DNA of 37,649 nt. It comes from Lachnospiraceae bacterium. GTDB lineage: Bacteria > Bacillota > Clostridia > Lachnospirales > Lachnospiraceae. The notes below the pieces were generated by a model. That model was given only the letters and a program-made list of their open reading frames with translations. It had not been told where the DNA came from and searched no databases. Every line of letters starts with the position of its first letter. Position 1 is the first letter of the stretch. Of this stretch, positions 1 through 37,649 are shown piece by piece. Both the position numbers and the translations under genes were made by a program. The DNA is taken from positions 1 through 37,649 of the forward strand of contig JAAWBT010000013.1 of assembly GCA_022792835.1 (NCBI GenBank), read 5' to 3'.

Positions 1-4
1 AAAC

Positions 5-454
5 TTACTTTCCTATCTCCAAAGCTTTCTGGGCCATCAGCTTGATCGCATTCAGCGCCGTTACATTTGCCTCATAGGAACGGGTAGCCGACATACTGTC
101 CACCGTCTCCTTAAGCGCATCCACATTGGGCAGGTTTACATATCCGTTTTCGTCCGCATCCGGATGATCCGGATTATAGACCTTGGTAAGCTCTGTATCA
201 TCCTCGATAATTTCTGCAACCCGGACGCCGGTCCGGCTGCTCACATATCCCTCTCCTTTAGAGACACTTCGAAGAACAGACTGGAAGGAACTGCCTCCAT
301 AGCTTTCCAGCACAACTTCTTTTCGGCGGTAAGTCCCGCCTGACTCAGTGCGGGTCGCATTCATGTTTGCAATATTTTCTGCCGCCACGTCCATGCGCAC
401 TCTCTGAGCGCTCATACCGGAGGCGCAGATATCAAATGAGCTTAAAAAAGCCAC
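5..454 (-). CDS. flgC: flagellar proximal rod protein FlgC
   Basis: FlgC is one of the proximal rod subunits of the flagellar basal body, exported by the flagellar type III apparatus and assembled in the periplasmic/cell-wall zone. The 149-residue product has the family length. It shows the N-terminal rod signature around NIANMNATRTESGG, the family-typical stretch around HPDADENGYVNLPNV, and the C-terminal coiled segment with SATRSYEANVTALN. The start is GTG at 454, with AGGAGG eight bases upstream. It follows cheY by about 20 bases, so it is probably cotranscribed with the fla operon. Its place is odd: flgC normally lies between flgB and fliE, but here it is about 13 kb downstream. The gene is complete, with its stop at 5-7. 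Confidence 0.95.
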   Translation of the reverse strand: MAFLSSFDICASGMSAQRVRMDVAAENIANMNATRTESGGTYRRKEVVLESYGGSSFQSVLRSVSKGEGYVSSRTGVRVAEIIEDDTELTKVYNPDHPDADENGYVNLPNVDALKETVDSMSATRSYEANVTALNAIKLMAQKALEIGK

Positions 455-475
455 CTATGATCCCTCCTGTCCTTT

Positions 476-835
476 TTAGCCTAAAATCTGATTCACAGCT
501 TCTACAATACGCTCCGCGTTGAAAGGCTTTACAATAAAATCTTTCGCGCCGTATTTGATCGCCTCCACCACCATGCTCTGCTGTCCCATGGCAGTACACA
601 TAACGATTCTGGCTTCCGGATTGCCCTCTTTGATCTTCTTCAGCGCCTGAAGACCGTCCATATTGGGCATCGTAATATCCATGAATACCATATCCGGTTT
701 CTCTGCTGCATATTTCTCCACAGCCTCGGCCCCGTCCTGTGCTTCTACAAAATCAGAAAATCCGTTTTTCGTCAGAGTATTCTTGATCATCATTCGCATA
801 AAGGCTGCATCATCCACTATCATTATCTTTGCCAT
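476..835 (-). CDS. cheY: chemotaxis response regulator CheY
   Basis: CheY is a single-domain receiver that, when phosphorylated by CheA, binds FliM at the flagellar switch and alters motor rotation. The roughly 119-residue product has the acidic pocket Asp8-Asp9, the phosphoacceptor Asp53 in VFMDITMP, the Thr/Ala switch region CTAMG and the conserved lysine in IVKPF. There is no output domain. The ATG at 835 opens the canonical MAKIMIVDD and has AAGGTGG eight bases upstream. An in-frame GTG at 847 is an alternative with a weaker case. The position between fliM and flgC fits the cheY copy that belongs to clostridial flagellar operons, so motor control is more likely than a transcriptional role. 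Confidence 0.95.
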   Translation of the reverse strand: MAKIMIVDDAAFMRMMIKNTLTKNGFSDFVEAQDGAEAVEKYAAEKPDMVFMDITMPNMDGLQALKKIKEGNPEARIVMCTAMGQQSMVVEAIKYGAKDFIVKPFNAERIVEAVNQILG

Positions 836-892
836 ATCTGTTTCCACCTTTTCCTCGTTTTTTAAATATATGTAAATTTAATTGCGCTCGTC

Positions 893-1975
893 TCACTCGG
901 CAGAAGCCTGTAAAAGTTCTTCAACCTCCTCATCCTCAGAAGATTGTCCCACCATGCCTTCAATCTGCACTGCCAGATTCTTCTTGGAAACCCCCATCCG
1001 CCCGGTAAACCAGGCCTGGCGTCCCACATAAAGGCTTATGCTGCTGTTTTCTGGCTTATTCAGATCAATGATATCCCCCACCTGCAGACGGTAAATATCA
1101 TTCAGATTAAGCTGGACTTTTGCAAGCTCCGCTGTAACAGGAAGCTGAGAATATCGAATGTTCTCCAAAATAATATCTTTATTATCCTGATAAGCAAATC
1201 CTTTCGCAATATGCTTCCGGCTGTCAATCATATAGAAAATCAGCTCCAGCAGGGTCCCTGGCATACAAATCCGGATTTTCTCTACTGCCAGACCAGCCAC
1301 ATCCACATTCAGATGGATAATCGCTACTGCTTCGTCAAGCCCCACATCCTGCAGCATACTGGGGTTGGACTCCACCCTCGCAAGCTGGAAATCCAGATTA
1401 ATATAATTGGAAAATCCATCCTTTAATGCCTGAATAAAATATTTTACAACCCGGCGGTATAGCGCCCGCTCCACATCCGAATACCGATAATCGCTGTCTT
1501 CGTGAACCACCCGGTCCCCGCCGCCCAACATGTGACTGATCAGAGTCAGGATCAGGCCCGGAGTCACATACATATACATGGCAATATTGTTCTTCACACC
1601 GTCCGGTGTCGCCACGTCGATCAGAGTAACATCATCGCTTTCATGAAGGCTGTTTACATATTCATAATACCGCTTCTCCTGAACATCAAGCACCGTGATA
1701 TCTGTCATGGCCCGGAAAATGCCGTTCACCTGGGAGGTTAAAATTCTGGCATAGTTTTCAAAAGAACTGGTGAGCATCTTCATCCGCTCTTTTGTAAACT
1801 TCCTCGGACTGTAGAAATCATACTTGTTGTATTTTTTCTCTTCAGCCGGCTTTACCGCCACAGGCTTCTCTTCTATCTTCGTCTCTTCCACCGGGGCGCT
1901 GTCGTCACCGCCACCGCCTCCCGCCATAGATTTAAGAAGCGCATCTATCTGATCCTGAGATAATACATCTGCCAT
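893..1975 (-). CDS. fliM: flagellar motor switch protein FliM
   Basis: FliM forms the middle of the cytoplasmic C-ring and receives CheY-P. The 360-residue product begins with the CheY-binding peptide form LSQDQIDALL at residues 5-14. A Gly/Glu/Lys-rich linker follows (about 18-50), then the CheC-like middle domain (about 55-250) and a SpoA/FliN-like C-terminal domain ending near residue 345, with an acidic tail. The ATG at 1975 is the natural start. motB lies 37 bases upstream and cheY follows 57 bases downstream. In related operons fliL usually precedes fliM and fliN or fliY follows it; neither is here. The FliM tail contains only one SpoA-like domain, so a fused FliN is not apparent. Confidence 0.95.
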   Translation of the reverse strand: MADVLSQDQIDALLKSMAGGGGGDDSAPVEETKIEEKPVAVKPAEEKKYNKYDFYSPRKFTKERMKMLTSSFENYARILTSQVNGIFRAMTDITVLDVQEKRYYEYVNSLHESDDVTLIDVATPDGVKNNIAMYMYVTPGLILTLISHMLGGGDRVVHEDSDYRYSDVERALYRRVVKYFIQALKDGFSNYINLDFQLARVESNPSMLQDVGLDEAVAIIHLNVDVAGLAVEKIRICMPGTLLELIFYMIDSRKHIAKGFAYQDNKDIILENIRYSQLPVTAELAKVQLNLNDIYRLQVGDIIDLNKPENSSISLYVGRQAWFTGRMGVSKKNLAVQIEGMVGQSSEDEEVEELLQASAE

Positions 1976-2012
1976 CGTTTCGCCACCTTTTTCTTAATTC
2001 TGCCACAAAAGT

Positions 2013-2945
2013 CTACTCCCCCGCAGGAGCAGACATAGGAGTCTGCATGCTGACGCCCTCTTCCGGCGCTACAGTTCCCTCCATAGGCGCAAAGCCCTCT
2101 CCATCCTGGGCAGGTGTCCCTGTCTCTCCCGGCTTTCCGGTCGTCACCGTAGTCCGGTCCGCATTGGCGCCGCTCGAATACTCTTCATAATAAGCATTGA
2201 GTGAGCGCTCATCGGCTCCCTCGTTGACAAGCAAAAGCTCTACCCGGCGGTTCTTTGCCCTTCCTTCGGAACTGTCGTTGGGCGCCACCGGTCGGAACTG
2301 CCCATAACTGAGCCCCACCAGCTTCTCCGGCTCAATGACATTCCGTTCCTGGATAAAGGTAGACACCTGCGCGGCACGCATGGCGGAAAGCTCTCTGTCC
2401 AACTTGGCCTCATTCTGTATGTCCGTCCTCTCCTGAGCCGTGTGGGCCATAATATTAATCAGACTGATCTGATCCGACAAGGGGTTAATTACGTCACAGA
2501 ACACCCCAAGCACTTCCTGCCCCTGCTCTGTCAGCTCATAGCTGTTCCCATTAAAAAAGGTTTTATTCTGAAAAGCGACATAAGTATAACCTTCTCCGCC
2601 AGAAACTGTAACTCCCTCCACACCCTTCTCATTGAGGGCCTCCACCAGCTGCTCATAGAGCTGTTCAATGGCCAGAGCTTCAATCTCCTCCAGTTCTTCC
2701 GGAGTGATATCCTCCGGATCCATTTTAATCTCCCCGCTGACCCCATCCTCGCCGTCCGGCTGATTGATTCCAACGGATTCTTCGGATGATGTCGGATAAA
2801 TACTCCGGATAAAAATCTTCAATTTATCCTGATCTATAGTAGACATCGAATATAGCATGACGAAAAAGCATAACAACAGCGTCACCATATCGCCATAGGT
2901 GTCCATCCAGCTGCCGCAGTCCTCGCCGCCTCCGCGTTTTTTCAT
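2013..2945 (-). CDS. motB: flagellar stator protein MotB
   Basis: MotB is the peptidoglycan-anchored half of the MotA/MotB ion-driven stator. The 310-residue product has a short cytoplasmic N-terminus and one membrane segment at about 19-35, starting TYGDMVTLLLCFFVMLY. Asp19 is the expected ion-binding residue. A plug/linker region rich in Asp/Glu follows (about 45-100), then an OmpA-like peptidoglycan-binding domain (about 115-240) with NIMAHTAQERTD and GRAKNRRVELLL. The Thr/Gly/Pro/Glu tail of about 65 residues is low complexity. The gene overlaps motA by four bases (ATGA), suggesting coupled translation. Sodium or proton use cannot be decided from the sequence. Confidence 0.95.
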   Translation of the reverse strand: MKKRGGGEDCGSWMDTYGDMVTLLLCFFVMLYSMSTIDQDKLKIFIRSIYPTSSEESVGINQPDGEDGVSGEIKMDPEDITPEELEEIEALAIEQLYEQLVEALNEKGVEGVTVSGGEGYTYVAFQNKTFFNGNSYELTEQGQEVLGVFCDVINPLSDQISLINIMAHTAQERTDIQNEAKLDRELSAMRAAQVSTFIQERNVIEPEKLVGLSYGQFRPVAPNDSSEGRAKNRRVELLLVNEGADERSLNAYYEEYSSGANADRTTVTTGKPGETGTPAQDGEGFAPMEGTVAPEEGVSMQTPMSAPAGE

Positions 2946-3772
2946 TCCTTTCCTCCTTCAGAAGGTGCAGAATTTCCTGCCTTGGCCAAAAGCTTCTTTC
3001 TGGAGCTCTGCTTCACAGCAGACAAAAGCCGCTCCCTCAAAGCCTGAGGGTTCTCACCTGCCATAATGGCCAGCACACCTTCTACGATTGTCGCACAGTA
3101 AAGCTCTTCTTCATCCTGCCTGATACGAAGTTTCTTTGCGATAGGCTGAAAAAACACATTGGCAAGGGCGCTGCCGTAGAATGTAGTGATCAGGGCCACG
3201 GACATATCCTGCCCCAAGGTGGCGGCGCCGCCGCCGTCATCGAAATTCATACCCTTCAACATGTTAATCAGACCGATCAGTGTACCAATCATACCAAAGG
3301 CCGGAGCATAGGCTGATCCTTTCTCATAAAACCCGGCCGCCTGGTCATGACGGAGCATCATGGTCTCCATTTCCTTTTCCAGAGCGTCCCGAACCTTATC
3401 CGGATCGCTGGCATCTACAATCATCAAAACACTCCGCTTCATAAAGGGGTTTTTGATCTCCTCAGCCTTTTCCTCCAGCGCCAAAAGGCCGCTCTGTCTG
3501 GCCACCATAGCCATATCCACCAACTGATCCACCAGCTTCGGAATATTGTATTTTCCTCCCTTAAACAAAATCCCGATATGCTTGGGGATTGCCGCCAGGG
3601 AAGACAGCGGATAGCTGGCAATCAGCGCTGCAAAAGTTCCGCCGATAACGATTACAATACTTGGAATATCTACAAAGTTCCCCAGCTTCCCCATATTTGA
3701 AAACTGGTCACTGATACCCATAACAGTCAACACAGCAGCCAGTACAAGTCCTACTAACCATGAAGGATCCAT
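2942..3772 (-). CDS. motA: flagellar stator protein MotA
   Basis: MotA is the rotating membrane subunit of the flagellar stator and works with MotB. The 276-residue product has four hydrophobic segments (about 5-22, 36-55, 150-172 and 185-208). The cytoplasmic loop between the second and third carries charged residues that contact FliG. The MotA/TolQ/ExbB core is visible in APAFGMIGTLIGLINMLKGM and ALITTFYGSALANVFFQPIA, including the conserved prolines. The start at 3772 lies in MDPSWLVGLVLAA. The gene precedes motB with a four-base overlap and follows flbD by about 43 bases. The Lys/Ser/Gly-rich C-terminus is slightly longer than the conserved core. Confidence 0.96.
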   Translation of the reverse strand: MDPSWLVGLVLAAVLTVMGISDQFSNMGKLGNFVDIPSIVIVIGGTFAALIASYPLSSLAAIPKHIGILFKGGKYNIPKLVDQLVDMAMVARQSGLLALEEKAEEIKNPFMKRSVLMIVDASDPDKVRDALEKEMETMMLRHDQAAGFYEKGSAYAPAFGMIGTLIGLINMLKGMNFDDGGGAATLGQDMSVALITTFYGSALANVFFQPIAKKLRIRQDEEELYCATIVEGVLAIMAGENPQALRERLLSAVKQSSRKKLLAKAGNSAPSEGGKE

Positions 3773-3815
3773 GTTTCAATCTACCTCCGTACTTCTTCTC
3801 ACTCTTGAATCTATT

Positions 3816-4028
3816 CTACCGCTCCCGCAAAAGCTTCCGCTCTTCCGGGGAGACACAGCTATGTAAAAACGCCACAATCTGTTCCTGGATTGATTCCACC
3901 GAATCCTTCACCAGATAATACTGTTTATTATTAAGAAGAATCTTCGTTTCAGGAATCTGTTCAATGCACAAAATCTGAAAGTAATTCAAAAACCACGTGG
4001 TACCATCTAATCCAATAACCTTAATCAT
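3816..4028 (-). CDS. flbD: FlbD family flagellar operon protein
   Basis: This is the small FlbD/SwrD family protein found next to flgE and motA in Gram-positive flagellar operons. In Bacillus subtilis the SwrD member is reported to raise motor torque; the function here is inferred from that. The conserved core is MIKVIGLDGTTWFLNYFQI, followed by IEQIPETKILLNNKQYYLVKDS and a helical end, the usual length of about 70 residues. I chose the ATG at 4028 because it begins the family motif. A longer in-frame reading to 4088 would add 20 residues without homology. It sits between flgE (84 bases) and motA (43 bases), which supports the identity. Confidence 0.88.
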   Translation of the reverse strand: MIKVIGLDGTTWFLNYFQILCIEQIPETKILLNNKQYYLVKDSVESIQEQIVAFLHSCVSPEERKLLRER

Positions 4029-4112
4029 ACACCCTTCATCCTCAAATGTCCATAGGACTTCCCCATATTGGAGCAATTTCTGCCCCAATATGGGAAGCCA
4101 TCCCCTTAACTA

Positions 4113-5147
4113 TTAACGTTTCATGTTTACAAGCTCTTCCAGAACCTGGTCACTGACCGTAATCATCTTGGAGTTGGCCTGGAAACCCCTCTGAGTCGTA
4201 ATCAGCTCAGAAAACTCCTTCGCCATATCCACATTGGAAGCCTCCACATAACCGGTGATCAGATTGGAAGCGCCGCCTGCGCCGGGCGCTGTCACTTCAC
4301 AGACACCGGAGTTGTCAGACCTTGACGCCGTATAATAACTGCCGCCGGACTTGGTGAGACCTTCCTGATTCTGGAAGGTGGCGATGGCCACCTGACCAAT
4401 AACCACTTCTTTGATAACCTCGACCTCAGTATAAGTGGGGTTTCCCGCGTCGTCCTCTCCCACAAGTGTCTCCTTTACTTTAATTCCGATTGTAACCTTT
4501 CCTTCATTATCAATCTTGACACTTTTCGCCAAAGCCGGGTCACCGTCAGCCTCACTATCTGAAAACTTTCCTGTATTTGTAATTATATTATTAGTAGTTG
4601 TGGAAGTCACCAGGCAGACACGGATCGGCTGCAGCTCTTCCTCGAACTCAATTGCATTTTTGGGATCCAGCGGATCCCCTTTTGTACGGAATCCATAAAC
4701 AAAGTTGTTACTGTTGCTGTCTACCAGATATCCGTCACTGTCGATCTTGAACTGTCCTACCCTGGTATACTGGAAATTGCTTCCTTTTACGTCTTCACTT
4801 CCAGTGGCTACACTGCTCACCGTCGGCATGGTCAGGAAAAATCCCTCGCCGTCAATGGTGGCCGTAAGCCCTCCCATCTGAGTCGGAGTGCTGGCCGCCA
4901 TATCCACCCAGATGGAGCCCATCATAGTACCATAGCCGTACTGAGCGGCGTTGACACCGCCGGAACCGCCGGAACTACCGGAACCGCTGGTGGAGTTGGT
5001 GGAGGTCTGGTACATAGCCTCCTTGAACAGATAGCTCTGAGACTTATAGCCCGCCGTATTTACGTTGGCCAGGTTATGGCCGATTACATCCAGTTTATTC
5101 TGATGTGCCCGCAGTCCTGCAACTGCAGAATCCAATGCTCTTAACAT
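4113..5147 (-). CDS. flgE: flagellar hook protein FlgE
   Basis: FlgE polymerises into the universal-joint hook outside the cell. The 344-residue product has the N-terminal flagellar rod/hook motif (AVAGLRAHQNKLDVIGHNLANVNTAGYK is the recognisable block, residues about 8-35) and the central hook signature near GEGFFLT. The C-terminal block contains VEASNVDMAKEFSELITTQR and ends in the coiled segment. A Ser/Gly stretch at about 52-65 is low complexity. The length is short for FlgE but too long for FlgG. Position after flgD and the flg-operon protein, and before flbD, is the standard FlgE place. A hook-basal body FlgG/F paralogue is the main alternative. The upstream gap of 78 bases carries a TATACT but no convincing -35. 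Confidence 0.9.
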   Translation of the reverse strand: MLRALDSAVAGLRAHQNKLDVIGHNLANVNTAGYKSQSYLFKEAMYQTSTNSTSGSGSSGGSGGVNAAQYGYGTMMGSIWVDMAASTPTQMGGLTATIDGEGFFLTMPTVSSVATGSEDVKGSNFQYTRVGQFKIDSDGYLVDSNSNNFVYGFRTKGDPLDPKNAIEFEEELQPIRVCLVTSTTTNNIITNTGKFSDSEADGDPALAKSVKIDNEGKVTIGIKVKETLVGEDDAGNPTYTEVEVIKEVVIGQVAIATFQNQEGLTKSGGSYYTASRSDNSGVCEVTAPGAGGASNLITGYVEASNVDMAKEFSELITTQRGFQANSKMITVSDQVLEELVNMKR

Positions 5148-5225
5148 GTTTTTTCTTCTTCCTTTCTGCTGTTACTCCAGAGTATACTTCAGATACCCCA
5201 GACCGGCATCCATTCGGTCCTGCCT

Positions 5226-5618
5226 TTACATAATAACAGCACTGTCGATATTTGTAAAGATTCTGTCTTTCATATCGTCGGCCGACATGGTGGTTATCAC
5301 CACATTATTGGGAACATTCACGATAAATACGCCCTGGCGGCCAATGACGGCCACGTCCTTTGCGCCTTTCTCCCTTGCGCCCCTTACGGCCTCTTCCAAA
5401 TCGCCCAAAAGCTCATTGTCCATGGCGATTCCTCTCTCCCCCATGCGCTTCGCCGCATGTTTGGAGAAATTTAGTCCCTGGTTCTCCTCCAGTGACCTGG
5501 CCCGCAGCATTTCACCGAAAGCAGAGCTGTCCGCGGAAGGCTGGCCTGCCGCCGCCTCCTGACCCGCGCTTCCTGCGCCCGGTCCGTACTGGAGCTTCCG
5601 TATCTCGTTTATGCTCAT
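5226..5618 (-). CDS. small flagellar operon protein (TIGR02530 type)
   Basis: This 130-residue protein matches the small conserved protein encoded between flgD and flgE in many Gram-positive motility operons (the TIGR02530 'flg operon protein' family as I recall it). The conserved core is FSKHAAKRMGERGIAMD, then a helix, then KDVAVIGRQGVFIVNVPNN and VITTMSADDMKDRIFTNIDSAVIM. The N-terminal 45 residues are Gly/Ala-rich and probably disordered. Its biochemical role is not established to my knowledge; location suggests help in hook assembly or export. It starts at ATG 5618, 17 bases after flgD, and is followed by flgE after 78 bases. Confidence 0.85.
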   Translation of the reverse strand: MSINEIRKLQYGPGAGSAGQEAAAGQPSADSSAFGEMLRARSLEENQGLNFSKHAAKRMGERGIAMDNELLGDLEEAVRGAREKGAKDVAVIGRQGVFIVNVPNNVVITTMSADDMKDRIFTNIDSAVIM

Positions 5619-5635
5619 AGGTCCGACTCCGTTTC

Positions 5636-6169
5636 TTAATTCACATCCTCACTCTGGTTTTCATCCTGATCTTCACCCAGATCCTCACCGCTGGAATTGC
5701 TGTCATCCACCGAATCCGTAACATCACCGATACCCAGAAGATGACTTAAAGGATGGTCCGTATTGTCTCCCTTAATTCTGAAGGTCGGAGAACTTCCCGT
5801 CAGATTTACAGACTCGATTATCCCAACCTTGCTTCCCGTCAGAATTTCGCTTCCGCCGGCTCCCGTTGTCGTAACGGCAACGGTCACTTCTTTGCCGACC
5901 ATTCCCGCCACATAGGTAGTGGTGCTCATGGCACTGGTAGCTGTCATGGTCTCTGTCATGCTGGAGAGAGCCTGCACCATGGCCATCTGGGTCATCTGGT
6001 TCATCATCTCACTGTTGTCCATGGGATTTGTCATATCCTGGTTTTGAAGCTGTGTCGCCAAAAGCTGGATGTAACTGGTGATAGTCAGCGTATTCTTTTC
6101 ATTGCTTTTGGCCGTATAGATCGTCGATGCGTAGGGATTGTCTGTCCCGCTGACATTGTTGATCGGCAT
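5636..6169 (-). CDS. flgD: flagellar hook cap/scaffold protein FlgD
   Basis: FlgD caps the growing hook and is needed for FlgE polymerisation. The 177-residue product contains the conserved FlgD N-terminal region, with FLKLLATQL-like text in the form YIQLLATQLQNQDMTNPMDN (about 33-52). This is followed by MMNQMTQMAMVQALSSM and the short beta domain with GKEVTV and GSKVGIIESV. The tail after about 145 is acidic, rich in Asp/Glu/Ser, and lacks family similarity; Gram-positive FlgD proteins often end this way. It lies between fliK (19 bases) and the flg-operon protein, the standard order. The start is ATG 6169. Confidence 0.93.
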   Translation of the reverse strand: MPINNVSGTDNPYASTIYTAKSNEKNTLTITSYIQLLATQLQNQDMTNPMDNSEMMNQMTQMAMVQALSSMTETMTATSAMSTTTYVAGMVGKEVTVAVTTTGAGGSEILTGSKVGIIESVNLTGSSPTFRIKGDNTDHPLSHLLGIGDVTDSVDDSNSSGEDLGEDQDENQSEDVN

Positions 6170-6188
6170 AATCCTTCTTCCTCCTCAC

Positions 6189-7646
6189 TTAAATAAATCC
6201 AAGTCTGAGCTGCTGCAGGAAGGAATCCTGGTCCTTTTGTTCTTTCTGTTCCTGATTTCCCTGATTTTCCTTTCGCTGCCGCTCTCCTTCACTCTGCTGC
6301 TCATCGTAAATCAGGCCTTTATCCGGCTGGTCCGTATAGATCAGTGTCTCCTGTCCGGTCCTCTCCTCCAGAATCGAGGCCAGCTCCGTCGCTTTCATGT
6401 TAAGAAGCTCCTGCGTCCTGGGATTGGTCGCCAGGATGGATACCGTCGCCTTCCCTGCCTGATAAAGAACCCGTATGGTCAGCTTTCCGAGCGCTGCCGG
6501 CTCCAGCTCAATAGTCATGTTTCCATTGCTTCCAGGTAATTTCCTGGCCATTGCCTGAGCAACATCGTTTACCAGAGAAGCCTCACTGGTCCTCACCGGT
6601 ATGGCTGACGACTGATCGGAGCCTGCCGGCTCCAGTCCAAGAATACCTGCAGTCCGAAGCTGTCCTGCTCCTTCAAAGAACTGCTGCACAGTCCCGTCTG
6701 CCGCCTGTAATCTTCCTCCACCAGTTCCGCCTAAGGAACTGTCTGCAAGGGCTCCCGGCTTTAATCCTCCCTCTCCTGCTTCTGGAAATCCTGACCTCTG
6801 GCTTTCGATCACCTGCTTCAAAGAAACCGGCTTTTCGGAAGCGCTTTCTGCCTGCTGTTTCTCCACGGCTTCCACCCGGGTTTCCTTCACTGCCACCTTA
6901 ATGGCCTTCGTTGACTGGCTCTCTGCCTTTGCTTCTTTTGGCAGCTCTTCTTTTCTGGAGGCCTTCACCGCTTCTGCAATCGCCTTCGTCGACTGACTTT
7001 CTTCTCTTGCTTCCTCAGGAACCAGTGAACTGATCTCTTCCCGAACGATGTTTGATTCTGATTCGGCTGTCTGCATGGTTGGTACTTCTGCTGATTTCGC
7101 CTGTGTCATCTCCGTCAAACTCTCCGGAATATTCTCGACTGCTCCATTCAGAAGTTCTGTCTGCTCTCCGTCCGCAAAAAGCACGGGTTCCTGGAGTTCT
7201 CCAGCCGCAGGCATCGTTTCCGGAAGTGCATCAAGTGCGGCCATGGTTTCCGGAATTTCTGCTATGGCTTCCATGGCTGTCAGTTGTTCCATCCCAGAAA
7301 TGGTTTCTTCTCCCAAAAGGGCTGCCCCAGTCTGACCTGCCATTTCCTGAAGCTGCAGGAGCATCTCAGCTGGAACTGTCTTGCCTTCTTCCAAACTGTC
7401 GGCTTCTTGAGCGTTTTGTGCATCGCTTTCCTTCTTGTCTGCCTTTGCGGGCTTCTTCTCTGCTTTCCTGGCATCCGAGGGCTTCTTCTGGGATTTGTCC
7501 CCAGAAACAGCCCTATCCTTACTGGAACTGTCTCGCTCTTTTAAAAGCTTCTGAAAGACTGCATCCGCACCGGCTGCCGCTTTGCTGCTTCCGGCTTTCG
7601 GTCCTGCCTGGATCATTGATACTACTTCTGCTCGAATTTTCTCCAC
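6189..7646 (-). CDS. fliK: flagellar hook-length control protein FliK
   Basis: FliK measures hook length and switches the export apparatus from hook to filament substrates. Of 485 residues only the C-terminal part (about 360-440) is conserved: ARKLPGSNGNMTIELEPAAL, then GKLTIRVLYQAGKATVSILA and an RTQELL helix, the Flg_hook domain. The long N-terminal region is Ala/Glu/Lys/Ser-rich, as expected for the flexible ruler. It contains a short internal duplication of ESQSTKAI within two copies of about 25 residues near residues 215-260. The extreme C-terminus is Gln/Glu/Lys-rich. Start is GTG 7646, with AGGAG six bases upstream. Identity rests on the domain plus its place between fliJ and flgD. Confidence 0.92.
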   Translation of the reverse strand: MEKIRAEVVSMIQAGPKAGSSKAAAGADAVFQKLLKERDSSSKDRAVSGDKSQKKPSDARKAEKKPAKADKKESDAQNAQEADSLEEGKTVPAEMLLQLQEMAGQTGAALLGEETISGMEQLTAMEAIAEIPETMAALDALPETMPAAGELQEPVLFADGEQTELLNGAVENIPESLTEMTQAKSAEVPTMQTAESESNIVREEISSLVPEEAREESQSTKAIAEAVKASRKEELPKEAKAESQSTKAIKVAVKETRVEAVEKQQAESASEKPVSLKQVIESQRSGFPEAGEGGLKPGALADSSLGGTGGGRLQAADGTVQQFFEGAGQLRTAGILGLEPAGSDQSSAIPVRTSEASLVNDVAQAMARKLPGSNGNMTIELEPAALGKLTIRVLYQAGKATVSILATNPRTQELLNMKATELASILEERTGQETLIYTDQPDKGLIYDEQQSEGERQRKENQGNQEQKEQKDQDSFLQQLRLGFI

Positions 7647-7708
7647 TCGTTTCTCCTTTCTTTTATATTTTTATTTCTTTTTATAATCATCGGCTTAAAC
7701 AGCCGCGA

Positions 7709-8167
7709 TTACCCTCTGTAGACCGGGCTCTCACCTGCCATATTGCGGACCACAAATTCCTCCACAAAAGCTTCTTCTTCCTTCTGCTCTGCCACCCGAT
7801 ATTCTTTCAGCCGCTTATCCTTCAGCTTTTCAAATTTAGAAGTATCTACTTTCGCATCGATTACTTCGTTCTTTTTTTTCTCTTCTTTTGTCTTGAGGAC
7901 CACCAGGCGTTCTTTTTCCTGTTCAATCCTCTCCTCCATCCGCTCGATACACATATCGTAAAGCAGATAGGTTTCTATGGAAGCACCGGCTGACTTCGTC
8001 TCATCAAAACTGTCTTCATAATCCGTAAGCCTGCCGTTTAATTGTCTGATCTCTTCTTTTTTATCATTTACACTTTTTAAGATAACGGCATGTTCCTTCT
8101 TCAGCCCATCCAGAACCTGTGTCTTATAATTTAAAACTGTTTCCAGACTATAATGAAACCGCTTCAC
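7709..8167 (-). CDS. fliJ: flagellar export chaperone/ATPase-coupling protein FliJ
   Basis: FliJ is a small coiled-coil protein that links the FliI ATPase ring to the export gate and escorts chaperones. The 152-residue product is almost wholly alpha-helical with heptad spacing (about 15-140). It begins with the family opening FHYSLETVLNYKTQVLDGLK and contains Lys/Glu-rich coiled segments such as RIEQEKERLVVLKTKEEKKK. Sequence conservation in this family is low, so the call depends strongly on position directly after fliI and before fliK. Start is ATG 8167, 19 bases after fliI. Confidence 0.9.
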   Translation of the reverse strand: MKRFHYSLETVLNYKTQVLDGLKKEHAVILKSVNDKKEEIRQLNGRLTDYEDSFDETKSAGASIETYLLYDMCIERMEERIEQEKERLVVLKTKEEKKKNEVIDAKVDTSKFEKLKDKRLKEYRVAEQKEEEAFVEEFVVRNMAGESPVYRG

Positions 8168-8186
8168 TTAAAAATCCCTCCATATC

Positions 8187-9488
8187 TTATCCGGCGATTG
8201 CCCTCATGAGCTGTACCGTTTCTTCATAAGAAAAGCTTTCATTAATTCCCTGAGTCAAAAACCCATTCATATTGTTTATCTTGGAAACCGCCTCGTCAAG
8301 AGCAGGATTGGTTCCTTTTTTGTATGCGCCAATGGCAATGAGATCTGCATTTTTTTGATAAAGAGCAAGAAGATTCCGAAATCGTCCGTCAATCCGTTTA
8401 TGATCTTTTGGAACGATCTCTACCATCAGTCTTGAGATGCTTGCACCGATATCAATAGCCGGAAAGTGATTCTCATTGGCAAGTTGACGGCTCAGCACAA
8501 TATGACCGTCTAAAATACCGCGAACCGTGTCAGAAATTGGTTCGTTGGTGTCATCACCTTCCACCAGCACCGTATAAACCCCGGTAATAGAACCTTTGTT
8601 AAAATTGCCGCTCCGCTCCAAAAGTTTTGGGAACTCCGCGTAAATAGAGGGCGTATAGCCTCTGGCAATGGGCGGTTCCCCGATTGCCAGACCGATCTCC
8701 CTCTGCGCCATAGCATAACGGGTCAGTGAATCCATCATCAGAAGGACATCCATTCCCTGATCCCTAAAATATTCTGCAATGGTCGTTGCCACCAGAGGGC
8801 ATTTCATACGGAGCATGGCCGGCTGGTCCGAGGTTGCCACAACTAACACCGAACGGCTCATGCCCTCTTCTCCCAGATCCTTCTGGACAAATTCCAGTAC
8901 CTCACGGCCTCGCTCACCCACCAATGCAATCACATTGATATCCGTCTTCACATTTTTGGCGATCATTCCCATCAGGGTACTTTTTCCCACACCGGAACCA
9001 GCAAAAATCCCAATCCTCTGCCCCTTCCCGATGGTATTCAGCCCATCAATGGCTTTCACACCAAATTCCAACCGTTCTCTGATGGGAGGTCTGGCCAAAG
9101 GATTGATTCCAGGGGAATCCACCGAATAAAATCTTGTGGGATTAAATCCTGATCCCCCATCCATGGGTTCCCCCATGGCATTGATAATACGCCCTCTGAG
9201 AAAATCTCCTACAGGAACCTTTAAACGGCGCCTCGTGTTTCTCACAAAACTGCCCGCACTGATTCCACTGGTATTCTCATAAGCCATCAGCTGAATGCGG
9301 TTTTCTTTGAATCCAACCACTTCAGCGCGAATCTGCCGGTTCTGTTCCTCGTTATAAATCATAACGATATCGCCGATGCTGCTTCTACCTCCTGATGCCT
9401 CTACCGACATACCGACTACATTTTCAATTTTTCCGATCCGGCTGATCGTCTCTGAATTGGCAATCAACTGGGGCATCTTCTTAAACAC
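8187..9488 (-). CDS. fliI: flagellum-specific ATP synthase FliI
   Basis: FliI is the F1-beta-like ATPase of the flagellar type III export system, acting as a cytoplasmic hexamer with FliH and FliJ. The 433-residue product has the Walker A motif GIFAGSGVGKST (about 157-168), the GERGREV motif, the Walker B segment MDVLLMMDSLTRYAMAQRE and the arginine-finger region near GRFRN. I place the start at GTG 9488 (reading MFKKMPQLIANS), which has AAAGGAG six bases upstream and lies 16 bases after the fliH stop. Longer readings extend in frame into fliH and begin with sequence unlike FliI. Length fits the family. Confidence 0.96.
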   Translation of the reverse strand: MFKKMPQLIANSETISRIGKIENVVGMSVEASGGRSSIGDIVMIYNEEQNRQIRAEVVGFKENRIQLMAYENTSGISAGSFVRNTRRRLKVPVGDFLRGRIINAMGEPMDGGSGFNPTRFYSVDSPGINPLARPPIRERLEFGVKAIDGLNTIGKGQRIGIFAGSGVGKSTLMGMIAKNVKTDINVIALVGERGREVLEFVQKDLGEEGMSRSVLVVATSDQPAMLRMKCPLVATTIAEYFRDQGMDVLLMMDSLTRYAMAQREIGLAIGEPPIARGYTPSIYAEFPKLLERSGNFNKGSITGVYTVLVEGDDTNEPISDTVRGILDGHIVLSRQLANENHFPAIDIGASISRLMVEIVPKDHKRIDGRFRNLLALYQKNADLIAIGAYKKGTNPALDEAVSKINNMNGFLTQGINESFSYEETVQLMRAIAG

Positions 9489-9504
9489 AGCCTGCTCCTT
9501 TATT

Positions 9505-10347
9505 CTATGCACGAATGGTTCCTGTGATCTCGCGGATATTTTCCATCTGTGTCTCCACACCAATATCCAGAATCTCTTCTGGGGTTTCAATGATGCAACT
9601 TCCCCGCTGTTCTTTTTCCATAACGATAAATTTAATGTTGTCGGAAACTCTGGTGAGCTCTGTCACCAGATCTGCATCCGCCTCCATCATCATATCGTAA
9701 TCCAGCTTTTCCAGGTATATTTTAAGCCAGGCGGTCTTTCTGAGCTTTTCTGTCTCAAAAACAATCATCCTCTTAATGATATCACCACTGGCCTCCAGGC
9801 TGGTATGGATCACCTTCTCAGCCACTGCAAAAGCACAGTCTCTGAGTTGATCCAGATAATCCCGTATACATTTGCTTTTTGCCTGTTCAATACTGCCCAC
9901 CATTTCTGAAAGCTCCTGACTGACCGCCTGTTTTTGCTCCTCCAGAACCACTTCCATCTTTCCCAGCGCTTCTGCCCTGCCGGCATGCCGGCCTTCTTCA
10001 AATCCTCTGGTATATCCCGTCTGTCTGGCTTCTTCTTTAATAATTTCCGCTTCTTCTCTGGTTTTCTTAAGCAGTTCCTCTGCCTTTTCTCTGGCTTCCT
10101 GCAAGATGCGCTCTGCCTCTTCATCTGCTGCCTGTGCTTGCTGCTCTCTCGCCTTTAATGCTTCCAGCTCTTCATCTATGTAAAAAGATTCTTCTGTCTC
10201 TTCCTCTGGTTCTTGCCTGACAGGTTCATCCAGATTCCTTCTGGAAAGCTCTCGTATTACCGGCTTGGTCGCAGTCAGGGGAGGGATAAAATCCCGCACC
10301 TTTTCCGGGTTCCACGTTTTGATCACGCTTTTAGACGATGATGTCAT
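9505..10347 (-). CDS. fliH: flagellar assembly protein FliH
   Basis: FliH regulates the FliI ATPase and tethers it to the C-ring. The protein of about 280 residues has a variable N-terminus and a long acidic coiled coil (about 65-150), rich in Ala/Glu/Lys. This includes GYTRGFEEGRHAGRAEA, the glycine-rich repeat-like zone typical of FliH. The C-terminal FliH/V-ATPase E-like domain follows, with LRDCAFAVAEKVI, GDIIKRMI and the end block RGSCIIETPEEILDIGVET. The start is uncertain: ATG 10347 is preferred, because a GTG at 10356 would have its AAGGG only two bases away. Either start overlaps the 3' end of fliG, implying translational coupling. Confidence 0.93.
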   Translation of the reverse strand: MTSSSKSVIKTWNPEKVRDFIPPLTATKPVIRELSRRNLDEPVRQEPEEETEESFYIDEELEALKAREQQAQAADEEAERILQEAREKAEELLKKTREEAEIIKEEARQTGYTRGFEEGRHAGRAEALGKMEVVLEEQKQAVSQELSEMVGSIEQAKSKCIRDYLDQLRDCAFAVAEKVIHTSLEASGDIIKRMIVFETEKLRKTAWLKIYLEKLDYDMMMEADADLVTELTRVSDNIKFIVMEKEQRGSCIIETPEEILDIGVETQMENIREITGTIRA

Positions 10348-11395
10348 CCTCGTCACTTCCCTTCTTAATGATTACCTCACCTCTCTCCTCCAGATTTCGG
10401 ATCAGATTAACAATACGCTGCTGCGCCTCTTCCACATCTTTCAGACGTACATTGGTTGTAATCTCCAGGTCTGCACGGACAGTCTCTGCCATTCTCTTGG
10501 ACATATTGTTGAAGAAAATCGTCTGCATATCTTCTGAGGCCGTTTTGAGTGCGTACACCACATCCTTGGAATCACAGTCACGCACAAAACGCTGCACAGA
10601 ACGATCGTCCATATCCAGAATATTCTCGAAAACAAACATTTTGTTCCGAATATCCTGCGCCAAATCCGGATTGGTCTTCCCCAGCTCTTCGAAGATCTTC
10701 CTCTCATTGCTGCGGTCTACGTGGTTCATGACATCTGCCACATAATCAATACCACCCAGATTTGTATTGTCCTCGCTGGTAATGATTGCGGAGAATTTCC
10801 GTTTCATTTCCTCCTCCACAATGGCAATGGCCTCCGGGGATACCCGGTCCATATTGGCCATTCCTTCCAAGACCGGAATCCGTTTCTCCTCCGACAGCTG
10901 CTCCAGAATCCCTGCCGCCTGCTCCGGATCCATATAGGACAAGATCAGGGAAATGACCTGAGATCTCTCATGCTGCAGCAGCGAAAGCAACGCTTTTGGA
11001 TCGCCCTTCGTGAAAAAATTGAAAGGTTTGGACTGAAGAGTCTTGGAAACTCTCTCCAGCAGCGACCTGGCCGTTGAATCGCCAAACGCCTTCTCCAAGA
11101 CATTCCGCGCATAATCCAATCCGCCGTCTGTCATCATTTTATGAGTCAGACACAACTTATAAAACTCATCCAAAGCTTCCTCTACCTGGGAGTTGCTGGT
11201 CTTGCCCAGCTTTGCCACTTCGTAAGTCAAATCCTCTATGTCCTGCTCACTCAAATACTTGTAGATCTGAGAAGCTCGGTCAGCCCCCAGAGATACGATA
11301 ACAATGGCAGCTTTCTGCTTGGAATTCAAAACCACCTTTTGTTCTTCCGCTGCCCCTTCTTTATTTCCCTTTGTTTGAACCGCGGCCTCCGCCAT
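10331..11395 (-). CDS. fliG: flagellar motor switch protein FliG
   Basis: FliG links the MS-ring to the C-ring and receives torque from MotA. The product of about 354 residues shows the N-terminal domain (KAAIVIVSLGADRASQIYKY, about 28-47), the armadillo-like middle domain and the EHPQ-type region in DPEQAAGILEQL. The C-terminal domain contains FVFENILDMDDRSVQRFVRD, with the charged torque helix, and NNMSKRMAETVRADLE. ATG 11395 is preferred, with AGGAGG nine bases upstream. An ATG three codons earlier sits against that ribosome binding site. It overlaps the end of fliF by 35 bases and the start of fliH by 17, showing dense packing. Confidence 0.96.
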   Translation of the reverse strand: MAEAAVQTKGNKEGAAEEQKVVLNSKQKAAIVIVSLGADRASQIYKYLSEQDIEDLTYEVAKLGKTSNSQVEEALDEFYKLCLTHKMMTDGGLDYARNVLEKAFGDSTARSLLERVSKTLQSKPFNFFTKGDPKALLSLLQHERSQVISLILSYMDPEQAAGILEQLSEEKRIPVLEGMANMDRVSPEAIAIVEEEMKRKFSAIITSEDNTNLGGIDYVADVMNHVDRSNERKIFEELGKTNPDLAQDIRNKMFVFENILDMDDRSVQRFVRDCDSKDVVYALKTASEDMQTIFFNNMSKRMAETVRADLEITTNVRLKDVEEAQQRIVNLIRNLEERGEVIIKKGSDEDDIIV

Positions 11396-13079
11396 TTTTA
11401 CCATCCTCCTCGCTGGTCAGCCATCCCTGCACCAACTTAGCGACGATCTGTGGATTCTGATCCACCATCTCGCCAATATTCTGCTTCAGCTTCATGTTTC
11501 TCTGCATCTTAAGCTTAAGGATCTCCTCGTTCTGAGACGTCTCCTCATCCTCCTCAAACTGTGGCCCGCCTTCCGGGGATTCCCCTTCAGACCAGCCGTC
11601 TCCTGCTGCCGCGCCAAGTGCATCCACCGGCATTGCAAGAAGTTCCTCTTCCTCTGCCGCTTTCTTCTTCTTTTTCCTCCGTCTGAGGATCAGAAGGAGC
11701 AGAATCAATAAGAATAAAACACCACCTGCAATAATCGCAATCAAAATCGGAAGCGGCAGACCTTCAGCTTCTTCAGGGTCTGGCTGGATAGCCGGAACAT
11801 CTTCTCCCTCCATCTGTTCTTTTGACTCTGGCGAAAGTGTACGGACAATGGTAATATTGTTCGTTGCATCTTCCGCTGAAATCCCAGAGGCATTCGCCAC
11901 AAGGCTCCGAAGATCCGCAAGTTCCACAGACATATCATCCGTGTCAATCACAACACTGACCGTCGTATTTTCCAGAACGCCGGGATTCACCTGGCGCTGC
12001 TCTTTCACTGTATTGTAAAGCCACTCTCTGGCGATGCTGTCATAAGCATAATTATTTAAGGCGTCTTCTCCGTCTTCGTATGTATATCGCGGTACTTCGG
12101 CGTTGCCGTCGGCTCCCGCTACGCCTCCGTCGTCTGGATCCGCACCGGTCTCACTGCCGCCTGATCTGCTCTCTCTCTCCAGAAGCCCTGTCTTGTCTTC
12201 CTCGTCAATCTTTTCCGGAGTCGAATAAGTGGTGCTCTCCTGTATCAGGCTCGCCATATTTACCGTGCCCTTTACAGCGACCTCCACTTTGCCTCTGCCA
12301 TAGATTTTTTCCAGTACAATCCGGATGTTGGAAGCAATATTGCTTTCAATAAGAGCTGTCAGTTCATTTAAATCGCTTGCCGCTCCCACTGTCCCATCGC
12401 CGCCGCTGCTTCCCACCTCTGTCATGGTCGCCGCATCGAACACAGAAATATTGGTAAAGTTCATCCCCCGCACTGCAGTACTGATCAGACGCCGGATCGC
12501 ATCTCCCTCTTCCCCAGTAAGGACCTTCCCATTCTCCATGGTTACCGTTACTGCGGCAGAAGCCTCTGAGGAAGATTCATCGTCGAGGGCATAGGTGGAT
12601 TCCTTTGCCTGAGTGATGGTCACAGTCGCATCCTGGACACCATCAAAAAGCCGGATCTGCGCCCCCAGCCTGTTCTGAAGATCATAAAGTGTATACTGTT
12701 TCCTGTCAGACTCTGTGGACATTAACCCCGCATGATCAATGTACATATCATAGGAGAATCCGCTCTTTGGATATCCCTGACTCAATAGCTCTGCTCTGGT
12801 CTGGTCCACTGTAGCGGAAGGCACTGAAATTGTCCCCGTACTCTCATTATATCTGAACGAAACATCAGAATCCTGGAGAAGGCTTGCCACCTGTGCTGCC
12901 TCCGACTGGTTCATGCTCGTGAACAGGACACTGTAGCTGTTATCCCGGTTCAGAAACAAAGCTGCTGTGATCACAAGTGCAACAACAATTGTGCCCCCTA
13001 CAAGTATATATAACTGCTTTTTTGTCTTAGATGCCAGTTTCTGCCACCATTCTTTGAACCTCTGCACGTTCTTTCCCAA
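11361..13079 (-). CDS. fliF: flagellar MS-ring protein FliF
   Basis: FliF builds the MS-ring in the cytoplasmic membrane, the base of the flagellum and housing of the export gate. The 572-residue product has a first membrane helix at about 24-44 (LYILVGGTIVVALVITAALF) and YscJ/FliF ring-building domains (about 48-220). An acidic, Gly-rich periplasmic loop (about 290-330) and a third domain follow, then a second membrane helix at about 440-465. A run of basic residues (RRRKKKKK) and the cytoplasmic FliG-binding tail with NPQIVAKLVQGWL complete the protein. The start is not certain: TTG 13079 is the longest reading, while GTG 13067 has a slightly better GGGA spacing. Confidence 0.95.
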   Translation of the reverse strand: MGKNVQRFKEWWQKLASKTKKQLYILVGGTIVVALVITAALFLNRDNSYSVLFTSMNQSEAAQVASLLQDSDVSFRYNESTGTISVPSATVDQTRAELLSQGYPKSGFSYDMYIDHAGLMSTESDRKQYTLYDLQNRLGAQIRLFDGVQDATVTITQAKESTYALDDESSSEASAAVTVTMENGKVLTGEEGDAIRRLISTAVRGMNFTNISVFDAATMTEVGSSGGDGTVGAASDLNELTALIESNIASNIRIVLEKIYGRGKVEVAVKGTVNMASLIQESTTYSTPEKIDEEDKTGLLERESRSGGSETGADPDDGGVAGADGNAEVPRYTYEDGEDALNNYAYDSIAREWLYNTVKEQRQVNPGVLENTTVSVVIDTDDMSVELADLRSLVANASGISAEDATNNITIVRTLSPESKEQMEGEDVPAIQPDPEEAEGLPLPILIAIIAGGVLFLLILLLLILRRRKKKKKAAEEEELLAMPVDALGAAAGDGWSEGESPEGGPQFEEDEETSQNEEILKLKMQRNMKLKQNIGEMVDQNPQIVAKLVQGWLTSEEDGKNGGGRGSNKGK

Positions 13080-13099
13080 CCTTCACTCGTGAATTTTAA

Positions 13100-13414
13100 T
13101 TACACATTGATTTTCATCAGCTCATTATAGGATTCCAGAGCCTTGTTGCGCAGCGAAATAAGAATATCCAGACTAAGGCTGGCTTTCATCTCTGCAATGG
13201 GCAGAGTATGGACGTTATCAAGCTGCCCCGTGGCAAGAAGGTACTGTTTATTTTCCACATCCGCCTGTGTGGTATAGACCTGATTGACCACACTGTGGAA
13301 TACATCTGAAAAAAGCGCCGTCTCATTTTTACTCTGAGCAGTTTTCTGCTGTGTGCTTCCAATCCCTTCCCACGCCGTTATCGGCGTGATAAACTGTGTT
13401 CCTTCAACTCCCAT
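13100..13414 (-). CDS. fliE: flagellar rod/MS-ring junction protein FliE
   Basis: FliE joins the MS-ring to the rod and is an early export substrate. The 104-residue product has the family length. The conserved C-terminal half shows FSDVFHSVVNQVYTTQADVE, the LATGQLDNVHTLPIAEMKA block (LEAGEVDNLHEVMIA-like) and the ending SLRNKALESYNELMKINV. ATG 13414 has AAGGAG eight bases upstream. It is separated from flgB by 180 bases instead of following flgC closely, as in standard operons. fliF follows after about 20 bases. Confidence 0.94.
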   Translation of the reverse strand: MGVEGTQFITPITAWEGIGSTQQKTAQSKNETALFSDVFHSVVNQVYTTQADVENKQYLLATGQLDNVHTLPIAEMKASLSLDILISLRNKALESYNELMKINV

Positions 13415-13480
13415 ATTTACTTAGCTCCTTCCTGATTCTCTGTCAAAAATCTTCCCGGCCTTCCATACATCTTTCATAAG

Positions 13481-13519
13481 ACACAAAACAAAACCGGGTG
13501 GCAAACTCAAGTCCGGTTT
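13481..13519 (-). terminator. terminator-like hairpin between flgB and fliE
   Basis: Read on the minus strand, AAACCGG and CCGGTTT form a perfect 7-bp stem around a 15-base loop, directly followed by TTTTGTTTTG. This has the form of a modest intrinsic terminator or attenuator inside the operon. The stem is short, so readthrough is expected. It may lower expression of fliE and later genes relative to flgB, or be a relic of the rearrangement that removed flgC from this gap. Confidence 0.45.
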
Positions 13520-13594
13520 CCTATAGGTTTACATTGAAATTTCAACACTCTGTTTTATCCCACGAAGAATCGCCAGCCCTTAAGCCGGCGGTAC

Positions 13595-13984
13595 TTAAAA
13601 CGCCTTGGCTGCACTCTGCAGACGTTTTAAATCGTTATTGACCGAATTCAACATAAACTGATACTCATAAGCAGTCCGTACCAGATCGACCTGCTCCTGA
13701 TCCATATCCACGTTATTTCCATCCAAACGGCTGGACTCCTCCTGACTGATATTCAGACCGGCCCTGGCAGAATGAATCGCCCCATAAACGGCCGCCTTCG
13801 TATCCGGACCACCACTGGCCCTCTGAAGCTTTTTCCGAAGGGTTTCCTCAAAAGTTATGTATCGTGTCTTATATCCGGGAGTGTCTACGTTTGCCACATT
13901 GTTCAGGCCCACCCTCTGCCGCTCCCACAGGAAATCCATCATTTTTTCTGTCAGCTCTACACCGTTTCCATATAAACCGGCCAC
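13595..13984 (-). CDS. flgB: flagellar proximal rod protein FlgB
   Basis: FlgB is a proximal rod subunit and the first gene of the fla operon here. The 129-residue product has the family length. The rod motif reads VGLNNVANVDTPGYKTRYIT at about residues 24-43, and the C-terminal coiled end has NNVDMDQEQVDLVRTAYEYQ and FMLNSVNNDLKRL. I place the start at GTG 13984 (MAGLYGNGVELTE) because AGAAGGAG lies eight bases upstream. A longer frame to 14080 crosses the promoter and adds 32 unlike residues. It is followed not by flgC but by 180 bases of non-coding DNA. Confidence 0.94.
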   Translation of the reverse strand: MAGLYGNGVELTEKMMDFLWERQRVGLNNVANVDTPGYKTRYITFEETLRKKLQRASGGPDTKAAVYGAIHSARAGLNISQEESSRLDGNNVDMDQEQVDLVRTAYEYQFMLNSVNNDLKRLQSAAKAF

Positions 13985-14030
13985 AAAAATCACTCCTTCT
14001 CTGTCATTTTTTGTTCGTCCTGACTTACTT

Positions 14031-14059
14031 AGTATATCAATTTCCTTCGCCAAATGCAA
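14031..14059 (-). promoter_or_regulatory. predicted sigma-A-type promoter of the fla operon
   Basis: On the minus strand a TATACT (14036-14031) lies 17 bases after TTGCAT (14059-14054). The -10 is strong and the -35 matches only its TTG half. Transcription would start about 40 bases before the flgB GTG. No clear sigma-D promoter or c-di-GMP riboswitch was recognised upstream of flgB. Confidence 0.5.
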
Positions 14060-14182
14060 TAGCCAACGCCAAAAAAACAATTGTTTCCATCGTTAGTTTT
14101 TTAACCCAATCCCTTTATTTCCTGATTCCTAAACAATTTATAAAATTTTTTACAGGAAATTTTAATATCATAATCATTCGAC

Positions 14183-14215
14183 AAAAAAGGAGCAGAATCT
14201 TTTAAATTCTGCCCC
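14183..14215 (-). terminator. intrinsic terminator after the DUF5610-like gene
   Basis: Read on the minus strand, a stem of about ten pairs (GGGGCAGAAT with ATTCTGCTCC) closes a short A/T loop and is followed by six T residues. It begins eight bases after the stop of the 14224-14865 gene. It separates that transcript from the flgB promoter downstream. Confidence 0.85.
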
Positions 14216-14223
14216 TGAAACGC

Positions 14224-14865
14224 TTATTCTTTTGAATCAGAAGCCGTCCTCTGATACTGATAACCATCAAGACTTCCATTCTCTTTCCAGTAGTCAAAGC
14301 GCTTGTTGATCTCATCATGGGTCTGGCCGCAGATGGAAGGAAGGGAACCTCCCCACTGTCCTGTCGCCTGCTTAAACCCTTTCTCGACAGCCGCTCTCAT
14401 CTCTTCAATCTTAGAGGCGTCACCGCCAGAAAGAGCAACACACATATCCATAATCCTGGTAGCGACTGCATTGACACCCCACTCGCCGTCCTCACCGATC
14501 GACTCCTTTGCTGCCAGCGCCTGCTCCGGTGTGACTACCAAATCACTGAAAAAATCCTTTGTAATACCATTCTTCGCAAGCTGCTCTGCCTTTTTCCCCG
14601 CATTGGCCTGCTTGCTCACAATGTCATTGAGCATTTTCGTGAAAGACTGTTCTCTCTGCTCCTGATATTTCTGAATATCTGTAGCAGAAAGCTTTTTTGT
14701 CTCACCAGAAACCGCTTCGCTGCTCTTTACAAATGTATCAACATCCGCTTTTTTTCCTTCTGCGGCAGCCGCAGCTGCCTCTTCTTTTGAAAGACCCACT
14801 GTCCTGGTTGCGTTTATATCCACAGTGGCCTGATAACGATTTGTTGCTGCAGATGAAACTATCAT
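14224..14865 (-). CDS. uncharacterised DUF5610-like protein next to the fla operon
   Basis: A 213-residue soluble protein with no signal peptide. The first 90 residues are Ala/Lys/Glu/Thr-rich and look helical or disordered. The C-terminal half is a compact domain reading GEWGVNAVATRIMDMCVALS, then a charged helix with AAVEKGFKQA, and ending with THDEINKRFDYWKENG. This resembles the DUF5610 type domain of unknown function found near motility genes in several bacteria; that assignment is from memory and is moderate. ATG 14865 has a good AAGGAG. It lies between an MCP gene and flgB and has its own terminator at 14183-14215. A role in motility or surface structures is inferred only from location. 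Confidence 0.6.
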   Translation of the reverse strand: MIVSSAATNRYQATVDINATRTVGLSKEEAAAAAAEGKKADVDTFVKSSEAVSGETKKLSATDIQKYQEQREQSFTKMLNDIVSKQANAGKKAEQLAKNGITKDFFSDLVVTPEQALAAKESIGEDGEWGVNAVATRIMDMCVALSGGDASKIEEMRAAVEKGFKQATGQWGGSLPSICGQTHDEINKRFDYWKENGSLDGYQYQRTASDSKE

Positions 14866-14950
14866 AACTTCTTCTCTCCTTTCTTTTTAATAATCCGTTC
14901 CATAAAAATTTATTTAAAGCACTGCATAGATGACATTCAGACAGCCGGAA

Positions 14951-16729
14951 TCAATATTTATCCAGCCCGCTGCTTCTGGTCTCCACATAGGAAGAATCAT
15001 CGCTATAAGAAGGTGTGCTGTAGGAAGGTGCACTGTAAGAAGAAGACCCGCCTCTCAACTTAAATCTGGATACCAGTCCCTTCAGCACCTGAGCCTGACC
15101 AGAAAGTTCCTCACTGGAAGCTGCATTCTGTTCTGCTGTCGCAGAATTGGTCTGTACCACACTGGAAATCTGGTCGATTCCCACCATAACCTGAGACACA
15201 GCCGCCGCCTGTTCCTTGGAAGCCTTAGAAATCTCGTAAACAATTGACGCAGACTGTTCAGACATCTCTGTGATCTTGTTAAAGGAAGCCGCCGTCTGAT
15301 CCGCGATATCCGCGCCCTCTTTCACAGCCTTGATCGTCGCGCCGATCAAAGAAGCTGTATTGGCGGAAGCCTCCGCAGATTTACTTGCCAGGTTCCGTAC
15401 TTCATCCGCCACAACTGCAAAGCCCTTTCCTGCAGTGCCGGCCCTCGCTGCCTCCACCGCTGCATTCAATGCCAGAATGTTGGTCTGGAATGCAATATCC
15501 TCGATGGTCTTGATAATCTTACTGATCTCGTTGGCCGAATCCTCAATCTGCGCCATGGCTGCCGTCATACTGCTCATCTGCTGCTTGCCAAGCTCCAGCT
15601 CCGTTGCAGTAGCGCTGGCCTGATCCTTAGCGTCCTCTGCCCGTTTTGCGTTCTCATTTACATGGTTCGAAATCTCATTGATCGTGGCAGCAATTTCCTG
15701 TACAGAGGAAGCCTGCTCAGTCGCGCCCTGGCTCAGTGCCTGGGCGGCGCTGGATACCTGGTCGCTTCCACCAGCCACCTGTCCGGATGCCTCGTTGATA
15801 CGGGTCATTGTATCGTTCATGGAGTCAGCAATATGCTCCAGAGAAGTCTTCACCTTAGCAAACTCACCGGCATAATCATAGGTCAGATGAACCGTCAGTT
15901 CACCCTCCGCCATCTCATCCAGCACTTCGGAAATCTCGTCAATATATTTCACATAATCCTTCAGACGGACCACTGTATCGTTCACATTCTTTGCCAGAGT
16001 TCCCAGCTCGTCTTTGGAATGATAGTTGATCTCCAGATCCAGCTCACCTTCAGCAATCTTCCTGGAAACCGTATCCAGCTCATTGACCGGCTTTGTGATC
16101 AAACGAATTACAATAATAGAACCCGCGATCAGAAGCAGTATACTGATAACGATGATCGTAAGCATAATGGTATTGGCAGAACGAAAAGCGCTTCTGGAGT
16201 CTGCAGCCAGATCATCTGCATGGCTTTCGCAGTACTTCGTCAGCTCTGCAAGCACTCCTGCCACAGTATCATAATCCGAACTGGAAGAAATGGAAATCGC
16301 CATGGCGTTCTCTGTGTCTCCTCCCCTGCTGGCGAGAAGTACCTGTTCGGAAGAGGTCAGGTAAGCATTCCAGCCGGCCTCCACCTTATCTATCATATTC
16401 TTTACATCACTGCTCTCTGCCTTGGACTTGCAGTCTTCAAGGCCCGCAGAGATCTCCTCGCTGGTAACCTGCAGTTCCTGTTCTATCGTCCCCATATCTT
16501 CCGCATTTTCTGTTAACACATGACGCAGCGTCATTCTGCGGAAATCGGCCATGTTGGTCCGAAGCTCCTGGGTCGCAGTCATCATAGGAATACTTTTTTC
16601 GTTGATCTCAGTCGTCTTTTTGTTGATAATGGTCATGCAGACCACAGACACGACACCTGTAAGCAGAAGACATAGCACTGCAATTCCAAGTACCAGTGTC
16701 AGTTTTGAGCGAATCTTTAAATTTTTCAT
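14951..16729 (-). CDS. methyl-accepting chemotaxis protein
   Basis: A membrane chemoreceptor that senses a ligand outside the cell and controls CheA/CheW. The 592-residue product has a first membrane helix at about 9-32 and an extracellular four-helix-bundle-like sensor (about 33-188). The second helix is at about 189-212 ([20 protein letters not shown]), with a HAMP domain (about 213-265). The signalling domain follows, its hairpin tip being [20 protein letters not shown] with [15 protein letters not shown]. The C-terminus is a Ser/Tyr tail with PSYS repeated and no NWETF-type CheR tether. The ligand cannot be told from sequence. It is preceded by an FtsA-like gene and followed by the DUF5610-like gene. 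Confidence 0.96.
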
Positions 16730-16761
16730 GGCTGGTTTTCCTCCATCGTATGTATAGATAT

Positions 16762-16811
16762 CCTTAATATAAATACCTTTAGTTTAGTTATCGTCGCAAA
16801 ACCTTAATATA
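16762..16811. repeat. 10-bp direct repeat upstream of the MCP gene
   Basis: CCTTAATATA occurs at 16762-16771 and again at 16802-16811, exactly 40 bp apart, in the 104-base gap between the MCP and FtsA-like genes. The spacing is close to four helical turns. The gap is A/T rich, so chance is possible. No good promoter was found here. Confidence 0.4.
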
Positions 16812-16833
16812 TAAGCGGCTGCTGAAAAAGAAA

Positions 16834-19137
16834 TTACCACTGCTTCTGTTCAAAAATCCGGACGGCATCCCCCGCCTTAAGCTCCTGCTGGAAAGCCCCG
16901 CTTTCCCCGTTGATTTCCAGAACCACGGGAGCTGTCAGCCGTTCCATGTCAAGGCCGGAATATTCCAGCATGTCCATCAGATAGTAAGGACTCCCGTCCT
17001 GTTTCGGGGGCAGGATAAGAGGTCTGTCATTGAGATACAGCATAAGCTGCCGCTCTGACGCCGCAGGCCGTCGCACAGGTTCCGGTTCTTTGGATTCCCG
17101 CTCTGTCGAAACGCCTTCCGGTATGGGCGGTTCCGGCTCTATAACGGCAGGCTCCGGCATAATCGGTTTTACCTCATCAATCGGCAGACGCAGCTGCTCT
17201 GGCTCTGTATCTGCAGGCGTTAACTCCTCGGACTGTTGCTCTACAGGCAGCGCCTCCTCTGGCATGTCCGGATTCCGGATCAGTTCTGCTATAACTGGTT
17301 TTGCCGCCGTTTCTGGCCGCCCGCTCCCCTCCTCATTCTCCGGCTGGACAGACCTCTGCCGTTGGGCCAGCGCAGCCGCAGTGCTCCGCTTCTTCCCGGC
17401 CGGACGTCCTCTTTTCTTTTGTTCCGTTTGAGCCTCTCCCTGTGTTTTTGGCTTTGCGCCCCGCTTCTTCTGGTTTTTTTCCCTTATCTCGTCGTCAGAA
17501 GACTTTCCTTTTTCCGGCAGCGGCTCTCCCGGTATCCCTTCTGCAAGAATCACATCTCCATTTTTTAGCAGAACATCCCCTCTCACTGTTTTACCGTTGA
17601 TGGTAACCTTACGGCCCTTTTCGATTTCAAACAGCTGTGAAAGCATGGCAGACGCATCCGTTCCATGGCGTACTGGAACAAACGTGATCTTATCCCCTGC
17701 CCGCACCAGGTCCGACAGCTGCGCCTCCTCTCCATTCAGCTCCAGGACGCAGGGCTCTGCCTTTTCCCCGTAAAACACCTTCCTCCTTCCATTTAGCTGG
17801 ACTACCAGGTTCTGACCGGATTTTCCCATCATATCCTGATAGCTGTAACCATTCATCATCAGAACATTCATCACCGTAAACACCCCGCTGCGGAACAGTT
17901 TGGCCGGCTGGTCATTCAACAGAATGCGGAAGCTGTCGTTAATCATGTTGAGACCCGCAGAGATCACGATGCCCAAAGGCGTAGCGTACTCCGGGTTGTC
18001 CAGATCGTATTCTGTTGAGGCAGCGTTGGTTCCGAAATTCCTTCCGGCAACTGCCACTCTGGTCCTGTCCATACCAAGACGGTCTGCGACTCCTTCGCTG
18101 AGTCCCGGGAACAGACTGCCGCCTCCTGCCAGAAATACAGCCGAGGGTGCGTTTCCATTGGCTTCCAGGATTTTTGCGCTGATCTCTTCGCAGAGACTGG
18201 AAAACGCCTCTTTCACGCTTTCACAGATTTCCTCTCTGGTCGTCTGCCGTTCAAACCCCAAAATATCAGTAAAGGTGATAGGCTCTGATCCTTCCAGAGA
18301 AGACTTCATGGCCTCTGCTGTCTGAAAATCCACCAGGTAATGCTTTACAATACTCTCTGTCAGCTCATCTCCCGCCTGGACCGCCATAGTATAGCCGGTG
18401 ACACAGCCATCCCGGCAGACTGCAATATCCGAAGTCCCGGCCCCGATATCTACCAGCGCCAGATTCAAAAGCCGGATATTGGCAGGAATCGCCGCATTGA
18501 TGGCAGCAATGGGCTCAAGGGTCAGACTGGCCACATCCAGACCGATCCCCCGCATGGCCGCATAAAGGCTTTCCACCACCTCAGAAGGCAAAAAGGTGGC
18601 AATCACATCCGCTTTCAAAACCCTTCCGCTGTGGTCCAGCAGACTGGACAGAATGTAATTATCCAGATAATACCTGCTTACGCTGTATCCTACCAGATAA
18701 TACCGCCCTCCATTGTCTTCCTCTCTGCCGAAAAAAGTTTTTTCCGCCTCGCTGATGGCCCCTGCCTCCAGACGGCTCACGATCTCCGCACTGATCCTGG
18801 ACACTTGTTCCAACTCCAGCTCGTATGTAATGCTTTCCGTCCGAAGCGACCGCCCGGCAGCCGCGACTGCCACCCGTGATAACCGGCAGCCCAGCTTTTT
18901 TTCCAGTCTTTCTTTCACCACCCCGGCTGTCCTGGAAACCTGGTCAATATTCTCAATCTGACCGTCGATCATGGCCCGCTCGCTATGTTCCACCTTCTCA
19001 ATGGCCGCAATCTGCATCCGTCCGTCATTTGGAATCCCCACCATTCCGATGATGCTGCGGGTCCCTATGTCCAATGCAAAGACAGCCTGTCTGGGCAGTT
19101 CATCTAAGGCATTCATCCCTTGGTTCCTGCTCTCCAT
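16834..19137 (-). CDS. FtsA-like actin-fold protein with C-terminal beta-grasp-like modules
   Basis: A 767-residue relative of FtsA/PilM. The actin-like ATPase core (about 15-390) shows the phosphate-1 motif LDIGTRSIIGMVG, the phosphate-2 motif ALVDIGAGTSDIAV and the adenosine motif VFLAGGGSLFPGL. Beyond the usual FtsA end come two beta-rich modules (about 440-532, with VVQLNGRRK, CVLELNGEE, RAGDKITFV, VTINGKTVRG). A basic then Pro/Glu-rich linker (about 535-694) follows, holding KKRGRPAGKKR, and then a last module (696-767) with VVLEINGES and KAGDAVRI. The start is ATG 19137, with GAAGGA seven bases upstream; ATG 19182 lacks one. Longer in-frame readings to 19839 overlap the permease gene and are spurious. 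This is probably a paralogue and not the main division FtsA. Confidence 0.8.
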   Translation of the reverse strand: MESRNQGMNALDELPRQAVFALDIGTRSIIGMVGIPNDGRMQIAAIEKVEHSERAMIDGQIENIDQVSRTAGVVKERLEKKLGCRLSRVAVAAAGRSLRTESITYELELEQVSRISAEIVSRLEAGAISEAEKTFFGREEDNGGRYYLVGYSVSRYYLDNYILSSLLDHSGRVLKADVIATFLPSEVVESLYAAMRGIGLDVASLTLEPIAAINAAIPANIRLLNLALVDIGAGTSDIAVCRDGCVTGYTMAVQAGDELTESIVKHYLVDFQTAEAMKSSLEGSEPITFTDILGFERQTTREEICESVKEAFSSLCEEISAKILEANGNAPSAVFLAGGGSLFPGLSEGVADRLGMDRTRVAVAGRNFGTNAASTEYDLDNPEYATPLGIVISAGLNMINDSFRILLNDQPAKLFRSGVFTVMNVLMMNGYSYQDMMGKSGQNLVVQLNGRRKVFYGEKAEPCVLELNGEEAQLSDLVRAGDKITFVPVRHGTDASAMLSQLFEIEKGRKVTINGKTVRGDVLLKNGDVILAEGIPGEPLPEKGKSSDDEIREKNQKKRGAKPKTQGEAQTEQKKRGRPAGKKRSTAAALAQRQRSVQPENEEGSGRPETAAKPVIAELIRNPDMPEEALPVEQQSEELTPADTEPEQLRLPIDEVKPIMPEPAVIEPEPPIPEGVSTERESKEPEPVRRPAASERQLMLYLNDRPLILPPKQDGSPYYLMDMLEYSGLDMERLTAPVVLEINGESGAFQQELKAGDAVRIFEQKQW

Positions 19138-19196
19138 ACTCTTATCCTTCACTTTCACATGTTCTGTTCTTATTCTACTCATATTCTCGGCTTTCG

Positions 19197-20240
19197 TCAA
19201 TGCTTCTCTCGGTATAATTCTACCAGTTCCCGGATTACCATAAAGGCAAAGGGACCGAGAATAAAGCCTGTCACCCCAAACAGCGCCAGTCCGATATACA
19301 TACTGATCAGCATCTCCAAAGGCGCAATCCCCATATGTCCCCCCATCAGACGGGCCTCCAGAATTTCCCGCAAAAAATAGCACAGAATATAAATAGCGGT
19401 CAGCCCTGCCCCATAGGCGAAGTTGCGGGAAAACACAGAAAAAATAATCCAGGGAATAAACACCGTTCCTGTTCCGAACACAGGAAGCGCATCTAAAAGC
19501 CCGATCAGCATCCCCAAAAGCACTGCATAGGGATTTCCCAAAAAATACAGCCCTACGCTGCAGATCAGGCAGGTCAGTCCCATGATCAAAAGCTGTGTGC
19601 GGAAAAACGCCTTGCCGATTCTCCCAAGGCACTCGGTAATGGCGGCGATTTCCTGGCGAAACACAGAGGTGCTTCTGTACTTCCAGATCCGGTCCATGGA
19701 AGATACCATCAGAACACTTCCGATGGAAACAATTGCAAAGACCGCCCCTCCTTTTACCAGCCATTTTAAAATCCCCATGGAATTCCCCATCACATAAGCG
19801 CCAGCCTGACTTCCGGCATTTTCCATCATATTCTGACACTGATCATAAATAAAATCCATAGAGGTCCCTCTGTCAAGCCCAAAACCTTCATCACAGCGGC
19901 AGCAAAGCTCATCCAGCCATCCGCACAGATACCGGACATAAAGGGGCAGCCGCCTGGCTGCCTGAAAAAGCTGTTCCAAAAACAGCTCTCCCAGATAATA
20001 TACTCCTGCCAGACAGGCTGCAGAAAGCGCCGTTACCAGAAGGGAGGCCCATACCCCTTCTTTCAACCAGAATTTTTTGTGGAGCCATCTGGCTGCCGGT
20101 CGCACCAGGAGAGCTACCCAGTAAGCGAGCAAAAAAGGAATCACCAATGGCAGTATATATTTCAAAGAAACATATACTGCCGCCGTGATTCCAGTCACCA
20201 GCAGAGCCATCCTCTGCTTGTCTGTAAGTTTCCTTTTCAT
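19197..20240 (-). CDS. AI-2E family (YtvI-like) integral membrane protein
   Basis: A 347-residue polytopic membrane protein of the AI-2E/PerM (UPF0118) family. The N-terminal pair of hydrophobic segments (about 12-50) is followed by a soluble loop. The conserved C-terminal block holds GLLDALPVFGTGTVFIPW and several more helices, ending EMLISMYIGLALFGVTGFIL. The closest named type by recall is the sporulation membrane protein YtvI; AI-2 export is not implied. I place the start at ATG 20240 (MKRKLTDKQRM), with AGGGA four bases upstream. Longer frames read into the upstream gap. It follows the response regulator by about 100 bases and precedes the FtsA-like gene by 59, so the run may be cotranscribed. 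Confidence 0.85.
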   Translation of the reverse strand: MKRKLTDKQRMALLVTGITAAVYVSLKYILPLVIPFLLAYWVALLVRPAARWLHKKFWLKEGVWASLLVTALSAACLAGVYYLGELFLEQLFQAARRLPLYVRYLCGWLDELCCRCDEGFGLDRGTSMDFIYDQCQNMMENAGSQAGAYVMGNSMGILKWLVKGGAVFAIVSIGSVLMVSSMDRIWKYRSTSVFRQEIAAITECLGRIGKAFFRTQLLIMGLTCLICSVGLYFLGNPYAVLLGMLIGLLDALPVFGTGTVFIPWIIFSVFSRNFAYGAGLTAIYILCYFLREILEARLMGGHMGIAPLEMLISMYIGLALFGVTGFILGPFAFMVIRELVELYREKH

Positions 20241-20344
20241 GCCGTCCCTGCTTTCCCGCCTTGCATAAACACAGGCCGCAGCAGAATCTTTTCTGTTCTG
20301 CCGTTTACCATCAGTATGCACAGGGCCCGGGCAATGTATACCAT
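20237..20344 (-). CDS. possible 35-residue small protein between response regulator and permease
   Basis: An ATG at 20344, two bases after the response-regulator stop, opens a 35-residue frame. It reads MVYIARALCILMVNGRTEKI and then a basic, Gly-rich end. Its TGA overlaps the permease ATG in an ATGA junction. The exact fit to the gap suggests translational coupling. However, there is no good ribosome binding site, and an open frame this short is likely by chance. No family is recognised. Confidence 0.25.
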   Translation of the reverse strand: MVYIARALCILMVNGRTEKILLRPVFMQGGKAGTA

Positions 20345-20346
20345 CT

Positions 20347-21036
20347 TTACATTTTAAACCGGTATCCGACGCCCCATATAGTCTCAATATACTGGGGCCT
20401 GGCTGTGTTGTACTCTATCTTCTCCCGAATCTTTTTGATATGAACCGTCACTGTGGCAATATCCCCCACGGACTCCATATCCCAGATTTCCCGGAACAGT
20501 TCATCTTTTGTAAAAACATGGTTCGGATTTTGGGCCAGGAAGGTCAAAAGATCAAATTCCTTGGTGGTGAAATTTTTCTCTTCCCCGTTGATGTAAACCC
20601 GTCTTGCCGTCTTATCTATTTTCAGGCCGCGGATCTCAATGATCTCGTTTTCTGGCATGCCGCTTCCAATCAACCGCTCATACCTGGCCAGATGAGCTTT
20701 CACCCTGGCCACCAGCTCACTTGGACTGAATGGTTTTGTAATATAATCGTCTGCCCCCAAACCGAGTCCGCGGATTTTGTCAATATCGTCCTTCTTGGCG
20801 GATACCATGAGAACAGGCGTGTTCTTGGTGGCACGGATCTGCCTGCAGATTTCAAAACCATCCGTACCCGGAAGCATGAGATCCAGAATAAACAAATCAA
20901 AGTCATCCTTCAGGGCCCGGAAAAGTCCTCTGCTCCCATCTGTCTCGATCTCCACCTCAAAGCCGGAAAGTTCCAGATAGTCTTTTTCCAACTCCGCAAT
21001 GCTCTCCTCATCCTCCACGATTAGGATTCTACTCAT
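20347..21036 (-). CDS. OmpR/PhoB-family response regulator
   Basis: A 229-residue DNA-binding response regulator. The receiver domain (about 3-118) has Glu8/Asp9, the phosphoacceptor Asp52 in LFILDLMLPG, and the conserved Lys in DYITKPF. The winged-helix domain (about 130-229) shows FTTKEFDLLTFLAQNPNHVF, TVTVHIKKIREKI and the wing ending IWGVGYRFKM. ATG 21036 has GGAGG six bases upstream and overlaps the histidine-kinase stop by eight bases, so the two are translated together. The order is kinase first, regulator second, the reverse of the common order. It probably autoregulates through the phased repeats at 22607-22646. Signal and targets are unknown; VanR/PhoP-like regulators are its nearest type. 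Confidence 0.93.
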   Translation of the reverse strand: MSRILIVEDEESIAELEKDYLELSGFEVEIETDGSRGLFRALKDDFDLFILDLMLPGTDGFEICRQIRATKNTPVLMVSAKKDDIDKIRGLGLGADDYITKPFSPSELVARVKAHLARYERLIGSGMPENEIIEIRGLKIDKTARRVYINGEEKNFTTKEFDLLTFLAQNPNHVFTKDELFREIWDMESVGDIATVTVHIKKIREKIEYNTARPQYIETIWGVGYRFKM

Positions 21037-22525
21037 AGATTACCTCCTGATGCTTTCTGAGCACAATATGCATGACCGTCCCAATGGATTCTTTGCTGGT
21101 AGCCCAGATCCGACCTCCATGGTCTTCCACGATCTTTTTTACAATCGAAAGTCCGATGCCGCTCCCGCCTTTGGAAGAATTCCTGGAGGAATCCGTCCGG
21201 TAAAACCGCTCAAATATATTAGGCAAATCTCTGGCAGCAATCCCCCGCCCATTGTCTTCGATCTCAATCTGTACGAAATCTCCCTCGTCTTTCAGGCGGA
21301 TATTGATGATTCCCCGTTTTTTATCCAAATATTTCACAGAATTGCTGACAATATTATTGATGACCCGTTTAAGCTGCTCTGCATCGGCGATCACAATCAC
21401 CGATTCCTCCGTATAATCAAAAAATCCAAGATCAATATTCTTTGCCTCCAGCTCAAGGCCAAGCTCTTCTACACAGTCCTCAAAATAAGCGTTGATATTG
21501 ATCTTTGCAAACGTATAAGGGATCTTATTTGTATCAATTTTGGAGTAAAAAGTCAACTCATCAATGAGCTTATCCATATCGTTTGCCTTATTATAAATCG
21601 TCCGGATATATTTATCAATTTTTTCTGGCGAGGAAGCCACACCATCCATGATCCCCTCTACATAGCCTTTAATGGCAGTGATCGGGGTCTTCAGGTCATG
21701 GGAAATATTCCGGATCAGCTCTTTGTTCTCCTGTTCATACTGAAGCTTTTCTTCGGCATTATCCTTCAGTCTTTGGCGCATCTCCTCAAAATCCATACAG
21801 AGCTGGCCCACCTCATCCCGTTCACCGATATTCAGCTCATAATCCAGATTTCCCGCCTTGATTTCATTGGTGGCCTTTTTTAACTCCCCAATTGGCCGAA
21901 GAATCGTCCGGTAAATCCACAGAGAAAACAGCATGGCCATGAGAACCAGAAGAATCAACATGGCAAGAATCACGCTTCCGAAAAGCCGCTTCACCTGGGG
22001 AATCAGTTCTCCCACATAAGTCATAATAAAAACACTGCCCGGGGAGCCGTCGGAAAAGGTCAGATCCTGCTGCTTGATTAACCGTTTGCTGTCGCCGACA
22101 AACACGCTCCCTGCCTGTCCCGCTGTCCCGTCTCCGCCTTTGAAGTCCGGAAGTTCCTCGACCAGTTCCCCAATGTCATCCTCCAGACTTCCATTAAAGA
22201 TGATTTCATGGCCCCTTCGGATAATCAGAAAAGAATATTTTCCGGCCAGCCTCTGGTTAAGCTTGCTCTGATACTCTGGATCCGCAAAACTGTCCGGCTG
22301 GTCTTTGGCAGTCTTCGCAATATCCTGCTGAATAGCCAAGGTCAAAGAATTAAAAACCCGCACAGCAGCGCCGGAATACATATCGCCGACCCCGCTGATG
22401 TCATAATCAGACTTTAAGACCCTGCCCTGAAAACTCCCCAGAACGGTCAGACACAGGTACAGCATCACCATGGGAACAAGAATAATCGTAAAGAAGGTAA
22501 TCAGAATTTTAGTCTTCAATTTCAC
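21029..22525 (-). CDS. membrane sensor histidine kinase
   Basis: A 498-residue two-component sensor. The first membrane helix is at about 5-30, followed by an extracellular sensor domain (about 31-170) and a second helix at about 178-200. A HAMP domain (about 200-255) and the dimerisation helix with SHDLKTPITAIKGYVEG follow; His276 is the phosphorylated residue. The ATPase domain carries the N box NNIVSNSVKY, the G1 box EIEDNGRGI and the G2 box GGSGIGLSIVKKI. Start is GTG 22525. The gene overlaps its regulator by eight bases. The sensor domain is not one I recognise, so the stimulus is unknown. Confidence 0.94.
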   Translation of the reverse strand: MKLKTKILITFFTIILVPMVMLYLCLTVLGSFQGRVLKSDYDISGVGDMYSGAAVRVFNSLTLAIQQDIAKTAKDQPDSFADPEYQSKLNQRLAGKYSFLIIRRGHEIIFNGSLEDDIGELVEELPDFKGGDGTAGQAGSVFVGDSKRLIKQQDLTFSDGSPGSVFIMTYVGELIPQVKRLFGSVILAMLILLVLMAMLFSLWIYRTILRPIGELKKATNEIKAGNLDYELNIGERDEVGQLCMDFEEMRQRLKDNAEEKLQYEQENKELIRNISHDLKTPITAIKGYVEGIMDGVASSPEKIDKYIRTIYNKANDMDKLIDELTFYSKIDTNKIPYTFAKININAYFEDCVEELGLELEAKNIDLGFFDYTEESVIVIADAEQLKRVINNIVSNSVKYLDKKRGIINIRLKDEGDFVQIEIEDNGRGIAARDLPNIFERFYRTDSSRNSSKGGSGIGLSIVKKIVEDHGGRIWATSKESIGTVMHIVLRKHQEVIYE

Positions 22526-22581
22526 GCTTCTTCATCTCCCTCTGGTCTGCTAAGCTGTCTTCCCGTTTTCTTCTGTCTTTC

Positions 22582-22587
22582 ATCATA
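22582..22587 (-). promoter_or_regulatory. extended -10 promoter of the kinase-regulator operon
   Basis: On the minus strand, TGC directly precedes TATGAT (22587-22582), an extended -10 element, about 57 bases before the kinase GTG. There is no good -35 hexamer. Promoters of this kind often depend on an activator, which fits the upstream phased repeats. Confidence 0.5.
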
Positions 22588-22606
22588 GCACATTCTGGCC
22601 GAAATC

Positions 22607-22646
22607 ATTCATAAAGTGTTATAAAGATTCTAAACTTTTTATAAAG
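22607..22646 (-). promoter_or_regulatory. phased 10-bp direct repeats, likely response-regulator operator
   Basis: ATAAAG (CTTTAT on the minus strand) begins at 22611, 22621 and 22641. A degenerate fourth unit fills the 10-bp slot at 22627-22636. Exact 10-bp phasing places the units on one face of the helix, as in operators of OmpR/PhoB regulators. They lie just upstream of the extended -10 at 22582-22587, in the only gap before the kinase gene. Autoregulation is the simplest reading. Confidence 0.55.
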
Positions 22647-22653
22647 CCCATTC

Positions 22654-23571
22654 TCACTCCCAGAGCTTTTCTGCATAGACGCCTTTTGCCTTCTGCCTGC
22701 GGACCGCCTGGGTCACAGAAGGCTTGTCCTCCCTGTAGGTCACACCAAACCATTTGTCATGGGAATGGAGCACCTGCACGGCAGCCCGCCCTTCTTCAAT
22801 CAATCCACTGACTACAGTTGGAATATAGAATTCTCCTTTCAGGGGATTTTCCCTAAGGGTCTTGTTCAAAAATGCCGGGAACCGCAGGGATAGTTCTTTG
22901 AAGATTCCCCGGCTAAATCCCCACAGGTTCATGGAAACCAAAGTTCCCTCCGGAATCGGAACGTTGCTCCCATCCTCTTCCGCATATACGATCTGTACTC
23001 CCTGTCTCCAGATTTTCGTCCGTTCTGTGATGGTCAAGAGCCTGCCTTCTTCGTCCAGACTGCACACGCCCCTGGCCACAGAACCATTCTCCGTCAGGGT
23101 ATTTTCTACCTGATAGCCCACCATGGCGAACTGGTACTTTTCATCGTCCTCATGGCTGGTCAGATAATCGTACATAACCTGGAATGCCTCCCGTCCATAA
23201 AAGTCATCCGCATTGATAACCGCGAACGCCCCCTCCACTGCCTCCTCACAGCACAAAATAGCATGGGCCGTCCCCCAGGGCTTCACCCGCCCTTCAGGAA
23301 CCGAAAAACCGTCCGGAAGCTTTGCAAGATCCTGGAACACATAGGAAACTTCCATCTGTTTCTCAATACGCTTCCCCACAGCTTCCTTAAAATCCGCCTC
23401 ATTTTCCTTCTTAATGATAAAAACCACTTTCCCAAATCCGGCGCGCTTTGCATCGTATATGGAAAAATCCATGATAATATTTCCGTATTCATCCACCGGA
23501 TCAATCTGCTTTAATCCCCCGTAGCGGCTTCCCATCCCCGCCGCCATCACCACCAGCACCGGCTTTTTCAT
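22654..23571 (-). CDS. sugar-phosphate nucleotidyltransferase-like protein
   Basis: A 305-residue member of the NTP_transferase (GT-A, Rossmann-like) family that would join a nucleoside triphosphate to a sugar phosphate. The N-terminal nucleotide-binding loop is seen as MAAGMGSRYGGLKQIDPV (Gly12, Arg16 and Lys21 are the signature positions). A metal-binding Asp pair sits in FAVINADDFYGREAF. Other conserved points are GTAHAILCCEEAV and the C-terminal GEFYIPTVV. The substrate cannot be assigned. It is shorter than glucose-1-phosphate thymidylyltransferases that carry extra domains. It follows the TPR gene by 42 bases, has AAGGAG at a good distance, and may share that transcript. Confidence 0.8.
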   Translation of the reverse strand: MKKPVLVVMAAGMGSRYGGLKQIDPVDEYGNIIMDFSIYDAKRAGFGKVVFIIKKENEADFKEAVGKRIEKQMEVSYVFQDLAKLPDGFSVPEGRVKPWGTAHAILCCEEAVEGAFAVINADDFYGREAFQVMYDYLTSHEDDEKYQFAMVGYQVENTLTENGSVARGVCSLDEEGRLLTITERTKIWRQGVQIVYAEEDGSNVPIPEGTLVSMNLWGFSRGIFKELSLRFPAFLNKTLRENPLKGEFYIPTVVSGLIEEGRAAVQVLHSHDKWFGVTYREDKPSVTQAVRRQKAKGVYAEKLWE

Positions 23572-23613
23572 ATTTCTTTCTCCTTGTCAATGATGTTGGA
23601 TTCTGGTATCTGA

Positions 23614-25815
23614 TCAATTTTTGAAAAACTGTTCTTTCAGGATCAAATACCCCTCTTTGTCATATTTGGACCCAAAAAGCCCCTTGATCCCTCTGTGCTC
23701 TGCCCGGTCAATGGCCTCATCCACCAGTTTTTTTGCCGCCTCTTCCGTCAGTTCTATCCCGTCGTCCTGAAGACGTTCTGCCACCGCATAAATGGCCAGG
23801 TTCGCCATTTCTTCAATGACGCACTCTTCTTCTTTCGCATAATCGTTGGCGCAGGCCACAAATGCAGCGATATCCATCTGTCCATCTTCTTCCAGATATA
23901 CGCAAAGCTGGTCCAATTTCGGATTTGCCTCTAAAAGCTCATCCAGCCGTTCAGAAGAATCCACCAAAATCAATACCAGGGAAGCAAGCGGTCTCTTCAT
24001 TTCCTCCACCAGCTCTGCCGCTGCCTCATGGCTTAAATCTGCCGCATCGTCCACAATCAAATCTCTTCCGGCCAAACGTTTAAAGGTATTATGCACTCCT
24101 TTTGCACTCAGCTTTTCTCCGGAAATTTTTGCCACCTGAGTCGTTTTACTGCCTAAAACCTCATGGGTCTTCTTCAGCTTCTCCACCGCAAAGGGAATCC
24201 GCTCCGCCCCTGGTTCTGCCTCGACGACCACACAAGTAATCTCAAATTCACTAAGAGGCTCACCCTCCGCCAAAACTTCCTCCTGAAGCTCCGGCTCTTC
24301 TTCATGAGCCGTCGGCTCCTCTTTTTCTTCCGGCAGAGTTTCTTCCTGGAACTCCGGCTCTTCCTCATGAACCGGCAGTTCTTCCTCTGCCTCCTCCGGA
24401 ATTTCTTCTCCAAACTCCGGCTCTTCTTCATAGACCGGTAGTTCTTCCTCTGCCTCCCCCGGAATTTCTTCTCCAAACTCCGGTTCTTCTTCATAGACCG
24501 GCAGTTCTTCCTCTGCCTCCTCCGGGATTTCTTCTCCAAACTCCGGCTCTTCTTCACAGACCGGCAGTTCTTCCTCTGCCTCCTCCGAAATTTCTTCTCC
24601 AAACTCCGGCTCTTCTTCTGAAGCCGTCGGCATTTCTCTCACGGCAGGCTCCTCCGGGAATGCCGCCGCCGCAAGAGCTATTGACATGTCATTCAAAAAT
24701 TCCCCAGTTTCCCCCAAATCCGCCTCTGAATCTTGTTTCAGAGCTTTTCTCGTCTCCTTTACCACTTCTTTCGTCTGCCCGAAGCTCTCCTCGCCTGCCT
24801 GTTCTGTAAAGACTGGCTGATCTGTAAAGGTGACAGGCTCCTCCTCTGCCGCCTGCACTGCCTGGGCAAGATCTTCCTGCATCTGATAAAGCTCCCCGGC
24901 AGTTTCCTTTTCAGAAGACTGCGCGGCTGAAAAGGGAATCACTTTACCAGAAAGATGCTCTTCTTCCACAGGCACAGCAAAGGGCGGTTCTTGTTCAAGG
25001 ATTACTTCCTCTGTAACCGCAGTCTCTCCCTCGTCATATTCTCCGGAGGAAGACATCTCCTCTTCGTCTGTCTCACTGGTCATTGCCGCCTCTTCGATCT
25101 GTTCTTTTTGCCTCCTCCATTCAATGTCTTCTCCATCATCCACCTGGCCACGGTACTCCCGTTTTTCAAACTCCCGCTCCACCGCACGGACACGGGCTTC
25201 AAACTTCTTTTTATTTACAAGCTTCTCCTGCTCTGCAGAGGTAAGCGGTTCATACTGCATTTTCAGGTTTAAGGCCCGGTCCACATAGCTTCCAACACTA
25301 AACCACAAGATAATGTCCTTGCAAATCTGTACACATTCCTGCACCCGTCCGGCCTTATGGTAGAGATAGGCCAGCTCATAGGCCCACTTTTCCTCAAATT
25401 CTTTTTCCCGATACAGCTCCAGAATCGTAATCAGCTGATTGATATCGCCGCCTTTAGCCGCCTCGATCTGATAAGCCAGAAGCAGCTTACCGATATCATT
25501 GGGAGCAACCTTCTGAAACTCCTCAAAATAGCTCTCCGCCTCTTCTACCTCTCCGCCTTTGACACAAAGTTCCGTCAGCTTATAAAGCATCCTGCGCCCC
25601 ATTGGAACACGCTCATAAGCAAACAGAAGAACATTTTTTGCCTCCTCATAATTTTTTGCCTTCTCGTATACCTGAGAAACCAAAGTCAGCATCTTAATAT
25701 TTTTGATCTTACTCCAGTCAATGGTATCCGCAATTTTAACCGCCGCGGCATAATCCTTCTTCTCTGCATGCTTTTTGATCTTGTCTTCCTTGATACTCAG
25801 TTCATATTTGTCCAC
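23614..25815 (-). CDS. large acidic TPR protein with degenerate AAA-like C-terminus
   Basis: A 733-residue cytoplasmic protein without signal or membrane segments. Residues about 1-200 are TPR-like helices (DYAAAVKIADTIDW, KNYEEAKNVLLFAYERVP). Residues about 210-530 are very acidic, including six 21-residue repeats of the EEEPEFGEEIPEEAEEELPV type (about 400-525). The C-terminal 200 residues resemble the second half of a CbxX/SpoVK-type AAA domain: LIVDDAADLS at a Walker B position, VLILVDSSERLDELLEANPK as the sensor-1 region, then a lid-like helical end. No Walker A loop is present, so ATP hydrolysis is unlikely. Start is GTG 25815 with GAGGTGG four bases away. Function unknown; a scaffold role is inference. 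Confidence 0.75.
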   Translation of the reverse strand: MDKYELSIKEDKIKKHAEKKDYAAAVKIADTIDWSKIKNIKMLTLVSQVYEKAKNYEEAKNVLLFAYERVPMGRRMLYKLTELCVKGGEVEEAESYFEEFQKVAPNDIGKLLLAYQIEAAKGGDINQLITILELYREKEFEEKWAYELAYLYHKAGRVQECVQICKDIILWFSVGSYVDRALNLKMQYEPLTSAEQEKLVNKKKFEARVRAVEREFEKREYRGQVDDGEDIEWRRQKEQIEEAAMTSETDEEEMSSSGEYDEGETAVTEEVILEQEPPFAVPVEEEHLSGKVIPFSAAQSSEKETAGELYQMQEDLAQAVQAAEEEPVTFTDQPVFTEQAGEESFGQTKEVVKETRKALKQDSEADLGETGEFLNDMSIALAAAAFPEEPAVREMPTASEEEPEFGEEISEEAEEELPVCEEEPEFGEEIPEEAEEELPVYEEEPEFGEEIPGEAEEELPVYEEEPEFGEEIPEEAEEELPVHEEEPEFQEETLPEEKEEPTAHEEEPELQEEVLAEGEPLSEFEITCVVVEAEPGAERIPFAVEKLKKTHEVLGSKTTQVAKISGEKLSAKGVHNTFKRLAGRDLIVDDAADLSHEAAAELVEEMKRPLASLVLILVDSSERLDELLEANPKLDQLCVYLEEDGQMDIAAFVACANDYAKEEECVIEEMANLAIYAVAERLQDDGIELTEEAAKKLVDEAIDRAEHRGIKGLFGSKYDKEGYLILKEQFFKN
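24234..24611 (-). repeat. six tandem 63-bp coding repeats
   Basis: The string CTCCGG recurs at 24289, 24352, 24415, 24478, 24541 and 24604, an exact 63-bp period in frame, encoding six 21-residue acidic units. The four units nearest the N-terminus are nearly identical; the last two have diverged. This is a coding minisatellite likely to vary in copy number between strains. Confidence 0.9.
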
Positions 25816-25920
25816 AATGCCACCTCAGCTATCCTCATTCGTCCTTTTTTCTGCAAATGTGTATAATAATTATGATACCTGCGAGGCTCCAAGCTCTTTT
25901 GGCCTCAGCATTTTATTATA

Positions 25921-25949
25921 AGTCTATCATACTCATTTTCCCTTGTCAA
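25921..25949 (-). promoter_or_regulatory. predicted promoter of the TPR-protein gene
   Basis: On the minus strand TTGACA (25949-25944) and TAGACT (25926-25921) are separated by 17 bases. The -35 is perfect and the -10 matches four of six. A transcript from here has a leader of about 100 bases before the GTG at 25815, containing a weak GAGGC/GCCTC hairpin. Confidence 0.5.
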
Positions 25950-25980
25950 AAATATTGTTGGAGGTTTTCGCAAGAAATAT

Positions 25981-26086
25981 AGAAAAAAATCGGTTCCCTT
26001 CCAGCCAGAACATGCTTCCGCTCATGAAAACCCAAAAGGTTACATGCTTCATATGGTTCCGGCTCAGAAAAAACCGATTTTTTTCT
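25981..26086. repeat. 106-bp imperfect inverted repeat
   Basis: The outer 15 bases are a perfect inverted pair: AGAAAAAAATCGGTT at 25981-25995 and its complement at 26072-26086. Inner parts match imperfectly (for example AGCCAGAAC against AGCCGGAAC). It lies in the 346-base gap between the TPR gene and the zinc-ribbon membrane gene, which has no gene of its own. The right arm also contains a separate 9-bp palindrome of A and T runs. It could be a small non-autonomous element or a transcript hairpin. Confidence 0.65.
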
Positions 26087-26102
26087 GATTTTCTACAAAC
26101 TA

Positions 26103-26144
26103 CCCCCATGGTGCGCTGTGGCTGCGCCCAGTCCACCATGGGGG
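26103..26144 (-). repeat. strong hairpin after the zinc-ribbon membrane gene
   Basis: CCCCCATGGTG at 26103-26113 and CACCATGGGGG at 26134-26144 form a perfect 11-bp inverted repeat, with a GCGC/GCGC inner pairing. On the minus strand it lies 17 bases after the stop of the 26162-27106 gene, so it may end or protect that transcript. No continuous T tract follows, so it is not a textbook terminator. Confidence 0.6.
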
Positions 26145-26161
26145 CCGACATATTATATATT

Positions 26162-27106
26162 TTAGTAGCGTCCGGTCTTATAACTTCCGGTGCTGTTCTG
26201 GAACATGGTTTTGATCGTCGCAAAGCTGGCTGCCGCAGTCAGCGCATAACCCACAAGCAGATCTTTCCAATATCCGGCTCTGATCTCCGGAAACTCTTCC
26301 AGAAAATCCGGGATCGAACGGAACGCATCTGTAAGGGACGGATTCATCCCCCATACCTCTTCCACTGCCTTTTTGATCTCAATGGCATAGGCAAGGTTAT
26401 GGGCAAGATAAATCACGGCAGTCACAATTACAAGGGAAATCACGATTCCCACTGCATTGATCCGGCCTCCGAATTTCTCATATCCTTTCAGGGCGCAGAC
26501 CGCTGCTACCAGTCCCGCAATTCCCGCTATGTAACCCAGCTGGTAAATAAGCACCCAGAGAACACCTCCGAGAAGTGCACCCAGCAGCGCGCCCACAATA
26601 CCGGTCACCACATTTCCCTTCTTTGAGGCAAGTTCCTGTTTGTTATTCTCCAGACTGTTGCAAAGTTCATTATAACAACTGTCACACATGAAATCCATTG
26701 CATTATTGATGCTGCAGAGCGTCACCGGAACTTCGTTTCCGCAATGGCTGCAGCAAGGCGCATACCCATTCTGTGATAAATAGGAAACCGTTCTATCCAG
26801 AACCTCCCGGATCTGCATACCGACTTTTCCGGAATTTCTCACAATAAATTCAATTTTCTTCCCGTCAAAAGAGGTTTTCGTCACTTTCTTGATCCCGGAA
26901 CGAAGCTCCGTCAAAAAGCTGTCCATGGCATACGCCGGAGCTGTGGTTCCCTCTTTCGCATACACAACAACCTTCCAGAAGGCAGTCCCGTCAATTCCCT
27001 GTCTCACGTAAACAGGAAAATTCCCTACCCTTCCCTGTAATACTTTCTTGGGTTTCTCAAACAGATTATCGCTCCCTTTAATCTGCTCTACAAGCGCCTG
27101 TTTCAT
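26162..27106 (-). CDS. zinc-ribbon membrane protein of unknown function
   Basis: A 314-residue protein I cannot assign to a named family. Residues about 1-130 form a soluble alpha/beta region. A four-cysteine cluster then reads CCSHCGNEV and, 25 residues later, CDSCYNELC, a likely zinc ribbon. A Gly/Ala-rich membrane segment follows (GIVGALLGALLGGVLWVLIY, about 168-187), then two or three more up to about 245. After a charged loop comes a last helix near 290. ATG 27106 has GGAGG nine bases upstream. A predicted promoter lies at 27142-27170. A general role in sensing or membrane stress would be a guess. Confidence 0.75.
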   Translation of the reverse strand: MKQALVEQIKGSDNLFEKPKKVLQGRVGNFPVYVRQGIDGTAFWKVVVYAKEGTTAPAYAMDSFLTELRSGIKKVTKTSFDGKKIEFIVRNSGKVGMQIREVLDRTVSYLSQNGYAPCCSHCGNEVPVTLCSINNAMDFMCDSCYNELCNSLENNKQELASKKGNVVTGIVGALLGALLGGVLWVLIYQLGYIAGIAGLVAAVCALKGYEKFGGRINAVGIVISLVIVTAVIYLAHNLAYAIEIKKAVEEVWGMNPSLTDAFRSIPDFLEEFPEIRAGYWKDLLVGYALTAAASFATIKTMFQNSTGSYKTGRY

Positions 27107-27141
27107 GTTTCATTTCCTCCTACAAGTTTTTCAGCAATTCT

Positions 27142-27170
27142 ATCTTAGCACTGCAAAGGGAAAATCTCAA
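27142..27170 (-). promoter_or_regulatory. predicted promoter of the zinc-ribbon membrane gene
   Basis: On the minus strand TTGAGA (27170-27165) is followed after 17 bases by TAAGAT (27147-27142), with TGC just before the -10 (extended form). The -35 overlaps the last codon of cdd, so this gene can be expressed apart from deoC-cdd. Confidence 0.5.
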
Positions 27171-27631
27171 CTGGTTTCATTCAAAAATTCTGGTCCGAAA
27201 CTTTCCGGAAGCAGTTCCTCCAGAGAAAACACTTGATAATCCTCCTCTGACTTAGCCAAAATCACCTGAAATTCAGAAGGGCGGCAAAACTCCCGGAGCA
27301 CCTGACGGCAGATTCCGCAGGGTGGACAGTAGGATTCTACTTTTCCCAGGCTCCCTCCCATAATGACAATACAGGAAAATTCCCGCTTTCCCTCGCTGAC
27401 CGCCTTGAAAACTGCCGTCCGCTCCGCACAATTCCCCGCGGGATAGGAGGCGTTCTCCACATTGCAACCTGTATATACTGTTCCGTCTTTACACAGAAGG
27501 GCCGCAGCCACATGAAACCTGGAATAAGGTGCATAGACCAGACGAAGCTGCTCCTTTGCCCTGCCGACCAGCTCACATATCTGGACAGCAGAAACTCTTT
27601 CTGTTCTTCTGTTCCCAAGTCTTTCTTCCAT
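27167..27631 (-). CDS. cdd: cytidine deaminase
   Basis: Converts cytidine and deoxycytidine to uridine and deoxyuridine in pyrimidine salvage. The 154-residue product has the zinc site in CAERTAVFKAV (Cys ligand and the proton-shuttle Glu) and PPCGICRQVLREF (two Cys ligands), with YAPYSRFHVAAALL and GCNVENASYP preceding. The small tetrameric type is indicated by the three cysteine ligands. ATG 27631 has GGAGGG eight bases upstream. The N-terminus is about 15 residues longer than the minimal enzyme. It follows deoC by 34 bases, and the pair makes sense as a deoxynucleoside salvage unit. Confidence 0.94.
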   Translation of the reverse strand: MEERLGNRRTERVSAVQICELVGRAKEQLRLVYAPYSRFHVAAALLCKDGTVYTGCNVENASYPAGNCAERTAVFKAVSEGKREFSCIVIMGGSLGKVESYCPPCGICRQVLREFCRPSEFQVILAKSEEDYQVFSLEELLPESFGPEFLNETS

Positions 27632-27665
27632 AACTACAGCCCTCCTTTTCTTTCACCTCATCTTC

Positions 27666-28319
27666 TCAGCCTTCTGCCTTTACAATCTTCACCAGGCGGC
27701 TGGTTCCCAGCCGGTCCGCTCCCAGGCTCACAAATTTCTCTGCATCTTCAAAGGAGCTGATTCCTCCTGCCGCCTTAATTTTTACTTCCGGTCCCACATG
27801 GGCCGCAAATAGTTCTATATCCGCAAAGGTAGCTCCTGCCGTGGAAAAACCAGTGGAGGTTTTAATATAATCTGCGCCTGCCTCCGTCACCGCTTTGCAG
27901 AGCGCCTTCTTTTCTTCTTCCGTCAACAGACAGGTCTCAATGATCACCTTCAAAATTTTCTCTCCACAGATCTTCTTAAGCACCCGGATCTCTTCCGTAA
28001 CTTTATCGAATTCTCCCATGCGGACATCACCCAGATTCACCACCATGTCGATTTCATCTGCGCCCTCCCGCAAAGCCTCCTCCGTCTCAAAGACCTTCAC
28101 TGCCGTCGTGTTATAGCCATTCGGAAAACCAATAACCGTGCAGACTGCCATGCGGCCCCCAAGATATTCCTTCGCCCGCTTTACATAAGAAGGCGGAATG
28201 CAGACAGAAGCAGCCTTGTAGGCAACTGCATCGTCACAAAGCGCCCGGATCTCCTCCCAGGTTGCAGTCTGAGACAGCAACGTGTGGTCTACCCTGCTTA
28301 AAAGTTCTTTTCTGTTCAT
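27666..28319 (-). CDS. deoC: deoxyribose-phosphate aldolase
   Basis: Cleaves 2-deoxyribose 5-phosphate to acetaldehyde and glyceraldehyde 3-phosphate. The 217-residue product has the TIM-barrel class I aldolase sequence: VDHTLL near the start, [29 protein letters not shown] and [11 protein letters not shown], where Lys is the Schiff-base residue, then KAAGGI. I place the start at ATG 28319 ([15 protein letters not shown]), with GAGGGAG six bases upstream. Longer readings to 28517 run into unrelated sequence. It precedes cdd by 34 bases. The 89-base gap upstream has no convincing promoter, so readthrough from the repair cassette is possible. Confidence 0.95.
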
Positions 28320-28408
28320 TCTATACTCCCTCATTTTCTGATTATTTGCCCTTCGGCATTCCATAAGACATAATACCATGGATTTTCTGTTTTTACTATC
28401 TCTTTTCA

Positions 28409-29164
28409 TCACAAAAATTCTGTCATATGTTTCCTGTACCAAATCGGCAGGAAATTTCTCTGACAGTTTGGATTCTCCCGCTCTTTGATTCCTATGGTGT
28501 GAAAAAAGGTCCTCCATAAATCCTCATAGCTGTCAGAAGCCCCATAGATTTCCAAAAACGCATCCACCTGGCTCTTCGGAAATTTTGCCGCCGCCCAGTC
28601 CTCTCCGGCCCGGTGGATCACCGCCTCTTCTCTGCCGTCATCATAGATCACCCAGTTTTCTCCTGGGAACCGGTCTGCAAAATGAGGCGCCACCAGCGTA
28701 GAAACCCTGCTCTTCGGTGAAATTGCGGCAAAGAGAACTCCATTTGCCAACTGCTCGAAACGGATAAATTCCAGATATTGATGAGCTTCGTTGGCAACTT
28801 TTCTGGACAGGGCAAAAACTTCAGCCACCGCCGGATTCTGTAAGCGCCGCAGGACCACACTTCCGTACCGGAATCCCTCAATCAGAAACCGGTAGATCGC
28901 GTCCGCCCGGAAAGCCCTGACTGAAAATGCCGCCCGGCAGACCACCCGGAAGGCCTCCCCTGATATTTTTTTCTGAATTGAGCGAGCCACCTTTTCCGAC
29001 TTTTCTGTATCCGGTATAATCTCCTCATACTCCACGAAAAATTCAGGCTCATACTGATCTTTCATCAAAATCTTTACATTTTCGTGGCCAAGCCCCGAAG
29101 CCCAGGCATCGTAAATACCTGTAAAAATCCCTTCCAGGGAGTCTGCACACAGAAATGCTTTCAT
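28409..29164 (-). CDS. DUF4130-type putative DNA-repair partner protein (TIGR03915 family)
   Basis: A 251-residue protein that matches, by recall, the TIGR03915/DUF4130 family. That family is found beside the TIGR03916 radical SAM protein and, in other bacteria, fused to uracil-DNA-glycosylase-like domains. Recognisable points are the opening [20 protein letters not shown], the central [17 protein letters not shown], the block [20 protein letters not shown] and the C-terminal [20 protein letters not shown]. The chemical role is not established. ATG 29164 has GAGAGGA eight bases upstream; the extra 22 residues of a longer frame are rejected. It follows the radical SAM gene by 37 bases, consistent with one transcript. 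Confidence 0.85.
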
Positions 29165-29201
29165 AATAAGAGTCCTCTCTTTTTCAAATATAACCGTGCT
29201 C

Positions 29202-30761
29202 TCACAGCTCTCCGCCAACGGCTTTCCCAAAATCTTCTGCCTCTGGGGCTGCCTGGAGGTTCATATCGTCAAACAAGTTCAGCTGCCGGTAACATTCCAT
29301 GTGGGAAAGTTCCCAGTTTTTCCTCCGGTTATCACCAATAAGCCCCGCTGTGATCCGGTTCTCTTCCAGACGCACCGGGAACATCTGCCGCCCTCCCAGG
29401 GTAATAAAATAATGCGCCCGTTTCAATACCACCCCCATCCGTTTGAGATCTGGAAAATCCAGGCTCCCAAACCGCCTGGCATTGTAAATCCTCCTGGCGG
29501 ATTTGGCCCCGATGCCCGGCACCCGAAGAAGCATTTCATAATCAGCCCTCATGATTTCCACCGGGAAATATTCCAGATGACGGACCGCCCAATCACATTT
29601 CGGATCAAGAAGCACATTGAAATTGGGACGCTCACTGGACAAAAGTTCCTCTGCCCGGAATCCGTAAAACCGCAGCAGCCAGTCGGCCTGATAGAGCCGG
29701 TGTTCCCTGAGAAGAGGCGGTGGGCTGCCCGGAGCCGGAAGAGCGCCGTCTTCATTGAGGCCAATATAGGCAGAAAAAAACACTCTCTTCAAATCATACT
29801 GGCGGTACAAAGCCTGAGTCACCATCATCATATGGTAGTCACTCTCTGCAGTGGCCCCCACAATCATCTGGGTACTCTGCCCTGCCGGTGCAAAGGTCCG
29901 GATATCCAGCCCCCGCTCCGGCGGCCTTAAAACTCCGATTCCTCTGTCTTTCACAGGGCTGCCGCCTGCGATTTCTGCGGGAAAATCACTGATTCCTAAG
30001 CCCGGACTGCTGCCGCCAAGTTCCAGGCGGCTCTCCCATGCGATTCTATCCTGATATCCTTCTTCTCTGAATAGTCCGTTTGAAAGCCCCTTCACCCCCC
30101 AGGCCCTCTCCAGCCTGGCCGTCTGCCCCATGGACTGCCTGGACTCCACTATTTTTTTCTGGATCCGGCTCATAGGTTTCAAAATGCTGTCTCTGCTTTT
30201 ATGGGGTGCCAGAGTGCGCAGGCTGTCCGCCGTGGGAAGCTCCAGATTGACGCTCATCCGATCCGCCAGAAGCCCCACTTCATCTAAAATAGAATCATCC
30301 GCCCCCGGAATGGCTTTCACATGGACGTATCCACGAAACCGGTGTATCCTCCTTAACTTATAGACCACCTCATAAATCTGCTCCATGGTATATGTGGGCG
30401 ATCGGAATACGCCGGAACTTAAAAAGAGACCTTCAATATAATTTCTCCGGTAAAACTCTATGGTCAGAGTGCAGATCTCATCCGGCGTAAAGGCCGCCCG
30501 CTTCACATCATTGGACCGTCTGTTCAGACAGTATTTGCAGTCATAAATGCAGTGATTGGTCAAAAGGATCTTGAGCAGAGAAATACAGCGCCCGTCTGAT
30601 GCAAAGCTGTGGCAGATCCCGGCTGCTACAGAATTTCCCAAGGCCCCTTTCTTCCCTGCCCGGTCCACCCCGCTGGAGGTACATGCCACGTCATATTTAG
30701 CCGCATCCGATAAAATCCGCAGCTTTTCCTCAAGTTCCACAAATCCCCGTCTCGTCTCCAT
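29202..30761 (-). CDS. putative DNA modification/repair radical SAM protein (TIGR03916 family)
   Basis: A 519-residue radical SAM protein. The iron-sulfur motif CIYDCKYC (Cx3Cx2C) is near residue 75, in the setting LLTNHCIYDCKYCLNRRSND. This is followed by FLSSGVFRSPTYTME and the VHVKAIPG and MSVNLELPTA strands of the barrel. The C-terminus has a helix-hairpin-helix DNA-binding motif, MLLRVPGIGAKSARRIYNAR, and LKRMGVVLKRAHYFI. This pairing of radical SAM barrel and HhH, with the DUF4130 neighbour, matches the TIGR03916 'putative DNA modification/repair' family by recall. ATG 30761 has GGAGG five bases upstream. A TTG five codons earlier would overlap that site. The reaction is unknown; a SOS-type operator precedes it. 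Confidence 0.88.
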   Translation of the reverse strand: METRRGFVELEEKLRILSDAAKYDVACTSSGVDRAGKKGALGNSVAAGICHSFASDGRCISLLKILLTNHCIYDCKYCLNRRSNDVKRAAFTPDEICTLTIEFYRRNYIEGLFLSSGVFRSPTYTMEQIYEVVYKLRRIHRFRGYVHVKAIPGADDSILDEVGLLADRMSVNLELPTADSLRTLAPHKSRDSILKPMSRIQKKIVESRQSMGQTARLERAWGVKGLSNGLFREEGYQDRIAWESRLELGGSSPGLGISDFPAEIAGGSPVKDRGIGVLRPPERGLDIRTFAPAGQSTQMIVGATAESDYHMMMVTQALYRQYDLKRVFFSAYIGLNEDGALPAPGSPPPLLREHRLYQADWLLRFYGFRAEELLSSERPNFNVLLDPKCDWAVRHLEYFPVEIMRADYEMLLRVPGIGAKSARRIYNARRFGSLDFPDLKRMGVVLKRAHYFITLGGRQMFPVRLEENRITAGLIGDNRRKNWELSHMECYRQLNLFDDMNLQAAPEAEDFGKAVGGEL

Positions 30762-30780
30762 CTCTGCCTCCGCCAAAACT

Positions 30781-30794
30781 CGAATGTATGTTCT
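30781..30794 (+). promoter_or_regulatory. LexA-box-like palindrome at the repair-cassette promoter
   Basis: CGAATGTATGTTCT matches the Bacillus DinR/LexA consensus CGAACRNRYGTTYC at 12 of the 13 or 14 stated positions, failing at the fifth and last bases only. It lies about six to 19 bases after the -10 TATACT on the minus strand, over the expected transcription start, where a repressor would block initiation. Confidence 0.55.
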
Positions 30795-30799
30795 CTTTC

Positions 30800-30828
30800 A
30801 GTATAGCACATACGTTCTGCCCGGGCAA
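30800..30828 (-). promoter_or_regulatory. predicted promoter of the radical SAM/DUF4130 cassette
   Basis: On the minus strand TTGCCC (30828-30823) and TATACT (30805-30800) are 17 bases apart. The -10 is strong and the -35 keeps only TTG. The ATG at 30761 lies about 32 bases after the expected start. Confidence 0.6.
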
Positions 30829-30865
30829 GCTTTTTTCCTCTGTTTTTTTCTGGAAAAAATGAATA

Positions 30866-30894
30866 TTGACATCCTGGATTTTTTTCTATATGCT
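30866..30894 (+). promoter_or_regulatory. sigma-A promoter of the PLP enzyme gene
   Basis: TTGACA (30866-30871), a 17-base spacer and TATGCT (30889-30894) make a near-consensus promoter, giving a leader of about 26 bases. It diverges from the repair-cassette promoter; the two -35 elements are about 38 bases apart. Confidence 0.75.
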
Positions 30895-30926
30895 TCGAAT
30901 AGAACACCATCTAGGAGGAACATGCC

Positions 30927-32036
30927 ATGCGCTATTTCGAATTGGACACCCCGTCGCTTCTGATCGACAGGGAGCTGCTTTTAAAAAATCTGGCTGATAT
31001 GCAGCACTACGCAGATGAAAATAAGGTAAGGCTGCGGCCACACACAAAAACCCACAAAATGCCTGAGATCGCGAAGCTCCAGGAAGAGCAGGGAGCCTGC
31101 GGAATCGCAGTCGCAAAGGTGGGTGAGGCAGAGGTCATGGCCCAATGGGGCCTTAAGGATATTTTTATTGCCAATGAGATCGTAGGTATCAAAAAACTGG
31201 AACGGATCGCTTCACTGGCAGAAAAAGGCGTCCGTATTTCTTTCGGCATAGACTCTCTCTGTCAGGTAACGGAAGCTGAGAAAGTCTTTTCTTCCAGACA
31301 GGTAACCATCCCCGCACTGATCGAGATCGAAGTGGGAGAAAACCGTTCTGGCATCATCCGGGAAGAGGATTTTATCCGGCTGTTGGATGCCTTCAAGGAT
31401 TGTCCTCATGTGTTATTCGCAGGAATCTTTTCTCACGACGGCAACAGCTACCACGCAAAAGATATCGCCAGCCTCCACGAAATCGCCGAGAACGCACAAA
31501 AAAGAACGCTTCGTTTTGCCAATCTGGCCAGAGCACACGGGATGCCCTGCGCCGTTGTCAGCTATGGTTCAACTCCCACCTTCATGAACCACGTGAAGAT
31601 CCTGGAGGGCATCACGGAACTTCGCCCCGGCACCTATGCCTTGATGGATACCTCTCAGGGGCACGCCATCCAAACCTTGGACCGGTGCGCGGCCACCGTC
31701 CTGGCGACTGTCATCAGCAGGCCCACCGACACCCGCACTATCCTGGATGTGGGTGCCAAGGGTCTTACCATGCAGGAACGAAAGACAGGCATCTGCGCTG
31801 CTTCTGGCAAAGGCACGATTCTGGAATATCCGGGAACCCATATTGACTCTGTTTTTGACGAACACGCCATCCTCTATGACAGAGATTTTCATGACCAGGT
31901 AACCATCAGCGACAAGGTGCGGATCATTCCTGTCCATATCTGTCCGGTATGCAACCTTTATGACTCCGCTTACCTGGTTTCCGGCAACGACGTGGTACAG
32001 GAGCTTGCCATCGCCTGCCGCGGAAAACTGCAATAG
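30927..32036 (+). CDS. D-serine dehydratase/D-threonine aldolase-like PLP enzyme
   Basis: A 369-residue fold-type III (alanine racemase-like) PLP enzyme acting on a D-amino acid. The N-terminal ELDTPSLLIDRELL and RPHTKTHK block is typical; Lys41 is the likely PLP Schiff base. GIFSHDGNSYH, VSYGSTPTF and ELRPGTYALMD complete the barrel. In the C-terminal beta domain HICPVCN (His337, Cys339) gives an HxC metal pair. I recall this pair from zinc-dependent D-serine dehydratases; aldolases tend to use HxD. Start ATG 30927 has AGGAGG eight bases upstream. It is the only plus-strand protein gene here, with its own promoter and terminator. Substrate specificity is inference. Confidence 0.85.
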   Translation: MRYFELDTPSLLIDRELLLKNLADMQHYADENKVRLRPHTKTHKMPEIAKLQEEQGACGIAVAKVGEAEVMAQWGLKDIFIANEIVGIKKLERIASLAEKGVRISFGIDSLCQVTEAEKVFSSRQVTIPALIEIEVGENRSGIIREEDFIRLLDAFKDCPHVLFAGIFSHDGNSYHAKDIASLHEIAENAQKRTLRFANLARAHGMPCAVVSYGSTPTFMNHVKILEGITELRPGTYALMDTSQGHAIQTLDRCAATVLATVISRPTDTRTILDVGAKGLTMQERKTGICAASGKGTILEYPGTHIDSVFDEHAILYDRDFHDQVTISDKVRIIPVHICPVCNLYDSAYLVSGNDVVQELAIACRGKLQ

Positions 32037-32063
32037 ACTAAAAACTCTTTCCCTGCACGAAGA

Positions 32064-32106
32064 AACGGCAGGCAGCCGCCCTTAGGACCGCTGTCTGCCG
32101 TTTTTT
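32064..32106 (+). terminator. intrinsic terminator between the PLP enzyme and rubredoxin genes
   Basis: ACGGCAGGCAGC and GCTGTCTGCCGT form a 12-bp stem with one wobble pair and a 13-base loop, followed by six T residues on the plus strand. On the minus strand the tail is only TTTCTTC, so it may work weakly as a shared terminator for the converging rubredoxin transcript. Confidence 0.85.
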
Positions 32107-32115
32107 ACACACAGT

Positions 32116-32274
32116 TTATTCTTCCGAAAAAGAATCCTTTCCCACGCCGCACACAGGACATACCCAATCCTCCGGCAAATCCTCAAAGGCTGTTCCCGCG
32201 GGGATTCCGCTGTCGGGATCTCCCACCTCAGGGTCATACACATAACCGCAGGGTTCGCATACATACTTTTTCAT
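32116..32274 (-). CDS. rubredoxin
   Basis: A 52-residue electron carrier with one iron bound by four cysteines: [20 protein letters not shown] and [14 protein letters not shown] give both CxxCG knuckles. The family length and the aromatic core residues (Tyr, Trp, Phe) are all present. The start is ATG 32274; a longer frame would add nine residues ahead of a good AAAGGAAG site. It is the last gene of the dut-to-folA run, 23 bases after folA. Rubredoxins in anaerobes usually serve oxygen or peroxide reduction; a partner here is not evident. Confidence 0.95.
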
Positions 32275-32297
32275 GTCACATCTTCCTTTCTGTTTTA

Positions 32298-32786
32298 TCA
32301 TTTTCTTTTATATGTGGTAAAGGCAAAAGAAAGCCCCTCCCATTCCATCTGTTCTCCCTCATAGGATAACTCCCACTCCTGATTTTTATCCAGATCCGGG
32401 AAAAAGGTATCCGCCGGAAAATCCTGATAAACTCTTGTCACATAAGCTGTATCACAGAGGGGAAGAAACTGTCGGTAAATATCACCGCCTCCGGCAATAA
32501 AAACTTTCTCCGGTTCGTATTCCCTCAAGACAGTCAGTGCCTCTTCCGTATCATGGACAGCCGTCACCCCTTCTCTTGAAAACGCCAGATCCCTAGTCAG
32601 CACCAGGTTCGTCCTGTTTTTTAAAGGCTTTCCTCCGGGAAAACTGTCCAGAGTCTTCCGCCCCATGACGACGATGTTCCCAGTAGTCATTTTCCGAAAA
32701 AATTTCATATCCTCCGGAAGATGCCAGAGCAAGTCCCCATCCTTTCCAATGGCCCAGTTTTTCGCGGCCGCAACGATTATCTGCAT
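32298..32786 (-). CDS. folA: dihydrofolate reductase
   Basis: Reduces dihydrofolate to tetrahydrofolate with NADPH, recycling the folate oxidised by thymidylate synthase. The 162-residue product has the family features: [20 protein letters not shown] at the start, LPEDMKFF with the catalytic acid Asp26, [20 protein letters not shown] for NADPH, and [14 protein letters not shown]. The start is ATG 32786, ten bases after thyA, so the two are coupled. Confidence 0.96.
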
Positions 32787-32796
32787 AACCTCCTCC

Positions 32797-33627
32797 TCAA
32801 ACAGCCACCGGAATCCGCTCTGAGAACGAATGATACCGGTAATTTTTCAGTGCGAAACTGTCTACGGTAAACTGATAAAAATCTGTGACAGACCGATCCA
32901 TAACAAACTCCGGCCCCTCATAAGGCTCCCGCTTTAAAAGCTCCTCTACCATGGGAACATGTCTGTCATAGATATGGGCATCAGCGATCACATGAACCAA
33001 TTCTCCTGCCTTCAGGCCAGATACTTGAGCGAACATGCACAGCAGCACTGCGTACTGCATGGTATTCCAGTTGTTGGCCGTCAGCATGTCCTGGGATCGC
33101 TGGTTTAAAATCCCGTTGAGCTTATTTCCAGACACATTGAAGGTCATGCTGTAAGCACAGGGGTACAGCATCATCTCGTGGAGATCCTGGTGATTGTAAA
33201 TATTGGTCAGAATCCGACGGCTGGCCGGATTATGTTTAAGATCATAGAGGACTCGGTCCACCTGGTCAAACATTCCTTCCTTATAAAGATGCTTCACGCC
33301 AAGCTGGTAACCGTAAGCCTTCCCGATGGTGCCGTTCTCATCAGTCCAGGAATCCCACACATGGCTGTTAAGCTCTGCCACCCGGTTGGATTTCTTCTGC
33401 CAGATCCAGAGGAGCTCGTCGATGGCTCCTTTAAAGGCGCTTCTCCTGACTGTAATAACCGGAAACTCTTTTGACAGATCATACCGGTTCACCACACCAA
33501 ATTTTTTCACCGTGTGGGCAGGCGTCCCGTCCTCCCATCTGGGCCGCACCTCCTGATTGGTATCCCAGACACCGTTTTCCAAAATATCTTTACAGGTATC
33601 CATAAATACCCTGTCTGCATAGCTCAT
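32797..33627 (-). CDS. thyA: thymidylate synthase
   Basis: Methylates dUMP to dTMP with methylene-tetrahydrofolate. The 276-residue product has the substrate loop RRILTNIY, the catalytic Cys157 in LYPCAYSMTF, NQRSQDM for phosphate binding, NNWNTMQYAVLL and HIYDRHVPM near the end. The usual PCH after the catalytic cysteine is PCA, so it is a divergent ThyA. The other catalytic residues (Arg/Ser/Asp, Asn, His, Tyr) look intact, so I expect activity. It is followed by folA after ten bases and preceded by hflX after 12. Together with dut it forms a dTMP supply unit. Confidence 0.94.
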   Translation of the reverse strand: MSYADRVFMDTCKDILENGVWDTNQEVRPRWEDGTPAHTVKKFGVVNRYDLSKEFPVITVRRSAFKGAIDELLWIWQKKSNRVAELNSHVWDSWTDENGTIGKAYGYQLGVKHLYKEGMFDQVDRVLYDLKHNPASRRILTNIYNHQDLHEMMLYPCAYSMTFNVSGNKLNGILNQRSQDMLTANNWNTMQYAVLLCMFAQVSGLKAGELVHVIADAHIYDRHVPMVEELLKREPYEGPEFVMDRSVTDFYQFTVDSFALKNYRYHSFSERIPVAV

Positions 33628-33639
33628 GGCTGTCCCTCC

Positions 33640-34875
33640 TCACAGTCTGCCGAAAAGTTCCGGGGGCACGTAAGCCTCCACGGCGATGCCGTCCTCCCTG
33701 TAATCCTCTGAGAGAAGCTGCCCCCAGTTCCGGATCAATTGGACCTTTCCCGCCTCTGCATAAGGATACAAACGCTCCAGGAAAATCCTCTGTTCCTTTA
33801 ACTTCCTCGCCAGAAGTGTTTTTAATTCTGAAAGGCCCTGTCCCGTCTTCGCGGAAATAAGGAGCGTCTCGTCTGCCGTAAAATCCCGGAACACCGGAAT
33901 CTCCACAAACCGATCTGTCTTATTAAACAGGGTGATCACCGGCTTTCCCATGGCCTCCAATTCCTTAAGAGTCTCATAGACTGTATACATCTGAAGCTCC
34001 ATGGAAGAGCTTGCCCCATCCACCACATGGAGAATAAAATCTGCATATTTCGCTTCTTCCAGCGTGCTTTTGAAAGCTTCCACCAGATGGTGAGGCAGCT
34101 TCCTGATAAATCCCACCGTATCTGTCAGAAGAATGGACTCCCCTCCTGGCAGGAGAAGCTCTCTGGTGGTCGGATCCAAGGTTGCAAACAGCTTGTCCTC
34201 AGAAAGCACGCCCGCCCCGGTCAGCGCATTTAATAAAGTAGATTTTCCCGCATTGGTATAGCCCACAATGGCCGCCACCGTCTTATGGTTCCTCTCCCGC
34301 CGCCGTCTTGTGGTCTCCCGGTGCCGCTCCACCTGTAAAAGCTCTGTTTTTAGCACGGAAATCCGCTCATGGATTCTCCGCCTGTCCACCTCCAGCTTTT
34401 TTTCTCCCGGCCCTCTGGTGCCGATTCCGCCTCCCAGCCTGGAAAGCGCGCCGCCAAAGCCCGTCAGCCTGGCCGCCCGGTAACGAAGCTGGGCAAGCTC
34501 CACCTGTATCTTTCCCTCGCTGCTGGAGGCCCTGGCCGCAAAAATATCCAGGATCACCATGGTCCGGTCCATGACCTTCACATCCAAAGTTCGTTCCAGA
34601 TTCTTAAGCTGGGCCGGGGAGAGCTCGTCGTCGCAGATCACACCGGTCGCTCCTGTTTCGGCTACCAGAGCGGAAAGCTCCGAAAGCTTTCCTGTTCCCA
34701 GATAGGTCGCCGGATGGGCTGCCTCCCGTTTCTGGATCAGGTTTTCTATGGGAACCGCCCCGGCAGTCCTCACAAGCTCCGACAACTCCCGCACAGATTC
34801 CTCTGCATCCTGGCCGTCCCCGGTACTGATCCCCACCAAAATGACCCGCTCCTCGTCTTTTTTTATCTCTATCAT
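33640..34875 (-). CDS. hflX: ribosome-associated GTPase HflX
   Basis: HflX is a GTPase that splits or rescues stalled ribosomes under stress. The 411-residue product has the HflX N-terminal domain (NPATYLGTGKL-like text in HPATYLGTGKLSELSALV), the glycine-rich loop RLGGGIGTRGPGEKKLEVDR, then the G domain. Its motifs are G1 GYTNAGKSTLLN, G3 DTVGFIRKLPHHLVEAF, G4 NKTD and G5 SAKTGQG. The C-terminal extension is about 50 residues. The start overlaps the stop of the TPR lipoprotein gene as ATGA. thyA follows after 12 bases. Confidence 0.95.
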   Translation of the reverse strand: MIEIKKDEERVILVGISTGDGQDAEESVRELSELVRTAGAVPIENLIQKREAAHPATYLGTGKLSELSALVAETGATGVICDDELSPAQLKNLERTLDVKVMDRTMVILDIFAARASSSEGKIQVELAQLRYRAARLTGFGGALSRLGGGIGTRGPGEKKLEVDRRRIHERISVLKTELLQVERHRETTRRRRERNHKTVAAIVGYTNAGKSTLLNALTGAGVLSEDKLFATLDPTTRELLLPGGESILLTDTVGFIRKLPHHLVEAFKSTLEEAKYADFILHVVDGASSSMELQMYTVYETLKELEAMGKPVITLFNKTDRFVEIPVFRDFTADETLLISAKTGQGLSELKTLLARKLKEQRIFLERLYPYAEAGKVQLIRNWGQLLSEDYREDGIAVEAYVPPELFGRL

Positions 34876-35873
34876 ACGCCCTCGTCCGCTGCTTTTGTTT
34901 CAGCAGCTGGTTCTGTCTCTGGAGCCGGTGTCCCGTCCGCTGGTTCTGTCTCCGCCTCATCGGGCGCCTCTACGACCACGCCCTGTGTCGTTATCCTTGT
35001 CTCAAGGAAAGCAATCTCATGGTCCAGAGCCTCGTCAGCTCCGTAGGTCTCCCGGTAACTGCGAAACTTTTCCAACGCTGTTTCGAAATCCCGAAGCTGC
35101 TCATAGCACGCGCCTTCTGCATAGAGGAGTTCACCGCGAACAGGCTCCGCTGCCTGGGGGATGACTTCCTGAAGCAGAGAAAGAGCCCCCTCGTACTGTC
35201 CTGTCTTCATCCTGGAATAAACAGTTTCCAGACAAGCCCTGTCATACCGGCCGCCGTCCTCTTCCTGCGGCCCAGCCGCGAGGACTGTCTCCAAGAATTC
35301 GGCCCCCGCCTCATCGGCTCCGTGCTCCTTCAGAGTCAGATACATATCTTCACAGTAATCCAGATTTTGGGAAGCCAGAGAAAGCGCCATCCGAAAATCT
35401 GAAACTGCTCCGTCCGTATCGCCAAGCTCGGCACACACCCGGCCCCGGAGCAGGTAATACTCTGCATATTCATTATCCAGCTCAATCAGCCTGCTGTAGT
35501 CTGCCTTCGCATTCTCAAAATTTCCACTCTTGATCTCCGCATCGGCTTTGTATTTCAGGATATCCTCACAGAAACTTCCTTTATCCTCTTCCCCCATAGC
35601 CTGCAGTGCCCTGGAAAACTCCTGAGCGGCCTGGGAGTAGTCCTGCTCCTCATAAGCGAGGATTCCCAGAGCCCGCAGTACGCCCGGATCCTGCGGAGAC
35701 AATTTCTGTGCCCTCGAAAGCGCCTCTTTTGCCTCAGGAAAATTCTTTTCTTCCAGAGCCTCCATTCCACGCACAATATATTCTGCCGTCTCATCCTTTT
35801 CCCCGCAGCCGCCAAAAAGCAGTAACAGGCAAAGGCCAAGAGACAGCCAAACTGTCAGTCGTCGTCTTTTCAT
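34872..35873 (-). CDS. TPR-containing lipoprotein
   Basis: A 333-residue predicted surface lipoprotein. The signal peptide MKRRRLTVWLSLGLCLLLLF is followed by lipobox LFGGC (Cys23). At least five to six TPR-like pairs follow (about 30-275), for example KNFPEAKEALSRAQKLSP and DYSQAAQEFSRALQAMG. The C-terminal 40 residues are a Pro/Ala/Glu/Thr low-complexity tail. No other domain is seen. It lies between degV (five bases) and hflX (four-base overlap). The ribosome site is weak (TAGG), so coupled translation with degV is likely. A role in protein-protein contacts outside the membrane is inference. Confidence 0.85.
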   Translation of the reverse strand: MKRRRLTVWLSLGLCLLLLFGGCGEKDETAEYIVRGMEALEEKNFPEAKEALSRAQKLSPQDPGVLRALGILAYEEQDYSQAAQEFSRALQAMGEEDKGSFCEDILKYKADAEIKSGNFENAKADYSRLIELDNEYAEYYLLRGRVCAELGDTDGAVSDFRMALSLASQNLDYCEDMYLTLKEHGADEAGAEFLETVLAAGPQEEDGGRYDRACLETVYSRMKTGQYEGALSLLQEVIPQAAEPVRGELLYAEGACYEQLRDFETALEKFRSYRETYGADEALDHEIAFLETRITTQGVVVEAPDEAETEPADGTPAPETEPAAETKAADEGV

Positions 35874-35878
35874 TATAC

Positions 35879-36748
35879 CTACCGTTCACAGCCAAGGTAG
35901 AACAGAGCTACTGTGCCAGGGCCAGAATGAGCCCCGATTACAGCCCCCACATGGCTGAAATAAAAGGTTTTGGGGCCAAATCGTTCCTCAACCAGCTTTG
36001 CCACATATTTTGCATCCTCAATACAATCCCCGTGGCTGATAAAAATCTCCTCGTTTTCTTTTTCAAATCCTTTTATGGTCTGAGCCATGTTTTCCACCAG
36101 TGCCTGCAGAGATTTTTTCCGTCCCCGCACATTGCGCAGCGGGATCAGTTTTCCCTCATTGTCCACATGGAGCACCGGCTTCACATTGATCAGGGTCCCA
36201 AGGACAGCCGCTGTTTTAGACACCCGTCCGCCTCTGTGAAGATGGTTTAAGTCATCCACCGTAAACTGATGGCAGAGGTTGAGTTTATGATCCTCCAGCC
36301 AGGCGGCATTCTCTGTGAGACTCATACCTTCTGCCTTCCGCTTTAAGGCATAATGGACAAAAAGCCCCTGCCCCATGGAGGCACAGAGGGAATCCACCAC
36401 CATAATCTTCCGGTCGGGATATTCCTCTCTCATCTCCTTGGCTGCCAGCATCTCATTCTGACAGCTTCCGCTTAAGCCCGATGAAAAACCAATGAACAGA
36501 ATGTCCATCCCTTTGTCCAGATGCCGTTTCATGGCCGCCGCCACATCCTCCGGGTTTACCGCCATGGTGGTGGGCATACTTCCATTTCGCATCTTGTTAT
36601 AAAATTCCCCAATTGGGAGATTCTTATCCCCGCCGTAAACCACACCATCCAGATTGTAGAACAAATTCAGCACATCCAGCTTTTTTTCCTTAATGTAATC
36701 TTCCGGCAGATCACAGGAAGAATCTGTCATAATCACATAATCACTCAT
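35879..36748 (-). CDS. DegV family protein (fatty-acid binding)
   Basis: DegV proteins bind a fatty acid and, as FakB, present it for phosphorylation by FakA. The 289-residue product has the family N-terminus VIMTDSSCDLPEDYI, the central GFSSGLSGSCQNEMLAA and VDSLCASMGQGLFVHYA, then RGGRVSKTAAVLGTLINVKP and the C-terminal ISHGDCIEDA, ending near SHVGAVIGAHSGPGTVALFY. The start is ATG 36748, 39 bases after dut. No fakA-like gene is in this window, so its partner and lipid are unknown. Confidence 0.92.
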   Translation of the reverse strand: MSDYVIMTDSSCDLPEDYIKEKKLDVLNLFYNLDGVVYGGDKNLPIGEFYNKMRNGSMPTTMAVNPEDVAAAMKRHLDKGMDILFIGFSSGLSGSCQNEMLAAKEMREEYPDRKIMVVDSLCASMGQGLFVHYALKRKAEGMSLTENAAWLEDHKLNLCHQFTVDDLNHLHRGGRVSKTAAVLGTLINVKPVLHVDNEGKLIPLRNVRGRKKSLQALVENMAQTIKGFEKENEEIFISHGDCIEDAKYVAKLVEERFGPKTFYFSHVGAVIGAHSGPGTVALFYLGCER

Positions 36749-36787
36749 CGCATTTCCCTTTCTACTATCATTGAACCAGAATTTCCG

Positions 36788-37300
36788 TTATGCCCCGGTG
36801 CTTCCAAAGCCGCCGTTTCTGACCGCCTCTGCGTCATCGTCTTCCGTAATCCCAAATTCCATGAAAATTCCCTGGGCAAATCCGCTTCCTGCTTCCAGGA
36901 CAAGCGTTTTCCCTTCCCGACTGTCATTGGTAATCTTGACAAAAATATGTCCCTCATTATCAGAATGGTAATAATCGCTGTCCACGATCCCCACTGTATT
37001 GTTCAGCTGAAGTCTGTACTTGAAACCCAGGCCGCTTCTGGGATAAATCTGGAGCACCCATCCCTCTTCCATGGAAGCCCGGATTCCCGTAGGCACCTTC
37101 ATCATAGCCCCCGGCGCAAGCTCAATGGGAACAGGGGTGACAAAGTCATACCCCGCAGACCCCAACGTCGCCCGTTTGGGAATGGAAACCTGTTCATAGG
37201 CGGCCCGGCACTCTGCCTCACGTTCCTTGCCAAAGGTATCCAGAAAATCTTTTTCAAACTGGCTCCTGCTCACTTTCTCAAATCTCGCAATTCGTTTCAT
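36788..37300 (-). CDS. dut: dUTP diphosphatase
   Basis: Hydrolyses dUTP to dUMP and pyrophosphate, keeping uracil out of DNA and feeding thyA. The 170-residue product has the motifs: GSAGYDF (1), PRSGLGFK (2), NTVGIVDSDYY (3), GFAQGIF (4) and the C-terminal RNGGFGSTG (5) that closes over the active site. A leader of about 40 residues precedes motif 1 and an acidic insert (TEDDDAEA) precedes motif 5; both are longer than the minimal trimeric enzyme. ATG 37300 has AGGAGG seven bases upstream. It heads the minus-strand run that ends at rubredoxin. Confidence 0.94.
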   Translation of the reverse strand: MKRIARFEKVSRSQFEKDFLDTFGKEREAECRAAYEQVSIPKRATLGSAGYDFVTPVPIELAPGAMMKVPTGIRASMEEGWVLQIYPRSGLGFKYRLQLNNTVGIVDSDYYHSDNEGHIFVKITNDSREGKTLVLEAGSGFAQGIFMEFGITEDDDAEAVRNGGFGSTGA

Positions 37301-37321
37301 AGCCTTTCCTCCTACCGAATC

Positions 37322-37350
37322 AGTATACCATAAGGCCTGGGGGATTGTAA
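37322..37350 (-). promoter_or_regulatory. predicted promoter of the dut-to-rubredoxin operon
   Basis: On the minus strand TTACAA (37350-37345) and TATACT (37327-37322) are 17 bases apart, both near consensus. The expected start lies about 15 bases before the dut ATG, giving a short leader with AGGAGG. Confidence 0.7.
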
Positions 37351-37441
37351 CCCTGTTTTTTCCTGAGTTTTGGTATTTTTCGTTCTATAAAAAACTTGGA
37401 AGAAAATCGCTTAAAAGTAGAGCCTGTCCCAAGGCGGGCTC

Positions 37442-37470
37442 TTGAAATCCGGCGGCCCTTATGTTATGAT
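37442..37470 (+). promoter_or_regulatory. rnpB: promoter of rnpB
   Basis: TTGAAA (37442-37447) and TATGAT (37465-37470) with a 17-base spacer, five of six matches each, place the RNA start near 37477. It diverges from the dut promoter about 90 bases away. Confidence 0.75.
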
Positions 37471-37476
37471 ACCCTA

Positions 37477-37649
37477 AGCAGAATGAATGGCCGCGGCTGC
37501 CGTTTTAAGGGACGGCGGACGAGGAAAGTCCGGGCTTCACAGGGCAGGATGCCGGATAACATCCGGTGGAGGCGACTCCAAGGACAGTGCAACAGAAATG
37601 TACCGCCGGCTTCGGGCCGGTAAGGTTGGAAGGGCAGTGTAAGAGACTA
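37477..37649 (+). ncRNA. rnpB: RNase P RNA, 5' part (runs off the window)
   Basis: The catalytic RNA of ribonuclease P, which trims tRNA 5' ends. The conserved bacterial blocks are present in order: GAGGAAAGTCCGGGC from 37521, CAGGGCAGGATGCC, GATAACATCCGGTGGAGG, then ACAGTGCAACAGAAA at about 37584, and a GGCTTCGGGCC hairpin followed by GTAAGGTTGGAAGGG. The pattern fits the ancestral (type A) class better than the Bacillus type B. The 3' part is outside the window. The 5' end is estimated from the promoter and may be off by a few bases. Confidence 0.93.

Follow-up and report, generated by a model that had tools for sequence, protein, structure and literature searches.

To our knowledge, spore photoproduct lyase is the only well characterised enzyme among the radical SAM enzymes of DNA repair. 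The described system closest to the locus analysed here is the pair of protein families TIGR03916, a radical SAM protein which we take to be COG4277-type, and TIGR03915. The pair is already known and recurrent, and the locus in the window (the whole stretch of 37,649 nucleotides that was analysed, from a gut-type bacterium) adds one member to it. SOS control of the pair has also been proposed already for single groups, with CAC3343-CAC3344 of Clostridium acetobutylicum proposed as a LexA operon (PMC3828012) and SOS control predicted for COG1573-COG4277 (PMC8565304). PMC7739468 and PMC9380542 mention, in their available parts, radical SAM proteins in LexA regulons without stating the family, and hence they were not counted here. 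The C. acetobutylicum operon shares with the window a radical SAM protein of the same name, a partner without functional annotation and a LexA site. It differs in that the available text of PMC3828012 names no family for CAC3344 and in that the window boxes each have one mismatch; we infer that CAC3344 is a TIGR03915 protein. The available parts of the literature searched, PMC1839093, PMC8307549 and PMC12548448 included, gave no description of the reaction of the pair.

In the window, the two genes lie on the minus strand with 37 bases between them, exactly the gap given in a preliminary description of this DNA, which had also proposed a profile search with TIGR03915/TIGR03916 and DUF4130. In this search both genes matched over the cut-offs and at full length. 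The radical SAM protein scored 673.3 bits against TIGR03916 (NCBIfam; cut-off 343.5, profile positions 1-415 of 415), the sole NCBIfam family found for it at E up to 0.001, and the partner, described previously as a DUF4130-type gene, scored 252.4 bits against TIGR03915 (cut-off 112.25, positions 1-243 of 243) and 174 bits against PF13566, DUF4130 (cut-off 27; E 2e-51). Gene order and close spacing are likewise those of the known pair, from which the window radical SAM protein differs by a 79-residue insertion and by Leu at position 455. The features are collected in Table 1.

Table 1 Features of the locus and its surroundings. Positions are those of the window.
Feature	Position	Strand	Basis or remark
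Cytidine deaminase neighbour, unconserved with the pair	27167..27631	-	TIGR01354; 1/80 related loci
deoC neighbour, unconserved with the pair	27666..28319	-	TIGR00126; 0/80 related loci
Partner gene, TIGR03915, 251 aa, predicted degenerate DHH-DHHA1-like fold	28409..29164	-	ATG at 29164, stop at 28409
DUF4130 domain PF13566, residues 86-249: linker helices, DHHA1-like domain, conserved C-terminal tail	28418..28909	-	Pfam
Radical SAM gene, TIGR03916, 519 aa	29202..30761	-	ATG at 30761, stop at 29202; ORF and profile match
Helix-hairpin-helix, about residues 401-428	29478..29561	-	Pfam HHH_5/HHH/HHH_3 below cut-off; ComEA HhH match
Insertion, residues 211-289, poorly conserved, mostly low-confidence	29895..30131	-	Alignment and model pLDDT
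CX3CX2C radical SAM cluster motif, residues 71-78 (CIYDCKYC)	30528..30551	-	Sequence
Segment with C27, C50 and C59, candidate auxiliary Fe-S cluster ligands	30585..30683	-	Conservation, upstream of CX3CX2C
LexA/DinR-like box 2, GAACATACATTC, one mismatch, near expected transcription start	30782..30793	-	Pattern scan
LexA/DinR-like box 1, GAACGTATGTGC, one mismatch to GAAC-N4-GTTC, in promoter spacer	30806..30817	-	Pattern scan
Promoter-like site TTGCCC-17-TATACT, TG before second hexamer	30800..30828	-	Consensus match only

In order to assess how closely the two families travel together, we counted them in 249 genomes drawn from the phylum, 60 of which carry both. TIGR03915 was present in 60 of the 63 genomes with TIGR03916 (4 of these 63 having partial or fragmented TIGR03916 matches), and wherever TIGR03915 occurred among the 249, TIGR03916 was matched at least in part. 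Two genomes hold both families with the genes apart from each other, and the pair occurs in several further phyla; a control genome, that of Caulobacter vibrioides, was also matched by both families. Co-occurrence therefore far exceeds chance, and the recurrence stated in the preliminary description was borne out.

The radical SAM protein has both the CX3CX2C motif, found where it had first been noticed, and the barrel core that characterise the superfamily; the three cysteines are kept in 102 of 102 aligned TIGR03916 members, and the Pfam Radical_SAM model matched with a score under its gathering threshold. The helix-hairpin-helix (HhH) that had been read at the C-terminus was accepted because a family profile built from 81 relatives matched the ComEA-type HhH of 2duy at E 3e-4. 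This C-terminal HhH distinguishes the window protein from enzymes of the lipoyl synthase, HydE and biotin synthase types. The insertion has 79 residues here and 7-12 in most of the distant members, with one of similar kind in the nearest relatives; residues 246-285 of the structure model have pLDDT under 50. Among the best 50 structural matches of the model, the leading ones were HydE and lipoyl synthases (alignment with the latter begins at residue 7), with biotin-synthase-type enzymes lower, and the core is also MiaB-like. Spore photoproduct lyase was not among these 50 matches, which excludes nothing.

Three further cysteines precede the CX3CX2C motif. C27 and C59 are kept in 102 of 102 aligned members and C50 in 101 of 102, where in a divergent subfamily the first cysteine is mostly one residue off and was aligned across a gap. 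This near-invariance suggests, from the alignment, an auxiliary cluster. The extra cysteines of lipoyl synthase are spaced CX4CX5C, whereas those of the window protein are spaced CX22CX8C. We considered C455 as a fourth ligand and dropped it, as the position is Cys in only 76 of 102 members and Leu in the window protein. No mention of a three-cysteine segment preceding CX3CX2C was found in the literature searched.

For the partner we used 76 proteins (75 loci and the window), in all of which E126, R135, F136, F162, R165, D175, R229 and E249 are invariant. The structure model of the partner (pLDDT 94.2) was compared to two structure libraries. Its best 28 PDB matches by Foldseek were all DHH-type, as was the VIA list, some of these being presumed DHH-type proteins; 10 of its best 24 viral matches are named, and DHH-type is the only kind named. 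TM-scores were at most 0.44 among the leading PDB matches, and only two PDB matches and no viral one had E under 0.001. By these matches the model appears to resemble DHH-DHHA1 proteins (RecJ, NrnA, Cdc45). Predicted fold and domain order seem similar to those of this superfamily, which also includes PAP phosphatase, but the partners have neither its motifs nor significant profile similarity to it. Neither DHH nor DxD[GA] was found in any of the 76 proteins when the first 140 and the first 40 residues were searched, and we therefore did not class the partner as a DHH phosphoesterase. In a Pfam scan of the 76 partners, DHH and DHHA1 were absent from the 25 families listed out of 48. With hhalign, probabilities against the NrnA and RecJ profiles were under 1%, with scores of 19.4 and 21.0. 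For comparison, seven clusters of other ORFs, shadows among them, scored 11.8-18.5, the radical SAM alignment scored 16.4, and reversing the query gave 13.5, 14.4 and 18.8; the link by sequence was dropped as not significant. We did not find DUF4130 described as DHH-like within the literature searched, and papers beyond that search may state it.

We then considered the control of the operon. Sites of the kind of the promoter-like site in Table 1 numbered 14 in the region compared to 5.5 in shuffles. A consensus scan of the minus strand called no terminator-like site in the intergenic gap and one candidate inside the second gene, at 29140-29128. It is plausible, judging from the sequence, that the two genes form one transcription unit. 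There is no perfect GAAC-N4-GTTC site at the window promoter, which has instead the two one-mismatch sites. Of 59 related loci counted as Firmicutes, 52 have a box with at most one mismatch upstream of the operon (7 lack one), as do 7 of 7 actinobacterial loci. Of 18 further loci, 13 have a Gram-positive-type box; all 3 alphaproteobacterial loci have a box of the alphaproteobacterial type. Counted over 79 upstream sequences, boxes were perfect in 35 (0.18 expected by base shuffling) and had at most one mismatch in 61 (5.8 expected). The 20,950 upstream bases hold 43 perfect sites, compared to 14 in 1,209,980 bases from other parts of these loci. The GAAC-N4-GTTC box was found in none of 8 Bacteroidota loci, and the Bacteroidetes motifs given in the available part of PMC8565304 yielded in these loci a single GGA-N5-TCC at -244, which is not convincing.

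In the window genome as a whole, one-mismatch boxes are at background (106 compared to 100 for a reversed control pattern) and perfect boxes are rarer than the control (5 places compared to 36). In this 84.5% complete assembly no match to lexA or recA exceeded the cut-off, the only lexA match scoring 19.8 bits. No LexA regulon emerged clearly from the surroundings of 12 one-mismatch places and two perfect GAAC-N4-GTTC sites. One of the LexA-like places lies near a gene that, by eye, resembles rarA.

Given the conserved boxes, the pair appears to be induced by DNA damage. We propose, with moderate confidence, that the two proteins form an SOS-induced system for processing a damaged nucleotide in DNA, the RecJ-like protein being inactive and presenting the DNA to a two-cluster enzyme. 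LexA would repress the operon and DNA damage would release the repression, as the conserved boxes support. The DUF4130 protein, predicted to be related to DHH-DHHA1 proteins of the RecJ/NrnA/Cdc45 type but catalytically dead, would bind DNA at the lesion and dock the radical SAM enzyme onto it, while the TIGR03916 protein may grip the DNA via its HhH. By analogy with the superfamily, a 5'-deoxyadenosyl radical would be made at the CX3CX2C cluster. We propose a role for a second cluster on C27/C50/C59 because these cysteines are near-invariant and their layout is lipoyl-synthase-like; its open iron site may bind the lesion base or donate an atom or electron.

The radical SAM core, the HhH and the SOS boxes would also suit an enzyme that, like spore photoproduct lyase, directly reverses a pyrimidine photoproduct or some other pyrimidine lesion, DUF4130 then being an accessory or a thymine-modifying enzyme, as suggested by authors in 2013. 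We regard this as unlikely, since the best structural matches are HydE and lipoyl synthase, with biotin-synthase-type enzymes lower, and a one-cluster lyase would leave the extra cysteines unexplained, both arguments being weak.

The preliminary description had stated that DUF4130 is elsewhere fused to uracil-glycosylase-like domains, and the fused glycosylase turned out to be UdgX-type (TIGR03914). In four loci examined, DUF4130 is fused to UdgX directly after the radical SAM gene, with GEQPG in 4 of 4, a KRRIH or KRLH loop in 3 of 4 and HPSxxLR in 4 of 4. Alphaproteobacterial TIGR03914-TIGR03915 fusions (UdgX family uracil-DNA binding protein) have the same TIGR03916 partner and the same DUF4130 module as the window, whose partner differs in having no glycosylase domain: only TIGR03915 and DUF4130 matched it, and no UDG domain is among the 25 families listed of the 48 in the Pfam scan of the 76 partners. 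The window genome has two PF03167 (UDG-superfamily) proteins, and no family-4 UDG was found in its 84.5% complete assembly. With a family-4 model that also matches fused UdgX, such enzymes were not commoner with the pair (36 of 60 pair-bearing genomes, 135 of 186 others), and a family-4 UDG as obligatory partner in trans was dropped on these counts. Because the partner is unfused and family-4 UDG was neither found here nor commoner with the pair, a uracil link specific to the window genome is weak. In the proposed SOS-induced system, uracil or abasic sites would probably be one source of substrate in the UdgX-fused lineages, and in the window genome the lesion would reach the pair without a fused glycosylase.

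The same fusions, with their UdgX-type motifs kept, raise the possibility that the pair handles abasic sites or the covalent protein-DNA adduct of UdgX, which would excise uracil and lock onto the abasic site, the radical SAM enzyme then breaking or converting the adduct. We find this improbable, as no UDG domain is among the Pfam families listed for the partners and family-4 UDG, by the model that also detects fused UdgX, is missing in 24 of 60 pair-bearing genomes, the window genome included. Nothing on UdgX in connection with radical SAM was found in the literature searched.

The preliminary description had pointed to neighbouring genes concerned with uracil and deoxynucleotide balance, and the argument from them was not supported. 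A phmmer search (E 1e-10) of 80 related loci with nine window neighbours found homologues near the pair in 0 (deoC), 1 (cdd), 2 (dut), 0 (thyA), 1 (dhfr), 1 (hflX), 4 (degV), 0 (D-amino-acid-type aldolase) and 0 (314-aa protein) of them. We also clustered 1,308 other ORFs, each 180 residues or longer, from these loci. Eight clusters occur in at least 5 loci, five of them in 5 loci each; by our reading of the sequences, two (29 and 7 loci) are apparent radical SAM gene shadows and one (19 loci) is ABC-transporter-like. With window neighbours this rare and so few recurrent clusters, the neighbourhood is therefore incidental. The reading of the pair as a DNA repair system was strengthened by the LexA boxes and published SOS predictions, and the neighbours lend it nothing.

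Modification rather than repair, such as sulfur insertion or a marked base with the auxiliary cluster sacrificed as in lipoyl synthase, would draw on the three conserved cysteines ahead of CX3CX2C and on lipoyl synthase being among the top structural matches. We consider it quite improbable, as LexA control suits damage handling better than constitutive modification and only the ABC-transporter-like family and the apparent radical SAM shadows exceed 5 of 80 loci. An RNA or cofactor enzyme that is damage-induced by happenstance, for which the HydE-, lipoyl-synthase-, biotin-synthase- and MiaB-like core would speak since radical SAM enzymes act mostly on small molecules, peptides or RNA, is very unlikely in view of the HhH, the UdgX fusion and the LexA boxes of two types.

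Anti-phage defence was dropped, as neither protein matches PADLOC at E 0.01. The partner (residues 3-105) is matched by phrog_6306, a PHROG without assigned function that was matched in 12 of the 249 genomes, all 12 pair-bearing. The partner was also matched in eleven phage records; two of them are named 'Acinetobacter phage', and the one of these examined has glyS/glyQ beside the pair and looks bacterial. A scan of viral contigs gave two loci, with the partner absent from both stretches.

The SOS-induced two-protein system might be taken further, tentatively and with more doubt than belief, as a new class of radical DNA repair. Here an inactive DHH-DHHA1 protein, RecJ/Cdc45-like, would work alongside a radical SAM enzyme that has two clusters, one at a LIAS/MoaA-like auxiliary site; in some phyla the system would also be joined covalently to UdgX, a cross-linking glycosylase. 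It would undo a uracil- or abasic-derived sugar- or base-centred lesion that ordinary excision repair handles poorly. The pair is present in other phyla and, within this one, in 60 of 249 genomes, yet its reaction is undescribed in the literature found. Its link to the SOS response comes from conserved LexA boxes, which are of two unrelated types, and with a candidate second cluster and a partner predicted to be RecJ-like and inactive, its function becomes experimentally addressable.

The preliminary description of the pair, including its coordinates, was confirmed: the open reading frames, the 37-base gap from the radical SAM gene to its partner, and the matches to TIGR03916, TIGR03915 and DUF4130, the profiles it had proposed for a search, all hold for the two proteins. 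The radical SAM motif is CIYDCKYC (residues 71-78). Pfam helix-hairpin-helix (HhH) models match residues ~401-428 with scores below their cut-offs, and a family profile built from 81 sequences matches the ComEA-type HhH at E 3e-4 and the RuvA HhH weakly. An insertion region (residues 211-289) has 79 residues here versus 7-12 in most of the distant members, and is largely of low confidence in the predicted structure. Residue 455 is Leu here and Cys, within 'YFITC', in 76 of 102 members. The host assembly is 2.59 Mb and incomplete (84.5%); the two best named matches to its radical SAM protein come from Lachnospiraceae assemblies and share 62-63% identity with it in the best-matching segment.

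Features of the window, with strand and main properties
Feature	Position	Strand	Remarks
Radical SAM gene	29202-30761	-	519 residues; TIGR03916 along whole profile, 673.3 bits (cut-off 343.5)
Partner gene	28409-29164	-	251 residues; TIGR03915, 252.4 bits (cut-off 112.25); Pfam DUF4130 match
LexA/DinR-like box 1	30806-30817	-	one mismatch; in spacer of promoter-like site
LexA/DinR-like box 2	30782-30793	-	one mismatch; near expected start
733-aa protein	23614-25815	-	weak N-terminal TPR matches; run of near-identical acidic repeats, ~21 residues each, EEEPEFGEEIPEEAEEELPVY type
Dihydrofolate reductase and thymidylate synthase genes	32298-33627	-	adjoining
dUTPase gene	36788-37300	-	~3 kb from the preceding two
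Bacterial RNase P class A RNA	37475-37649	+	cut by window end; 133.2 bits (gathering 100)

A set of 249 genomes drawn from the phylum yielded 63 with TIGR03916: in 59 the match is nearly full-length (58 of these above the cut-off) and in 4 it is partial or fragmented. The raw tally at E 0.001 was 100; weak matches in it, read as different proteins of the radical SAM or HhH kind, were discarded. All 60 genomes with TIGR03915 also have TIGR03916 (in G090 as fragments; Fisher's p = 1e-54, kinship uncorrected), and the three with TIGR03916 only are G041, with the gene at a contig end, G045, and G141, where it is fragmented. The partner lies inside the 1.5-kb flank in 28 of 30 loci from this draw and the own genome. 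Since the other two loci, in two genomes of one family (G089 and G050), keep both genes with the partner elsewhere, an operon is not needed for the link. The 80 named loci are the best of 593 or more confirmed candidates, hence an uneven sample, and come from Firmicutes, Actinobacteria, Bacteroidota, Elusimicrobia, Lentisphaerae, Fibrobacterota and Bdellovibrionales. The partner is present in 77 of them, and in 74 of these its start by profile match is at most 200 bases from the radical SAM stop; it was not seen in L106 or in the contig-end loci L096 and L109. A TIGR03916-like gene of G045 (locus L246; 336.7 bits, just under the cut-off) has neither C50 nor H51, and a profile search of that genome gave no TIGR03915 match; it is possibly a relative with another role. 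The partner's N-terminal domain (residues 3-105) matches phrog_6306, a phage protein family with no assigned function (E 2.5e-17). One record filed as Acinetobacter phage (CAKLQH020000003.1) looks bacterial rather than phage; glyS, glyQ and acyl-CoA dehydrogenase genes flank its pair.

We scanned for the Gram-positive LexA/DinR operator GAAC-N4-GTTC in ~250 bases upstream of the radical SAM start, placed approximately from a conserved motif, plus the first 20 of the gene. Besides the window, 78 of the 80 loci were scanned (L085 and L109, where the motif was unmatched, were dropped; loci L002-L030 lie outside the scan). Of these 79 sequences, 35 have a perfect site (base-shuffled control 0.18) and 61 have a site with no more than one mismatch (control 5.8). 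Within the 78 loci, there are 43 perfect sites per 20,950 upstream bases versus 14 per 1,209,980 other bases, about 177-fold. Divided by record titles, with anything not otherwise named counted as Firmicutes, boxes with at most one mismatch precede 52 of 59 Firmicutes loci (perfect in 31), 7/7 Actinobacteria (perfect in 3), the one Fibrobacterota locus and 0/8 Bacteroidota; none was found in the single Elusimicrobia, Lentisphaerae and Bdellovibrionales loci. Thirteen of 18 further loci, a set that takes in the divergent subfamily and one locus each from Acinetobacter and Fusobacterium, carry the box (perfect in 9), and several relatives have two boxes 24-29 bases apart. All three alphaproteobacterial loci have the direct repeat GAAC-N7-GAAC, which we take to be the alphaproteobacterial LexA box, just ahead of the gene (3 of the 4 sites in 33,429 bases). 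Without control by DNA damage, it is difficult to account for two unrelated operator types ahead of the same operon.

The own genome speaks against this: one-mismatch sites are no more frequent than the reversed pattern (106 versus 100), perfect sites are rarer than the reversed control (5 places versus 36), and neither lexA nor recA exceeded the cut-off in this 84.5% complete assembly. The SOS case for this genome therefore rests on conservation in relatives.

We assume that COG4277 is the radical SAM family of the pair (TIGR03916). SOS control has been put forward for this pair before: it is proposed for CAC3343-CAC3344 from footprinting and expression (PMC3828012) and predicted for COG1573-COG4277 of Bacteroidetes (PMC8565304, which cites reports for Verrucomicrobia and Alphaproteobacteria). 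The Bacteroidetes motifs of PMC8565304 were not seen in the Bacteroidota loci examined. A protein of the same name as the radical SAM protein is upregulated in an Acinetobacter desiccation study (PMC13130816).

The proximity of cdd, deoC, dut and thyA had been read as a uracil/deoxynucleotide context, and this argument is not supported. For nine genes that neighbour the pair in the window, homologues in the 80 loci (46 of which span 15 kb or more) are rare (cdd 1, dut 2, dhfr 1, hflX 1, degV 4) or were not found (deoC, thyA, the aldolase and a 314-aa protein, 0 each); the neighbourhood is a local accident. The dihydrofolate reductase, thymidylate synthase and dUTPase genes share the pair's strand but lie past a divergent aldolase-type gene. 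Nor does family-4 uracil glycosylase go with the pair (36/60 pair genomes versus 135/186 others), and none was found in the own genome (84.5% complete assembly), which has two other UDG-superfamily proteins. The suggested fusion of DUF4130 to a uracil glycosylase was borne out, the glycosylase being of UdgX type: the partner in Phaeobacter, Azospirillum and Agrobacterium is annotated 'UdgX family uracil-DNA binding protein', and these three and a Bdellovibrionales protein (L107) all carry TIGR03915 followed by TIGR03914. GEQPG and HPSYLLR or HPSAILR occur in 4/4, and a KRRIH or KRLH loop in 3/4, L107 reading differently; these motifs are at or near those published for UdgX, an enzyme that bonds covalently to abasic DNA. 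Because of these fusions and motifs, uracil or abasic sites are supported as one entry point for the pair, not as its general substrate.

The pair is thus real, known and widespread, and this locus is new only as a member. Its reading as a DNA repair or modification system loses the neighbour argument and gains LexA boxes in relatives; such regulation, judged from sequence, supports a repair role. The new leads are a partner with a predicted DHH-like fold and a candidate second cluster.
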